Positions 1 to 64,000 of a stretch of DNA of 64,000 nucleotides are shown in pieces. The notes under the pieces are model-generated. The model was given only the letters and a program-made list of their open reading frames with translations, was not told the DNA's origin and searched no databases. This DNA is from Yersinia entomophaga (GTDB taxonomy: Bacteria > Pseudomonadota > Gammaproteobacteria > Enterobacterales > Enterobacteriaceae). Numbering within the stretch: position 1 is the first letter of the stretch; each line of letters starts with the position of its first letter. Where the stretch lies: positions 1,747,610-1,811,609 of the forward strand of contig NZ_CP010029.1 of assembly GCF_001656035.1 (NCBI RefSeq). Reading direction: 5' to 3'. A program made the position numbers and the translations under genes.

Positions 1-282
1 CAGTTGGGTGCCATCGATGCCAGCAATGGAGAAAATACCGCCTTGCTGAACTTCACACAAGAATGCAGTTTCTTCGCCCAGAGAGGCCGTAACTGTTACG
101 CGCAGTACCACTTCATACACATCTTCAGCCAGCTGACTGGAAGCAGTATCAAGATCAAGTTTAACTTCTGGCTGCCAATCCTGCTGGAAAACCTGCGGTG
201 CATTTGGCGCTTCGAAAGAGATATCCTTGGTATAAATACGTTGGATCTGGAAAGCCATCTCTGTGTTGTTTTGTTCTGACAT
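1..282 (-). CDS. secB: Protein-export chaperone SecB (partial, C-terminus off the window)
   Basis: SecB is the cytosolic tetrameric chaperone that keeps preproteins unfolded and hands them to SecA. Reading leftwards from the ATG at 282, the protein begins [20 protein letters not shown] and continues through the conserved SFEAPNAP and [13 protein letters not shown] segments, which are diagnostic of SecB. The frame is open to the window edge, so about 94 residues of the usual 155 or so are visible. The next gene upstream is grxC, about 70 bp away, the same order (yibN-grxC-secB) as in E. coli, where gpsA follows. The identification is secure; only the C-terminus cannot be judged. Confidence 0.95.
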
Positions 283-353
283 GTGTAAAAGTACCCTTAG
301 TTAGACATCCTTATTAAACAGCACTACCGCCGTGGGAATCCCCATCGACGAGT

Positions 354-602
354 TTAAAGCAGTGGGTCAAGCCCACCGCGCGCATCCAGCGCATGTAAAT
401 CATCGCAGCCACCTATGTGCTGCCCATCAATAAATATCTGAGGTACGGTGGAACGTCCGCTGCGTTCAATCATAACTTCACGCGTCGCCATATCACCATC
501 AATCGCGATTTCCTCGAACGCTGCACCTTTGCTGTTTAACAGCGCTTTTGCGCGAACGCAAAACGGGCAGGTCGCTTTGGTGTATATCTCAATTTTCGCC
601 AT
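354..602 (-). CDS. grxC: Glutaredoxin 3
   Basis: A small cytosolic thiol-disulfide oxidoreductase that reduces disulfides and glutathione mixed disulfides, recharged by glutathione. The 82-residue protein has the dithiol active site CPFC near residues 11-14 (CPYC in E. coli), the TVPQIFIDG cis-proline loop and the GGCDDL glutathione-binding motif. The ATG at 602 is chosen because it gives MAKIEIYT, matching the family start, with a GAGG ribosome site about 8 bases upstream; an in-frame TTG at 608 is less likely. It lies between yibN and secB on the same strand, probably in one operon. Confidence 0.95.
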   Translation of the reverse strand: MAKIEIYTKATCPFCVRAKALLNSKGAAFEEIAIDGDMATREVMIERSGRSTVPQIFIDGQHIGGCDDLHALDARGGLDPLL

Positions 603-666
603 TGACAAAACCTCAGTTATATTAATATTCCGTTGATAAAGCGATGGTTTTATTACTTACCACGTT

Positions 667-1101
667 TTATTTACCGCGAGCCAGAGGCAGATTTTCACCG
701 CTCCAGCCAGAGATACCCTCTTTCAGAGTAAATACAGGTTCAAAACCGGCTTTGTTCAAATTTTCGGCAGACGTACGAGACGCAGTACCGTTAGCACAAA
801 CAACAATAATAGGCTGCGCTTTATGCTTTTCCAACTCGCCCAAGCTGCCGTTTTTAATTTCAGTCGGCGTTAGGTTAATGGAGCTGGCGATATGGCCCTT
901 GCGGTAATCTTCGCGCGAACGGGTATCGACAACAACCGCATCTTCTTTGTTAATCAAACGCGTAGCTTCACCACGAGTGATTTCTTTTACTTTAGACAGG
1001 CTGCTTTTAAAGGTGGTGACGATCACGGCAACCAGCAAAGCCACCCAAGCCAGACTCAAAATAGGATGCTGGCTAATGAATTGCATAATTTCTTGCAACA
1101 T
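667..1101 (-). CDS. yibN: Membrane-anchored rhodanese-like protein YibN
   Basis: The 144-residue protein has one hydrophobic segment (about residues 12-31) followed by a single rhodanese domain. The domain has the [13 protein letters not shown] box and a catalytic loop CANGTASR with the cysteine at about residue 102, so it keeps the persulfide-forming residue. It is inner-membrane bound with the domain probably in the cytosol. The substrate is not known from sequence. It is first in the leftward run yibN-grxC-secB, which links it to redox and export genes by position. The length and order match enterobacterial YibN. Confidence 0.92.
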
Positions 1102-1402
1102 AGGGGGAAAAACTCCCGTTAGTTAGGGGTCAATATTCAAGGTCACAGAGTATACCTGCGCGTTGCAGCAAATACAGCCAGTAAGCAAGTGGTATTGCAG
1201 AAACTGAGAGGGATCGCGGAAAGTTTTCATCATTTAAACCACCACAATCACGCCCATCCCACGCCAACCTTGATCTCTTTGGGCTATTTTTAACCTGCTT
1301 TGTAGTAAAATTACGAAAGCGATAAGTGTCAATAGCCATGAGCGACCCACGTATAACCCATGCCTATTAACACTTGGACTTATAAGAAAATGAGGTTAAG
1401 CA
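1102..1402. other. Divergent intergenic region yibN / gpmI
   Basis: About 300 bases separate the starts of yibN (leftward) and gpmI (rightward), so both promoters should lie here. A 69-codon leftward frame at 1130-1339 has no ribosome site and no recognisable motif, and I do not count it as a gene. gpmI has a good ribosome site (GAGG, 1391-1396). No RNA gene or operator was recognised. Confidence 0.5.
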
Positions 1403-2950
1403 ATGTCGAGCAATAAAAAACCATTAGTTCTGACTATTCTGGATGGCTATGGCCACCGTGAAGACCATCAGGATAACGCTATTTTGAATGCCAAAACGCC
1501 AGTGATGGACCGCTTGTGGCAGCAAAATCCGCACACGCTGATTGCTGCTTCCGGTCTGGACGTCGGGTTGCCAGACGGTCAGATGGGTAACTCTGAAGTT
1601 GGCCACGTCAATCTGGGCGCGGGTCGCATTGTTTATCAGGATTTAACCCGCCTAGATAAAGAGATCAAAGAGGGCGATTTCTTTGTTAACCCGACGCTGA
1701 CCGCCGCCGTTGATAAAGCAGTAAAAGCTGGCAAAGCGGTACACATCATGGGCCTGCTATCCGCCGGTGGGGTTCACAGCCACGAAGCGCATATTCTGGC
1801 GATGGTCGAGCTGGCTGCCCAACGCGGTGCCGAGAAAATCTACCTGCACGCCTTCCTCGATGGCCGTGATACGCCGCCGCGTAGCGCCGAGTCCTCTTTG
1901 AAAATGTTTAGCGATAAATTTGCTGCATTAGGCAAAGGCCGTATCGCCTCCATTATTGGTCGTTACTACGCAATGGATCGCGATAACCGCTGGGATCGCG
2001 TCCAACTGGCTTATGACCTGCTAACTCAGGCCAAGGGCGAGTTTACCGCAGCCAACGCCATGCAGGGTTTGGCTGATGCCTATACCCGCGGCGAAAACGA
2101 CGAATTTGTAAAACCGACGGTGATTCAAGCCGCTGGCGAACCCGATGCCGCTATGAATGATGGCGACGCGCTGATCTTTATGAACTTCCGCGCCGACCGC
2201 GCTCGTCAGATCACTCGCACCTTTATTAATCCAGACTTTGACGGCTTCAAGCGCGATAAAGTAGTTAACTTCGGCGATTTCGTGATGTTGACCGAGTATG
2301 CAGCCGATATCAATGCTGCCTGCGCTTATCCGCCAGCATCACTGGTTAATACCTTTGGCGAATGGTTAATGAAGCACGATAAAACCCAGTTACGCATTTC
2401 TGAAACTGAGAAATATGCTCACGTCACCTTCTTCTACAACGGCGGCGTTGAAGAACCATTTAAAGGTGAAGACCGTATTCTAGTGAATTCACCGAAAGTG
2501 GCGACTTATGATCTACAGCCAGAAATGAGTTCTGCCGAGCTGACCGAAAAACTGGTCGGGGCGATCGGCAGCGGTAAATACGATGTCATCATCTGTAACT
2601 ATCCAAATGGCGATATGGTTGGTCATACCGGTGATTATGATGCGGCAGTAAAAGCGATCGAAACGCTGGATGGCTGTATTGCACAGGTTGTTGATGCAGT
2701 TAAAGCTGCTGACGGTCAGTTGCTGATTACCGCAGACCACGGCAACGCCGAGCAAATGCGCGATCCGGCGACAGGTCAGGCTCACACCGCCCACACCAGC
2801 CTGCCGGTTCCGCTGATTTACGTCGGCAATAAACCGGTTGCCGCGGTGGCTGGCGGTAAGCTTTCTGATATCGCGCCAACCATGCTGTCACTAATGGAAA
2901 TGGAAATCCCGCAAGAGATGACTGGTAAGCCGCTGTTCATCGTGGAATAA
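1403..2950 (+). CDS. gpmI: 2,3-bisphosphoglycerate-independent phosphoglycerate mutase
   Basis: Interconverts 3- and 2-phosphoglycerate in glycolysis through a phosphoserine intermediate with two manganese ions. The protein has 515 residues, the normal length. The alkaline-phosphatase-like metal site starts at LTILDGYG (about 10-17), the phosphorylated serine is Ser64 in GNSEVGHVN, and further metal ligands are in [23 protein letters not shown] and [11 protein letters not shown]. The ATG at 1403 follows a GAGG site. It is followed after 9 bp by envC and then yibQ, the usual enterobacterial order, probably one transcript. Confidence 0.97.
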
Positions 2951-2959
2951 TCCTTTCTT

Positions 2960-4333
2960 ATGAAGGATAAGGCGTTATTTGCACGTTTGATGGTGACTGA
3001 AAACGCAACCCCCGGCAGCAGCCAATCCCCAGTGGGCCTGCTGCCAACCCGGTTTACGCGTCGTCCGTTAGCCATACTGTACGCCAGCGTTTTTTGCGCT
3101 GGCGTCTTGCTATTGCCATTATCCAGCCAGGCTGCAGATGCTCCCGTTGCTGCAAAAACGGCCGATAACAAGAGCCAATTGAAAACTATTCAGCAAAATA
3201 TTGCTGAAAAAGAGAAAAGCGTTCAGCAACAAAAACAGCAACGCAGCGCACTGCTCGATCAGCTGAAACAACAAGAAAATACTATTGCCCAAGCCAGCCG
3301 TAGCCTGCGCGACACCCAAGCCACTTTGACTGAGTTGGGTAAAGACGTCGCCAAGCTCAACGGCTCGATTGAAAAACTGCAAAGTCAGCAGTCACTCCAG
3401 CAAAATATTCTAGCTAAACAGTTGGATGCAGCCTTTAAACAAGGGCAGCACAGCGGATTGCAACTCATTCTTAGCGGTGAGGAAAGTCAGCGTAGCGAAC
3501 GCATTCTGGCCTATTTCAGCTATCTGAATGAAGCCCGTCTGAAATCAATCAATACGTTAAAACAGACTCGAAGCGATCTCGCGGTGCAGAAAAAAACGCT
3601 GGTAGAAAAACAGCAACAGCAGAAATCCCTATTGAACGAACAACAGTCTCAGCAACAGAAGCTGGAACAGGCTCGTTCAGCACGTAAAAAAACGCTGATT
3701 TCTCTGGAAGCCTCGCTGGAAAAAGACCAGCAGGGTCTGGCGGAACTGAAACAGAATGAAACCCGTCTGCGCGATCAAATAGCCAAAGCAGAACGGGAAG
3801 CCAAAGCCCGCGCTGAACGAGAAGCCAAAGAGGCCGCGCGGGTTCGAGAGCAGATTAAGCTTAAAGAGCAACAAGCGAAGAAAACCGGCTCTAGCTATAA
3901 GCCGAGCGAAAGTGAGCGCTCTCTGATGGCACGTACCGGCGGTTTAGGTCGCCCAAGTGGGCAGGCTTTGTGGCCAGTACGCGGTAATGTTACACATAGA
4001 TTTGGTGAAGTATTACAGGGAGAACTACGCTGGAAAGGTATGGTTATTTCCGCGCCAGAAGGCAGCGAAGTCAAAGCCATTGCCGATGGCCGCGTCCTGC
4101 TGGCCGACTGGTTACAGGGCTACGGTCTCGTCGTCGTCGTTGAACACGGTAAAGGCGATATGAGTTTGTATGGTTATAACCAAAGCGCGTTAGTCAGCGT
4201 TGGGACTCAGGTTAGAGCCGGCCAGCCGATTGCTCTGGTCGGTACCAGCGGAGGCCAGGGTGAGCCTTCTCTGTATTTCGAGATCCGTCGTCAGGGACAG
4301 GCGGTCAACCCACAACCCTGGTTAGGAAGATAG
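2960..4333 (+). CDS. envC: Murein hydrolase activator EnvC
   Basis: A periplasmic factor recruited by FtsEX that activates the amidases AmiA and AmiB for daughter-cell separation. A long basic N-terminus with a hydrophobic stretch (about 37-58, ending SSQAADA) acts as signal peptide. Residues 65-320 are Gln/Lys-rich coiled coil, and 335-457 form a LytM (M23) domain. The domain lacks the zinc-binding histidines of active M23 peptidases, as expected for an activator. The protein is 457 residues, longer than the E. coli form (419), mostly at the N-terminus. No clear ribosome site precedes the ATG at 2960, and an ATG at 2990 is an alternative. It is tightly linked to gpmI and yibQ. Confidence 0.95.
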   Translation: MKDKALFARLMVTENATPGSSQSPVGLLPTRFTRRPLAILYASVFCAGVLLLPLSSQAADAPVAAKTADNKSQLKTIQQNIAEKEKSVQQQKQQRSALLDQLKQQENTIAQASRSLRDTQATLTELGKDVAKLNGSIEKLQSQQSLQQNILAKQLDAAFKQGQHSGLQLILSGEESQRSERILAYFSYLNEARLKSINTLKQTRSDLAVQKKTLVEKQQQQKSLLNEQQSQQQKLEQARSARKKTLISLEASLEKDQQGLAELKQNETRLRDQIAKAEREAKARAEREAKEAARVREQIKLKEQQAKKTGSSYKPSESERSLMARTGGLGRPSGQALWPVRGNVTHRFGEVLQGELRWKGMVISAPEGSEVKAIADGRVLLADWLQGYGLVVVVEHGKGDMSLYGYNQSALVSVGTQVRAGQPIALVGTSGGQGEPSLYFEIRRQGQAVNPQPWLGR

Positions 4334-4356
4334 GGAATTGAATTAGGGAAAAAGCA

Positions 4357-5310
4357 TTGCGCTATTTTAAAGCTCGCTCACTGTTTGTATTCGGCACTTT
4401 GCTGATAGCCTGCTCCGCGCAGGCAGGAAAATTATCTATTGTTATCGATGACTTCGGTTATCGCCCGCAGAACGAAAACAAAATTCTCCAGATGCCGTTA
4501 CCGATCTCGGTGGCCATCTTGCCTAATGCTCCCCACGCCAAAGAAATGGCCATCAAAGCCCACAGCCAAGGGCGTGAGGTTCTTATCCATCTGCCGATGG
4601 CACCCTTGAGCAAGCAGCCATTAGAACGGGATACTTTGCAGCCTAATATGAGCAGCGAAGAAATTCAGCGCATTATTCGTCAGGCGGTAAACAACGTTCC
4701 TTACGCCGTAGGTATGAATAATCATATGGGTAGCGCAATGACTTCCAGCCTGTCCGGAATGCAAAAAGTCATGCAGGCGCTGGAACATTATCAGCTGTAT
4801 TTTCTGGATAGCGTGACAATCGGCAATACTCAGGCCAGCCGGGCAGCGGAAGGCACTGGCGTTAAAGTCATAAAACGCAAAGTTTTTCTGGATGATGTGC
4901 AGAATGATGCGGCTATTCGTCAGCAGTTCAATCGCGCCATTCAGCTAGCGCGTAAAAATGGTTCGGCTATTGCCATCGGGCATCCTCATCCCTCTACCAT
5001 TCGGGTATTGCAGCAGATGCTGCCGGAATTACCGTCAGATATCGTATTGGTTCGCCCTAGTGCGTTACTGAATGAACCGGTGCAGCATAATTCAGGCACG
5101 CTGACGCCAGTCAAGCCGGTTAAATCACGCGATCCGTTTAAAGACAGCAGGTTAAAAGCCATTAAGCAATGTAAAATGAAAGCGGGACATACGCCAGAGA
5201 AAATCTACGCCGACGAGATGTTTAAAATTCTGGGGGAAAGTCTGATACAAAGCCCAGTGGCGACTTTCGTGCAGCAGCGCTGGCATTTCTGGTTTAACAA
5301 AACCAAATAA
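4357..5310 (+). CDS. yibQ: Divergent polysaccharide deacetylase family protein YibQ
   Basis: A secreted protein of 317 residues with an N-terminal signal peptide (about 1-23, ending SAQAG) and a NodB-like, DUF610-type deacetylase fold: LSIVIDDFGYR at the start, LPMAP, and GMNNHMGS near residue 120. The biochemical role is not established. The start is a TTG at 4357, set by an AGGGA ribosome site about 8 bases upstream and by the position of the signal peptide; no upstream ATG fits. It follows envC by 23 bp, so co-transcription with gpmI-envC is likely. It ends at a strong bidirectional hairpin shared with tdh. Confidence 0.9.
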   Translation: MRYFKARSLFVFGTLLIACSAQAGKLSIVIDDFGYRPQNENKILQMPLPISVAILPNAPHAKEMAIKAHSQGREVLIHLPMAPLSKQPLERDTLQPNMSSEEIQRIIRQAVNNVPYAVGMNNHMGSAMTSSLSGMQKVMQALEHYQLYFLDSVTIGNTQASRAAEGTGVKVIKRKVFLDDVQNDAAIRQQFNRAIQLARKNGSAIAIGHPHPSTIRVLQQMLPELPSDIVLVRPSALLNEPVQHNSGTLTPVKPVKSRDPFKDSRLKAIKQCKMKAGHTPEKIYADEMFKILGESLIQSPVATFVQQRWHFWFNKTK

Positions 5311-5345
5311 AACAATGCCGGGTCATCATGCCCGGCATTGTTTAT
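5311..5345. terminator. Bidirectional terminator between yibQ and tdh
   Basis: A perfect 12-bp stem (5311-5322 with 5331-5342, core ATGCCGGG/CCCGGCAT) with an 8-base loop is flanked by A-rich sequence on the left and T-rich on the right. It can therefore stop transcription from yibQ and from the opposing tdh. Confidence 0.85.
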
Positions 5346-5371
5346 CTACCTGATAGAATCTCAGTTAGCCG

Positions 5372-6397
5372 TTAATCCCAGCTCAATACGACTTTCCCTG
5401 ATTGACCAGAGCGCATAGCGTCAAAGCCTTTCTGGAACTCATCGATAGAGAAACGGTGAGTAATGATTGGTGTTAAATCCAGACCAGACTGAATTAATGC
5501 AGCCATTTTGTACCAGGTTTCGAACATCTCGCGACCGTAGATACCTTTAATAAACAGCCCTTTAAAGATAACCTGATTCCAGTCGATAGACATATCGGAT
5601 GGCGGTATCCCTAGCATGGCAATGCGGCCGCCGTGGTTCATCGCATTCAGCAAAGTACGGAAAGCTGGCGGCGCGCCGGACATTTCCAGACCCACATCAA
5701 AACCTTCGGTCATACCCAGATCAGTCATCACGTCGTTCAGGTTTTCTTTACTAACGTTTACCGCGCGAGTGACGCCCATTTTGCGCGCCAAATCGAGGCG
5801 ATATTCATTCACGTCAGTAATAACCACGTTACGCGCACCGACATGTTTACACACCGCTGCGGCCATGATGCCAATAGGACCAGCGCCGGAAACCAGCACA
5901 TCTTCCCCCACCAGATCGAAGGACAATGCAGTGTGAACCGCGTTACCAAACGGATCGAAAATGGCGGCCAGCTCATCGGGAATGTTGTCAGGAATTTTGA
6001 ACGCATTGAAGGCAGGAATCACCAGATATTCAGCGAATGAACCCGGGCGGTTAACACCGACGCCAATGGTATTACGGCACAGGTGAGTGCGGCCTCCGCG
6101 ACAGTTACGGCAATGTCCGCAGGTAATATGCCCTTCGCCAGAAACGCGATCGCCAATGGAAAAACCTTTAACTTCCTGACCGATAGCGACAATTTTACCG
6201 ACGTATTCATGCCCTACAACCATAGGAACCGGGATAGTTTTTTGTGACCATTCATCCCAGTTATAAATATGCACATCCGTACCGCAAATCGCCGTTTTAG
6301 CGATTTTGATCATAATGTCATTGTGACCCAATTCAGGCTGAGGCACATCGGTCATCCAAATGCCTTCTTCCGCTTTCAGCTTAGATAGTGCTTTCAT
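5372..6397 (-). CDS. tdh: L-threonine 3-dehydrogenase
   Basis: A zinc- and NAD-dependent medium-chain dehydrogenase that oxidises L-threonine to 2-amino-3-ketobutyrate. It has 341 residues, the same as E. coli. Catalytic zinc ligands are Cys38, His63 and Glu64; the structural zinc site is Cys93/96/99/107 in [15 protein letters not shown]. The Rossmann motif is GAGPIG. It lies 9 bp downstream of kbl on the same strand, and the two enzymes act in sequence to give glycine and acetyl-CoA. In E. coli the pair is controlled by Lrp; no Lrp site was identified here. Confidence 0.97.
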
Positions 6398-6406
6398 TGA
6401 AATTCC

Positions 6407-7603
6407 TTATGCAATAACGCCTAGTTGTTTACCAATGCGCACGAATGCATTGATGGTACGTTCAACCTGCTCAGTCGTGTGTTCAGCAGACATTTGGGTG
6501 CGAATCCGCGCCCGACCTTTCGGCACGACCGGATAAAAGAAACCGGTAACGTAAATACCTTCCTTCAGCAACGCGTTAGCAAATTCCTGCGCTAATTTAG
6601 CTTCGCCCAGCATTACCGGAATAATCGCATGGTCGGCTCCTGCCAACGTGAAACCAGCCGCCGTCATTTTTTCGCGGAATAGACGGGCGTTAGCCCACAG
6701 GCGTTCCCGCAGAGCATCCCCTTGTTCCAGCAGAGAAAGGACTTCAATGGACGCTGCAACAATCGCCGGAGCCAATGAGTTAGAGAACAGGTACGGACGT
6801 GAACGCTGGCGCAGCCATTCCACCACTTCTTTACGGCCTGCGGTATAGCCGCCGGATGCGCCGCCCAACGCTTTACCCAAAGTACCAGTGATAATATCAA
6901 CACGACCCATCACTTCGCAGTATTCATGGGTGCCGCGCCCGTTGGCACCAACAAAGCCTACTGCGTGGGAATCATCAACCATCACCAGCGCTTTATATTG
7001 ATCGGCCAAATCACAAACGCCTTTCAGGTTAGCAATCACGCCGTCCATAGAAAACACGCCATCAGTGGCGATCATGATATGACGAGCGCCGTCCGCTTTT
7101 GCCTGCTTCAGTTGGGTTTCCAGCTCAGCCATATCATTGTTAGCGTAGCGATAACGCTTGGCTTTACACAGACGCACGCCGTCAATAATTGACGCATGGT
7201 TTAACGCATCGGAAATAATGGCATCTTCCGGCCCCAACAGCGCTTCAAACAGCCCGCCGTTGGCATCAAAACAGGAAGAATAGAGAATGGCATCTTCCAT
7301 CCCCAGGAAGCTGGCGATCTTCTGCTCCAGCTGCTTGTGGCTGTCCTGCGTACCGCAAATAAAGCGCACGGAGGCCATACCAAAACCGTGTGTGTCCATC
7401 CCTTTTTTCGCGGCAGCGATCAGCGCCGGATGGTTAGCCAGCCCCAGATAGTTATTAGCACAGAAATTGATTACATGACTTCCATCAGCTACAGCGATAT
7501 CGACTTGCTGGGCGGAAGTGATAATCCGCTCTTCTTTATACAAACCTTCAGCACGGGTAGTAGCCAGTTGTTGTTCTAGTTGTTGATAGAAAGACGCGGG
7601 CAT
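6407..7603 (-). CDS. kbl: 2-amino-3-ketobutyrate coenzyme A ligase
   Basis: A PLP-dependent alpha-oxoamine synthase that cleaves 2-amino-3-ketobutyrate with CoA into glycine and acetyl-CoA, the second step after Tdh. It has 398 residues. The PLP lysine is Lys244 in [10 protein letters not shown], and the cofactor aspartate is in [11 protein letters not shown]. It is the first gene of the leftward kbl-tdh operon. Its promoter must lie in the 7604-7847 region shared with divergent hldD, the same arrangement as in E. coli. Confidence 0.97.
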
Positions 7604-7847
7604 TCGGTTATCTCCAGATTTGGCAATTTCGCCTCACATTTTACTAAGTTGCTGGCTTACTGACGAGAAACCTTGTTAGAGAATGTAAGAAATGCAGCAT
7701 ATATCACGGGGAACTATCCTAAAGCCCCATACAAAAAGGGCGATTACCCCCCTTCCGGCTGTGCGCTTACGCATGAAATGTTATGATGGCACCAAATAAT
7801 GTGTAGGGCATTGTGCCCAACCAAGCAGATTAATAAGGGTGAACCTG

Positions 7848-8780
7848 ATGATTATCGTCACTGGCGGCGCCGGTTTTATTGGCAGCAACATCGTTAAGGC
7901 ACTGAATGATATAGGATATAAAGATATTCTAGTGGTAGATAACCTGAAAGACGGCACTAAGTTCGTCAATCTGGTCGATCTGGACATCGCGGATTACATG
8001 GATAAAGAAGATTTTGTCGCTAGCATTGTTGCCGGTGATGATATGGGCGATATCGACGCCATCTTCCATGAAGGCGCTTGCTCCTCTACCACCGAGTGGG
8101 ATGGCAAGTACATGATGGATAACAACTATCAGTACTCCAAAGACATTCTGCATTTCTGTCTGGATCGCGGTATTCCATTCCTGTATGCCTCTTCAGCTGC
8201 AACTTACGGTGGCCGAACCGATAATTTCATTGAAGATCGCCAATATGAGCAGCCACTGAACGTTTACGGCTACTCAAAATTCCTGTTCGATCAATATGTT
8301 CGTGAAATTCTGCCGCAAGCGGATTCACAAATTTGTGGCTTCCGCTATTTCAACGTCTACGGACCGCGCGAAGGCCATAAAGGCAGCATGGCGAGCGTTG
8401 CTTTCCACCTGAACAATCAAATCAACGCTGGTGAAGCACCTAAACTGTTCGCTGGCAGCGAGAACTTTAAACGCGATTTCATCTATGTCGGTGACGTAGC
8501 TGCGGTCAATCTGTGGTTCTGGCAGAACGGCGTTTCCGGTATTTTCAACTGCGGAACTGGCCGTGCCGAATCCTTCCAGGCAGTGGCGGACGCCGTGGTG
8601 GAATACCATCAGAGCGGGCCAGTGGAATACATTCCATTCCCGGAAAAACTGAAAGGTCGCTATCAGGCATTCACTCAGGCCGACCTGACCAACCTACGCG
8701 CAGCCGGTTATGACAAACCGTTCAAAACCGTCGCCGAAGGGGTAAAAGAGTATCTGGGCTGGTTAAATCGCCCTATTTAA
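7848..8780 (+). CDS. hldD: ADP-L-glycero-D-manno-heptose 6-epimerase
   Basis: The last step in making the ADP-heptose donor for the LPS inner core, an NADP-dependent short-chain epimerase. The protein has 310 residues from the ATG at 7848. It has GGAGFIGSN at the N-terminus, the catalytic Tyr140/Lys144 pair in YGYSK, and the sugar-binding segment [21 protein letters not shown] at 7839 is in frame, but the AAGGG site at 7835-7839 fits the ATG. It heads the rightward heptose cluster hldD-waaF-waaC. Confidence 0.97.
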
Positions 8781-8809
8781 GTCATTCGCTGCAAGGAATT
8801 GATAACGGT

Positions 8810-9874
8810 ATGAGAATACTGGTCATCGGCCCTTCTTGGGTTGGCGATATGATGATGTCGCAAAGTTTGTACCGCACCCTGAAGGCCGAATATCCGGCAG
8901 CAGAGATTGATGTGATGGCACCCGCGTGGTGCCGTCCACTTCTGGCCAGAATGCCAGAGGTGCGCCGCGCTATCCCAATGCCGCTCGGTCATGGGGTATT
9001 TAATCTGGAAGGCCGTCGCCGTTTGGGTATCGCTTTGCGCGAGGAAGCCTATGATCGCGCCTATGTCTTACCCAATTCGTTCAAATCTGCGTTAATACCC
9101 TACTTTTCCGGTATTCGTCAGCGTACAGGCTGGCGCGGTGAAATGCGTTATTTCCTGCTCAACGATATGCGCATTCTGGATAAACAGGCTTTCCCGCTGA
9201 TGGTTCAGCGTTATGTTGCGCTGGCTTACGATAAGTCGCGAATTACTTCCGAAGCCGATCTGCCGCAGCCCATTCTCTGGCCGCAGTTACAGGTGCAGGA
9301 TGAAGAAATTGCGGAAACCACCGCCGCTTTTAATCTCAGCGATAATCGGCCAATCATCGGTTTTTGTCCCGGTGCCGAATTTGGCCCAGCCAAACGTTGG
9401 CCGCACTACCATTACGCCACTTTGGCACAAAAACTCATTGATGACGGTTATCAAATCACCCTGTTTGGTTCTGAAAAAGACCATAAAGCGGGAGAAGATA
9501 TTCGTCAGGCACTTCAGGCAGAAAGTCGCGATTTCTGCCTGAATCTGGCTGGGCAAACGACGCTGGATCAAGCGGTAATACTGATTGCCGCCTGTAGCGC
9601 CGTGGTGAGCAACGATTCCGGCCTGATGCACGTTGCCGCCGCGTTGAACAAACCTTTGGTGGCCTTATATGGCCCAAGCAGCCCAGCCTTCACACCGCCA
9701 CTTTCAGATAAAGCGACGGTTATTCGTTTGATTACCGGCTACCACAAAGTGCGCAAAGGAGATGCCGATCAAGGCTACCACCAAAGCCTGATCGACATTC
9801 AGCCAGAGCAGGTTTTGGCCGCACTACAGCTGCAGTTGGCAACACAGTCTTCAACGGTAAATGAGGCGCACTGA
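8810..9874 (+). CDS. waaF: ADP-heptose:LPS heptosyltransferase II
   Basis: A GT9 glycosyltransferase that adds the second heptose of the LPS inner core at the cytoplasmic face of the inner membrane. It has 354 residues and begins MRILVIGPSWVGDMMMSQSL, typical of WaaF. The donor-binding features FCPGAEFGPAKRWP and SNDSGLMHVAAALNKP are present. It lies 29 bp after hldD and its TGA overlaps the ATG of waaC by one base, so translation is probably coupled. It uses the ADP-heptose made by HldD. Confidence 0.97.
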   Translation: MRILVIGPSWVGDMMMSQSLYRTLKAEYPAAEIDVMAPAWCRPLLARMPEVRRAIPMPLGHGVFNLEGRRRLGIALREEAYDRAYVLPNSFKSALIPYFSGIRQRTGWRGEMRYFLLNDMRILDKQAFPLMVQRYVALAYDKSRITSEADLPQPILWPQLQVQDEEIAETTAAFNLSDNRPIIGFCPGAEFGPAKRWPHYHYATLAQKLIDDGYQITLFGSEKDHKAGEDIRQALQAESRDFCLNLAGQTTLDQAVILIAACSAVVSNDSGLMHVAAALNKPLVALYGPSSPAFTPPLSDKATVIRLITGYHKVRKGDADQGYHQSLIDIQPEQVLAALQLQLATQSSTVNEAH

Positions 9875-10839
9875 TGCACGTATTGATCATTAAAACCTCA
9901 TCGATGGGTGACGTTTTGCATACGTTACCCGCTCTGACCGATGCAATGAGCGCCATTCCCGGAATCCGTTTCGATTGGGTGGTAGAAGAAGGGTTTACTC
10001 AGATTCCCAGTTGGCATCCGGCGGTGGATAAAGTGATTCCGGTGGCCATTCGCCGCTGGCGCAAAAACTGGTTTGGTAGTGATACACGGCAAGAACGCTG
10101 TGACTTCAAACGAATCGTGCAAGAGCGCAGCTATGATTTGGTGATCGATGCTCAGGGCCTGATAAAAAGCGCGGCGCTCATCACCCGCATTGCCAAGGGC
10201 ACCCGACACGGCCCAGATTGCAAAAGCGCCCGGGAACCCTTCGCCAGTTGGTTTTATAACTGCCGTCATGAAATAGACAAGCAGCTACATGCCGTTGAGC
10301 GTACTCGCCAGCTCTTTGCTAAAAGTCTGGGTTATACCAAGCCGGAAACCGTCGGTGATTACGCTATCGCTCAGCGTTTCCTCAGCCAGTTACCGCCAGA
10401 CGCTGGGCAATATCTGGTTTTCCTACATGCGACGACCCGTGACAGTAAGCACTGGCCGGAAAGCCATTGGCGTCAGTTAATTCAGTTGGTTCAACCTACT
10501 GGGCTGAAAATTAAACTGCCGTGGGGCGCAGAGCATGAATATCAACGCGCAGTGCGTCTGGCCGATAATTTCCCTCACGTGGAAGTGCTGCCAAAACTGA
10601 GTTTACAGCAAGTTGCCGAGGTATTAGCCGGTGCCAAAGCTGTGGTTTCCGTTGATACCGGGCTAAGTCATCTAACGGCAGCGTTAGCGCGGCCTAACAT
10701 CACGCTGTTTGGCCCAACCGATCCCGGATTAATTGGCGGTTATGGTGAAAATCAGGTATCCGTTATCTCTAAAGAGAAAAGCATGGATACCATTCAAGCC
10801 AAAATTATCATGGCAGAATTGGATAAAATCATCGTCTAA
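9874..10839 (+). CDS. waaC: ADP-heptose:LPS heptosyltransferase I
   Basis: A GT9 transferase that adds the first heptose to Kdo2-lipid A. It has 321 residues, with the N-terminus MHVLIIKTSSMGDVLHTLPA and the conserved SVDTGLSHLTAALARPNITLFGPT near the C-terminus. It overlaps waaF by one base and ends just before a hairpin terminator, so hldD-waaF-waaC reads as one unit. Loss of this enzyme gives the deep-rough phenotype in enterobacteria generally. Confidence 0.97.
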   Translation: MHVLIIKTSSMGDVLHTLPALTDAMSAIPGIRFDWVVEEGFTQIPSWHPAVDKVIPVAIRRWRKNWFGSDTRQERCDFKRIVQERSYDLVIDAQGLIKSAALITRIAKGTRHGPDCKSAREPFASWFYNCRHEIDKQLHAVERTRQLFAKSLGYTKPETVGDYAIAQRFLSQLPPDAGQYLVFLHATTRDSKHWPESHWRQLIQLVQPTGLKIKLPWGAEHEYQRAVRLADNFPHVEVLPKLSLQQVAEVLAGAKAVVSVDTGLSHLTAALARPNITLFGPTDPGLIGGYGENQVSVISKEKSMDTIQAKIIMAELDKIIV

Positions 10840-10857
10840 GTGACCGAATCCCCTCAT

Positions 10858-10891
10858 CTGCGCAGCCTCTCTCGCTGCGCAGTTTTCTCTT
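10858..10891 (+). terminator. Terminator after waaC
   Basis: An 8-bp stem CTGCGCAG (10858-10865) pairs with CTGCGCAG (10875-10882; the word is its own complement) around a 9-base loop, followed by TTTTCTCTT. It lies 18 bases past the waaC stop and would end the hldD-waaF-waaC transcript. Confidence 0.75.
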
Positions 10892-10920
10892 AACTCTCAC
10901 TGATTACCCTTTATCAGACG

Positions 10921-10954
10921 AATATTTTGCCGCTCGCTTCGCTGCGGAAAATAT
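10921..10954. repeat. Imperfect inverted repeat in the waaC-waaA gap
   Basis: AATATTTTGCCGC at the left arm faces GCGGAAAATATT at the right arm, with one unpaired base and a short CGCTTCG-type loop. It is not followed by a T run, so it is not a standard terminator. It could be a small dispersed palindrome or a remnant; I cannot assign it to a known family. Confidence 0.5.
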
Positions 10955-11279
10955 TAATAATATGCTGTTAGTTTTTACCGTGATAATTAACTATTACATG
11001 CATGAGAAAATGATATTTAAGTAAGAATAAGTCATTTATCCGCAGCGATATTCCGGCGATTAACGAAAGTAATTAAAGGAAATCTCTAATAAAGGCGATC
11101 ATCTTCATAACGACCAATGGGTTAAGCAATGTCATGAAGCACTCAGATATTTTATCTCTCTGTAATACGGATATTTTCAGGTTAATAGATAAAAAATAAT
11201 CACCAATAAACTTCTCACTCTTATATGCTGTTTTTCGCCTTTTTACTGTAATCAGTCTTATTCTCGATAAGATAAAAAT

Positions 11280-11313
11280 ACCCGTTCAAACCAGGGAACG
11301 GGTTCGGTTTTTA
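11280..11313. terminator. Terminator-like hairpin upstream of waaA
   Basis: ACCCGTTC (11280-11287) pairs perfectly with GAACGGGT (11296-11303) around an 8-base loop, followed by TCGGTTTTTA. The left flank is A-rich, so it could act in both directions. No gene ends here on either strand, so it may stop readthrough into waaA or belong to an unseen short RNA. Confidence 0.5.
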
Positions 11314-11444
11314 TACTGATTAATATATGAGCGGGTAAAATAGATCGGCGCTAGCCACCATTGGACATTACATAACCGGAAGAGAGCCTTTCTTCAGCAG
11401 TTATGGTATTATTCTGAATAACTCATATAAATGAATTTGATAGA

Positions 11445-12721
11445 ATGTTGCTGCGTTTATATCAGGTACTCCTCTACCTAATCCAACCTTTGATTTGGCT
11501 GCGATTGTTGCTACGTAGCCGTAAAGCCCCTGCTTACCGTAAGCGCTGGGGAGAACGTTATGGTTTCTGTGCCGGTAAAGTGGTCTCTGGCGGCATTATG
11601 CTGCATTCCGTTTCTGTCGGTGAAACTCTCGCGGCTATTCCGTTGGTTAGAGCTTTACGCCACCGCTATCCCTCATTGCCGATTACGGTAACGACCATGA
11701 CGCCAACCGGTTCTGAGCGAGTGCAATCTGCCTTTGGCAAAGACGTTCATCACGTTTATCTCCCTTATGATCTTCCCGGTTCCGTAAATCGTTTTCTCGA
11801 TCAGGTTAATCCTAAGCTGGTTATCATCATGGAAACCGAGCTATGGCCAAACCTGATTAATGCGCTGCACCACCGTAAAATTCCATTAGTTATCGCCAAT
11901 GCGCGACTTTCTGCACGTTCAGCCGCAGGTTACAAAAAGATTGGCGGTTTTATTCGCAATATATTGCGACGTATCACGCTGATTGCCGCGCAGAATCAGG
12001 AAGATGGTGAGCGTTTTATCGAATTGGGTCTGAAACGATCTCAGTTGACCATTACTGGCAGCCTTAAGTTTGATATCTCGGTCACACCAGAACTGGCCGC
12101 ACGAGCAATAACCCTACGCCGCCAGTGGGCTGCCCATCGCCCTGTGTGGATTGCAACCAGCACCCACGACGGCGAAGAAGCCATTTTGCTGGAAGCTCAT
12201 CGTCAATTGTTATTACAGTATCCAACCCTATTATTGATTCTGGTGCCACGTCATCCAGAACGTTTCCCGAAAGCGATTGAACTGACCCAAAAGGCCGGAT
12301 TCAGCTACACCTTACGCAGCGGTGGCGAAGTGCCATCCAGCAGCACTCAGGTGGTGATCGGCGATACCATGGGTGAACTTATGCTTTTATATGGAATTGC
12401 CGATATGGCATTTGTCGGCGGTAGCCTGATAGAACGCGGTGGGCACAACCCACTCGAAGCCGCTGCCCACGCGATTCCAGTGATGATGGGGCCACATACT
12501 TTCAATTTCAAAGATATCTGTGCCAAGCTTGAGCAGGCCGAAGGGCTCATCACCGTCACCGATGCAGCCTCGCTGGTGAAGGAAATTAGCGTACTGCTCA
12601 CCGACGAAGATTGCCGCCTCTACTATGGCCGCCATGCGGTTGAGGTTCTGCATGAGAACCAAGGGGCATTGCAGCGATTATTGCATCTGTTGGAACCTTA
12701 TTTGCCGCCGCGGAGCCACTA

Positions 12722-12722
<1 letters not shown>
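11445..12722 (+). CDS. waaA: Kdo transferase (3-deoxy-D-manno-octulosonate transferase)
   Basis: A GT30 transferase that adds Kdo residues from CMP-Kdo to lipid IVA, the first step of LPS core assembly; membrane-associated, cytosolic face. It has 425 residues. A hydrophobic N-terminal anchor (about 1-22) is followed by [16 protein letters not shown] with the catalytic glutamate, [11 protein letters not shown], and the C-terminal [19 protein letters not shown]. Its TAA overlaps the ATG of waaE. The order waaA-waaE-coaD is that of Serratia, Klebsiella and Yersinia. Confidence 0.97.
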
Positions 12723-13977
<1,255 letters not shown>

Positions 13978-13990
13978 GTTTACCTCTGAT

Positions 13991-14800
13991 TTAATGCTGG
14001 CAGTGACGGCAGAAAAACGTGCTGCGCTGCCCATGTTTCGCACTTTCAATCAGATGACCACAGCGCCTGCACGGCTCACCGGCTCGACCATAAACCTGTA
14101 ATTCCTGCGCAAAGTACCCCGGTTTGCCATCCGACTGCAAAAAATCACGTAGCGTTGTGCCGCCCTGCTCGATAGCGCGCAGCAATACCATTTTGATAGT
14201 TGCAACTAATAATCCGACTTCTGCTTCAGTTAGCGAACCCGCTGGGCGATCGGGAGCAATACCGGCGACGAACAGCGATTCACTGGCATAGATATTCCCC
14301 ACACCCACCACAACTTTATTATCCATAATCCACTGTTTAACCAAGGTTCGCTTATTGCGAGACAGGTTAAACAGGTAGGAAGCGCTAAATTCATCGCTTA
14401 ACGGCTCAGGGCCGAGATGAGCCAGCACGTTGCTGGTTGCCAAATCCGAAGCCCATAGCCATGCACCAAAGCGGCGCGGGTCGGTATAGCGTAATATTTT
14501 GCCGTTACTGATCACCAAATCCACATGGTCATGTTTTTCTGCCTCGGTTTCCTCCGGCAAAATCCGCAAACTGCCTGACATACCCAAATGAATGATAATC
14601 CAGCCTTTTGGCAATTCCAGTAACAGATATTTGGCACGGCGTTGCACACTCAGTACCAGTTGATCGCTCAGAGCCAGTATTTCATCTGAAACCGGCCAGC
14701 GCAGACGGGAATTTCTGACGATGGCATATTGAATGCTGTGGCCGACCAGGTAGGGTTCAATCCCACGTCGACTGGTTTCAACTTCTGGTAATTCAGGCAT
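13991..14800 (-). CDS. mutM: Formamidopyrimidine-DNA glycosylase / AP lyase
   Basis: Base-excision repair enzyme that removes 8-oxoguanine and other oxidised purines. It has 269 residues. After the initiator methionine is removed, Pro2 is the nucleophile and Glu3 the general acid (PELPEVE). The H2TH region contains GVGNIYASE, and the C-terminus has a four-cysteine zinc finger CRRC...CRHC. It converges on coaD with a gap of 13 bp. It is downstream of rpmB-rpmG in the order known from E. coli, separated by a terminator that may allow partial readthrough. Confidence 0.97.
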
Positions 14801-14837
14801 TTAACCTCCGATTCAACGTGTTTACCGACCTTTATAT

Positions 14838-14871
14838 AACAAAAAACCCGGCCGAAGCCGGGTTTTTTATT
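14838..14871 (-). terminator. Terminator / attenuator between rpmG and mutM
   Basis: A perfect 12-bp stem (14841-14852 and 14857-14868) with a GC core CCCGGC/GCCGGG, four-base loop CGAA and A/T runs on both sides. It lies between rpmG and mutM, both leftward, so it should end the rpmB-rpmG transcript and let some polymerase pass to mutM. Confidence 0.85.
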
Positions 14872-14883
14872 AATCCACTAAAA

Positions 14884-15054
<171 letters not shown>

Positions 15055-15062
15055 TCAGTTCC

Positions 15063-15320
<258 letters not shown>

Positions 15321-15365
15321 TCAGCTCGAGCTTCGTATAGGGTATGGCCGCCTCGTCAGGCTTTA

Positions 15366-15454
15366 GAGCCCATCTCAGCAAATTCACTGAGAAGACTCAA
15401 TGTCATCAGGTCAGAAACCCCTGTCACCAGGTATAAACCTGCTGAGATAGGCTC
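15366..15454 (-). repeat. Long inverted repeat in the rpmB leader
   Basis: GAGCCCATCTCAGCA (15366-15380) and TGCTGAGATAGGCTC (15440-15454) pair over 14 of 15 positions and enclose 59 bases that contain a smaller hairpin (CAGGTATAAACCTG). It lies in the transcribed leader of rpmB if the promoter at 15489-15517 is used. No T run follows, so it is not a terminator. Its purpose is unknown; a regulatory fold or a small palindromic repeat are both possible. Confidence 0.65.
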
Positions 15455-15488
15455 TTCACGCCAAACCCAAGATTCTCAAAGGTGGCGT

Positions 15489-15517
15489 AGTATACGCTCT
15501 GAAGCGTAAGTGCTCAA
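15489..15517 (-). promoter_or_regulatory. Sigma-70 promoter of rpmB-rpmG
   Basis: On the minus strand TTGAGC (15517-15512) is followed after exactly 17 bases by TATACT (15494-15489), close to consensus. Transcription would begin near 15482, about 180 bases before the rpmB start codon. radC, upstream on the same strand, ends at 15561, so this is the natural place for the ribosomal protein promoter. Confidence 0.75.
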
Positions 15518-15560
15518 GTCCCGAACAGCTAAAGATCCCGAAAGGATCGAGAAAATATCT

Positions 15561-16229
15561 CTAAATCCAGCCTCGTTCAGCAAAAGAGACACATTCGCCA
15601 CGGCCAACCACTAAATGGTCGAGCACCCTAATATCTAATAATGAGCAGGCTTTTACCACCTGCGCAGTGATTAAACGGTCGGCTTGGCTCGGTTCAGCCT
15701 TCCCCGACGGGTGATTATGCGCCAGAATCAACGCAACAGCATTAACCTTTAGCGCTTCACGCACAATTTCCCGTGGATGGACCTCTACGCTGGTGATGGT
15801 ACCAGTAAACATCTCCTCATGGCGAATAACACGATGCTGGTTATCCAAAAACATCACTAAAAATATTTCCCGCTCACGTTCTGACAGCAAATTTTGCAGG
15901 TATTTTTGCGTCATTCGCGGATTTAACATCGCATTCTCTTTAGTCATATGGTCAGAAAAACATCTGGTGGCCAATTCGGAAATGGCATGAATCTGACTAT
16001 ATTTAGATTTTCCCATGCCTTTTTGTGCACAAAGCGTCGGATAATCCGCCGACATCAAACGATATAGAGAGCCAAATTCGGCAATTAGGTGCTCCGCCAT
16101 CGCCATCACATGCAGACCCGGAATGCCCGTTCGTAAAAATATGGCCAGCAATTCAGCATCACTTAACGCCTCAGCGCCATACTTCAGTAATTTTTCTCTG
16201 GGTCCATCCCCTTTCAGCCATAGTTCCAT
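15561..16229 (-). CDS. radC: RadC family JAB/MPN-domain protein
   Basis: A 222-residue protein with N-terminal helix-hairpin-helix region (about 1-80) and a C-terminal JAB1/MPN metalloprotease-like domain. The domain has the metal motif [14 protein letters not shown]. Once linked to DNA repair, its role is uncertain; the name is kept for the family. It is a stand-alone chromosomal copy, full length, next to divergent coaBC as in E. coli, not the mobile-element version. Confidence 0.93.
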
Positions 16230-16420
16230 CCTAGAACTCCCCTATTCTCAATGCCGGAGTATCATGCCATGGCCGGATTATCCTCACGACAAGCATCAAT
16301 AAATCCTGCGTGACGCCACGCAAATTTCAGATTGATCGCTAACCTACGTTGCCCCCTATAGCAAAACTGCCGATGGGTTATGCTAAAATATCGCCTCTTT
16401 CGGCTTTCATTCGGACAATC

Positions 16421-17638
16421 ATGATGACGGGACTTTCCGGCAAACATATTGTGCTCGGTATCAGTGGTGGCATAGCCGCCTACAAATGTCCCGAGCTAGT
16501 ACGCCGCTTACGCGATAAAGGCGCAGACGTGCGGGTAGTGATGACAACGGCTGCCAAAGCCTTTATCACTCCGCTAACCTTGCAGGCCGTTTCGGGATAT
16601 CCCGTCTCTGATGATTTGCTCGATCCTGCCGCAGAAGCCGCTATGGGCCATATCGAGCTGGGGAAATGGGCCGATCTGGTCATCATCGCTCCGGCCACCG
16701 CCGATTTACTGGCTAGAGTGGCTGCAGGCATGGCCAACGACCTGCTGACAACGCTTTGTCTGGCAACCGCAGCCCCAGTTGCCGCCGTTCCCGCAATGAA
16801 TCAGCAGATGTACCGCGCGAGCGCTACACAGGCCAACCTGCAAACGCTGGGAAGCCGTGGCGTTTTGCTTTGGGGACCGGACAGCGGTAGTCAGGCCTGT
16901 GGCGATATCGGCCCTGGCCGCATGCTTGACCCATTGGAAATCGTGGCATTGGCGGAAAATCATTTTTCTGTAAAACAAGATCTGCAACATCTTCATGTCA
17001 TGGTGACCGCCGGTCCTACTCGTGAAGCGCTGGATCCGGTACGTTTTATCAGTAACCACAGTTCAGGGAAAATGGGGTTCGCCATCGCTCAGGCGGCAGC
17101 GCAGCGCGGCGCTCACGTCACTTTAGTCGCTGGGCCGGTCAATCTGCCAACGCCTGCCGGAGTCACGCGCATTGATGTGATTAGCGCTCTTGAAATGCAA
17201 AGCGCCGTTCAGCAAGCCGCCCCTCATCAGAATATTTTTATTTCCTGTGCGGCCGTAGCGGATTACCGGGCGGAACAGGTTGCTGATGAAAAAATAAAAA
17301 AACAGGGTGATGAAATCACGCTGAAAATGGTGAAGAATCCAGATATTGTTGCTGGCGTCGCCGCAATGACGAAAAAACGTCCATTTGTCGTCGGGTTTGC
17401 TGCCGAAACCCAGAATGTGGAAGAATATGCGCGACAAAAACTGGTGCGGAAGAATCTGGACCTGATTTGCGCCAATGATGTTTCGCTCGCAGAGCATGGT
17501 TTTAATAGTGATACCAATGCATTGCACCTTTTTTGGCCGAACGGAGAGAAACGCTTGCCCCACAGCGATAAATCCCTGCTTGGTCAGCGTTTAATAGACG
17601 AGATTGTCAGCCGTTATGATGAAAAAAATCGACGTTAA
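16421..17638 (+). CDS. coaBC: Bifunctional phosphopantothenoylcysteine decarboxylase/phosphopantothenate-cysteine ligase
   Basis: Two steps of CoA synthesis: CoaB joins cysteine to 4'-phosphopantothenate using CTP and CoaC decarboxylates the product using FMN. The N-terminal CoaC half has [12 protein letters not shown], the active histidine in [10 protein letters not shown] and the flap AMNQQMY. The C-terminal CoaB half has [21 protein letters not shown] and the lysine loop [19 protein letters not shown]. The start is one of two adjacent ATGs at 16421/16424, based on alignment with the E. coli protein; an upstream frame to 16349 has no support. Its end overlaps dut by 23 bases. Confidence 0.95.
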
Positions 17639-18074
17639 AATTCTGAATCCACGTATTGGCACCGAATTTCCATTGCCGACCTACGCCACACCTGGCTCAG
17701 CTGGCTTGGATCTACGTGCCTGCCTGGATAGCGCAGTAGACCTGGCTCCGGGGCAAACGACTCTGCTGCCAACCGGTCTGGCTATCCACATTGGCGATAC
17801 TGGTCTGGCGGCGGTAATTCTGCCGCGCTCAGGTTTAGGCCATAAGCACGGCGTGGTGTTAGGTAATCTGGTCGGCTTGATCGACTCCGATTATCAGGGG
17901 CAACTGATGGTTTCCGTGTGGAACCGTGGCCAGCAGTCTTTCACTATCGAACCGGGCGAACGTATTGCCCAGATGGTGTTTGTGCCTGTAGTACAAGCCG
18001 AGTTCAATCTGGTCGAAGATTTTGACCTCAGCGAACGCGGCACCGGTGGTTTTGGTCATTCTGGACGCCAATAA
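17616..18074 (+). CDS. dut: dUTP diphosphatase
   Basis: A trimeric dUTPase that hydrolyses dUTP to dUMP and keeps uracil out of DNA. It has 152 residues from the ATG at 17616 ([12 protein letters not shown]). It has the five family motifs: [38 protein letters not shown] and the flexible C-terminal [10 protein letters not shown]. The start lies within the end of coaBC, so the genes are translationally coupled as in E. coli, and slmA follows. Confidence 0.97.
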
Positions 18075-18196
18075 CCTACCCTAAACCTCGATACCGTAAA
18101 AAAGCTATCACATAAGCCGCCTGGGCATTGTATCCAGCGCGGCCGGTGTTCAGGTTTTTGTTAATTAAGTCATTTTTAGCAAGGGTCTAATCGGAC

Positions 18197-18793
18197 ATGG
18201 CAGAGAAAGAAAATACGAAAAGGAATCGGCGCGAGGAAATATTGCAAGCTTTGGCGCAAATGCTGGAATCCAGCGATGGCAGCCAGCGGATCACCACCGC
18301 GAAGCTTGCCGCCAACGTTGGTGTTTCTGAGGCTGCGCTATATCGGCATTTCCCCAGCAAAACCAAGATGTTCGATAGCCTGATCGAGTTTATTGAAGAT
18401 AGTCTTATGTCCCGCATTAATTTAATTCTGCAAGACGAAAAAGAAACTTTTAATCGTCTCAGGCTTATTCTATTGCTGGTTCTTGGGTTTGCCGAACGCA
18501 ATCCAGGGCTAACCCGAATTATGACCGGACATGCTTTGATGTTTGAGCAGGATCGTTTACAGGGCCGGATTAATCAGCTATTTGAACGTATTGAAGCTCA
18601 GCTACGTCAGGTATTACGAGAAAGAAAGCTACGGGAAGGTCAGGGCTTTGCACATGATGAAACCCTGCTGGCGACGCAATTGCTGGCTTTTTGTGAAGGG
18701 ATGCTGTCTCGCTTTGTTCGCTCCGAATTCCGCTATTTGCCAACGCAAGAGTTCGATGCCCGCTGGCCGCTAGTGATGGCGCAATTACAATAG
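18197..18793 (+). CDS. slmA: Nucleoid occlusion factor SlmA
   Basis: A TetR-fold DNA-binding protein that, bound to its chromosomal sites, disrupts FtsZ rings over the nucleoid. It has 198 residues. The helix-turn-helix is at about 28-55 ([20 protein letters not shown]), followed by [14 protein letters not shown]. The sequence is almost unchanged from other enterobacterial SlmA proteins. It lies 120 bp after dut and converges on pyrE across a hairpin terminator. Confidence 0.97.
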
Positions 18794-18827
18794 GTGACGG
18801 CCAATAGTCAGTCACCGCAAAAAGTAA

Positions 18828-18850
18828 AAAGGGCCAATTGGCCCTTTCGT
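18828..18850. terminator. Bidirectional terminator between slmA and pyrE
   Basis: AAAGGGCC (18828-18835) pairs with GGCCCTTT (18840-18847) around AATT. A and T runs flank both sides, and it serves the convergent slmA and pyrE transcripts. Confidence 0.85.
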
Positions 18851-18878
18851 CTTTGCACTTTGTTTTCAGCAAAATGGC

Positions 18879-19520
18879 TTAAACGCCGTAATTCTCGCGA
18901 TAAACACGAACCGCGGCCAGATGATCGGCCATTTCCGGTTTTTCTTCCAGATAGGTAATCAAATCATTCAAAGTCACGATAGAAATGACTTTGCAGTGAT
19001 AATCCCGTTCCACTTCCTGAATAGCTGAAATTTCACCGCGGCCACGTTCCTGACGGTCTAACGAAATCATCACGCCCGCCAGAGAAGCGCCCTGCGCGCC
19101 GATAATCTCCATGGACTCACGAATAGCGGTACCCGCGGTAATCACATCATCAACCAGCATCACACGCCCTTGTAACGGGCTTCCCACCAGGCTGCCACCT
19201 TCACCGTGATCTTTCGCTTCCTTACGATTAAAGCAGTAAGGAACATCGCGCTGATGGTGTTCTGCCAATGCTACCGCCGTTGTGGTAGCAATAGGAATCC
19301 CCTTGTACGCAGGGCCAAACAGCAGATCAAACTCTACGCCACAATCCATCAGGGCTGCCGCATAAAAACGCCCCAATAACGCCAGATCCAGCCCGGTGTT
19401 AAACAGTCCTGCATTAAAGAAGTAAGGACTGATCCGCCCTGACTTCAGGGTAAACTCGCCGAACTTCAAAACCTGTTTGTTAAGCGCAAACTCAATAAAA
19501 TCGCGCTGATAGGCTTTCAT
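18879..19520 (-). CDS. pyrE: Orotate phosphoribosyltransferase
   Basis: Converts orotate and PRPP to orotidine 5'-phosphate in pyrimidine synthesis. It has 213 residues. The PRPP-binding loop is [17 protein letters not shown] and the catalytic flexible loop contains [12 protein letters not shown]. It is downstream of rph on the same strand with a 119-bp spacer holding an attenuator hairpin, so expression should respond to UTP through coupled transcription and translation of rph. Confidence 0.97.
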
Positions 19521-19602
19521 TGGTGTATCTCCTTTCCAGATTAGTGACTGCTGTGGTCAGTTACCGCATCTATCCTCGATAAAATGCTCTCAGGCAACCG
19601 GG

Positions 19603-19634
19603 TATAAAAAAGGCGACTATCAGGTCGCCTTTAT
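19603..19634 (-). promoter_or_regulatory. pyrE attenuator hairpin
   Basis: On the minus strand AAAGGCGAC and GTCGCCTTT form a perfect 9-bp stem (19632-19624 and 19617-19609) with a six-base loop, followed by TTTTTATA. It begins about 10 bases after the rph stop, the same position as the UTP-sensing attenuator of E. coli pyrE, where ribosomes finishing rph prevent the hairpin forming. Confidence 0.85.
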
Positions 19635-19639
19635 AAAAA

Positions 19640-20356
19640 TTATTGTTCCAACGCCGCTTTCTGCGCCTGGAAGATGGTTTCTATTCCTCCCCGCGCCAAA
19701 GCCAGCAACGCCAGCAACTCTTCATGGCTGAACGGTTCGCCTTCTGCGGTGCCTTGCACCTCAATCATTCGACCATCTTCCATCATCACCACGTTCATAT
19801 CGGTTTCTGCTGCAGAATCTTCCACATATTCCAAATCGCACAGGGCCTCACCTTTTACGATACCGACAGAGACAGCGGCGACCAGCCCTTTCATCGGGTT
19901 AGCTTTCAGTTTACCTTTGGCAACCAATGCATTAAGCGCATCGGCCAGTGCCACACAGGCACCGGAGATAGACGCAGTACGAGTGCCACCGTCAGCCTGA
20001 ATCACGTCGCAGTCTAAAGTGATGGTGAATTCACCCAGTTTTTTCAGATCTACCGCCGCACGCAGTGAGCGGGCGATCAGACGCTGGATTTCCAATGTAC
20101 GGCCACCCTGCTTGCCTTTAGCGGCTTCGCGCGGGTTACGGCTATGCGTTGCACGCGGCAACATACCGTATTCAGCGGTGATCCACCCTTGTCCCTGCCC
20201 TTTAAGAAAACGCGGTACGCCTTCTTCAACGGTCGCGGTGCACAATACTTTGGTATCGCCAAACTCAACCAACACGGAACCTTCAGCGTGTTTCGTATAA
20301 TTACGGGTCAGGGTTAATGGACGTACTTGTTCTAGTGCTCGGCCTGCTGGGCGCAT
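19640..20356 (-). CDS. rph: Ribonuclease PH
   Basis: A phosphorolytic 3'-5' exoribonuclease that trims tRNA 3' ends and acts in rRNA decay. It has 238 residues, starting [14 protein letters not shown], with the phosphate-binding region [16 protein letters not shown] and the C-terminal PH fold complete. Unlike the frameshifted rph of E. coli K-12, this copy is intact, so the attenuator between it and pyrE should work normally. yicC is divergent, 126 bp upstream. Confidence 0.96.
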
Positions 20357-20482
20357 GGGAATTCTCCGGCGTTAAATCGATATTGGTCGCGCATTATACG
20401 GCCTTAGTGATGTAATGCCTATCCTGCCTGAGGCTGCGAGGCTATAATCCCTGCATCTTTTCTTTGAAACGGGTACGCAACG

Positions 20483-21346
20483 ATGATCCGCAGCATGACC
20501 GCCTACGCCCGGCGTGATATTAAGGGTGAATGGGGCAGCGCAGCCTGGGAGCTGCGTTCCGTTAACCAACGTTATCTAGAAACCTACATTCGCCTGCCAG
20601 AACAGTTCCGCAGTCTGGAACCGGTCATTCGCGAGCGTATTCGCTCCCGTCTGACTCGAGGCAAAATTGAATGCCATCTGCGCTTCGAGATGGATCCTAC
20701 AGCACAAAGTTCACTGATCCTGAACGAAAAACTGGCTAAACAGCTGGTTGAAGCGGCGAACTGGGTCAAAATGCAAAGCGACGAAGGCGAAGTCAATCCG
20801 CTGGATGTGCTGCGCTGGCCGGGAGTGATGTCTGCTGAAGAACAGGATTTGGATGCTATTAGCACCGAACTGATGCAAGCGCTGGATATTGCTCTCGATG
20901 ACTTTATTGTTGCCCGCGAATCTGAAGGTGCAGCGCTGAAAGCCATGATTGAGCAGCGCCTGGATGGCGTAAGCGCAGAAGTGGTTAAAGTCCGAGCTCA
21001 TATGCCAAACATCTTGCAGTGGCAGCGTGAGCGTCTGCTAAGCAAATTGGAAGAAGCACAGGTTCAACTGGAAAACACCCGTCTGGAGCAAGAGTTGGTG
21101 CTGATGGCGCAGCGTGTCGATGTCGCTGAAGAGCTGGATCGCCTGGAAGCTCACGTGAGAGAAACGCATAATATTCTAAAGAAGAAAGAGGCCGTTGGTC
21201 GCCGTCTTGATTTTATGATGCAAGAATTCAACCGTGAATCGAACACGCTAGCGTCAAAATCTATTAATGCGGAAGTCACCAATTCAGCAATTGAACTGAA
21301 AGTACTTATAGAGCAAATGCGCGAGCAGATTCAGAATATCGAGTAA
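20483..21346 (+). CDS. yicC: YicC family endoribonuclease
   Basis: A 287-residue protein with the YicC-like N-terminal domain (MIRSMTAYARRDI, ELRSVNQRYLE) and the C-terminal DUF1732 domain ending in SNTLASKSINAEV and IEQMREQIQN. E. coli YicC has been described as an oligomeric endoribonuclease acting on small RNAs. It is divergent from rph. It is followed by a perfect 18-bp inverted repeat and then the accessory region; in E. coli dinD or yicG follows. Confidence 0.93.
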   Translation: MIRSMTAYARRDIKGEWGSAAWELRSVNQRYLETYIRLPEQFRSLEPVIRERIRSRLTRGKIECHLRFEMDPTAQSSLILNEKLAKQLVEAANWVKMQSDEGEVNPLDVLRWPGVMSAEEQDLDAISTELMQALDIALDDFIVARESEGAALKAMIEQRLDGVSAEVVKVRAHMPNILQWQRERLLSKLEEAQVQLENTRLEQELVLMAQRVDVAEELDRLEAHVRETHNILKKKEAVGRRLDFMMQEFNRESNTLASKSINAEVTNSAIELKVLIEQMREQIQNIE

Positions 21347-21383
21347 CTTCTCACCGCATGGCAAGATAATAGAAAGCCTCTAA

Positions 21384-21437
21384 AGCCCGTAATCTGGACT
21401 GACCCTATAAAAAGTTGGACAGTCCAGATTACGGGCT
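21384..21437. repeat. Perfect 18-bp inverted repeat downstream of yicC
   Basis: AGCCCGTAATCTGGACTG (21384-21401) is the exact complement of 21420-21437, separated by an 18-base loop. No T run follows, but the stem could stop transcripts from yicC and from the opposing TDT gene. The loop reads ACCCTATAAAAAGTTGGA; with its flanks it resembles the ends of IS3-type elements (TGRACTGMCCC...GTTGGACA), so it may be a fused pair of element ends. That reading is from memory only. Confidence 0.7.
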
Positions 21438-21457
21438 CATTAATATCCAGATTGACT

Positions 21458-22429
21458 TTATTCACCGATAAAACGTAAGTTCCAATTAAATACGCTGTAG
21501 TTAAACATGTAGCGTATGGCGACATACGTAATAATCAGGGTAGCGACGACAGCCTCAAAGGTAGCCAGATAATAAAGTTGGTAGCTGTAATCTTGTACTA
21601 ATTCATACTTGCTCACCAAATCCGCTAATTTATATAACGCTGTCGCACCAATTGCCATTGGGAAGGTAAACGCAGCATAACCCGGGCTAAACGGCAATTT
21701 TAGTAAACGGAAGAATGACATGTAAATTACGCAAGTCATTAATATCGCAATACCGAACAGTAATGCACATACCAGTAAAGAAGGATTTGGCACTACGGTT
21801 AAATAACCTGCCAAACTAAGGCTCGCAGGAGCAGCCATAATCGCAATGGTTGGCTTCGCTGCATCCGGAACTTCGCGGCAGAACATAAAACGATAGATCA
21901 TCAGCGGCAGCATACATGCGTAACTCAACATACCGATGACTAACAATAAATACGCAACACCCATAAAGGCCTGATTAGGCACCGCAACGTCAGCCACAAT
22001 AATCCCAACGGGCGGAACAAACCAACTCGGCACCATATGATGCATTTCTATTTCTTGGATCCGATGATAAATAAATACCGCAAGAAAAATCAGGTGCACT
22101 ACTACCGCCAGTGACCACAAGATCTCACCCGCCAACATACTCAAATTGCCCAAGGCTTTGGAAACCACCATACACCCCATGGTAAAGGTAGGAACCACGC
22201 TACCCACCACAGGATGTTTTAAATCTGATAATAAAACTCTGAAGTGAAAAATAAATTTACTGGCTACGGCAAGTAGCAGCACCGATGCGATTATCGCCCC
22301 GATATTTTGACCTAAACCGTTTAAGGGTAATGCATTTTCCAGGCACCAACCTATACTTGAAATACCCAGTGCCAGACCGGCGATAGGCGTCGGTAATCCT
22401 CTGATTTTACTATGTATAATTTCTAACAT
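21458..22429 (-). CDS. TDT-family (TehA/SLAC1-like) membrane transporter
   Basis: A very hydrophobic protein of 323 residues with about ten membrane helices and the LPTPIAGLALGISSIGW start typical of the TehA/SLAC1/Mae1 fold. Members are trimeric anion channels or C4-dicarboxylate, sulfite or tellurite-resistance transporters. The substrate cannot be told from sequence. No tehB methyltransferase is adjacent. A LysR regulator is transcribed divergently 109 bp away and probably controls it. Neither is at this place in E. coli, so both belong to the accessory segment. Confidence 0.85.
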   Translation of the reverse strand: MLEIIHSKIRGLPTPIAGLALGISSIGWCLENALPLNGLGQNIGAIIASVLLLAVASKFIFHFRVLLSDLKHPVVGSVVPTFTMGCMVVSKALGNLSMLAGEILWSLAVVVHLIFLAVFIYHRIQEIEMHHMVPSWFVPPVGIIVADVAVPNQAFMGVAYLLLVIGMLSYACMLPLMIYRFMFCREVPDAAKPTIAIMAAPASLSLAGYLTVVPNPSLLVCALLFGIAILMTCVIYMSFFRLLKLPFSPGYAAFTFPMAIGATALYKLADLVSKYELVQDYSYQLYYLATFEAVVATLIITYVAIRYMFNYSVFNWNLRFIGE

Positions 22430-22538
22430 GTTACCGCCAAAAGCATAATCTACATAAATGAATAGGGCAAATATAGATACTCACCTTTGTTTAGGATATC
22501 CTTTTTTTATTGACTTAGCGTTTAGAAGAAATAAACAA

Positions 22539-23453
22539 ATGGATATCACGTTGAAGCAATTGAAAGTTTTCCTAGCGGTAGCGCAAAGCGGCAATTTAAC
22601 GGTCGCAGCCTCCCAATTGTTTATGACGAAAGGAGCTGTCTCTCAAACCTTGGCTGAGTTAGAAAAACGTCTGGGCCAAACCCTATTCGATCGTCACCAC
22701 GCTCGTATATTTATTAATCCGGAGGGGGAAAAATTAATCTCAGTGGCTGATGAGCTGCTTTCAAGAATGAAAGACATCAATACATTATTTTCCGACAGCG
22801 CCAGCGTTCACAATTTATTTTTGGGTTGTAGTAAAACCATTGGCAGCTATATTTTGCCTGCACTTTTAGGTGAGTTTAGAAATAGCTATAACTGGTTGCC
22901 TAAAATAGCTATTGAAAACACTAACGATATTCTGAGTAAGTTACTCAAATTTGAAGTAGATTTGGCTATTCTTGAGGGAAATATCAATAATAAAGATATC
23001 TTGTCTACCCCATGGTTAACAGATGAAATGGTCGTTATCGCAACCAAAGATCACCCTCTCGCATACGAAAAATCAGTCCCGTTCTCAGTATTGAGTCAGC
23101 AGTCATGGATATTGCGTGAGCAAGGTTCGGGTAGCCGCAGTTATTTTGAAAATCATCTGGCACCATTGTTATTGCAGCCGAAGGTCATTTTATCTTTGGA
23201 TACTTTCGATTCAATTTTATTTTCTGTTCAACAAAATTTGGGAATCACCTACGCTTCCCGGCTTATCATCCAAAATCCTTTTTTTCACGACCATTTCTCA
23301 GTAATCAAAACAGAAACCCGTTTTTTCCGCTCGATAAGCCTCTGCCACCATCGACAAAAATATCTATCTAATGGTGCTCAACAGTGGATCAATTTTCTGA
23401 TTCATGCAGGTAAACGACTTGAGTTTGCACGAAATAATCAGATAGAGAATTGA
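22539..23453 (+). CDS. LysR-family transcriptional regulator
   Basis: A 304-residue protein with an N-terminal winged helix-turn-helix (MDITLKQLKVFLAVAQSGN, AASQLFMTKGAVSQTLAELE; about 1-62) and a C-terminal periplasmic-binding-like effector domain (about 90-290). The ATG at 22539 matches the family start; the frame is open back to 22458 but that extension is not LysR-like. It is divergent from the TDT transporter gene, the classic LysR layout, so it probably regulates it and itself. The effector is unknown. Coding sequence is AT-richer than the flanking core genes. Confidence 0.9.
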   Translation: MDITLKQLKVFLAVAQSGNLTVAASQLFMTKGAVSQTLAELEKRLGQTLFDRHHARIFINPEGEKLISVADELLSRMKDINTLFSDSASVHNLFLGCSKTIGSYILPALLGEFRNSYNWLPKIAIENTNDILSKLLKFEVDLAILEGNINNKDILSTPWLTDEMVVIATKDHPLAYEKSVPFSVLSQQSWILREQGSGSRSYFENHLAPLLLQPKVILSLDTFDSILFSVQQNLGITYASRLIIQNPFFHDHFSVIKTETRFFRSISLCHHRQKYLSNGAQQWINFLIHAGKRLEFARNNQIEN

Positions 23454-24091
23454 TTATTAGTTATGTCCAAAACTGGATATAAAATAGCAAAAAATATTAC
23501 CTGTATTCTCAAAATTCATAGGCCAGATAAGGGATATCCCATCTTCGGTAAGTCAGTAATATTCGAATTCTTTGGAAGATCTCGGTCAATTAGTTTGTTT
23601 ATAAAAGCAGCATAATTAATAAATCAGCAACAAAAAAATGAACCAGTAGTATCTATGGCTAAATTAATAATCTTAATCGATATTAAATTTATCTTTAAGC
23701 CAAAAAGATCGTAGAATAATCTATAGAGAACCAATGGAAAAACCTGTCAAAAAGGCGTGTTTCAAACGCTGATTTATTGCTCTTTATTGCATTAGGATTT
23801 TAGGTAACCAAATAAAAAATAATGTTTTTCTCCAAGTATTCCTCCCAATCAATCTGTGTCAGTCTACAAATCCGTAGGCCTAAAGGCAATTCGTTCATTT
23901 ACGGCTACTATTTATGGTCAGGCAGAGTAAGAAATTAAATAAACATTTTATTGGCTTGAGCCTAATCATCCTGCACTACTATTAATCAGTACGGCAGATT
24001 ATCACTATGACAGGGCATGTCTTGGCGAAATGTATCTTTTCATACAGGTTGCTGTATCCAAGATGCATATGAACTTTTCGGGGTATCTCTC
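23454..24091. other. AT-rich non-coding stretch before rpfR
   Basis: About 640 bases, roughly two-thirds A+T, with many stops in all frames and no gene that I can support. The rpfR promoter should be near the right end. A short palindrome (TATGTCCA...TGGATATA, 23463-23482) sits just after the LysR gene. The composition would suit silencing by H-NS-type proteins, which is inference only. Confidence 0.5.
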
Positions 24092-26101
24092 ATGTTCGTA
24101 GATCAAGACACATCGATCCTGGACACTTACTTTGGCACCCATAGCCCCTATTGGCGCTTGGCTTTTGATAGCCAAGCCTTGGAACTCTCCGCCGTAAAAG
24201 GCACGACCAATATTGCCGTTCCTCTTGATTCACTTCAAACAGCGAAAGTCCGCGCACTGACAGCCATTACTTCCAGCCTGGAAATCAGTATTTCTATCTA
24301 TGGCAATCCAGTTCATTTGCATCTGGTAGGACGAAAAATTAATGACAAGGAATGGGGAGGAACAGCTTCAGCATATTCAGATACTGAAGCTGTCGCGCGC
24401 GATCTGGTGATGGGATTGTCCTTTGCCGAACAAGTCGTTTCCGAAGCTAACTCGGTTATTGTCATTCTGGATAAAAATGGCTCCGTACAACGCTTTAATC
24501 GTTTGAGTGAAGAATACACTGGCAAAAAAGAACAAGACGTCATCGGTAAGAATGTTTTTGAATTATTTATGACACAGAAAGAAGGCGCATCCTCGCGTAA
24601 AAACATTGAAGGTTTTTTTAAAAGAGGTGCTTCTTATGAAGTGGAACGCTGGGTTAACACGGTAAAAGGAAAACGCCTGTTTCTTTTTCGTAATAAATTC
24701 GTGCACAGCGGCAGCGGTAAAAACGAACTTTATTTAATCTGCTCAGGTACAGATATTACTAAAGAGAGACGAGCACAGGAACGCCTGCGTGTGCTGGCGA
24801 ATACCGATATGATTACCGGTTTGCCTAACCGCCACGCTATTCATGAGCGAATCAACAGTGCGATTCAAACTCGCGGAGACGACGCCGTAGGGATTATTTA
24901 TCTTGATCTGGATAACTTCAAAAGAGTTAACGACCACTATGGCCATATGTTTGGCGATCGGCTGCTAAAAGATGTGTCACTTTCGATATTGAGCTGCTTG
25001 AAAGAAGATGAAATGCTCGCCCGTTTGGGGGGAGATGAGTTTATCGTTCTTATTGAAGATACGACGCTTTCTGCCCTCGAAAATGCCGCCCAACGTATTC
25101 TCGACCAAATGCGAGCCCCCTTCCGTATCGGATTGATTGAAGTTTATACCGGATGTTCCATTGGGATTGCGTTATGCCCACAGCATGGCGAAACGCTGGA
25201 AAATATCATCCGCAGCGCGGATACCGCGATGTACACGGCAAAAGAACTTGGCAAACGGACTTATTCTGTCTTTTCTCCGGAAATGAATAAGAAAGTGTCT
25301 GAATACATTTGGCTGGATACCAATCTGCGTAAAGGCCTGGAACAACATCAGCTTGTCGTATTTTATCAGCCAAAAATCTCAACTCGAACCGGTAAAGTCC
25401 TCAGCGTAGAAGCATTAGTTCGCTGGCGATCAACCGAGCGGGGTTTAGTTCCACCGCAAGAGTTTATCTCATATGCGGAAGAATCCGGTTTGATTGCTCC
25501 TTTGGGTCAATGGGTATTACAAACGGCTATGCAGCAAGCCGTTGACTGGCAAAAGAAAGGCATAGATTTAAGAATTGCAGTCAATGTTTCAGCCCGCCAG
25601 TTGGTGAATGAAGCGATTATTACCAGCTTTATTAAATCGCTGGAAACCTGTGAATTGACCTCCAGCTTAGTTGATGTCGAATTAACAGAAAGCTGTCTGA
25701 TTGATGATGAAAATGCAGCGATTAACATTATCAAAAAGCTCAAAGAATTGGGTGCTGAAGTCCATCTGGATGATTTTGGTACCGGCTATTCTTCACTTTC
25801 CCAGTTAGCACGTATTCCTATTGATGCAATTAAATTAGATCAGAGCTTTGTGCGCGGAATAGATAAAAATCAGGTCGCGCAGTCTTTAGTTAAGGCAATC
25901 TCCGTTGTCGCCGAAACGCTCCAAATGCGAGTTATTGCAGAAGGCGTTGAAACAATAGAGGAAGAGAATTTCCTAGATTTGTTGAGCATAGATGAAAAGC
26001 AGGGATTTCTTTATGCCAAGCCAATGCCCGCAGAAGAACTGGAGCATTGGCTGAGCAAACATACCCCGCACTTTCCAAGTAATTTAACGGGAAAAACCTA
26101 A
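24092..26101 (+). CDS. rpfR: PAS-GGDEF-EAL protein, DSF receptor RpfR (PdeR/Gmr homologue)
   Basis: Predicted cytosolic receptor for a fatty-acid signal that controls cyclic di-GMP turnover. From the ATG at 24092 (669 residues) it aligns from end to end with E. coli YciR/PdeR, including LHLVGRKIN, LSFAEQVVSEAN and VHSGSGKNE. Domains: N-terminal RpfF-interaction-like region 1-100, PAS 110-225, GGDEF 235-400 with intact GGDEF at 313-317, EAL 415-660 with EAL at 440-442 and DDFGTGYSS at 560-568. Both catalytic motifs are kept; no RxxD inhibitory site is seen before GGDEF. The frame is open to 24017, but that extension has no homology. It converges on rpfF with one base between stops. Confidence 0.92.
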   Translation: MFVDQDTSILDTYFGTHSPYWRLAFDSQALELSAVKGTTNIAVPLDSLQTAKVRALTAITSSLEISISIYGNPVHLHLVGRKINDKEWGGTASAYSDTEAVARDLVMGLSFAEQVVSEANSVIVILDKNGSVQRFNRLSEEYTGKKEQDVIGKNVFELFMTQKEGASSRKNIEGFFKRGASYEVERWVNTVKGKRLFLFRNKFVHSGSGKNELYLICSGTDITKERRAQERLRVLANTDMITGLPNRHAIHERINSAIQTRGDDAVGIIYLDLDNFKRVNDHYGHMFGDRLLKDVSLSILSCLKEDEMLARLGGDEFIVLIEDTTLSALENAAQRILDQMRAPFRIGLIEVYTGCSIGIALCPQHGETLENIIRSADTAMYTAKELGKRTYSVFSPEMNKKVSEYIWLDTNLRKGLEQHQLVVFYQPKISTRTGKVLSVEALVRWRSTERGLVPPQEFISYAEESGLIAPLGQWVLQTAMQQAVDWQKKGIDLRIAVNVSARQLVNEAIITSFIKSLETCELTSSLVDVELTESCLIDDENAAINIIKKLKELGAEVHLDDFGTGYSSLSQLARIPIDAIKLDQSFVRGIDKNQVAQSLVKAISVVAETLQMRVIAEGVETIEEENFLDLLSIDEKQGFLYAKPMPAEELEHWLSKHTPHFPSNLTGKT

Positions 26102-26102
26102 C

Positions 26103-26978
26103 CTAAATCGCTTTTGGCATGGTGGATGTACGCCGATCCTGTAGCATGACCAGGCGTTCAATATAAGCCAGATCTTTAGCTTCGATGGAGAAAACAGAGT
26201 CCACCCAATCTTCGGTTATATCCATCAATTCTGAACGCGTCAGCTGCAAAACGCGTTGGCGTGTTCGTATCATTGCGCGCATACCGTTTAATTTTGGTCG
26301 AATAGTATCAATGAAGGTGCGAGTAGCCATATAAGCATCCCCCGGCTGAAATAATTTATCCACCAATCCGCGACTTTCATACCATTCTGCCGCATGTGAT
26401 TCCCCGCTCCAGATAAGCTCCTCGGCAACACGCATACCGGCTTTTCTAGCCACCAGCGAGTATCCTCCCATGCCTGGGAACAGATTAAAGGCTATTTCCG
26501 GAAACCCCATTCGGGCAGTGGTCTGCGCTAAAACAAAGTGATGTGCCAGCGCAGCTTCAAAACCACCACCTAAAGCGCTACCTTCAATCATGGCGATTGA
26601 GATTGCTCCGGTATCAAACCCGCGGGAGGCGGAATGAACGCAATCCACGCAGGCTCTAGCGTAAGCCATTAATGTTTCACGCTTGCGGTTTTTTATCATC
26701 TGAGCAAAGAAACTTAAATCACCTCCAACATTAAACATATGTGGAACAACCGAACCTGTAACCCAGAAGTCGATAGGCAGTTTTGACTCTTTTGCTGCCT
26801 GCGCCAGTGTCATAATATTTTCAATTAACTCAAGGTTAAAACACGGACGTGGATTCGCTCGTAACAGCATCCACATGGTATTTCGCTCTTCTTCATAATA
26901 AGCAGAGACTTGCGATAGATGCCCAGCTTCGGTAAATGGGCGGCAGCTTGGGAGATTAATCATTTTCATATATTCCAT
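26103..26978 (-). CDS. rpfF: DSF-type signal synthase RpfF (crotonase fold)
   Basis: Predicted dual-function acyl-ACP dehydratase/thioesterase that makes a cis-2-unsaturated fatty acid signal. The 291-residue protein resembles Xanthomonas RpfF throughout: RPCFNLELIENI, the oxyanion hole FNVGGDLSFF, ALGGGFEAAL and GFPEIAFNLFPGMGGYS. The two catalytic glutamates fall at positions 141 and 161, the same numbers as in Xanthomonas RpfF, which sets it apart from ordinary enoyl-CoA hydratases. ATGs at residues 1, 4 and 6 are all possible; the GGA inside codon 1-2 could serve the second. It abuts rpfR tail to tail, the layout known from Burkholderia and Cronobacter. Confidence 0.9.
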   Translation of the reverse strand: MEYMKMINLPSCRPFTEAGHLSQVSAYYEEERNTMWMLLRANPRPCFNLELIENIMTLAQAAKESKLPIDFWVTGSVVPHMFNVGGDLSFFAQMIKNRKRETLMAYARACVDCVHSASRGFDTGAISIAMIEGSALGGGFEAALAHHFVLAQTTARMGFPEIAFNLFPGMGGYSLVARKAGMRVAEELIWSGESHAAEWYESRGLVDKLFQPGDAYMATRTFIDTIRPKLNGMRAMIRTRQRVLQLTRSELMDITEDWVDSVFSIEAKDLAYIERLVMLQDRRTSTMPKAI

Positions 26979-27361
26979 CCAATAAGTGATTTCAACACAG
27001 GTAAGCCTCTCGGCTAATTCAGCTTGCTTGAGGTCGATTTCCCCTCAAATAAGGCAAGCAAATAAATAGTGAGTCACTGGATGAAAAAAGGGAGGATATA
27101 TCGATATATAAAAGAATAATGGTCAGTTAGATACGACATTTAAATATAAAAACACAGTTTTAAAATCCACCCTCGGAAATTTTGTTGGCATTTTCTACAT
27201 CGCAACAGGCTTTAATCGAATTAGTTTTATACTTCTTTGGCTTGTAAATTAATCTATTCAATCTAATAAAGCCCAACATTGAGGTTATTTTTATGTGAAA
27301 GTTATAAGACATTATGGATAGAATGCTGAAATATTTTCACTTAACGTTAAATGGGCTTTGT
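26979..27361. other. Divergent intergenic region rpfF / nupC
   Basis: About 380 AT-rich bases with promoters for rpfF (left) and nupC (right). It holds a dyad (GCTTGCTTGAGG at 27022-27033 facing CCTCAA at 27043-27048 and GCAAGC at 27054-27059). A weak CRP-like half site TGTGA at 27294-27298 lies close to nupC. No gene is seen. Confidence 0.5.
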
Positions 27362-28546
27362 ATGCTGCAAATACTACATTTTCTTTTGGCTTTGATAATC
27401 ATCACGCTACTGGCCTTAGCCGCGAGCAATGATCGCAAGCAGATTCGCCTACGGTATATTCTTCAACTTTTAGCTATTGAAATTGCCTTTGCCTACTTTT
27501 TACTGCATTCCGACATTGGGCTTGGCGCGATTCAACACTTCGCTGGTTTCTTTGAAACGTTGATGAAATTTGCCGCAATTGGTACCAGCTTCGTATTTGG
27601 TAATATGAACGAACAAGGTCTCGCGTTTATATTTCTCAATGTTTTATGCCCGATTGTTTTTGTTTCAGCTTTAATAGGAATATTGCAACATTTCCGGATC
27701 TTGCCTTGGGTAATTCGCGGTATAGGTACGGTGCTTTCAAAAGTAAACGGTATGGGAAAGCTTGAATCTTTCAATGCTGTGAGCACCTTGGTTCTCGGCC
27801 AATCAGAAAACTTTATCGTCTATAAAGGCGTGATTGCCGATATTTCTCAGCGCCGTATGTATACGCTCGCCGCTACGGCCATGTCGACTGTTTCGATGTC
27901 AATCGTCAGCGCATATATGACAATGTTAGAGCCGAAGTTTGTTGTGGCAGCCTTAATACTCAACATGTTCAGCACATTCATTGTTCTTTCCATTATCAAC
28001 CCTTACCCAACGGGCGATGAGCCTGAGATAAAATTAAATAAGCTACATGATGATCAAAGTTTCTTTGAGATGTTAGGGGAATACATCCTGGCTGGATTTA
28101 AAATCGCCATTATCATCGCCGCAATGCTGATTGGTTTTATTGCGCTAATCGCCGCTATTAATGCTTTGTTTACCAGCATATTTAGCGTTAGCTTCCAGGA
28201 GATTCTCGGCTATGTATTCTACCCCCTTGCCTGGCTAATAGGTATTCCAGCGCCGGATGCGCTAAAGGCAGGCAGTATTATGGCGACCAAATTAGTGTCT
28301 AACGAATTCGTTGCCATGATCGAGCTTAAAAAAATAGCGATTGATATGTCCCCGCGTGGCCTAGGCATTCTATCGGTGTTTCTGGTCTCTTTTGCTAACT
28401 TTGCCTCAATCGGCATTATCGCCGGCGCGATTAAAGGGTTGAATGAAAAACAGGGCAATGTGGTTTCCCGTTTCGGGCTGAAGCTAGTTTATGGCTCTAC
28501 ATTGGTTAGTTTATTATCAGCAACAATCGCTGGTTTAGTGCTTTGA
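27362..28546 (+). CDS. nupC: Nucleoside:proton symporter NupC
   Basis: A concentrative nucleoside transporter of the inner membrane. From the ATG at 27362 it has 394 residues and matches E. coli NupC over its length, including [21 protein letters not shown] helices, [18 protein letters not shown] and [12 protein letters not shown], motifs that shape the nucleoside site. The frame is open from an ATG at 27314, adding 16 residues ([12 protein letters not shown]), but neither start has a strong ribosome site; the shorter one agrees with the family. It sits alone to the right of rpfF in the accessory segment. Confidence 0.93.
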
Positions 28547-28598
28547 TGAAACGGTTGGCCTTAGAGTGCAATGCCTGAAGGCCAGCCATCATTGAAGA

Positions 28599-29072
28599 TT
28601 AAAAATCGACACAGACGGGCGCATCAATACGCATTACTGACTCTTGTGAAAACTGCGCCTTGTACTTATCTCTCAGCAAGTTAACCGCGAGATCACTGTC
28701 TTTGCTTTCGGCATGAATCAGCATCAGCGCTTTGCTATTTTCTTTTGCTACTATCCCGTCATGCCCCAGCCATTGCCCTTTGGCTTCAAACACGGTTAAT
28801 CCGTCTTTAAATTTCGGAGTAACCTCTGAGTCAACAAATGATTGCCACTCAGCGGGAGCAATCACCGGGCCTTGCGGGCGATTCATACCGAAATAAAGCG
28901 TTGTTTGCACCATAGGAACACCCTGCTGACAAACAGAGGGAACAGCCTTTATCGTAGCCGAATTCGCCGCTGACTCAGGACGTATAACGCATCCGTTTAA
29001 AATAAACCCCGAAGCAATTATTCCTAGAATAAAGCCGGCACGCCGACATAAGTAATTTCTGCTGTTATCCAT
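28599..29072 (-). CDS. DUF3574 domain lipoprotein
   Basis: From the ATG at 29072 the protein has 157 residues. A basic N-terminus and hydrophobic stretch (about 10-27) end at a lipobox-like ILNGC with the cysteine at 28, so a type II signal peptide is likely. The mature part has TTLYFGMNRPQG, EWQSFVDSEVTPKF and LTVFEAKGQW, features of DUF3574, a family of unknown function. The only further cysteines are CQQG near residue 50 and one near the C-terminus, which could form a disulfide. It is leftward; its promoter region contains the octanucleotide repeat. A longer frame to 29123 is not favoured. Confidence 0.82.
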   Translation of the reverse strand: MDNSRNYLCRRAGFILGIIASGFILNGCVIRPESAANSATIKAVPSVCQQGVPMVQTTLYFGMNRPQGPVIAPAEWQSFVDSEVTPKFKDGLTVFEAKGQWLGHDGIVAKENSKALMLIHAESKDSDLAVNLLRDKYKAQFSQESVMRIDAPVCVDF

Positions 29073-29152
29073 ATAGATAGGATTCTCTTTAGAATAGAAA
29101 ATGACGCTGCATGAAATTAGCATTTAGCGGCTAACTGCTGCAATGGCGAAAT

Positions 29153-29267
29153 CATTACGCCATTACGCCATTACGCCATTACGCCATTACGCCATTACGC
29201 CATTACGCCATTACGCCATTACGCCATTACGCCATTACGCCATTACGCCATTACGCCATTACGCCAT
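29153..29267. repeat. Octanucleotide tandem repeat, 14 copies
   Basis: The unit CATTACGC is repeated 14 times without error (29153-29264) and a partial unit CAT follows. It lies between the divergent starts of the DUF3574 lipoprotein gene (29072) and yicG (29455). On the plus strand a short frame from 29143 reads through it as an eight-residue repeat HYAITPLR, but there is no ribosome site and the unit explains the frame, so no protein is claimed. Such arrays change copy number by slippage and could alter spacing of promoter elements. Confidence 0.95.
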
Positions 29268-29454
29268 GCAGAGTTTAAATAATCTAACTCACCCATCAAT
29301 AGAAATAATAACCAACCACTGTAATACATAGCATAAAACCCCACATCGGATTAATAAATCTAATGCAAAACATACAGGGTTAGAAAATCTCAGTCGCGTT
29401 TGAATTGTGCGGCCATTACCCTTGATCTTTTGCCGCCCCCTTGTGTGAAAGACT

Positions 29455-30072
29455 ATGTTACTTAGCGTTCTCTATATTATTGGTATTACCGCAGAAGCTA
29501 TGACCGGCGCGCTAGCAGCAGGCCGTCGCCAAATGGACATGTTTGGCGTCATTATTATCGCCTCCGCCACGGCAATTGGCGGTGGTTCAGTCAGGGATAT
29601 GTTGTTAGGGCATTATCCGCTGGGTTGGGTCAAAAATCCTGAATACATCGTTATCGTTGCTATCGCCGCAATAGTAACCACCTGGGTAGCACCTCTGATG
29701 CGCCATTTACGTCACCTTTTCCTGGTACTTGATGCTATCGGCCTCATCGTTTTCTCAATTATCGGAGCACAAATTGCGTTAGATATGGGCCATAGCTCTA
29801 TCATTGCCGCTATCGCTGCAGTCATTACCGGTGTCTTTGGTGGCGTACTTCGTGATATGCTTTGTAACTGTATTCCCTTAGTTTTTCAGAAAGAAATCTA
29901 TGCTGGAGTATCCTTTGCCGCAGCATGGATTTATATCGCTCTACAGTACACGCCGCTTTCTCATAATTGGGTTGTCATCATTACATTGGTTACTGGCCTG
30001 ACTGCCCGGCTGCTTGCTTTGCGTTACCGTTTAGGATTACCCGTCTTTAAATATGAGCATCAGGATCATTGA
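29455..30072 (+). CDS. yicG: Trimeric intracellular cation channel family protein YicG
   Basis: A membrane protein of 205 residues with about seven helices and two related TRIC repeats (UPF0126): [22 protein letters not shown] and [20 protein letters not shown]. The glycine-rich GGxxRD motifs in each half are typical. Transport substrate is unknown, with a cation channel role inferred from TRIC relatives. It converges on ligB as in E. coli. Its upstream region includes the tandem repeat. Confidence 0.92.
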
Positions 30073-30085
30073 TTCTCTGTAGCTG

Positions 30086-31834
<1,749 letters not shown>

Positions 31835-32082
31835 TTAATCCGCTAGCAACGAATAATTAAATAGCCCAAAAGTGAAAATGCGGCACATCTCGAAAAATAC
31901 TTTTTTCGTTACTGCAACAACTTGAAATTGCTGAATCCCCTACGCAAAGTATGTAATTTGAGCTTTTTAAATACGAAACCTTGTAGTGAAATGTGTTGTA
32001 ACGCTGCATGACGCGGTTAGCCCGTGTATACTGTGCGAAGATTCACACTTCTGCTTTTTATACATCAACCCTAATCAACTGA

Positions 32083-32715
<633 letters not shown>

Positions 32716-32769
32716 ACCGAGTTTCAGTATCATGCCCAGTCATTTCTTCACCTGTGGAGTAGCAGAATT

Positions 32770-33045
32770 ATGGCACGCGTAACTGTTCAAGACGCTGTAG
32801 AGAAAATTGGTAACCGTTTTGACCTGGTGTTGGTCGCTGCTCGTCGGGCGCGCCAAATCCAGTCTGGCGGTAAAGATGCACTGGTTCCAGAAGAAAACGA
32901 TAAAGTTACCGTTATCGCACTGCGTGAAATCGAAGAAGGCCTGATCACTAATCAGATCCTTGATGTTCGTGAACGCCAAGAGCAGCAAGAGCAAGAAGCC
33001 GCAGAAATTCAAGCGGTTACTGCCATTGCCGAAGGTCGTCGTTAA
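32770..33045 (+). CDS. rpoZ: RNA polymerase omega subunit
   Basis: A 91-residue subunit that helps beta' fold and forms part of one ppGpp binding site of RNA polymerase. It starts [20 protein letters not shown], with [10 protein letters not shown] and a Glu/Gln-rich tail ([15 protein letters not shown]). It lies 54 bp after gmk and 25 bp before spoT. Confidence 0.97.
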
Positions 33046-33070
33046 TTAGTAATTAGACTGTGAGTCTGCC

Positions 33071-35173
33071 TTGTACCTGTTTGAAAGCCTGAATCTGCTG
33101 ATTCAACGTTACCTGCCAGAGGAGCAGATTAAGCGCCTCAAACAGGCATATCTTGTTGCGCGTGATGCTCACGAGGGTCAGACACGCTCCAGCGGTGAGC
33201 CTTATATTACTCACCCGGTTGCCGTGGCCTGTATCCTGGCGGAAATGCGACTCGACTACGAAACCCTGATGGCGGCGTTATTGCATGACGTCATCGAAGA
33301 CACGCCTGCGACATATCAAGATATGGAGCAACTGTTCGGGAAAAGCGTAGCTGAGTTGGTCGAGGGCGTATCCAAACTCGATAAATTAACCTTCCGCGAC
33401 AAGAAAGAGGCCCAGGCGGAAAACTTCCGCAAAATGATCATGGCGATGGTGCAGGATATCCGCGTCATTTTGATCAAACTGGCAGACCGCACGCACAATA
33501 TGCGCACTCTGGGTTCTTTACGCCCAGATAAACGCCGCCGCATAGCTCGTGAAACCCTCGAAATTTATAGCCCTTTAGCCCATCGTTTGGGTATTCATCA
33601 TTTGAAAACCGAGCTTGAAGAGCTGGGTTTTGAAGCGCTATATCCCAATCGCTACCGCGTCATCAAAGAAGTGGTAAAAGCCGCTCGCGGTAACCGTAAG
33701 GAAATGATTCAAAAAATCCTGTCGGAGATTGAGGGTAGGTTAACCGAAGCGGGTATACCTTGCCGGGTCAGTGGACGTGAAAAACACCTCTATTCGATCT
33801 ATTGCAAGATGAATCTTAAAGAGCAACGTTTTCACTCCATTATGGATATCTATGCTTTTCGCGTCATTGTGAAAGAAGTGGATACCTGTTACCGGGTTTT
33901 AGGCCAGGCTCATAGCCTGTACAAGCCGCGCCCCGGCAGAGTAAAAGACTACATTGCCATTCCCAAAGCTAACGGTTATCAATCGTTACATACCTCATTA
34001 ATTGGCCCTCACGGCGTTCCTGTCGAAGTACAAATTCGTACTGAAGATATGGACCAAATGGCCGAAATGGGTGTTGCCGCACACTGGGCTTATAAAGAAC
34101 AGGGCGAATCCGGCACCACGGCTCAAATCCGCGCCCAGCGCTGGATGCAGAGCCTGCTGGAATTACAGCAAAGCGCGGGCAGCTCATTTGAATTTATCGA
34201 AAGCGTAAAATCCGATCTGTTCCCCGATGAAATTTACGTTTTCACCCCAGAAGGTCGCATCGTCGAACTACCGGCGGGCGCAACGCCGGTAGACTTCGCC
34301 TACGCGGTACACACCGACATTGGCCATGCCTGCGTCGGTGCCCGTGTAGACCGCCAGCCTTACCCTCTTTCGCAGGCGCTTAGCAGCGGCCAAACCGTTG
34401 AGATTATTACCGCTCCGGGAGCCCGCCCTAACGCTGCATGGCTGAATTTTGTTGTGAGTTCAAAAGCCAGGGCCAAAATTCGTCAGTTGCTGAAAAACCT
34501 GAAACGCGATGAGTCCGTTAGCCTTGGCCGACGTTTACTGAATCACGCTTTGGGCAATGGCCGTAAGTTGGCAGATATTTCTCCGGAAAATATCCAGCAC
34601 GAACTGGATCGCATGAAACTGGCATCGGTAGACGATCTGCTGGCTGAAATCGGTTTAGGCAATGCCATGAGCGTAGTGGTTGCGAAAAATCTACTGGGTG
34701 ACCCTGCTAATATCGCCGCGTCAGGCACCAGAAAACTGCCAATTAAAGGCGCTGATGGTGTGTTGATTACCTTCGCTAAGTGTTGCAGACCTATTCCGGG
34801 CGACCCGATCATTGCGCATATTAGCCCAGGCAAAGGCTTGGTGATTCACCATGAATCCTGTCGGAATATCCGTGGCTATCAGAAAGAGCCAGAGAAATTC
34901 ATGGCGGTTGAATGGGATAAAGTCACCGAGCAAGAATTTATTGCCGAAATTAAAGTCGACATGTTCAATCAGCAAGGCGCTCTGGCTAACCTAACTGCGG
35001 CTATTAATGCGGCTGAATCAAACATTCAGAGTATGAATACCGAAGAGAAAGATGGCCGAATCTACAGCGCCTTTATTCGCCTGACAACGCGAGATCGTAT
35101 CCATTTGGCGAATATTATGCGTAAAATTCGTATCATGCCGGACGTAGTCAAAGTCAGCCGTAACCGCAATTAA
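33071..35173 (+). CDS. spoT: Bifunctional (p)ppGpp synthetase/hydrolase SpoT
   Basis: Hydrolyses and makes the alarmone (p)ppGpp. It has 700 residues from a TTG start at 33071 giving MYLFESLNLL, aligned with the E. coli start. The hydrolase HD motif is His72-Asp73 in LLHDVIEDTP; the synthetase domain is about 200-330; the TGS domain is about 390-450 (IYVFTPEGRIVELPAGATP); a conserved-cysteine region contains FAKCCRPIPGD; and an ACT domain is at the end (about 630-700). It is in the rpoZ-spoT-trmH-recG operon, 25 bp after rpoZ and 5 bp before trmH. Confidence 0.97.
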   Translation: MYLFESLNLLIQRYLPEEQIKRLKQAYLVARDAHEGQTRSSGEPYITHPVAVACILAEMRLDYETLMAALLHDVIEDTPATYQDMEQLFGKSVAELVEGVSKLDKLTFRDKKEAQAENFRKMIMAMVQDIRVILIKLADRTHNMRTLGSLRPDKRRRIARETLEIYSPLAHRLGIHHLKTELEELGFEALYPNRYRVIKEVVKAARGNRKEMIQKILSEIEGRLTEAGIPCRVSGREKHLYSIYCKMNLKEQRFHSIMDIYAFRVIVKEVDTCYRVLGQAHSLYKPRPGRVKDYIAIPKANGYQSLHTSLIGPHGVPVEVQIRTEDMDQMAEMGVAAHWAYKEQGESGTTAQIRAQRWMQSLLELQQSAGSSFEFIESVKSDLFPDEIYVFTPEGRIVELPAGATPVDFAYAVHTDIGHACVGARVDRQPYPLSQALSSGQTVEIITAPGARPNAAWLNFVVSSKARAKIRQLLKNLKRDESVSLGRRLLNHALGNGRKLADISPENIQHELDRMKLASVDDLLAEIGLGNAMSVVVAKNLLGDPANIAASGTRKLPIKGADGVLITFAKCCRPIPGDPIIAHISPGKGLVIHHESCRNIRGYQKEPEKFMAVEWDKVTEQEFIAEIKVDMFNQQGALANLTAAINAAESNIQSMNTEEKDGRIYSAFIRLTTRDRIHLANIMRKIRIMPDVVKVSRNRN

Positions 35174-35178
35174 GGCCT

Positions 35179-35871
35179 ATGAATCCCCAACGCTATGCGC
35201 GGATTTGTGAAATGCTTGCCACCAGACAGCCGGATTTAACCGTCTGTCTGGAGCAAGTACATAAACCCCACAATGTTTCCGCAATCATTCGTACCGCTGA
35301 TGCCGTAGGCATTCATCAAATCCATGCAATTTGGCCCACCGCAGAAATGAATACCCTGCTGTCTGCTGCCGCTGGCAGCAATAGTTGGGTTCAGGTTAAA
35401 ACACATCCCGAAATTAGCGGTGCGGTCCAACATTTCAAAACCCAGGGTATGCAGATTCTGGCGACACATCTTTCTGATAACGCCGTTGATTTCAGAGAAA
35501 TTGATTACACTCGCCCAACCTGTATTCTGATGGGGCAGGAAAAAACCGGTATTTCAAAAGAGGCCTTAGCGCTGGCCGATCGCGATATCATTATTCCGAT
35601 GATCGGGATGGTGCAATCTCTAAACGTTTCCGTTGCCTCTGCGTTGATTCTGTACGAAGCTCAGCGACAGCGGCAAAATGCCGGAATGTATCAGCGTGCA
35701 GCTAGCGTGTTGGATAAAGATGAGCAGCAACGGCTGCTGTTCGAAGGCGGTTATCCGGTTTTGGCACAGGTTGCCAAACGCAAGGGTCTGCCTCCTCCTC
35801 ATATCGATGAGCATGGCCAGATTATTGCCGAGCCGCAATGGTGGTCTGCTATGCAAGCAACGGAGTCGTAA
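35179..35871 (+). CDS. trmH: tRNA (guanosine-18-2'-O)-methyltransferase
   Basis: A SPOUT-family enzyme that methylates G18 of tRNA using S-adenosylmethionine. It has 230 residues: HKPHNVSAIIRTADAVG (motif 1, with catalytic arginine), MGQEKTGIS (motif 2) and IPMIGMVQSLNVSVASALILYE (motif 3, knotted cofactor site). It is 5 bp after spoT, and its TAA directly abuts the ATG of recG. Confidence 0.96.
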   Translation: MNPQRYARICEMLATRQPDLTVCLEQVHKPHNVSAIIRTADAVGIHQIHAIWPTAEMNTLLSAAAGSNSWVQVKTHPEISGAVQHFKTQGMQILATHLSDNAVDFREIDYTRPTCILMGQEKTGISKEALALADRDIIIPMIGMVQSLNVSVASALILYEAQRQRQNAGMYQRAASVLDKDEQQRLLFEGGYPVLAQVAKRKGLPPPHIDEHGQIIAEPQWWSAMQATES

Positions 35872-37953
35872 ATGAAAGGCCACCTGCTCGATGCCGTTCC
35901 CCTGAGTACACTCTCCGGCGTTGGCGCAAGTCAGGCTGGCAAGTTGGCGAAAATGGGGCTGGAAACCATTCAGGATCTGTTGCTCCATCTACCTCTGCGT
36001 TACGAAGACCGCACCCGCCTTTATCGTATCGGTGACCTGCTACCTGGCATTTTTGCAACCGTGGAAGGCGAAGTGCTGCGCTCTGATATTAGCTTTGGCC
36101 GCCGTCGAATGCTGACCTGTCAGATAAGCGACGGCAGCGGTATTCTTACCCTACGCTTCTTCAATTTTAACGCTGCGATGAAAAACAGCCTGTCCCCCGG
36201 CAAGCATGTTATCGCCTATGGAGAAGCTAAGCGCGGCAACCACGGGCCGGAAATCATTCATCCGGAATATCGAGTACATGGAGAAAATACGGGTATTGAA
36301 TTACAAGAGTCTCTGACTCCAGTTTATCCCACGACTGAAGGTATTCGTCAGGCAACGCTGCGTAAGCTCATCGATCAGGCACTAGCCTTACTTGATATCA
36401 GCGCTATCGCAGAGTTACTGCCGCAGGAACTCAGCCGCACGCTTATCAGTTTGCCAGATGCTATTCATACCCTGCATCGCCCACCAGCAGATATTCAGTT
36501 AACCGATCTGGAGCAAGGGAAACATCCGGCACAGCGCCGATTAATATTGGAAGAACTGCTGGCTCATAATCTCAGTATGCTGGCTGTACGGGCGGGAGCA
36601 CAAAGCTACAAGGCTTTGCCGTTGCTCGCTGAAGAACAGCTAAAACAACGTTTTCTGGCTAATCTCCCCTTTAAACCAACCTCTGCTCAACAAAGGGTTG
36701 TGGGTGAAATTGAACAAGATCTGACTAACCCTTTCCCCATGATGCGATTGATTCAGGGTGACGTGGGCTCGGGTAAAACACTGGTTGCCGCTCTGGCGGC
36801 GCTGCGGGCTATCGCTCATGGCAAGCAGGTCGCGCTGATGGCACCGACGGAATTATTAGCAGAACAGCACGCAAATACCTTCCGTCAGTGGTTCGAACCA
36901 CTGGGGCTGGAAGTCGGCTGGCTGGCTGGTAAACAGAAAGGCAAGGCGCGGCTGGCACAGCAGGAAGCCGTTGCCAGTGGACGGGTTTCCATGGTGGTGG
37001 GTACTCACGCTATCTTTCAGGAACAGGTGCAGTTCTCAGGGCTGGCGCTGGTTATTATTGATGAACAACATCGGTTTGGTGTTCATCAGCGTTTGGCGTT
37101 ATGGGAAAAAGGCGAGGAACAAGGTTTCCATCCTCATCAGTTGATTATGACCGCCACCCCAATTCCTCGCACATTGGCGATGACCGCATATGCTGATTTA
37201 GATACTTCGGTTATTGATGAATTACCTCCGGGAAGAACGCCGGTCACTACCGTTGCCATTCCGGATACCCGGCGCAGCGATATTATTGCCAGGGTGAAAA
37301 ACGCCTGTCTGGAAGAAGGCCGTCAGGCTTATTGGGTCTGCACGTTGATTGAAGAATCAGAATTACTGGAAGCGCAAGCAGCGGAAGTGACCTGCGAGGA
37401 GTTGAAAGCAGCCCTGCCGGAGATAAAAGTCGGTTTAGTACATGGCCGAATGAAAGCCGCGGAAAAACAATCGGTTATGCAATCATTCAAACAAGGGGAA
37501 TTGCAGCTGCTGGTTGCAACCACGGTGATTGAAGTGGGTGTCGATGTCCCTAACGCCAGCCTGATGATTATTGATAACCCGGAGCGCCTCGGTTTAGCTC
37601 AGTTGCACCAGCTGCGTGGTCGGGTCGGGCGCGGTGCAGTGGCCTCTCACTGTGTGCTGCTGTATAAAACTCCGCTCAGTAAAACGGCTCAAATGCGCTT
37701 GCAGGTTTTACGAGACAGTAACGATGGGTTTGTTATTGCGCAGAAAGACTTGGAAATACGCGGCCCCGGCGAATTATTAGGTACGCGGCAAACCGGTAGT
37801 GCAGAGTTCAAAGTTGCTGATTTAATGAGAGATCAGGCTATGTTGCCTGAGGTTCAGCGCATTGCCCGTCACCTTCAACAGCAATATCCTGAAAGTGCAA
37901 AAGCGCTGATTGAACGTTGGCTGCCAGAGCGATCTCGCTACACCAACGCTTAA
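35872..37953 (+). CDS. recG: ATP-dependent DNA helicase RecG
   Basis: A branch-migration and fork-reversal helicase for recombination and stalled-fork repair. It has 693 residues. An N-terminal wedge/OB domain (about 1-170, ISDGSGILTLRFFNF) is followed by superfamily 2 motifs: GDVGSGKTLVA (I), IIDEQHRFGV (II), TATPIPRTLA (III), ATTVIEVGVDVPNA (V) and QLRGRVGRG (VI). It begins at the base after the trmH stop and ends at a terminator shared with gltS. Confidence 0.97.
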   Translation: MKGHLLDAVPLSTLSGVGASQAGKLAKMGLETIQDLLLHLPLRYEDRTRLYRIGDLLPGIFATVEGEVLRSDISFGRRRMLTCQISDGSGILTLRFFNFNAAMKNSLSPGKHVIAYGEAKRGNHGPEIIHPEYRVHGENTGIELQESLTPVYPTTEGIRQATLRKLIDQALALLDISAIAELLPQELSRTLISLPDAIHTLHRPPADIQLTDLEQGKHPAQRRLILEELLAHNLSMLAVRAGAQSYKALPLLAEEQLKQRFLANLPFKPTSAQQRVVGEIEQDLTNPFPMMRLIQGDVGSGKTLVAALAALRAIAHGKQVALMAPTELLAEQHANTFRQWFEPLGLEVGWLAGKQKGKARLAQQEAVASGRVSMVVGTHAIFQEQVQFSGLALVIIDEQHRFGVHQRLALWEKGEEQGFHPHQLIMTATPIPRTLAMTAYADLDTSVIDELPPGRTPVTTVAIPDTRRSDIIARVKNACLEEGRQAYWVCTLIEESELLEAQAAEVTCEELKAALPEIKVGLVHGRMKAAEKQSVMQSFKQGELQLLVATTVIEVGVDVPNASLMIIDNPERLGLAQLHQLRGRVGRGAVASHCVLLYKTPLSKTAQMRLQVLRDSNDGFVIAQKDLEIRGPGELLGTRQTGSAEFKVADLMRDQAMLPEVQRIARHLQQQYPESAKALIERWLPERSRYTNA

Positions 37954-37960
37954 ATATTAT

Positions 37961-37990
37961 AAGGGAAAGCCATTGCGGCTTTCCCTTTAA
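37961..37990. terminator. Bidirectional terminator between recG and gltS
   Basis: AAGGGAAAGCC (37961-37971) pairs perfectly with GGCTTTCCCTT (37977-37987) around a five-base loop. It lies 8 bases after the recG stop and 12 bases from the gltS stop on the other strand. Confidence 0.85.
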
Positions 37991-37999
37991 ACACCGACT

Positions 38000-39214
38000 T
38001 TAGCCCGCAACTGCTGGGAATATTGGCAGCAACAGATAAAGTTTTATCACAATCGCATTGACGATATCGATGAAGAAAGCACCAACCATTGGCACAACCA
38101 AGAATGCCAAATGAGAAGGGCCGAAACGATCGGTAATCGCCTGCATATTAGCGATTGCCGTCGGCGTCGCGCCTAAGCCGAAACCACAGTGACCCGCAGC
38201 CAACACAGCCGCATCATAGTTTTTACCCATCACTCGGTAAGTCACAAAGATTGCGTATAGCGCCATCGCCAACGCCTGAACCACCAGAATAACCAGCATT
38301 GGTAAAGCCAGGGAAGCCAGCTCCCAAAGTTTGAGGCTCATCAGCGCCATTGCCAAAAACAGCGACAAACTGACGTTACCCAGCACGGAAACCGCACGGT
38401 CAAACACCTTGTAAAAGCCAACCATAGCCAGACCGTTGCTAAGGATCACGCCAACAAACAGCACGCAAACAAAGGTCGGTAATTCAAACATTGTGCCCTG
38501 TAGCAAGGCTGCAATGTGATGCCCTGCCATCAAACAAATGGCAATCATCGCAATGGTTTCGACCATCACCAACGGCGTAATCAGACGGCCAGTAGATGGT
38601 TTTTCAAATGCAGATGGCAGCTCGCTATCTTCCGGTTTTCCATCCGGCGTAGAAGAATGCTTCACCAGATAACGGGCCACAGGGCCGCCGATCAATCCAC
38701 CTAAAACCAGGCCGAATGTGGCACAAGCCATTGCTACTTCGGTAGCATTTTCAAAACCATAACGCTCGACGAACAGTTTACTCCACGCCGCACCGGTTCC
38801 GTGACCACCGGAAAGCGTGATAGAACCCGCCAATAGGCCCATCAAAGGATCTAGCCCCATCAGCTTCGCTAACGCGATACCGATGGCGTTCTGCATTAAT
38901 AGCAGGCCGACTACCACAAAAACGAATACGCTTAACGCTTTCCCGCCGGCACGCAGGCTGGCCAGATTCGCGTTCAAGCCTATGGTGGCAAAGAAAGTCA
39001 GCATTAGCGGATCTTTGAGGGACATATCAAAGCTGATTTCCCAGCCAAGAGTTTTTTGCACCAGCAATAACAGCAGAGCTACCAGCAAACCACCGGCAAC
39101 AGGTTCGGGAATTGTATATTTAGTTAGGAAGGGAACCGATTGTACGAGTTTACGCCCTAGTAACAGAACCAGTGTGGCCGCTACGAGCGTGCCATAGGTA
39201 TCGAGATGAAACAT
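38000..39214 (-). CDS. gltS: Sodium/glutamate symporter
   Basis: Imports glutamate with sodium across the inner membrane (ESS family). It has 404 residues from the ATG at 39214 (MFHLDTYGTLVAA). Two inverted five-helix repeats carry the family signature loops SITLSGGHGTGAAWSKLF and GHCGFGLGATPTAIANMQ. A longer frame to 39283 is not supported by homologues. It is divergent from xanP, with 238 bp between, and ends against recG, as in E. coli. Confidence 0.96.
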   Translation of the reverse strand: MFHLDTYGTLVAATLVLLLGRKLVQSVPFLTKYTIPEPVAGGLLVALLLLLVQKTLGWEISFDMSLKDPLMLTFFATIGLNANLASLRAGGKALSVFVFVVVGLLLMQNAIGIALAKLMGLDPLMGLLAGSITLSGGHGTGAAWSKLFVERYGFENATEVAMACATFGLVLGGLIGGPVARYLVKHSSTPDGKPEDSELPSAFEKPSTGRLITPLVMVETIAMIAICLMAGHHIAALLQGTMFELPTFVCVLFVGVILSNGLAMVGFYKVFDRAVSVLGNVSLSLFLAMALMSLKLWELASLALPMLVILVVQALAMALYAIFVTYRVMGKNYDAAVLAAGHCGFGLGATPTAIANMQAITDRFGPSHLAFLVVPMVGAFFIDIVNAIVIKLYLLLPIFPAVAG

Positions 39215-39383
39215 CCTGGTACTCCATGTAATTAAAATATCTAATAAAAATATGACGTTAGCCGAATCCTTAAAAAACGCCAAAGCAGGTTAGGGTGGAT
39301 TAGAAAAAAAAACGCTGAGAATTACAAGTTTGGTGAGATAAAAATGCGAGCAGGCAACAAATGCGTATTTTGAAAAAATCGAA

Positions 39384-39399
39384 GCGCAACCGATTGCTT
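39384..39399. promoter_or_regulatory. PurR-like operator upstream of xanP
   Basis: GCGCAACCGATTGCTT matches the PurR consensus ANGCAANCGNTTNCNT at every specified position except the first. It lies 54 bases before the xanP ATG at 39453, where a repressor of purine genes would be expected for a xanthine permease. Inference from motif and context only. Confidence 0.6.
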
Positions 39400-39452
39400 T
39401 TGTGAAGCGGATCATTAAAATGCCCCCTTTGCCGATTCTGGAATGCCAACCC

Positions 39453-40844
39453 ATGACCACGCAATCCGCCGAGCTAAAGACCTCACGGCCGGCCTCTCAT
39501 ACTAATGCACCCAGCGAACTGATTTACCGATTGGAAGATCGTCCACCGTTGCCACAAACCCTATTTGCCGCTTGTCAGCATTTATTAGCCATGTTTGTGG
39601 CGGTGATCACTCCCGCGCTGCTTATCTGCCAGGCTTTAGGTTTACCGGCGCAGGATACCCAGCGAATTATTAGTATGTCCCTATTTGCGTCAGGACTCGC
39701 CTCTATTTTACAAATAAAAACCTGGGGACCCGTGGGTTCTGGTCTGTTATCGATTCAGGGCACCAGTTTCAACTTTGTTTCTCCGCTGATTATGGGCGGG
39801 CTGGCGTTGAAAAATGGCGGTGCCGATATCCCGACCATGATGGCCGCGCTGTTTGGTACGCTAATGGTCGCGTCTTGCACCGAGATCCTGCTATCTCGCG
39901 TTTTGCATTTGGCTCGTCGCATTATTACGCCGTTGGTTTCCGGCATTGTCGTGATGATTATCGGCCTATCGCTGATTCAGGTTGGCCTGACATCCATTGG
40001 TGGCGGATATGGCGCGATGAGCGATCATACCTTTGGCTCACCGAAAAACTTATTACTCGCCGGCGCGGTGTTGGTCGTTATTATCCTGCTAAACCGTCAG
40101 CGCAATCCGTACCTGCGCGTTGCTTCATTAGTCATAGCAATGGCCGTTGGCTATCTGTTGGCTTGGGCTATGGATATGCTGCCAGCCAGCCAACCTGCTG
40201 CCGAAACGGCTCTAATAACCATTCCAACGCCGTTTTATTACGGTTTATCCTTTGACTGGAACCTATTGATTCCGCTGATGCTGATCTTTATGGTGACTTC
40301 ACTGGAAACAATCGGTGATATCACTGCCACTTCTGACGTTTCCGAACAACCGGTCAGCGGCCCGCTATATATGAAGCGTTTGAAAGGCGGCGTATTGGCG
40401 AACGGTTTGAATTCAATGGTTTCAGCCATCTTCAATACCTTCCCAAATTCATGCTTCGGTCAGAATAACGGCGTTATTCAGCTCACCGGCGTAGCCAGCC
40501 GTTACGTGGGGTTTGTCGTTGCTCTGATGCTGATTCTGTTGGGCCTGTTCCCTGCGGTAGCCGGTTTTGTACAGCATATCCCTGAGCCAGTATTAGGCGG
40601 CGCGACCATCGTCATGTTCGGCACTATTGCCGCATCCGGCGTACGCATTGTCTCTCGCGAAACCCTAAATCGTCGGGCGATTATGATTATGGCTCTTTCA
40701 TTGGCGGTAGGTATGGGCGTGGCTCAGCAACCGCTGATTCTACAGTTTGCTCCTGATTGGATTAAAACCTTGCTGTCTTCGGGCATTGCCGCCGGTGGCA
40801 TCACCGCTATCGTGCTGAATCTGATCTTCCCGCAGGAAAAGTAG
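39453..40844 (+). CDS. xanP: Xanthine permease XanP
   Basis: A proton-coupled xanthine importer of the NAT/NCS2 family. From the ATG at 39453 it has 463 residues, equal to E. coli XanP. It has about 14 helices and the family motif around [39 protein letters not shown] carries the substrate-binding glutamate. In-frame starts at 39402 (GTG) and 39420 are longer than homologues. A PurR-like operator lies just upstream. Confidence 0.94.
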
Positions 40845-41002
40845 CTTCCCTGGAAGTGACCCCCATAAATAAATCCAAATGGTCGATGCTATTGCAGCAT
40901 TGACCATTTTTTATTCCTGATTAAAGGATTGTCTATTGAGGTCAGGGTCGAATTGCGGCATAAACGGAGATAACTTCACGCCAACAGACTGAGATTTACC
41001 AG

Positions 41003-42694
41003 ATGAAAACTATCGGAAAAGTACTCCTGACGCTGTTACTGCTCCTGATGTTGCTGGTAGCCATCGCTTATTTACTGTTGCAAACCAGTTGGGGAGCTAA
41101 AAACCTCAGCCGCTGGGTGAGCGATAGCAGCCAATATCAGCTATCTCTGGGTAAAATCGATCACGATTGGTCTCAGCCGGGGCAGATTACCTTCAGCGAT
41201 GTCATGATTTCGCAAACCAACAAGCCCGTCTTTCTTAACGCTGGGCAGGTTGTTTTTGGGCTCAGCTGGCGTCAAATTACCGAGCCACGACACTTCCGCA
41301 GCCTACTGTTACAACAGGGCAGCCTAAATCTGGACGCGCCTTCCCCAGCGTTAAATATTCAGGCCGATACGCTACGGCTGGCAAATATGGCGCTAAATAC
41401 CGCTTCGCCCGGTTCAAGCATTCAAGGTAAGAATATCACTGGCGGTATTATTCCGTGGCAACCCAAAGCTGGCGATCGCTTGGGTGAGAACAACCAATTT
41501 CAGCTTAGCGCCGATGAGCTAACCATCGGTGGGAATGCTTTCGAAAATGTCTTTGTACAAGGTACAAAAAACAAACAGGCGCTTAAACTCACTAACTTCG
41601 GTGCCAATATCGCCCAAGGGGAACTGACCGGTGAAGCGAGTCGCGAGCAGGATGGCCGCTGGCAGGTAGAGCATTTGCGTCTCAGTAATGTGCGCCTGCA
41701 AACCGCGAAGACGCTGGACGATCTGTGGCATAGCTATACGCAACTGCCGCCGGTCACGGTTAAACGTTTCGATTTGATCGATGCGCGAGTCGAAGGCAAT
41801 AACTGGGCGTTTAACGATTTGGATCTCACGCTAAAGAATGTGGCGTTTGAAAAAGGTGATTGGCGTAGCGCCGACGGCGAGCTAGCGCTTAATGCGGGGG
41901 ATATTATCAAGGGTGATATCCATCTGATCGACCCTATGCTGACGCTGGAACTTTCCGATAACGGTGCGGCGATTAAACAATTTTCTACCCGCTGGCAAAA
42001 CGGGCTGATCCGAGCTACCGGTAACTGGAACCGAGCCAATCATCAGTTACAGCTTAATGAGCTGGCGATTGTTTCTCTAGAATATACGTTGCCGGAAAAC
42101 TGGCGGCAGCTCTGGCAAAAGCCACTACCGAGCTGGCTAGCAGCAGTACAGATCAATAAGCTATCCGCCAGCCGTAACCTGCTGATTGATATCAATCCTG
42201 ATTTCCCATTCCAGCTCACCGCGCTGGACGGTTTTGGCAGCGATCTGGTACTGGCAAAAAATAGCCAGTGGGGAGTTTGGTCTGGTTCACTAACGCTTAA
42301 TGCAGGTAATGCTACCTTCAACCGCAATGATTTGCGCCGCCCATCATTGGCTCTCACCGCTAATGATCAGCGAATAACCTTCAGCGATCTCAGCGCATTC
42401 ACACCGGAAGGCTTACTGGAAGCCCAAGCTGAAATCGGGCAATCCGCAGAGCGCCCATTCTCTCTAACGCTGACGGGGCGTTCGGTGGATGTAAATTTCT
42501 TGCACAATTGGGGGTGGCCAAAACTGCCGTTCGAAGGCAAAGGAAATCTGAATGTGCAGCTAAAAGGCAGTCTGGCTCAGAGCATTCCCTTTAAAAGCTC
42601 GCTGAACGGCTCTTTAAAGGCGATAGAGAACGGCGGGCAACAAGTTGACCAACTGATGCAGGCTGGCGAAGTGAACGGCGTGACAACGCCCTGA
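41003..42694 (+). CDS. yicH: AsmA family protein YicH
   Basis: A 563-residue envelope protein with one N-terminal membrane helix (about 5-28) and a long beta-rich periplasmic body of AsmA type. This family is related to lipid-transport bridging proteins such as TamB and YhdP. C-terminal AsmA features include FEGKGNLNVQLKGSLAQSIPF and LKAIENGGQQVDQLMQAG. The function of YicH itself is not settled; a role in envelope lipid movement is inference. It is downstream of xanP by 158 bp and converges on fabY. Confidence 0.88.
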   Translation: MKTIGKVLLTLLLLLMLLVAIAYLLLQTSWGAKNLSRWVSDSSQYQLSLGKIDHDWSQPGQITFSDVMISQTNKPVFLNAGQVVFGLSWRQITEPRHFRSLLLQQGSLNLDAPSPALNIQADTLRLANMALNTASPGSSIQGKNITGGIIPWQPKAGDRLGENNQFQLSADELTIGGNAFENVFVQGTKNKQALKLTNFGANIAQGELTGEASREQDGRWQVEHLRLSNVRLQTAKTLDDLWHSYTQLPPVTVKRFDLIDARVEGNNWAFNDLDLTLKNVAFEKGDWRSADGELALNAGDIIKGDIHLIDPMLTLELSDNGAAIKQFSTRWQNGLIRATGNWNRANHQLQLNELAIVSLEYTLPENWRQLWQKPLPSWLAAVQINKLSASRNLLIDINPDFPFQLTALDGFGSDLVLAKNSQWGVWSGSLTLNAGNATFNRNDLRRPSLALTANDQRITFSDLSAFTPEGLLEAQAEIGQSAERPFSLTLTGRSVDVNFLHNWGWPKLPFEGKGNLNVQLKGSLAQSIPFKSSLNGSLKAIENGGQQVDQLMQAGEVNGVTTP

Positions 42695-42746
42695 GGCAAT
42701 ATAATTCGGGTTCTAACTGCTATTCTAACAACTAACCGACGTCGCA

Positions 42747-42778
42747 CGAGGTTGTAGCCGTGATCTGCTGCAACCTCG
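42747..42778. terminator. Hairpin between yicH and fabY
   Basis: CGAGGTTGTAGC (42747-42758) pairs with GCTGCAACCTCG (42767-42778) over 12 positions with one G-T wobble and an 8-base loop. It lies between convergent genes. No T run follows, so termination would be atypical. Confidence 0.5.
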
Positions 42779-42800
42779 CGCAAGAGGGGATAAGCGGCGG

Positions 42801-43724
42801 TTAACCTGCTTCGGCGTCCCCTGGCGTTACCGGCAACACCATATAAGTGCCTGAAAATACGGCTCCAGCATTTTCATCACCAAATAAATTCACTTCCAAT
42901 TGCACCCGCGCCCTACGTCCACGCGCCAAACGATCCAGATCGCCACTGATCGAGCCTAAATCGGCAATGGCTCTTGGCCGTCCGGTCACTGGCGCGCTGT
43001 AGCGAATATGGGCATCGGCCAGAATAATGGTACCGCCGAGCTGGCGTTCACGCAGTAACAGCCAGATCAAACCCCATCCAGTCAGCGTTGCCAGTGAAAA
43101 TAAACTACCGGCGAACAGCGTATGGTGGGGATTTTGATTGCCAGCCTCGGGCATGGTCGTCACAAAACGCTGCCCGGTGTATTGGCTGATACGCACGCCC
43201 ATTTTCTCACTGAGCGGAATATGGTCGTACCAAGCCTGCTGTAGCTGACCACACCAGTCTGGGCGATGCAGGATATCATCCATGGTCGCCACCGGCTTAA
43301 TCATCAAAAAGTGACGTACCGGCGTGGTTTGCGGCGCGGTAATTTCTCCCTGACTGACAAACCCCAGCTTGCCGAAGAACTCCACCGCATCTTCACGGGC
43401 GCTACACACTACCCGCTTAACCCCTTCCTGACGCGCTACGGATTCCAGCGTCATCGCCACCAGCGTGCCTAATCCTTTGCCCTGTACAGCCGGATCCACT
43501 GCTAAAAACCGAATAGCAGCCTCATTATCAGCATTGATATATAAACGACCAACGGCAACGGGTTTCCCCTGCTCGTCCACCACCATTTGGTGATGCGCCA
43601 TTGCATCATAGGCATCCTTTTCGGAGCCAACAGGTTGATGCAGTGGTTTGCGTAACATTTCCCAACGGAATTGATAATAATCTTTAAGTTCTTGTTCTGT
43701 TATGGGTACGCGTAGGTGATACAT
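42801..43724 (-). CDS. fabY: FabY/YiiD: N-terminal GNAT acetyltransferase plus C-terminal thioesterase-like domain
   Basis: A 307-residue two-domain protein. Residues 1-150 form a GNAT domain with the acetyl-CoA loop [15 protein letters not shown]; residues 160-300 form a hot-dog, thioesterase-like domain ([40 protein letters not shown]). E. coli YiiD has been reported to support initiation of fatty acid synthesis, hence the symbol; the exact reaction is not certain from sequence. It is last in the leftward run yihX, yihY, dtd, fabY. Confidence 0.88.
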
Positions 43725-43804
43725 AGAAGCTATCTCTCTTAGAAATCCATCAACAAAATGTATTCCGCTACCCTCAGTAATAACAGAGCCAGAATATCCC
43801 CACC

Positions 43805-44242
43805 CTAAACCTGTAGCCAGAAAGTCACCGGGCCGTCATTGACCAGACTGACTTTCATGTCCGCAGCAAATTGTCCTGTTTCAGTTTTTACACCACGCTC
43901 GCGACACTGAGCAACAAAATACTGATAAAGCCTGTCGGCTTCTTCTGGAACCGCACCGCGCGAAAAACTCGGCCTCATGCCTTTTTGGGTATCCGCCACC
44001 AGCGTGAATTGGGAAACCACCAGCAGGCTACCGCCAGCTTGCTGAACGTTGAGATTCATCTTGTCGTTTTCGTCACTAAAGATACGGTAGCCCAACACTC
44101 GTTCACACAAACGCTGCGCTTTTTGTTCGGTATCTCCTTGCTCAACGCCCAGTAACACCAATAATCCCGAGCCAATCGTGCCAACGGTAACGCCATCCAC
44201 ATCCACGCTGGCGCTTTGCGCTCGTTGAATCAAAGCAATCAT
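43805..44242 (-). CDS. dtd: D-aminoacyl-tRNA deacylase
   Basis: Removes D-amino acids (and glycine mischarged on tRNA-Ala) from tRNA. It has 145 residues with the start [17 protein letters not shown] and the catalytic cross-subunit motifs SQFTLVADT and the C-terminal [10 protein letters not shown] (Gly-cisPro). It lies 6 bp after yihY and is probably translated from the same message. Confidence 0.96.
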
Positions 44243-44248
44243 AACAAC

Positions 44249-45139
44249 CTACATCTCCTGATTTTGCGTTTCGTCACCCGGTTCCTGCTTTCGTAATGAT
44301 CGATGCTCACCTAATGTTACGGTGATTTCTGCTCCCAACAATACGATGCACCAGCTCCAGTAAACCCATAAAAATAAAATGGGTATGACCGCCAAGACAC
44401 CATAAATTAACTGATAGGAAGGAAATAGCGTGATATACAGCGTAAATCCCTTCTTTCCTAATTCGAACAAAACTGCCGCCACCAGCGCGCCAACCAGCGC
44501 ATCTTTGACCGGCACCGGTACCGTTGGCACCACGCTGTACAGTAACCAGAATGAAATCCAGGACAGTATTAACGGAAAGATTCGTAATACCTGATCGATA
44601 AAACTATTCACTCCGGTGGTTGCCAGCCAGTTCAATGAAAGTAAATACGAACTGATCGCCATACTGGCACCGACCAAAATCGGCCCCAGCGTCAACACCA
44701 TCCAATACACTGCGAAGGAAAAGACGATAGAACGCTTATTCTTGCTGCGCCAAATGGTATTCAGCACGCTATCCACCGAGTAAATCAGCAACAGCGCGGT
44801 GACAATCAGGCCACAGGTACCCACGGCCGTCATGCGGTTAGAGTTGGCGACAAACCGCTCAATATAGTTTTGGATAACATTGCCAGCAGATGGCATAAAG
44901 TTAGCAAAAACGAAATTCTTCAGTTGAATACTGATATCCGAAAACATCGGAAATGCGGCAAACAGCGCAAAAATCACCGTAATCAACGGGACTAAAGACA
45001 GTAATGAGACATAGGCTAGATGTCCAGCCAGCATAGTTAAGCCATCGTGATCTATGCGTCTGAAGAGCATTCGCCCAAAGCTGGCGCTGGGTTTTAACGG
45101 CGACGGTAAACGAAAGCGCGGAAATCCTGCCATATTCAC
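44249..45139 (-). CDS. yihY: YihY/BrkB family inner-membrane protein
   Basis: A 296-residue protein with about six membrane helices and the family sequence [28 protein letters not shown] near residue 45, plus [17 protein letters not shown] near the C-terminus. It is not a ribonuclease BN, despite old annotations of the family. Function is unknown. It is between yihX and dtd on the leftward strand. The start could also be at the third codon. Confidence 0.9.
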
Positions 45140-45217
45140 CTCGAGGTCAAAAATGGGATTGAGAGCGAAGAGTGAGTCAGAAAAGGGTTAACCCTAATGC
45201 GTTAACCCGTGATCTCA

Positions 45218-45805
45218 TTAGGAAAAATAGGCTGGAATAACGGTTTTGTCAGTTACATGAACCGCATTAATACCCAAGGCCTCCGCCGCTTCGATATTTG
45301 CAGCCACATCGTCAAAGAACACCGCCTGCTCCGGAGGGTAGTTTTCATTATTTAAAACATGGTGATAAATATCGGCATCCGGTTTACGCATCCCTAAATC
45401 CTGCGACAAATACATATAGTCTGCCGCTGCAGCGACCTCAGGATAATGTTGCGGCCAATAATTGCAATGCAAACGGTTGGTATTAGAGAGCACCACAACT
45501 CTGTGACCTTGCTCGCGCAGCTTTTTCATTATCTCAATAACTTCAGGGCGCAAACCAACAAAAATCGCCTGCCAACCGGTGGCAAACTGTTCAAAACTCA
45601 GGGAAAGCCCCATTTCGTCACTAAAGCGGCGCGCAAAATCTTCGTCGCTGATTTCACCTCGCTCATGCTGCTGAAAAATATCACCCATGGTGAAACGTTC
45701 GGTCAAAGTTGCCAGGGGCACACTGCTCAGTTTGCTCCAGACACCCAAAACGCGTTTGAAGTCGATATCAACAATCACATTCCCCAGATCAAAGATATAC
45801 AGCAT
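45218..45805 (-). CDS. yihX: HAD-family alpha-D-glucose-1-phosphate phosphatase
   Basis: A cytosolic HAD hydrolase of 195 residues. Motif I is FDLGNVIVDID (nucleophile in place D-x-G/N at the N-terminus, as in this subfamily), motif II is VVLSNTN, and motif IV is VFFDDVAANIEAAEALG. In E. coli YihX hydrolyses alpha-glucose-1-phosphate. It is 78 bp upstream of yihY and downstream of typA in direction of reading. Confidence 0.9.
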   Translation of the reverse strand: MLYIFDLGNVIVDIDFKRVLGVWSKLSSVPLATLTERFTMGDIFQQHERGEISDEDFARRFSDEMGLSLSFEQFATGWQAIFVGLRPEVIEIMKKLREQGHRVVVLSNTNRLHCNYWPQHYPEVAAAADYMYLSQDLGMRKPDADIYHHVLNNENYPPEQAVFFDDVAANIEAAEALGINAVHVTDKTVIPAYFS

Positions 45806-45917
45806 AGCGCTCTCCCAAATTTGAAGGTGAGTTCACTGTAACGGTAAAAAAGAAGGCTGAACAGACGGAGGAAGAAAAAGGAAAGGATAGAATTGAATAT
45901 ACGGTGGGGTATAAAAA

Positions 45918-45945
45918 GAACTCAGGGCGCCAATTGCGCCCTAAG
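45918..45945 (-). terminator. Terminator after typA
   Basis: AGGGCGC and GCGCCCT (45924-45930 and 45936-45942) form a 7-bp stem with a CAATT loop; on the minus strand it is followed by TTCTTTTTAT. It lies 27 bases beyond the typA stop. Confidence 0.8.
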
Positions 45946-45968
45946 TGTCTGTTATAGCTTAAAAAGGA

Positions 45969-47792
45969 TTAACCTTCTTTGCTACCACGGCCAGCACGCT
46001 TACGATCGTTTTCCGTCAGATGACGCTTACGGATACGGATAGATTGCGGGGTTACTTCAACCAGTTCGTCGTCATCGATGAACTCCAGCGCTTGCTCCAG
46101 GGTTTTCTTGAGGAAAGGAACCAGAGTGGTTGCTTCATCAGTACCGGAGGCACGCATGTTGGTCAATTGCTTACCAGTCAGGCAGTTTACAGTCAGGTCG
46201 TTAGAGCGTGAGTGAATACCGATGATCTGGCCTTCATACACTTCGGTGCCGTGACCGATGAACAGCTTGCCGCGATCCTGCAATTTGTACAGTGCGAACG
46301 CAACAGCTTTACCCTGACCGTTAGAGATCAGTACGCCGTTCTGACGTTGACCGATTTCGCCTGGACGCACATCATCGTAGTGACTGAATGTGGAGTACAG
46401 CAGACCAGTACCAGAAGTCATGGTCATGAATTCAGTACGGAAACCGATCAGGCCGCGGCTAGGGATGGAGTAATCCAAACGGATACGCCCCTTGCCATCT
46501 GGAACCATGTCTTTCACGTCGCCTTTACGCTCACCCATGGCTTGCATTACTGCGCCCTGGTGTTGCTCTTCGATATCCAGCGTTACGTTTTCGAATGGTT
46601 CTTGGTTACGACCGTCAATCATACGGTTGATAACTTTAGGACGAGATACAGCCAGCTCGAAACCTTCACGACGCATGTTCTCGATCAGAACCGACAGGTG
46701 AAGTTCACCACGGCCTGAAACGCGGAATGCATCAGCATCTTCAGTTTCTTCAACACGCAGCGCCACGTTGTGGATCAATTCTTTGTTCAGACGGTCAAGA
46801 ATCTGACGTGATGTCACATACTTACCTTCTTTACCACAGAATGGAGAGGTGTTAACGCAGAAGTACATGGTTACGGTTGGTTCATCAACAGACAGTGCTG
46901 GCAATGCTTCAACAGCATTCACATCACAAATAGTGTCAGAGATGTTCAACTCGCCCAGGCCGGTAATCGCGATGATGTCACCGGCTTCTGCCAGATTGGT
47001 CTCGATACGCTCCAGGCCCATGTGGCCCAATACTTTACCGACTTTACCGTTGCGAGTTTTACCTTCGCTATCGATAATGGTCACTTGCTGGTTAGGCTTA
47101 ACAACGCCACGTTTGATACGGCCGATACCGATAACACCAACGTAGTTGTTGTAGTCCAGCTGGGAGATTTGCATCTGCAGTGGACCGTCACGGTCAACTT
47201 TTGGCGCAGGTACATGATCAACGATAGCTTGGTACAGCGGGGTCATGTCTTCCGCCATATCGTTGTGGTCTTCACCAGCAATACCCATCAATGCAGATGC
47301 ATAGATGATAGGGAAGTCCAGCTGCTCGTCAGTCGCATCCAGGTTTACGAACAGGTCGAATACCTGATCCACAACCCAGTCAGGACGCGCGCCCGGACGG
47401 TCAACTTTGTTGATAACCACGATTGGTTTCAGACCATGAGCAAAGGCTTTCTTGGTCACGAAACGGGTCTGCGGCATCGGGCCATCCATTGCGTCGACGA
47501 CCAGCAGCACGGAGTCAACCATTGACATCACACGCTCAACCTCACCACCGAAATCGGCGTGTCCTGGGGTATCCACGATGTTGATGCGGTAGTCTTTCCA
47601 ATTAATGGCAGTATTTTTTGCGAGGATGGTTATACCACGCTCTTTCTCCAAGTCATTGGAGTCCATTACACGTTCGGTTGCTTCAGTACGTTCGCCGAAA
47701 GTACCGGATTGTTGCAGCAACTTATCGACCAGGGTAGTTTTCCCATGGTCAACGTGCGCAATAATGGCGATGTTACGCAGATTCTCGATCAC
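45969..47792 (-). CDS. typA: Ribosome-associated GTPase TypA/BipA
   Basis: A translational GTPase of 607 residues that aids 50S assembly and stress adaptation. G1 is [15 protein letters not shown], switch [18 protein letters not shown]4 [10 protein letters not shown]. Domains II and III resemble EF-G, and the C-terminal domain ends [17 protein letters not shown]. It is divergent from glnA, sharing a 411-bp control region, as in E. coli. Confidence 0.97.
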
Positions 47793-47902
47793 AGCTTTTT
47801 TGCCTCAGGCATTTAGAAATAGCGCGCTATTGTACACGTAATAAGCGAGGGACTAAACAAGATCACAACCATCTCTTATAAACAACCTGACATCGGTTAG
47901 AT

Positions 47903-47918
47903 TGTGATCCTATTCACG
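47903..47918 (+). promoter_or_regulatory. CRP site upstream of glnA
   Basis: TGTGATCCTATTCACG matches the CRP consensus TGTGAN6TCACA in nine of ten positions. It lies 44 bases before the first NtrC site. In E. coli the weaker promoter glnAp1 depends on CRP, and the position here agrees with that. Confidence 0.75.
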
Positions 47919-47946
47919 GTGCAAAAATCGCCTTTCGGCGCACTCT

Positions 47947-47962
47947 TGCACCAATATGGTGC
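47947..47962 (+). promoter_or_regulatory. NtrC enhancer site 1
   Basis: TGCACCAATATGGTGC is a near-perfect match to the NtrC consensus TGCACCNNNNNGGTGC and lies about 120 bases upstream of the sigma-54 promoter, a typical enhancer distance. It also would overlap and repress a glnAp1-type promoter. Confidence 0.9.
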
Positions 47963-47979
47963 CCAATGGCGCATAGGAA

Positions 47980-47995
47980 GCACCAAAATAGTGCA
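47980..47995 (+). promoter_or_regulatory. NtrC enhancer site 2
   Basis: GCACCAAAATAGTGCA is a second NtrC palindrome with one weaker half. Its centre is 33 bases, about three helical turns, from the centre of site 1, so NtrC dimers could bind on one face and oligomerise. Confidence 0.85.
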
Positions 47996-48068
47996 ATATA
48001 ACTATCCTGGTGCATACTGAATATCAGCAGACCCCCATGATATGGCATAAATGGGTGGTTTGAAAAGT

Positions 48069-48084
48069 TGGCACAGTTTTCGCA
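48069..48084 (+). promoter_or_regulatory. Sigma-54 promoter glnAp2
   Basis: TGGCACAGTTTTCGCA has the -24 GG (48070-48071) and -12 GC (48082-48083) elements exactly 10 bases apart. With two NtrC sites upstream it is the nitrogen-regulated promoter of glnA, giving a leader of about 110 bases. Confidence 0.9.
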
Positions 48085-48203
48085 ATACTCTTTTTAAGCT
48101 AAAAAAGTCTTTTTCCAGACAAAAATGGCAGCTAGCCACAACCTCAGTACATAACGGTAATCGTTCCACGACGACGACTATGACAAATCCGGGAGATATA
48201 AGT

Positions 48204-49613
48204 ATGTCCGCTGAACATGTTTTGACGATGATCCATGAGCACGAAGTGAAATTTATTGATTTACGTTTCACCGATACCAAAGGGAAAGAGCAGCATGTCA
48301 CCATCCCGGCTCATCAAGTCAACGCTGACTTCTTTGAAGAAGGCAAAATGTTTGATGGCTCCTCGATTGGCGGCTGGAAAGGCATTAACGAATCCGACAT
48401 GGTATTGATGCCGGATGCCAGCACCGCAGTAATGGACCCGTTCTTCGCTGATTCTACCCTGATTATCCGTTGTGACATTCTGGAACCAGGTACCATGCAG
48501 GGTTATGACCGCGATCCGCGCTCTATCTCTAAACGTGCTGAAGACTTCCTAAAATCTTCCGGTCTGGCTGACACCGTACTGTTCGGGCCAGAGCCAGAGT
48601 TCTTCCTGTTTGATGACGTGCGTTTTGGCAACGACATCTCTGGCGCTTACTATCATATCGATGATATCGAAGCGGCGTGGAACTCTGGTACCAAATACGA
48701 AGGCGGTAACAAAGCTCACCGTCCCGGCGTGAAAGGCGGCTACTTCCCGGTGCCACCGGTCGATTCCGCTCAGGATCTGCGTTCTACCATGTGCCTGACC
48801 ATGGAGGAAATGGGTCTGGTGGTTGAAGCTCATCACCACGAAGTGGCAACCGCTGGTCAGAACGAAGTGGCAACCCGCTTCAATACCATGACCAAGAAAG
48901 CTGACGAAATCCAGATTTACAAATACGTGGTGCACAACGTGGCTCACGCATTTGGCAAAACCGCGACCTTTATGCCTAAACCACTGGTTGGCGATAACGG
49001 TTCTGGTATGCACTGCCATATGTCACTGGCGAAAAACGGGACTAACCTGTTTGCTGGCGACAAATACGGCGGCCTGTCTGAAATGGCGCTGTTCTACATC
49101 GGCGGTATCATCAAACACGCTAAAGCAATCAACGCCTTCGCTAACCCAACCACCAACTCTTACAAGCGTTTGGTTCCGGGCTATGAAGCTCCGGTTATGC
49201 TGGCCTACTCTGCCCGTAACCGTTCTGCGTCAATCCGTATTCCAGTGATTGCCAGCCCGAAAGGTCGTCGTATTGAAGTTCGCTTCCCAGATCCTGCGGC
49301 TAACCCGTATCTGGCGTTTGCTGCCCAGTTGATGGCTGGTTTGGACGGCATTATCAACAAAATTCATCCTGGCGATGCTATGGATAAAAATCTTTACGAC
49401 CTGCCGCCAGAAGAAGCGAAAGAGATCCCAACCGTTGCCGGTTCTCTGGACGAAGCACTGGCTGCACTGGATGCAGACCGCGAGTTCCTGACCCGTGGTG
49501 GTGTATTCACTGATGATTCCATCGATGCTTATATTGCATTGAAACAGGAAGAAATGGATCGTGTGCGCATGACTCCACACCCAGTTGAGTTCGAACTGTA
49601 TTACAGCGTCTAA
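48204..49613 (+). CDS. glnA: Glutamine synthetase (type I)
   Basis: Makes glutamine from glutamate, ammonia and ATP; a dodecamer controlled by adenylylation. It has 469 residues from the ATG at 48204 (GGGAG ribosome site). Signatures are [17 protein letters not shown], the ATP site [16 protein letters not shown] and the adenylylation tyrosine in [10 protein letters not shown] near residue 398. The frame runs on to 48051 but this part covers the sigma-54 promoter, so it is not coding. A terminator separates it from glnL and may be partly read through. Confidence 0.97.
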
Positions 49614-49650
49614 TTTTAAGTAGCCTTTTTTTGTTGCCGTGGAAACTTTT

Positions 49651-49676
49651 AGCCCATCTTCGGATGGGCTTTTTTC
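49651..49676 (+). terminator. Terminator between glnA and glnL
   Basis: AGCCCATC (49651-49658), loop TTCG, GATGGGCT (49663-49670), then TTTTT. It reduces expression of glnL-glnG relative to glnA, as in E. coli. Confidence 0.9.
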
Positions 49677-49767
49677 TCCACTTTATCTTTCTTTAATAGT
49701 AACCTGACTCGGCAATTACGCTGATTTTTCAGGATAAATGCACTGAACCGGTGTTGGAGTCTGCTAT

Positions 49768-50817
49768 ATGGCAACAGGCACGCTGCCCGATGCTGGGCAG
49801 ATACTCAATTCTCTCATTAACAGCATTCTGCTGTTAGATGATGACCTGGCTATTCACTACGCCAATCCCGCAGCTCAACAACTGCTGGCGCAAAGCTCCC
49901 GTAAACTTTTTGGTACACCTCTGCCAGATTTATTAGGCTATTTTTCGCTCAACATTCCGCTAATGCGGGAAAGTCTGATCTCAGGGCAAGGTTTTACCGA
50001 TAATGAAGTGACGCTGGTAGTCGATGGGCGAGCACATATTTTATCGCTGACGGCACAATCGCTACCCGAAGGTTTTATTCTGCTGGAAATGGCGCCGATG
50101 GATAATCAGCGCCGCCTCAGTCAGGAGCAACTCCAGCACGCTCAGCAGGTGGCAGCGCGAGATCTGGTACGAGGATTAGCCCACGAGATTAAAAACCCGC
50201 TCGGTGGCTTACGCGGCGCAGCACAGCTATTGGCGAAGGCTCTACCTGACCCATCGCTACTGGAATACACCAAAGTGATTATCGAACAAGCCGATCGTCT
50301 GCGTAATCTGGTGGATCGCCTGCTTGGCCCTCAACGTCCCGGTCAGCATATCAACCAAAGTATTCATCAGGTTGCTGAACGGGTTTGCCAGTTGGTATCA
50401 CTGGAAAAACCGAATAATGTCACCCTGATTCGTGATTACGATCCCAGCCTGCCGGAATTGGCTCACGATCCGGATCAAATTGAACAGGTATTACTGAATA
50501 TCACCCGCAACGCCTTACAGGCCTTGGGTGAAAAAGGCGGCAATATCACTCTGCGTACCCGCACGGCGTTTCAGATAACGCTTCACGGCGTTCGCTACCG
50601 TCTGGCCGCTCGAATTGATATAGAAGATAACGGCCCCGGTGTACCCGCGCAGCTTCAGGATACTCTGTTCTATCCTATGGTCAGCGGCCGCGAGGGAGGA
50701 ACTGGCCTCGGCCTGTCCATAGCACGCAGCCTTATCGATCAGCATTCGGGTAAGATTGAATTTAACAGTTGGCCGGGACACACCGAATTTTCGGTTTACC
50801 TGCCTATTCGCCAGTGA
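49768..50817 (+). CDS. glnL: Nitrogen sensor kinase NtrB
   Basis: A cytosolic histidine kinase/phosphatase that acts on NtrC under control of PII. It has 349 residues: PAS domain about 10-110, the phosphorylated His139 in [20 protein letters not shown], and the ATPase domain with [12 protein letters not shown] (N box), DNGPGVP and [10 protein letters not shown]. The start ATG at 49768 gives the family length. It is 7 bp upstream of glnG. Confidence 0.97.
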
Positions 50818-50824
50818 GGTTTCC

Positions 50825-52237
50825 ATGCAACGAGGGATAGTCTGGATCGTCGATGACGATAGCTCCATCCGCTGGGTGCTTGAACGCGCACTGACTGGAG
50901 CAGGTTTAAACTGTGTCAGTTTCGACAACGGCCATGCCGTGTTGGATGCATTGGCTACACAAACTCCGGATGTGTTGTTATCAGATATTCGTATGCCAGG
51001 AATGGACGGTTTAGCGCTGCTCAAGCAGATTAAACAGCGCCACCCGATGCTCCCGGTCATCATAATGACAGCGCATTCCGATTTGGATGCGGCGGTCAGC
51101 GCCTATCAACAAGGTGCTTTCGATTATCTGCCAAAACCTTTCGATATTGATGAGGCTGTCGCGCTGGTTGAACGCGCTATCAGCCATTATCAGGAGCAGC
51201 AACAACCGCCGCGCAGCCAACCTGCCAGTGGGCCGACGACTGATATTATCGGTGAGGCACCGGCAATGCAGGACGTATTCCGCATTATTGGCCGCCTTTC
51301 CCGCTCATCCATTAGCGTTTTGATTAATGGTGAGTCTGGAACCGGCAAGGAATTAGTCGCTCATGCTCTCCATCGCCATAGCCCACGGGCAAAAGCGCCG
51401 TTTATCGCCTTAAATATGGCGGCAATTCCGAAGGATTTGATTGAATCCGAGCTATTTGGTCACGAAAAAGGCGCTTTTACCGGCGCAAATCAGGTGCGTC
51501 AGGGACGATTTGAACAGGCCGACGGCGGCACCTTATTTCTGGATGAAATCGGCGATATGCCGATGGACGTACAAACTCGCCTACTGCGAGTGCTAGCTGA
51601 CGGCCAGTTCTATCGGGTTGGCGGATATGCGCCAGTGAAAGTAGATGTGCGTATTATTGCAGCTACTCACCAAAATCTGGAGTTGCGGGTTCAGGAAGGG
51701 AAATTCCGCGATGATTTATTCCATCGCTTAAACGTGATTCGGGTTCATTTACCGCCGCTGCGAGAACGTCGGGAGGATATTCCTCGTCTGGCGCGCTATT
51801 TCTTACAAGTTGCAGCCAAAGAATTGGGCGTGGAAGCCAAAAATCTTCATCCGGATACAGAAACGGCCCTGACTCGTTTACCCTGGCCGGGTAACGTCCG
51901 TCAGTTGGAAAATACCTGTCGTTGGCTAACGGTGATGGCAGCTGGACAGGAAGTACTGATTCAGGATTTGCCGGGAGAGCTGTTTGAAACCGTCTCGCCA
52001 AATGCCGAAGACCAGAAACAGCAGGATAGCTGGGCCACACTACTGGCTCAATGGGCAGACAGAGCTTTGCGTTCTGGTCATCAAGATTTGTTATCGGAAG
52101 CACAGCCAGAAATGGAGCGCACTTTGCTCACCACCGCTTTGCGCCATACTCAAGGACATAAGCAAGAAGCCGCACGGTTACTGGGCTGGGGACGTAACAC
52201 TCTAACCAGAAAGCTAAAAGAATTGGGAATGGAATAG
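50825..52237 (+). CDS. glnG: Nitrogen regulator NtrC (sigma-54 activator)
   Basis: Response regulator that activates sigma-54 promoters such as glnAp2. It has 470 residues from the ATG at 50825. The receiver domain is 1-120 with phosphorylated Asp54 in [12 protein letters not shown]. The AAA+ domain (about 140-380) has GESGTGKE (Walker A), the sigma-54 contact loop GAFTGA and [13 protein letters not shown]. The Fis-type helix-turn-helix is at the end ([19 protein letters not shown]). The upstream in-frame extension to 50756 overlaps glnL and is rejected. Confidence 0.97.
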
Positions 52238-52246
52238 TCGAGAAAT

Positions 52247-52282
52247 AACGCCCTCAGTCGCAGCTATAGCTCTGAGGGCGAT
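52247..52282. terminator. Bidirectional terminator between glnG and hemN
   Basis: CGCCCTCAG (52249-52257) pairs with CTGAGGGCG (52272-52280); the loop itself contains AGCTATAGCT, a nested palindrome. It lies between the convergent glnG and hemN stops. Confidence 0.75.
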
Positions 52283-52288
52283 TAATCA

Positions 52289-53662
52289 TCAGATAACGCG
52301 GGAGAATTGCTGTTTACGTGCCTGTTTTCGCAAATAAATATCAAAACACATACAGATATTGCGAATCAGTAAACGACCTCGAGATGTCACCCGAATGCCC
52401 GTTTCGTCTCGCTCCACCAGCCCATCGTCTTCAAACTGCGCCAGCAAAGCCAAATCTTCGGCAAAGTAATCAGCAAAACGAATACCATACTGTTGCTCAA
52501 TCGGTGCGTAATTCAGCTGGAAATGACAAATTAGCGTTTTAATCACGTCACGACGAATGCAGTCATCCTCGGTCATCGCCAGCCCGCGCCACAACGCATT
52601 TCCTCGTTCCTCAACCTTTGCGTAATAGGTTTTCAGATCTTTTTCATTTTGCGCGTAGCTATCGCCCAACATGCTAATCGCCGAAACGCCCAGCCCCAGC
52701 AGATCACTTTCACCTTGCGTGGTATAACCCTGGAAATTTCGATGTAATGTCCCTTCCCGCTGCGCCACCGCCAGTTCATCATCCGGACGAGCAAAGTGAT
52801 CCATACCAATAAATTGATATCCTGAATCTGTCAGGAAACTGATCGTGTGCTGCAAAATGTCCAGACGCTGTTCCGGGCTAGGCAAATCTTCATCTTTGAT
52901 TTTTCGCTGAGCCGCGAACAATGAAGGCAAATGAGCGTAATTGAACACGCTCAAGCGATCTGGGCCAAGCTCTGCTACCCGTTTTAGCGTGAAAGCAAAA
53001 CTTTCTGGCGTCTGCTTCGGTAAACCATAGATCAAATCAATATTGGTCGATTTGAATCCCACCGCTTTAGCGCGAGCAATCAGCGCAAAGATAAAGTCTT
53101 CGTCCTGTTCACGGTTGACCAATCGCTGAACTTCTTTATTGAAATCCTGCACCCCCATGCTCAGGCGGTTAAAGCCTTCGGCACGCAGGTGATCGATAAC
53201 GTCTAGCTCAATTTCACGCGGGTCGACTTCAATGGATTGTTCCGCTTCGGGTAAAAAATCAAAATTATCCCGTAGCAAATTCATTAACTGCGTGATTTGT
53301 GTGTTATTCAGATAGGTTGGCGTCCCGCCGCCCCAGTGCATCTGACTGACCTGACGCCCTTTGAATAAGCTTGCGCGCTGACGAATTTCTTTTTCCAGTA
53401 CCGCCAGATATTCATCAGCCTTATGCTGCTGGCGAGTAACCAGCTTATTACAGCCGCAAAAGTAGCAAAGCTTATGACAAAACGGGATGTGGACATACAG
53501 CGAAAGCGGTCGCTCAGGGTAACGGCCAACCGCCCGTTCATAAGCCGCATCATCATAAGATTCGCTAAACTCAAGGGCGGTGGGATATGAGGTATAACGT
53601 GGACCTGAATAGTTATATTTTTGAATTAGGGCCAGATCCCAAACAACAGCGTTCTCAGACAT
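52289..53662 (-). CDS. hemN: Oxygen-independent coproporphyrinogen III dehydrogenase
   Basis: A radical SAM enzyme that converts coproporphyrinogen III to protoporphyrinogen IX in heme synthesis without oxygen. It has 457 residues. The iron-sulfur cluster motif is CHKLCYFC near residue 62, followed by GCNK with the extra cysteine. HWGGGTPTYL and the SAM-binding regions follow, and the HemN C-terminal domain is complete. It is last in the leftward group yihI, small membrane protein, hemN. Confidence 0.97.
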   Translation of the reverse strand: MSENAVVWDLALIQKYNYSGPRYTSYPTALEFSESYDDAAYERAVGRYPERPLSLYVHIPFCHKLCYFCGCNKLVTRQQHKADEYLAVLEKEIRQRASLFKGRQVSQMHWGGGTPTYLNNTQITQLMNLLRDNFDFLPEAEQSIEVDPREIELDVIDHLRAEGFNRLSMGVQDFNKEVQRLVNREQDEDFIFALIARAKAVGFKSTNIDLIYGLPKQTPESFAFTLKRVAELGPDRLSVFNYAHLPSLFAAQRKIKDEDLPSPEQRLDILQHTISFLTDSGYQFIGMDHFARPDDELAVAQREGTLHRNFQGYTTQGESDLLGLGVSAISMLGDSYAQNEKDLKTYYAKVEERGNALWRGLAMTEDDCIRRDVIKTLICHFQLNYAPIEQQYGIRFADYFAEDLALLAQFEDDGLVERDETGIRVTSRGRLLIRNICMCFDIYLRKQARKQQFSRVI

Positions 53663-53665
53663 TGT

Positions 53666-53842
53666 TCATTCCTTCCGATATTTTTTTCTACCGGGCCGGT
53701 TAAAAGGCGATTGTTTACGTTGTCTGGCCGCGGAAGCGCTGCGCAGGCGGGATTTCCGCTGCGACAGCCGCCATAGTTTACCCAATAACCACACTAGATA
53801 ACATGTAAGTAGTAGGGTTATCGTCGGGATCACCCAATTCAT
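53666..53842 (-). CDS. Small membrane protein between yihI and hemN (58 aa)
   Basis: A short frame from the ATG at 53842 to TGA at 53666-53668. It begins MNWVIPTITLLLTCYLVWLL, one clear membrane helix (about 3-22), and the rest is strongly basic (many Arg and Lys, ending KKYRKE). By the positive-inside rule the tail should be cytosolic. The ATG lies 4 bases after the yihI stop and the stop 3 bases before the hemN ATG, so it is tightly packed between two genes read in the same direction, which argues for a real gene. I do not recognise the family. The ribosome site is weak. Confidence 0.65.
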   Translation of the reverse strand: MNWVIPTITLLLTCYLVWLLGKLWRLSQRKSRLRSASAARQRKQSPFNRPGRKKYRKE

Positions 53843-53845
53843 AGC

Positions 53846-54382
53846 TTAGAATGCGTCTTTATTACCGCGTTTCAGTAACTGTAAGATATCTTCCTGCTTC
53901 TCTTCAGGCTTTTCATCATCTTCGTCATCACCAAGTTCAATACCCAGCTGTTCCATCAATGCGTCGATGCGATCCAACGTCAGATCGACATAAGCCTGAT
54001 CTTCTTTGCTCAATACTTCGTCATTATCCAGACGATCCAGTAATGCATCCAGGCGTTCGTCATTTTCCAGCTTAGCCAGCTCTTCTTCCGGTGTCAGACG
54101 TGGTTTGGCTACAGGCTTAGGCGCAGCAGGCTTAGCTTTAACTTTGCCTTCAACCACCAGCGGTACAGGCACTTTACTGCCGATACGCGGATCTTTTTCC
54201 TGAACCTGAGTCTGGCCTTTCTTGTTGTTGGCCTCTACGTTGGTTCTCGCACCTGAGCGATTACCGCTGTGTCTTTTCTGACGTTTACGTTCGCGAGCTT
54301 CAAGATCAAGCTCTACGCGTGTCTTTTTATTACGCTTTGGTGTTGCGGTTTTGCCGCGCGGTGCTTTCGTTGGCTGGTTCAT
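53846..54382 (-). CDS. yihI: Der GTPase-activating protein YihI
   Basis: A highly charged protein of 178 residues that in E. coli activates the GTPase Der and so tunes 50S ribosome assembly. The N-terminal half is rich in Lys/Arg ([20 protein letters not shown]) and probably unstructured; the middle has [13 protein letters not shown], and the C-terminal half is acidic helical ([37 protein letters not shown]). It is upstream of hemN and downstream of csrC, as in E. coli. Confidence 0.92.
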
Positions 54383-54463
54383 AACCTGTGCTCTTAAATT
54401 AGGTAAATAAATATAGGATTGGATTTAGTATAGGATTGCGGCGGAATCTAGCAGAAAGCAGAC

Positions 54464-54815
54464 AAAGAAAAAAGGCGGCAGGTTGCCCTGTCGCCTTTTT
54501 TCGCACCTTCTGCGGAAGGATATCCTTACAGCGCAATCCGTGCGCTTATCCAACTTCCCTGTTTATCCCTTGACTACACGACACTCCATGTCGGTCTGTC
54601 CGTAAAATTTACCGCTCCTTGCAGCCTTCCTTTGCTCCGCCCGATCCTGGCATTTACTCGTTCTTCCTTGCCGACTTGAAAGTCACCATCCTGACTCATC
54701 CGTGGGTCATCGTCCTTAATCTCTGCTGATTCCTTTCGATTCCCTGAGACAACAACCCATCCCGAGTCGCTGATAATTTCCTTTTGGTACATCCCAGTAC
54801 CGGCGATAACTTTAC
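54464..54815 (-). ncRNA. csrC: CsrC regulatory RNA (CsrA-sequestering)
   Basis: Leftward RNA between engB and yihI, the csrC position in E. coli. It has about 19 GGA motifs on the minus strand, many as AGGA or GGGA in loops, the CsrA binding signal. The 3' end is a terminator (minus strand AAAGGCGACAGG / CCTGCCGCCTTT with GCAA loop, then T's at 54473-54465) closely like that of E. coli csrC. It should bind and titrate CsrA. The 5' end near 54815 is an estimate. A 72-codon frame at 54574-54792 is a by-product of the repeated GGA and is not a gene. Confidence 0.88.
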
Positions 54816-55087
54816 TAGCCCGTTGTTTTTACTCAAGACACTTACACCAATGCGGACTGGTTCAATTATCACCGTATTGATAATAGATTGTTTTTAAAGC
54901 AAGATTTCTTAACAATACTTAAAAAATAAGACATCGCCGCAGCAAAAAATGGGCAATCGCTTACAAAACATCAAGTTCCAGAGCCATTTTTCTCGCATAC
55001 TGAGTTAATCGAGATAAACCCCCCGCTTTCCCGCCGATGTAGTTATAATCCCCCCATGTTAGCTATCTCTTACGGAGACGAAAAATT
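54816..55087. other. Intergenic region csrC / engB
   Basis: About 270 AT-rich bases carrying the csrC promoter (leftward) and the engB promoter (rightward). No operator was recognised with confidence. Confidence 0.4.
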
Positions 55088-55735
55088 TTGACCATTAAAA
55101 ACTATAACTATCATATGACCCATTTCGTCATCAGTGCTCCGGATATTCGCCATCTTCCGCGCGACGAAGGCATTGAGGTCGCATTTGCGGGCCGTTCCAA
55201 TGCGGGTAAGTCCAGCGCGCTTAACACATTGACCAACCAAAAAAGTCTGGCACGTACCAGTAAAACGCCGGGACGTACTCAGTTGATCAACCTGTTTGAA
55301 GTGACCGATGGTATCCGTCTGGTGGATTTACCGGGTTACGGTTACGCAGAAGTACCTGAAGAAATGAAAATCAAATGGCAGCGCGCGCTGGGTGAATATT
55401 TACAGAAGCGTAACTGCCTGAAAGGGCTGGTTGTGTTGATGGATATTCGCCATCCATTGAAAGATCTGGATCAGCAAATGATTACCTGGGCCGTTGCTGT
55501 AGGTACGCCAGTGATGCTGTTACTGACCAAAGCCGATAAATTGGCTTCCGGTGCGCGTAAAGCCCAGTTGAATATGGTTCGCGAAGCCATTATTCCTTTC
55601 ATGGGTGATATTCAGGTCGAAGCGTTCTCTTCACTGAAAAAAATTGGCGTTGATAAACTGCGGGAAAAACTGGACACCTGGTTCAGCGAAATTCCGCCGG
55701 AAGTGATGGAAGAACTGGAAGACGACGGCGAGTAA
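55088..55735 (+). CDS. engB: Ribosome biogenesis GTPase EngB (YihA/YsxC)
   Basis: An essential GTPase for 50S assembly and division. It has 215 residues with a TTG start at 55088 ([19 protein letters not shown]), supported by the ACGGAG ribosome site and alignment with the E. coli start; an ATG at 55115 is the alternative. G1 is [12 protein letters not shown]3 [11 protein letters not shown], and G4 [14 protein letters not shown]. It is convergent with spf. Confidence 0.95.
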
Positions 55736-55906
55736 GCAAGATTCCGCACTGTGATTAACCGGTTTATCTCTTAATCCTCCACTCTACGGGCGGCAGCCTC
55801 TGGTTGTTGCCCGGTATTGCTTCCCAGACTTAACCCCGCGTCCCTGTTTCTTCCCCAAATTGCATTCTAACGCTGAATAAATCGGCCAATGGCCGGATTG
55901 CGCCCA

Positions 55907-56016
55907 TAAAAAACGCCCCAGTCAATAAATGACTGGGGCGGCTAAAATATTCAGCCAAATCCGATTACGTGAAGTAAAAGGTCTGAAAGATAGAACATCT
56001 TACCTCTGTACCCTAC
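55907..56016 (-). ncRNA. spf: Spot 42 RNA
   Basis: An Hfq-dependent small RNA that represses secondary carbon-use genes and galK. The minus-strand sequence starts GTAGGGTACAGAGGTAAGAT at 56016 and continues with the unstructured region through CACGTAATCGGATTTGG, almost identical to the E. coli RNA. It ends with the terminator stem CGCCCCAGTCA / TGACTGGGGCG and a T run at 55913-55908. The terminator loop differs slightly from E. coli. Length is 110 nt against 109. A weak CRP-like half site lies about 54 bases upstream, consistent with repression by cAMP-CRP. It sits between engB and polA, as in E. coli. Confidence 0.97.
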
Positions 56017-56162
56017 ATCTGTAACTCTACATCATTTTTTCGCAGGGCAAAAGAATTTTTTGTTGTATAGTTACACAAATTGGCACGATTCAGCGGTGAG
56101 GAACCGAGCATAATCGGCACCTAATGTAGCTTAATTACATAAAACGCTTTAATAATCGCCAC

Positions 56163-58970
56163 TTAGTGAGCCTGATCCCAATTCTTACCCACGCCGACAT
56201 CAACCTTCAACGGCACGTCCAATTCCATGCTCTGTTCCATCAGATCGCGAATCTTCTGAGTGGCACTTTCCAGCACGCTTTCATGCACTTCAAACACCAA
56301 CTCATCGTGTACCTGCATGATCACACGAACTAGAGGCTCTTCCTGCTGTTGTAACCAGTTATCTACTGCAATCATTGCTCGCTTAATAATATCGGCAGCG
56401 GTGCCTTGCATAGGCGCATTAATCGCTTCACGCTCCGCAGCTTTACGACGAGTGGCATTACGGGAGTTAATATCGGGCAGGTACAAGCGGCGCCCATCCA
56501 GAGTGGTCACATAACCTTGCTCGGCCGCTTGTTTACGCGTTCTTTCCATATATTCCAGCACCCCCGGATAACGCTCAAAATACAGATCCATGTAACGTTG
56601 AGCTTCCCCACGCGGAATATTCAGCTGACGCGCCAAACCAAAGGCGCTCATACCGTAAATCAAACCAAAGTTAATCGCCTTCGCGCTACGGCGCTGCTCT
56701 GAGGTTACATTTTCCAGCGCCACGCCAAAGACTTCTGCCGCCGTTGCCCGGTGAATATCTTTACCCGCAGCAAAAGCCGCCAGCAGGCCTTTATCCTGTG
56801 AAAGATGCGCCATAATTCTCAGTTCGATTTGAGAATAATCGGCAGCCAGAATGCTGTAATCGGTTGGTGCGATAAATGCCTGACGAATTCGTCGACCTTC
56901 CTCATTTCTTACAGGAATGTTTTGCAGGTTAGGATCGCGAGAAGATAAACGGCCGGTAGCCGTTACCGCCTGATGATATGAAGTATGTACTCGCCCGGAA
57001 ACCGGGTTAATCATTAAAGGTAACTTATCGGTATAGGTACTTTTCAGCTTGGCCAGGCCACGATATTCGAGAATAACCTTCGGCAGCGGGTAATCCAGCG
57101 CCAGTTCTGCCAACACTTCCTCATTGGTGGACGGCGCGCCGCCCGGCGTTTTTTTCAAAATGGGCAGTTTCTGCTTTTCATACAAAATGGCCTGTAGCTG
57201 CTTCGGCGACGCCAGATTAAAAGGTTCGCCTGCCAATTCGTGCGCCTGTTTCTCCAATTCAGCCAAACGAATGGTTAATTCTTGAGAATGCGTAGAAAGA
57301 ATAGATTGGTCGATTAACACGCCGGTGCGTTCTATATGCGACAAAACCGGCAGCAGCGGCATTTCAATTTCTCGGAAAATACGCAGTAAACCTTCGCTTT
57401 CCTGTAGCTTCGGCCACATGGCTAAATGCAATTGCAGAGTCACATCCGCATCTTCTGCCGCATAAGGCGAAGCCTGTTCCAGTGCAATCTGGTTGAAAGT
57501 CAGCTGGTTCTTACCTTTTCCGGCAATTTCTTCAAAAGTAATGGTTTTATGATTGAGATAACGCTCAGACAGGCTATCCATATCATGGCGGCCAGCAACG
57601 CTATTCAACACATAAGATTCCAGCATGGTGTCAAATTCGATGCCACGCAGATCGATATCATAACGAGCCAGCAGGCTTTTATCGAACTTCAGGTTCTGCC
57701 CGACTTTATGCGATTTCGCGTCTTCCAGCAGCGGTTTAAGGTGTGCCAATACCCAATCACGATCCAGCTGCGCTGGCGCGTCCAGATAATCATGAGCTAC
57801 GGGCAGATAAGCCGCTTCACCGGGAGCAATAGCGAAAGAAAGCCCGATGAGATTGGCAGTCAAAGTGTCTAAACCGTCAGTTTCTGTATCAAAAGCAAAG
57901 ACATCAGCCTTTTTCAGCCGCTCAAACCAATCGAAGAAAGTTTCTTCATCCAAAATGGTCTGGTAGTTTTCTTGTGAAAGCTGTGCCGTCACCTCAGCAA
58001 TCGGAGCAGCAATATCTACAGCGGCGGCAGCTTTACTATCACTCTTACCCGTCCCCGTCGGGCGCGGTTTATTGCCCTCCAGCCACTTTCCGCCTTCTAA
58101 ATCAACCAGCCAGCGTTTGAATTCATAACGCCCAAATAATGTATGCAGCTGATCGACATCGGGAGCCGAAACCGTCAACTCGCTACAAGTCACATCCAGC
58201 TCAACATCAGTTTTAATCGTAGCCAGTTTATAAGAGAGGTAGGCAACGTCTTTGTTCTGTTCCAGCTTGGCAGCCATGGTTTTCGCGCCGCGGAAAGTCA
58301 GGGTCGCGATTTTATCCAGATTGCTATAAAGCGTATCCAACCCACCTAAGCCTTGTAATAACGCCTGCGCGGTCTTTTCTCCCACGCCCGGCACGCCAGG
58401 AATGTTATCCGACGCGTCCCCCATCAGCGCCAGAAAATCGATGATCAGTTCTGGAGGTATGCCATATTTTTCGCATACTTCTTCTGGACCAAGGATGGTG
58501 TTGTTCATGGTATTGATCAGGGTGATATTTGGCGTGACTAACTGCGCCATATCTTTATCACCGGTGCTGATTAATACTGAGTGGCCGGCTTTCTCGGCTT
58601 CCTGCGCCAAAGTGCCAATCACGTCATCAGCCTCAACGCCAGAAACCGCTAACAGCGGCAGCCCCATCGCTTTCACCATTTGGTGTAACGGCTCAATCTG
58701 CGAGCGCAAATCATCAGGCATCGGCGGGCGGTGAGATTTATATTCAGCAAATAGCTCATCACGGAAGGTTTTACCTTTGGCATCAAAAACTACCGCAACA
58801 TGGCTTGGATGGTACTGTAGCAGCAGGCTGCGCAGCATGTTAAGCACGCCATACATCGCACCTGTTGGTTCCCCGCTGGCGTTGGTCAGTGGAGGAAATG
58901 CATGGTAGGCGCGATAGAGGTAAGAGGAGCCGTCAACCAGGATTAAGGGGTTTTCTGCGATTTGTGCCAT
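56163..58970 (-). CDS. polA: DNA polymerase I
   Basis: Repair and Okazaki-fragment polymerase with 935 residues. The 5' nuclease domain (about 1-320) has [26 protein letters not shown] and DKDMAQLV. The 3'-5' exonuclease domain (about 325-525) has [11 protein letters not shown]. The polymerase domain has [11 protein letters not shown] (A), [16 protein letters not shown] (B) and [11 protein letters not shown] (C). All catalytic acids are present. The upstream region carries a DnaA box. It is adjacent to spf on the same strand, the normal order. Confidence 0.98.
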
Positions 58971-59100
58971 AAGGTGTCTTCATCTTTAATTGCTGAGTCT
59001 GGTGCTAAGAATGCCATAGCTGACAGCAAGAGACGAATCTTAGCGGCCTTTCTTGTGTGATTTTCGTGAGCGATCGCTGCATGATCGAACCGATCCGTTC

Positions 59101-59109
59101 TGTGGATAA
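59101..59109 (-). promoter_or_regulatory. DnaA box upstream of polA
   Basis: TTATCCACA on the minus strand is a perfect match to the DnaA 9-mer. It is 130 bases upstream of the polA start codon. GATC sites at 59072, 59083, 59092 and 59134 flank it. DnaA control of polA has been reported in E. coli. Confidence 0.65.
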
Positions 59110-59582
59110 CTTTGTGAGTAAAAGAGTAAAGAGGATCTATTTTAATAACATTACCCATCGAGAGTATTATTAAAATACATATAAATCATTGAGTTAAAAT
59201 AATCTACATTCACAATTATCGTCATGAAATTTTTATCGTAATTGTGGATATTAGTTAATTGAACTTTTTATATAGGGAATTAATATTGGTGTATTTTCCT
59301 GGCGGAGAATATTGGATATCAAAATTTTAAAAACGGTGGATAGCTTTTCAGGCCCTATGGATGTGACGCTGGTATAAATTAAAACACCTTACTGTAAAAT
59401 GCTTAAGCGATATTTCTATAATCGATAGATTGGTTTTTAGGAATTTTCTTAAACTAATTGAATCAATTGAATATTCAATGAAGGAAAATCGTCATTTTAT
59501 TCCAGCCTAGTTAATTAAACGTTGTCACTTTATATTGATAATACAAATTTATTCCATGTTTATCATAGTGTTTTTTTAAGGT

Positions 59583-59608
59583 AATAAACCGGCCGAAGCC
59601 GGTTTATT
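59583..59608 (-). terminator. Terminator after dsbA
   Basis: AATAAACCGGC (59583-59593) pairs with GCCGGTTTATT (59598-59608) around CGAA, 11 bp without mismatch. It is 15 bases beyond the dsbA stop on the minus strand; a T-rich stretch follows (TTACCTTAAAAAA on that strand). Confidence 0.8.
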
Positions 59609-59623
59609 ATCACTGAATTATCA

Positions 59624-60247
59624 TTACTTTTGTTTAATCAAAAAGTTAACGACATCAGAATATTGTTTAGCGTAGGCTTCTTGTGAAGAGGTATCAATAC
59701 CGTCGTTTTTGATTTGGTATTTACCATTCACGAACATAGCAGGAACGCCGCGTAATCCGAGGTCTTCAGCCGCTTTTTGTTGTTGCGCGACCAATGATTT
59801 AACGACGAAGCTATTGATAGCACTATCATACTCTTCTGCAGGAACACCGGCTTTGATAAACACATTACGAATATCAGATGGAGTCTGAACAACCTGAGTT
59901 TTCTGCACACCTTCAAACATCAATGGAGTAATTTTATCTTCTACACCCAATGCCAAGGCAACAGCCCATGCCTGAGTTAACTCTTTACCTAGAGGCCCCA
60001 AAAAGTCTACATGATAACGAGTCATTTTAGTGCCTTCTGGCAGTGACTTCTTCACTGTTTCAGGCACTTTATATATCTCTTCAAACTGATAGCAATGTGG
60101 GCAATAGAATGAGAAGAACTCCAAAACCTGCGGCTCGCCTGTTGCCGGTTTATCTAAAGTCACATATTGGGAACCATCAGAAAATTGTGCTGCTGAGGCA
60201 CTAAATGCCATCACCATACCCACTAATGCAAGCCATACTTTATTCAT
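59624..60247 (-). CDS. dsbA: Periplasmic thiol:disulfide oxidase DsbA
   Basis: Introduces disulfide bonds into secreted proteins and is reoxidised by DsbB. The precursor has 207 residues with a signal peptide of about 19 (ending [10 protein letters not shown]). The active site is Cys49-Pro-His-Cys52 in [10 protein letters not shown], and the cis-proline loop is [10 protein letters not shown]. It is 27 bp downstream of srkA, so the two probably form one transcript as in E. coli, where Cpx controls it. Confidence 0.97.
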
Positions 60248-60274
60248 ACAATAAAAATCTCCATTATCTTAACA

Positions 60275-61279
60275 TCAATACATTGGAATCAGCTGTAGAG
60301 GGGGTGCCTGCAACAACTTAACCTGCTCTGCAAATACCGAAGTCTGCTGTAACCAAAAATCAGGCTCCGCCATCCACGGAAAACTTTTAGGAAAAGCTGG
60401 ATCTTGCCAACGTCTGACGACCCAAGCCAGGTAATAAACCATACGCATAGCGCGTAAAGGTTCGATCAACGTTAATTCCCGCTGATCAAAATCTGCAAAT
60501 TCGCCATAAGCCTCCAGCAATATATCCAACTGAATAAGCTGCTCGCTACGTTCTCCATGTAATAACATCCAGAGATCCTGCACTGCCGGGCCATTACGCG
60601 AGTCATCCAAATCAACAAAAAATGGGCCGTCACGCCAAAGAATATTACCTGGGTGACAGTCTCCATGCAGACGAATAGGCTGCCAGTCAGTACGCCAGTA
60701 CTGTTTGATAGTATCAATAAGCAAATCTGTTGCAGCTAAAAACTTATCTTTCTGCTTGGTTGGAACCAACTCACAGTCTGCCAGCAGGCTTCGCGGTTCA
60801 GTCAGATATTCTTCAACGCTCATCGTTGGTCGGGTTATAAACCGGCTTTTGCTACCAACCCGATGTATTCGCCCGAGAAAGCGCCCGACCCACTCTAATT
60901 GATCCAGATTATCGATCTCATACTGACGCCCGCCCACGCTGGGGAATACAACAAAGAAAAAACCGCAGTGGGTATGCAAAGTCTGGCCATTCAGCGCTAA
61001 AGGCGCTACGGCCGGAATTTCTGCTTCCGCTAGATCGAGAGAAAAACGGTGCTCTTCCTCAATTTGGGCGGCATTCCAGCGCTCAGGTCGATAAAATTTC
61101 ACGACATAACGCTTCCGGTCTTCATCCATAAACTGATAAACCCGGTTTTCATAGCTGTTTAACGCCGTTAAACCTGAATCCACTCGCAATCCGACGCCTT
61201 CAAGGGCATCCATGATCAGGTCTGGAGACAATGACTGAAAATTAAAAGCAGAGTTATTTAGAACAGCATTTTTAGGCAT
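60275..61279 (-). CDS. srkA: Stress response kinase SrkA (YihE/RdoA)
   Basis: A eukaryotic-like Ser/Thr kinase of the choline/aminoglycoside kinase fold, 334 residues. It has the ATP lysine in YVVKFYRPERW, the catalytic loop RLHGDCHPGNILW with the Asp-Asn pair, and the metal DFG-like site FFVDLDDSRNG. In E. coli it helps cells survive envelope and thymineless stress and antagonises MazF killing. It is upstream of dsbA and downstream of yihD. Confidence 0.94.
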   Translation of the reverse strand: MPKNAVLNNSAFNFQSLSPDLIMDALEGVGLRVDSGLTALNSYENRVYQFMDEDRKRYVVKFYRPERWNAAQIEEEHRFSLDLAEAEIPAVAPLALNGQTLHTHCGFFFVVFPSVGGRQYEIDNLDQLEWVGRFLGRIHRVGSKSRFITRPTMSVEEYLTEPRSLLADCELVPTKQKDKFLAATDLLIDTIKQYWRTDWQPIRLHGDCHPGNILWRDGPFFVDLDDSRNGPAVQDLWMLLHGERSEQLIQLDILLEAYGEFADFDQRELTLIEPLRAMRMVYYLAWVVRRWQDPAFPKSFPWMAEPDFWLQQTSVFAEQVKLLQAPPLQLIPMY

Positions 61280-61351
61280 CAGTTATTCACGGTGATCTAT
61301 TGATAGCAGAAGATAACATCATTCAAAAAACGTCGGCATTCATTGCCATGA

Positions 61352-61621
61352 CTAATCTTTAATGATGCCACGAGCCCGTAACAACGCCGTTTTGAAATCT
61401 TCTTCATAGTCTTTTTTCAAACCTGGAATGGTTTCTGTAGCGGCAGAACCTCGCATCTTCAGATGATAAATGAGAATATCGTCCGTCAAATCTGAAAAAT
61501 CGCCTTTAAAACCCGCTTCTATTGCCAGCTTTTGCAGGAACTGAATGAGATTCAGATCGGGTTCTTGTTGCCAGGCCGGATGTAAAAGTTCAATCAGTTC
61601 ATTTACGCGATGACATTTCAT
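61352..61621 (-). CDS. yihD: YihD family protein
   Basis: A small soluble protein of 89 residues (DUF1040): [31 protein letters not shown] core and [14 protein letters not shown]. Its function is unknown. It has no signal or membrane segment. It heads the leftward group yihD, srkA, dsbA and is divergent from mobA across 150 bases. Confidence 0.92.
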
Positions 61622-61772
61622 AGAAAAACTATCCTATTTGAAAATATGAAGACAAAGTAGCAGGGTTAGCCAGGTAGTGAAAGAGACCTAACTGTCAATA
61701 AAGGTAAATCCTTACTCCGTCACTGGTTTAGTTATACAATTCCTGAATCGCTTATTGTAATAAGGTCGGCCA

Positions 61773-62363
61773 ATGCAGCCAATGATTACCGGAATAATTC
61801 TCGCAGGAGGGCGCTCAACTCGAATGGGGGGGGAAGATAAGGGATTGCTTCAACTGAGCGGAAAATTGCTGTACCAGCATGTCGCAGATAAATTGGCTCC
61901 TCAGGTTAAGCATTTACTGATTAATACTAACCGCAATATCTCTTGCTATGAGAAATCCGGGATTCCAGTTTTTAGCGATATCACTGACGACTTTTCCGGC
62001 CCTTTGGCGGGAATGCTAGCAGGATTAAATATAGCCGCGACTGAATGGTGCATTTTTGTGCCTTGCGATGTCCCAGATATTCCATCAAATATGGTTGAGA
62101 AACTTTGGCAGGGCCGAAATAACACGCTGGCCGCTTATGTGAACGATGGTGAAAGAGATCATCCAACGCTGGTTTTACTGCATAAAAGCCTGATAACAAC
62201 ATTAGAGAACTATCTGGCAAATGGAGAAAGAAAACTAATGGTCTTACTCCAAAATATTCATGCTCAACGGGTTATATTTAATGAATCAGCAGAGATGTTT
62301 TGTAATTTAAATACGCCTGAAGACTGTGCGTTATGGGAAGAAAGGAATACAGAAAGACAATGA
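61773..62363 (+). CDS. mobA: Molybdenum cofactor guanylyltransferase MobA
   Basis: Attaches GMP to molybdopterin to make the guanine dinucleotide cofactor used by DMSO reductase-type enzymes. It has 196 residues with the nucleotide-binding signature LAGGRSTRMGGEDKGL and the magnesium site PCDVPDIPSN. The ATG at 61773 follows AAGG. Its TGA overlaps the mobB ATG (ATGA), so translation is coupled. Confidence 0.96.
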   Translation: MQPMITGIILAGGRSTRMGGEDKGLLQLSGKLLYQHVADKLAPQVKHLLINTNRNISCYEKSGIPVFSDITDDFSGPLAGMLAGLNIAATEWCIFVPCDVPDIPSNMVEKLWQGRNNTLAAYVNDGERDHPTLVLLHKSLITTLENYLANGERKLMVLLQNIHAQRVIFNESAEMFCNLNTPEDCALWEERNTERQ

Positions 62364-62878
62364 GCAAGCCAATTCCCCCACTCCTAGGAATAGCGGCATA
62401 CAGCGGCACAGGGAAAACGACATTACTGAAGCAACTTATTCCCCTATTACGACAGCGTGGCGTTCGGGTAGGGCTAATTAAGCATACTCATCATAATATG
62501 GATGTCGATACGCCAGGTAAAGATAGCTATGAGCTACGGAAAGCCGGTGCAGACCAGACATTAGTTGCTAGTGATAAACGTTGGGCGCTAATGACTGAAA
62601 CGCCAGATAATCCGTCATTGGATCTCCAATATTTAGCAAGCCGATTGGATGCAAACAGTATCGATCTCGTATTGGTCGAGGGGTTCAAACATGAGCCTAT
62701 CAATAAGATCGCCCTATATCGAGCGGCTGTAGGAAAACCTTTTACCGGAGTAATCGATAAGCATGTTATTGCGCTAGCAAGCGATGAACCGGCACCTACA
62801 GATTTACCGCAATTGGATATTAATCAACCCTATCATATTGCTGATTTCATCTGTTCCTGGCTGAAAAGTCAGTCTTAA
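62360..62878 (+). CDS. mobB: Molybdopterin-guanine dinucleotide biosynthesis adaptor MobB
   Basis: A GTP-binding partner of MobA, 172 residues. The P-loop is GIAAYSGTGKTTLLKQL, and IKHTHHNMDVDTPGKDSYELRKAGA is the family signature. VLVEGFKHEP is in the C-terminal half. The start at 62360 overlaps the mobA stop; the longer frame from 62333 is not used. mobAB beside an rRNA operon matches E. coli rrnA. Confidence 0.95.
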   Translation: MSKPIPPLLGIAAYSGTGKTTLLKQLIPLLRQRGVRVGLIKHTHHNMDVDTPGKDSYELRKAGADQTLVASDKRWALMTETPDNPSLDLQYLASRLDANSIDLVLVEGFKHEPINKIALYRAAVGKPFTGVIDKHVIALASDEPAPTDLPQLDINQPYHIADFICSWLKSQS

Positions 62879-63582
62879 CTGCTGCTGATAGTATAAAGCT
62901 GGTCACGCCATTAGGTTGGCTCGAAGATGATGACTTAGCTGACTTTTCAACAGGACGCTTGCGCCTGACAGCCCACACTCTTGCCGCTAAAACCACTTTT
63001 CAAACAGCCACTTATTCACACCGTTAATAGCATCTTATAACACCCTGATAACTGGGCTAATTTGGGGTAGGGTTGCATCACATTGCCTAAAACTTCGGCA
63101 AAATCACCCTCATTGCAAGTTAACAACACAACAATCTAGATGATAAAAAAGGTTATTTGGTATGTAGCCTGACTCGTCAGTCACCGCCAGAGTTTTAACC
63201 AGCAGTTAAAAATCTTCTGTCTGTTACTCTTCGCAGTGAGGCCGGTAGTGTATCAGAGGCCTCAGCATCCCGACTGGCGACACGTTTTATCCCCTTACGC
63301 CCCACCGGATGCAAGCCTGGCTCTTGAGCTACCGCCGAGTGTGAATACCCGTTAATGGGGATGAGTTTCCGATAAAACCGACCTGGTTCGTTGGTTACAT
63401 GGCTTTTTAATAAAATATAAGCCCGGTGAGTGACTGTATCTGCCTGAAAATGCTGCGAATTTACTGCCTGAAAACGTCAACGGCGGCGCAATTTACCGGA
63501 TAAGCCGCCCCCTATGGAATGAAAATCGCCATATACGCCTTCAACGCCCGGCATTCCCGGGGGTTCCCATGCCCTTAAACGC
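62879..63582. other. Intergenic region mobB / rRNA operon
   Basis: About 700 bases without an intact gene. On the minus strand 63135-63016 is open for 39 codons just after a TAG (reading LLTCNEGDFAEVLGNVMQPY...), without a start codon. This could be a gene relic, which I cannot identify. The rest shows frequent stops in all frames. Confidence 0.45.
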
Positions 63583-63610
63583 AAAAAGCCCCCCGCAATC
63601 GCAGGAGGCT
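63583..63610 (-). terminator. Second terminator of the rRNA operon
   Basis: On the minus strand AGCCTCCTGC and GCGGGGGGCT pair over 10 positions (two G-T) with a GATT loop, followed by TTTTTGCG. It lies about 100 bases beyond the 5S gene, behind the first terminator. Confidence 0.75.
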
Positions 63611-63664
63611 CGGTTCGAGGGCGGCAATGACTTTTATCCGCCTCGCGTCTGTCTTTTTTCCATA

Positions 63665-63693
63665 GCAAAAACCCCACGCTTTTGGCATGGGGT
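63665..63693 (-). terminator. First terminator of the rRNA operon
   Basis: ACCCCATGC and GCGTGGGGT on the minus strand (63693-63685 and 63679-63671) form a 9-bp stem with a five-base loop and TTTTTGC after it, 15 bases past the 5S rRNA. Confidence 0.88.
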
Positions 63694-63707
63694 CTTGGCT
63701 TGATTTG

Positions 63708-63827
63708 ATGCCTGGCAGTGTCCTACTCTCGCATGGGGAGACCCCACACTACCATCGGCGCTACGGCGTTTCACTTCTGAGTTCGGCATGGGATCAGGTG
63801 GGACCACCGCGCTATTGCCGCCAGGCA
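63708..63827 (-). rRNA. rrf: 5S ribosomal RNA
   Basis: The 120-base minus-strand sequence starts TGCCTGGCGGCAATAGCGCG and ends in CTGCCAGGCAT. It contains CCGAACTCAGAAGTGAAACG and is nearly identical to enterobacterial 5S rRNA; the ends pair (TGCCTGGC/GCCAGGCA). It is the last gene of an rRNA operon reading leftwards out of the window's right edge. Confidence 0.98.
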
Positions 63828-63936
63828 AATTCTGTTTTAATCAACCCGCCACGTGATTTACATCACACAGCCAGTCAATCCAATCTGTTAACAATGCTGA
63901 AAATCAAAACGCTCTCTAAAACACCTTCGGTGTTGT

Positions 63937-64000
63937 AAGGTTAAGCCTCACGGATCATTAGTACTGGTTAGCTCATGCATCGCTGCACTTACACACCCAG
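63937..64000 (-). rRNA. rrl: 23S ribosomal RNA (3' end only)
   Basis: The minus-strand sequence GTGTGTAAGTGCAGCGATGC...GAGGCTTAACCTT is the conserved 3' end of 23S rRNA. About 64 bases are inside the window. It is separated from 5S by 109 bases. The right boundary (5' side) is cut by the window edge. Confidence 0.95.

Follow-up and report, generated by a model that had tools for sequence, protein, structure and literature searches.

The window, a stretch of 64,000 nucleotides from the genome of Yersinia entomophaga, encodes the c-di-GMP enzyme RpfR and the crotonase-superfamily protein RpfF, which very probably constitute a working diffusible signal factor (DSF) pair of the kind known from Burkholderia and Cronobacter. 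Profile, PDB, tree and domain/fold evidence agree with the preliminary description of the locus, which had recognized a complete RpfF/RpfR-type DSF pair (Table 1). In the literature, cited here from excerpts, the pair has already been noted in Yersinia by bioinformatics (PMC4504480, PMC4698668) and Yersinia RpfF homologues alone have been reported (PMC12838280), so that its presence in the window was expected. The new element is a comparison of the constraint on the RpfF-interaction (FI) and PAS domains between RpfR proteins with and without an rpfF partner. The excerpts of PMC6335245, PMC12838280, PMC6361424 and PMC9684580 contain no report on the behaviour of FI in receptor-only proteins, the subscription literature lying mostly outside the search.

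Table 1 Features of the rpfR-rpfF locus (positions within the window)
Feature	Position	Strand	Remarks
rpfR (pdeR/yciR family)	24092..26101	+	669 aa, FI-PAS-GGDEF-EAL c-di-GMP enzyme, predicted DSF receptor
FI (RpfF-interaction) domain	24092..24376	+	RpfR residues 1-95; sequence and predicted fold
PAS (predicted BDSF-binding) domain	24431..24760	+	residues 114-223; S168, N171, Y182, R186, N201
GGDEF domain	24797..25255	+	Pfam PF00990, 152 bits; intact GGDEF motif, residue 313
EAL domain	25322..26023	+	Pfam PF00563, 222.6 bits; intact EAL motif, residue 440
rpfF	26103..26978	-	predicted crotonase-superfamily DSF synthase; 291 aa, or 288 aa from likelier start 26969
Glu161 codon of rpfF	26496..26498	-	predicted catalytic, in FPE motif; conserved in 63/63 and 14/14 rows
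Glu141 codon of rpfF	26556..26558	-	predicted catalytic, in GGGFE motif; conserved in 63/63 and 14/14 rows

Genes and gene products of the rpfR-rpfF locus

The two genes lie tail to tail as first described, both open reading frames being found at their expected positions: the TAA of rpfR (26099-26101) is followed by a single base and then by the TAG of rpfF. The ORF finder opened the rpfR frame at an upstream ATG (24017-26101, plus strand, 694 aa). Since the frame is interrupted by a stop in 11 of the 23 RpfR loci of the genus, at most 26 codons ahead of the Met at 24092, and the NCBIfam profile begins at residue 26 of the 694-aa frame, 24017 is an unlikely start; the originally proposed start at 24092 is thus borne out. 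For rpfF, the start at Met4 (26969) is likelier than that at 26978 because the alignment begins at residue 4 in 11 of the 12 named Yersinia loci and at residue 1 in Y. nurmii only. Both frames are open in the window and both genes are under purifying selection, with dN/dS values against Y. nurmii of 0.11 for rpfF and 0.05 for rpfR. Between and before the genes, promoter-like sites (7, against 9.3 expected in shuffled sequences) and terminator-like sites (4 against 3.5) were about as frequent as in the shuffles, and neither a promoter nor a terminator is proposed.

RpfR matched the NCBIfam model PRK10060 with 1154.6 bits (cut-off 782) and contains the Pfam domains PAS, GGDEF and EAL. The initial reading as a PAS-GGDEF-EAL protein was right for these three domains but missed the N-terminal FI domain, the layout being FI-PAS-GGDEF-EAL (PMC6361424). 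In a model of residues 1-225 of middling confidence (mean pLDDT 72.7, pTM 0.58), the predicted FI and PAS folds found their best matches in solved RpfR domains (VIA-align). Five BDSF-contact residues (S168, N171, Y182, R186 and N201) are kept. The genome has nine places with an EAL domain, RpfR included, so that RpfR has other c-di-GMP enzymes beside it in the genome.

RpfF affiliates with the crotonase family (Pfam) and passed the NCBIfam model PRK08788 (407 bits, cut-off 177), which is a general 'crotonase/enoyl-CoA hydratase family' label. Its best PDB sequence matches were the RpfF chains of 6dgn (440 bits) and 5fus (438 bits), followed by 3m6m (RpfF, 156 bits) and 7zq7 ('crotonase/enoyl-CoA hydratase family protein', 155 bits); the remaining chains scored 57.2 bits or less. 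With 184 bits the protein stayed below the cut-off (550) of NF053515, the equivalog for the diffusible signal factor synthase RpfF, and is not filed there; this result, obtained for the window protein alone, counts against the assignment. Nor did it pass the curated hydratase models, the best specific one being PRK07659 (69.6 bits, cut-off 311). A tree was built from 77 rows, comprising the window, 14 outside crotonases, 23 loci of the family and 39 of the 80 named loci considered below. It separates, with 100/100 support, the 63 RpfR-partnered sequences from the outside crotonases, whose branches are long (program warning). The anticipated grouping with RpfF is found in the PDB matches and in the tree, and no clustering with metabolic hydratases occurred.

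The signatures GGGFEAAL and GFPEIAFNLFPGMG reported earlier, with glutamates at 141 and 161, were found in the translation. These glutamates, which we take to be the catalytic positions of Xanthomonas RpfF, are present in every RpfR-partnered row and in every outside crotonase, so that the pair of residues alone is not diagnostic of RpfF. F47 and F91 occur in 63/63 RpfR-partnered rows and in 12 and 14, respectively, of the 14 outside rows; the counterparts of these two phenylalanines shift on FI binding (PMC6361424).

A metabolic enoyl-CoA hydratase or plain acyl-ACP thioesterase, standing by chance beside a c-di-GMP phosphodiesterase, would equally belong to the crotonase family, miss the NF053515 cut-off and carry the two glutamates common to all outside crotonases. 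We nevertheless consider such an enzyme very unlikely, in view of the RpfF chains heading the PDB matches, the fully supported separation of the RpfR-partnered clade and the tail-to-tail RpfR accompanying RpfF throughout the family sample.

Distribution and genomic address of the pair

The search found 318 relatives, the best 80 of which were kept as named loci; in all of these 80, rpfR lies tail to tail after rpfF, being split in one of them. The arrangement is equally constant in the family, where each of the 45 rpfF-bearing genomes also has RpfR, tail to tail, the two matches being no more than 110 bases apart in 40 of the 45 and 1,725 bases apart in the widest case. Within the genus, RpfF was matched in 23 of 25 genomes (once split in two frames) and RpfR likewise in 23 of 25 (once as a partial match). 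Gene loss is not concluded for the two Yersinia genomes with a match to neither gene (G203 and G217), the stretch covered in G203 being incomplete and the site in G217 lying at contig ends. The G217 site adjoins an insertion-sequence-like ORF, named by eye.

Family-wide, RpfF was found in 45 of 198 genomes (E 1e-40) and RpfR in at least 62 of 198 (E 1e-150); neither gene was found in 136 of 198 at these thresholds. As the searches for RpfR in the family and for both proteins in the class scored the first 3-6 candidates per genome, misses are possible there. The 62 receptor-bearing genomes found comprise 45 with rpfF and 17 with the receptor only, which does not support the earlier statement that most enterobacteria keep only the receptor. 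The receptor-only state is supported for E. coli, where pdeR-like DNA was present in 5372 of 5426 genomes and rpfF DNA in none of the 5426 (blastn, E 1e-5, a DNA search less sensitive than one with protein). In the class sample, RpfF-like proteins of 30-41% identity occurred in at least 67 of 368 other genomes (E 1e-25) and RpfR in none of the 368 among the first 3-6 candidates per genome (E 1e-150); lacking close RpfF, this sample is uninformative on Burkholderia.

The preliminary description had placed the pair in a core-genome neighbourhood. Among the 12 named Yersinia loci this stands for yicG and ligB, which adjoin the pair in all 12, but no neighbour from the window was found in the other 68 named loci. 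Of the 12 Yersinia loci, 10 have a nupC-like gene by the pair and 4 have yicC inside the stretch retrieved; the left flank varies among the species. Judged from one representative each, the pair lies by yhjD and spy in Serratia, by bglX in Rahnella and Chimaeribacter, by araD and a cstA-like gene in Pantoea and by treA in Paraburkholderia, the cstA and PRK13272 treA neighbour models being matched below their cut-offs. Different neighbours from genus to genus and constant pairing indicate that the two genes stay together while their address changes. A match to rnb was found at 16 of the 17 receptor-only loci and at 11 of 26 paired family loci, the latter reaching only 1.5 kb out; E. coli pdeR is flanked by rnb and yciT, three small annotated genes lying in the same interval. 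Receptor-only proteins thus occupy the address of some of their paired cousins.

In the RpfF tree, the window sequence grouped with other Yersinia (100/100), the nine Yersinia rows forming a single clade adjoining Serratia (95/88). The nearest named RpfF is that of Y. nurmii (97% identity, own-genome records being perhaps excluded there); the Y. entomophaga type strain is reported to share 93.8% identity with Y. nurmii (PMC4885058). Identities of up to 77% to both Paraburkholderia and Rahnella suggested, by their equality, a horizontal transfer between Burkholderiales and enterobacteria. This was not upheld, since the outside-rooted RpfF tree is an open three-way split (Burkholderiales, Yersinia with Serratia, and other enterobacteria) that leaves the direction undecided. 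In the RpfR tree, which was rooted at its midpoint, the Burkholderiales fell together with Yersinia, Serratia and Rahnella, a grouping that, in a tree without outgroup, is not readable as transfer.

Recent acquisition of the pair by the window genome, or its decay there to a relic, would be in keeping with the base composition, as rpfR (G+C 0.44), rpfF (0.47) and the neighbouring TDT, LysR and nupC-like genes (0.39-0.43) are lower than rph (0.54) and yicC (0.50), with the inconstant left flank, and with the single relatives in which rpfF or rpfR has decayed to a split gene. Against this stand the presence of each gene in nearly all genomes of the genus, the single Yersinia RpfF clade beside Serratia, the low dN/dS and the open frames, which make either history extremely improbable.

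Constraint on the FI and PAS domains with and without rpfF

Receptor-only was defined as having no RpfF at E 1e-40, and 16 of the 17 such genomes yielded a usable RpfR. In the resulting unrooted RpfR tree, with 47 paired and 16 receptor-only proteins (63 rows), the latter are located on a single side, together with Pantoea and other paired members of the family. Their state requires six changes, at least three of them forced by well-supported branches; we infer for this unrooted tree that the changes were losses of rpfF, not gains.

To compare evolutionary rates, E. coli PdeR and six further Yersinia were included (53 paired and 17 receptor-only rows, 70 in total), and branch lengths were estimated for FI (residues 1-95), for PAS (residues 114-225) and for the catalytic half (residues 236-644), the topology being derived from this last part only. 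On receptor-only branches the FI/catalytic ratio was 3.47, as against 1.11 for paired branches, 1.40 for those paired branches that lie on the same side and 1.03 for Yersinia; all receptor-only rows came from one side of the tree, and FI is short. The ratio ranged from 2.23 to 5.79 in the eight receptor-only lineages, that of E. coli included. The PAS/catalytic ratio was 0.37 (paired), 0.34 (same-side paired), 0.44 (Yersinia) and 1.07 (receptor-only, 0.66-2.43 by lineage). On a whole-protein topology, used first, the FI/catalytic ratios were 1.17 for paired and 3.70 for receptor-only branches. An FI/catalytic ratio of at least 2.2 was reached by 16 of the 19 receptor-only branches longer than 0.02 and by 5 of the 68 paired branches above this length; the comparison with same-side paired branches gave p = 0.0002 (Mann-Whitney), branches of one tree not being independent. 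FI and PAS are therefore under constraint of the paired type in Yersinia, and the ratios suggest that these sensing parts drift where rpfF is absent, as in E. coli.

Single residues were affected to different degrees. Every one of the 47 paired rows keeps S168 and N171, against 12 (S168) and 11 (N171) of the 16 receptor-only rows; Y182 and N201 are invariant, and R186 is lost in one of the 16 receptor-only rows. E. coli PdeR has Leu at the BDSF-contact position Arg186, in an ungapped stretch. In FI, D26, S27 and A29 are found in 53/53 paired rows and in 9, 9 and 2 of the 17 receptor-only rows, and G71 in 51/53 and 4/17. The predicted model places residues 26-27 in the beta1-beta2 loop, 29 at the opening of beta2 and 71 in the beta4-beta5 loop. 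At the RpfF interface the beta4-beta5 loop is buried and the beta2-beta3 loop is in contact (PMC6361424); the relaxation at the modelled position of G71 would fit the former. The beta2-beta3 loop varies much in paired and receptor-only rows alike, the beta1-beta2 loop is not named among the contacts in the excerpt of PMC6361424, and several FI elements are equally or more conserved in receptor-only rows.

The comparison represents an evolutionary test of the claims that FI binds RpfF and that PAS reads DSF; it also predicts, in a form open to testing, that BDSF is no longer read by E. coli PdeR. We see an even chance that absence of rpfF frees FI and PAS while the catalytic half stays fixed, that PdeR proteins of the receptor-only type, including that of E. 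coli, once served as quorum receptors and have since changed their ligand or turned into ligand-independent trigger enzymes rather than DSF eavesdroppers, and that Yersinia keeps a closed circuit, additional to the AI-1, AI-2 and AI-3 types that have been tested in Y. entomophaga. The deletions of the AI-1, AI-2 and AI-3 synthases reported for this species would leave an RpfF/RpfR circuit untouched (PMC10847048, excerpt). The terms rpf and diffusible were absent from the Y. entomophaga papers searched for them, PMC10847048 among them.

Proposed signalling and comparison with known systems

By analogy with its relatives, RpfF would dehydrate 3-hydroxyacyl-ACP to cis-2 acyl-ACP and cleave the product, setting free a cis-2 fatty acid that is most probably BDSF (cis-2-dodecenoic acid). 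Binding of BDSF to the PAS domain would raise the c-di-GMP phosphodiesterase activity of RpfR and lower c-di-GMP, and FI would bind RpfF and restrain synthesis. The chemistry, the identity of the signal, the direction of the c-di-GMP response and FI-RpfF binding are all drawn from these relatives: BDSF is described as made by RpfF from an ACP-bound substrate (PMC12838280), and in B. cenocepacia and C. turicensis PAS-bound BDSF raises phosphodiesterase activity and FI restrains RpfF (PMC6361424). In vitro, RpfR was later reported to be capable of both c-di-GMP synthesis and breakdown (PMC9684580).

An intact pair could also serve mainly lipid homeostasis, with FI tuning acyl-ACP cleavage, PAS reading the cell's own fatty acids and little signalling taking place. 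FI has indeed been proposed to limit wasteful acyl-ACP cleavage, and saturated C12:0 is also bound by the RpfR PAS domain; the same source, however, describes extracellular accumulation of BDSF in B. cenocepacia and raised c-di-GMP in receptor-site mutants (PMC6361424), and the Cronobacter pair controls colony form, biofilm and swarming (PMC4698668). We regard a mainly homeostatic role as unlikely and favour a DSF signalling pair.

The closest characterized counterparts are RpfF-Bc/RpfR of B. cenocepacia (BCAM0581/BCAM0580; PDB 5fus, 6dgn), which comprise the same two families and share the FI-PAS-GGDEF-EAL layout, the BDSF contacts and the RpfF phenylalanine pair. The Burkholderia genes are likewise convergent (PMC4504480); the window pair differs in its single base between the stops and its Yersinia-specific address. 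The domains of Cronobacter turicensis RpfF/RpfR (PMC4698668; PDB 6dga, 6dgg) are 48-49% (FI) and 73-74% (PAS) identical in structural alignment. E. coli PdeR/YciR (gmr) is a related FI-PAS-GGDEF-EAL protein with a DNA identity of 60-80%. In contrast to the window receptor it has no rpfF match, a drifted FI and Leu at Arg186, and according to PMC9684580 it acts on YdaM as a trigger enzyme. The Xanthomonas system RpfF-RpfC-RpfG has the RpfF family and its signature residues in common with the window (3m6m, 156 bits), but its receptor is of a different type (PMC4504480), the window locus showing only the RpfR route.

Flanks of the rpfR-rpfF pair

To the left of rpfR, G+C is low in both the TDT/SLAC1-type transporter gene (0.43) and the divergent gene for a YeiE-like LysR regulator (0.39), and close relatives of the latter (at least 79% identity) are confined to three of the 25 Yersinia genomes, that of the window included. 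On the right, the NupC-type transporter is a second copy, 72% identical to another elsewhere in the genome; this other copy alone was seen in 5 of the 25. LigB shares only 51–54% identity with 11 of its 12 counterparts at named Yersinia loci (Y. nurmii, 92%), whereas the neighbouring yicG is 93–95% identical in the same comparison.

Positions of the features discussed
Feature	Sequence	Position
TDT/SLAC1-type transporter and divergent YeiE-like LysR regulator	window, left of rpfR	21458-23453
NupC-type nucleoside transporter	window	27314-28546
LigB	window	30086-31831
E. coli pdeR	L247	3832-5817

Broken genes in relatives

In one Yersinia genome (G201) rpfF is broken into two frames (L132/L133), and in Y. 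massiliensis (L015) rpfR is broken near residue 401. These splits represent single-species decay, in which either partner is affected.

Receptor-only proteins

Two receptor-only proteins on short branches, L222 and L223, mostly retain the columns of the RpfF-interaction (FI) domain, and N171 of their PAS domain is replaced by K and H, respectively. It is as if the ligand pocket had been altered ahead of the FI domain. Another receptor-only protein, L227, carries Leu in place of Arg186, as does E. coli PdeR. At this predicted BDSF-contact position, Arg is present in all 47 examined receptors from rpfF-carrying genomes and Leu in E. coli PdeR.
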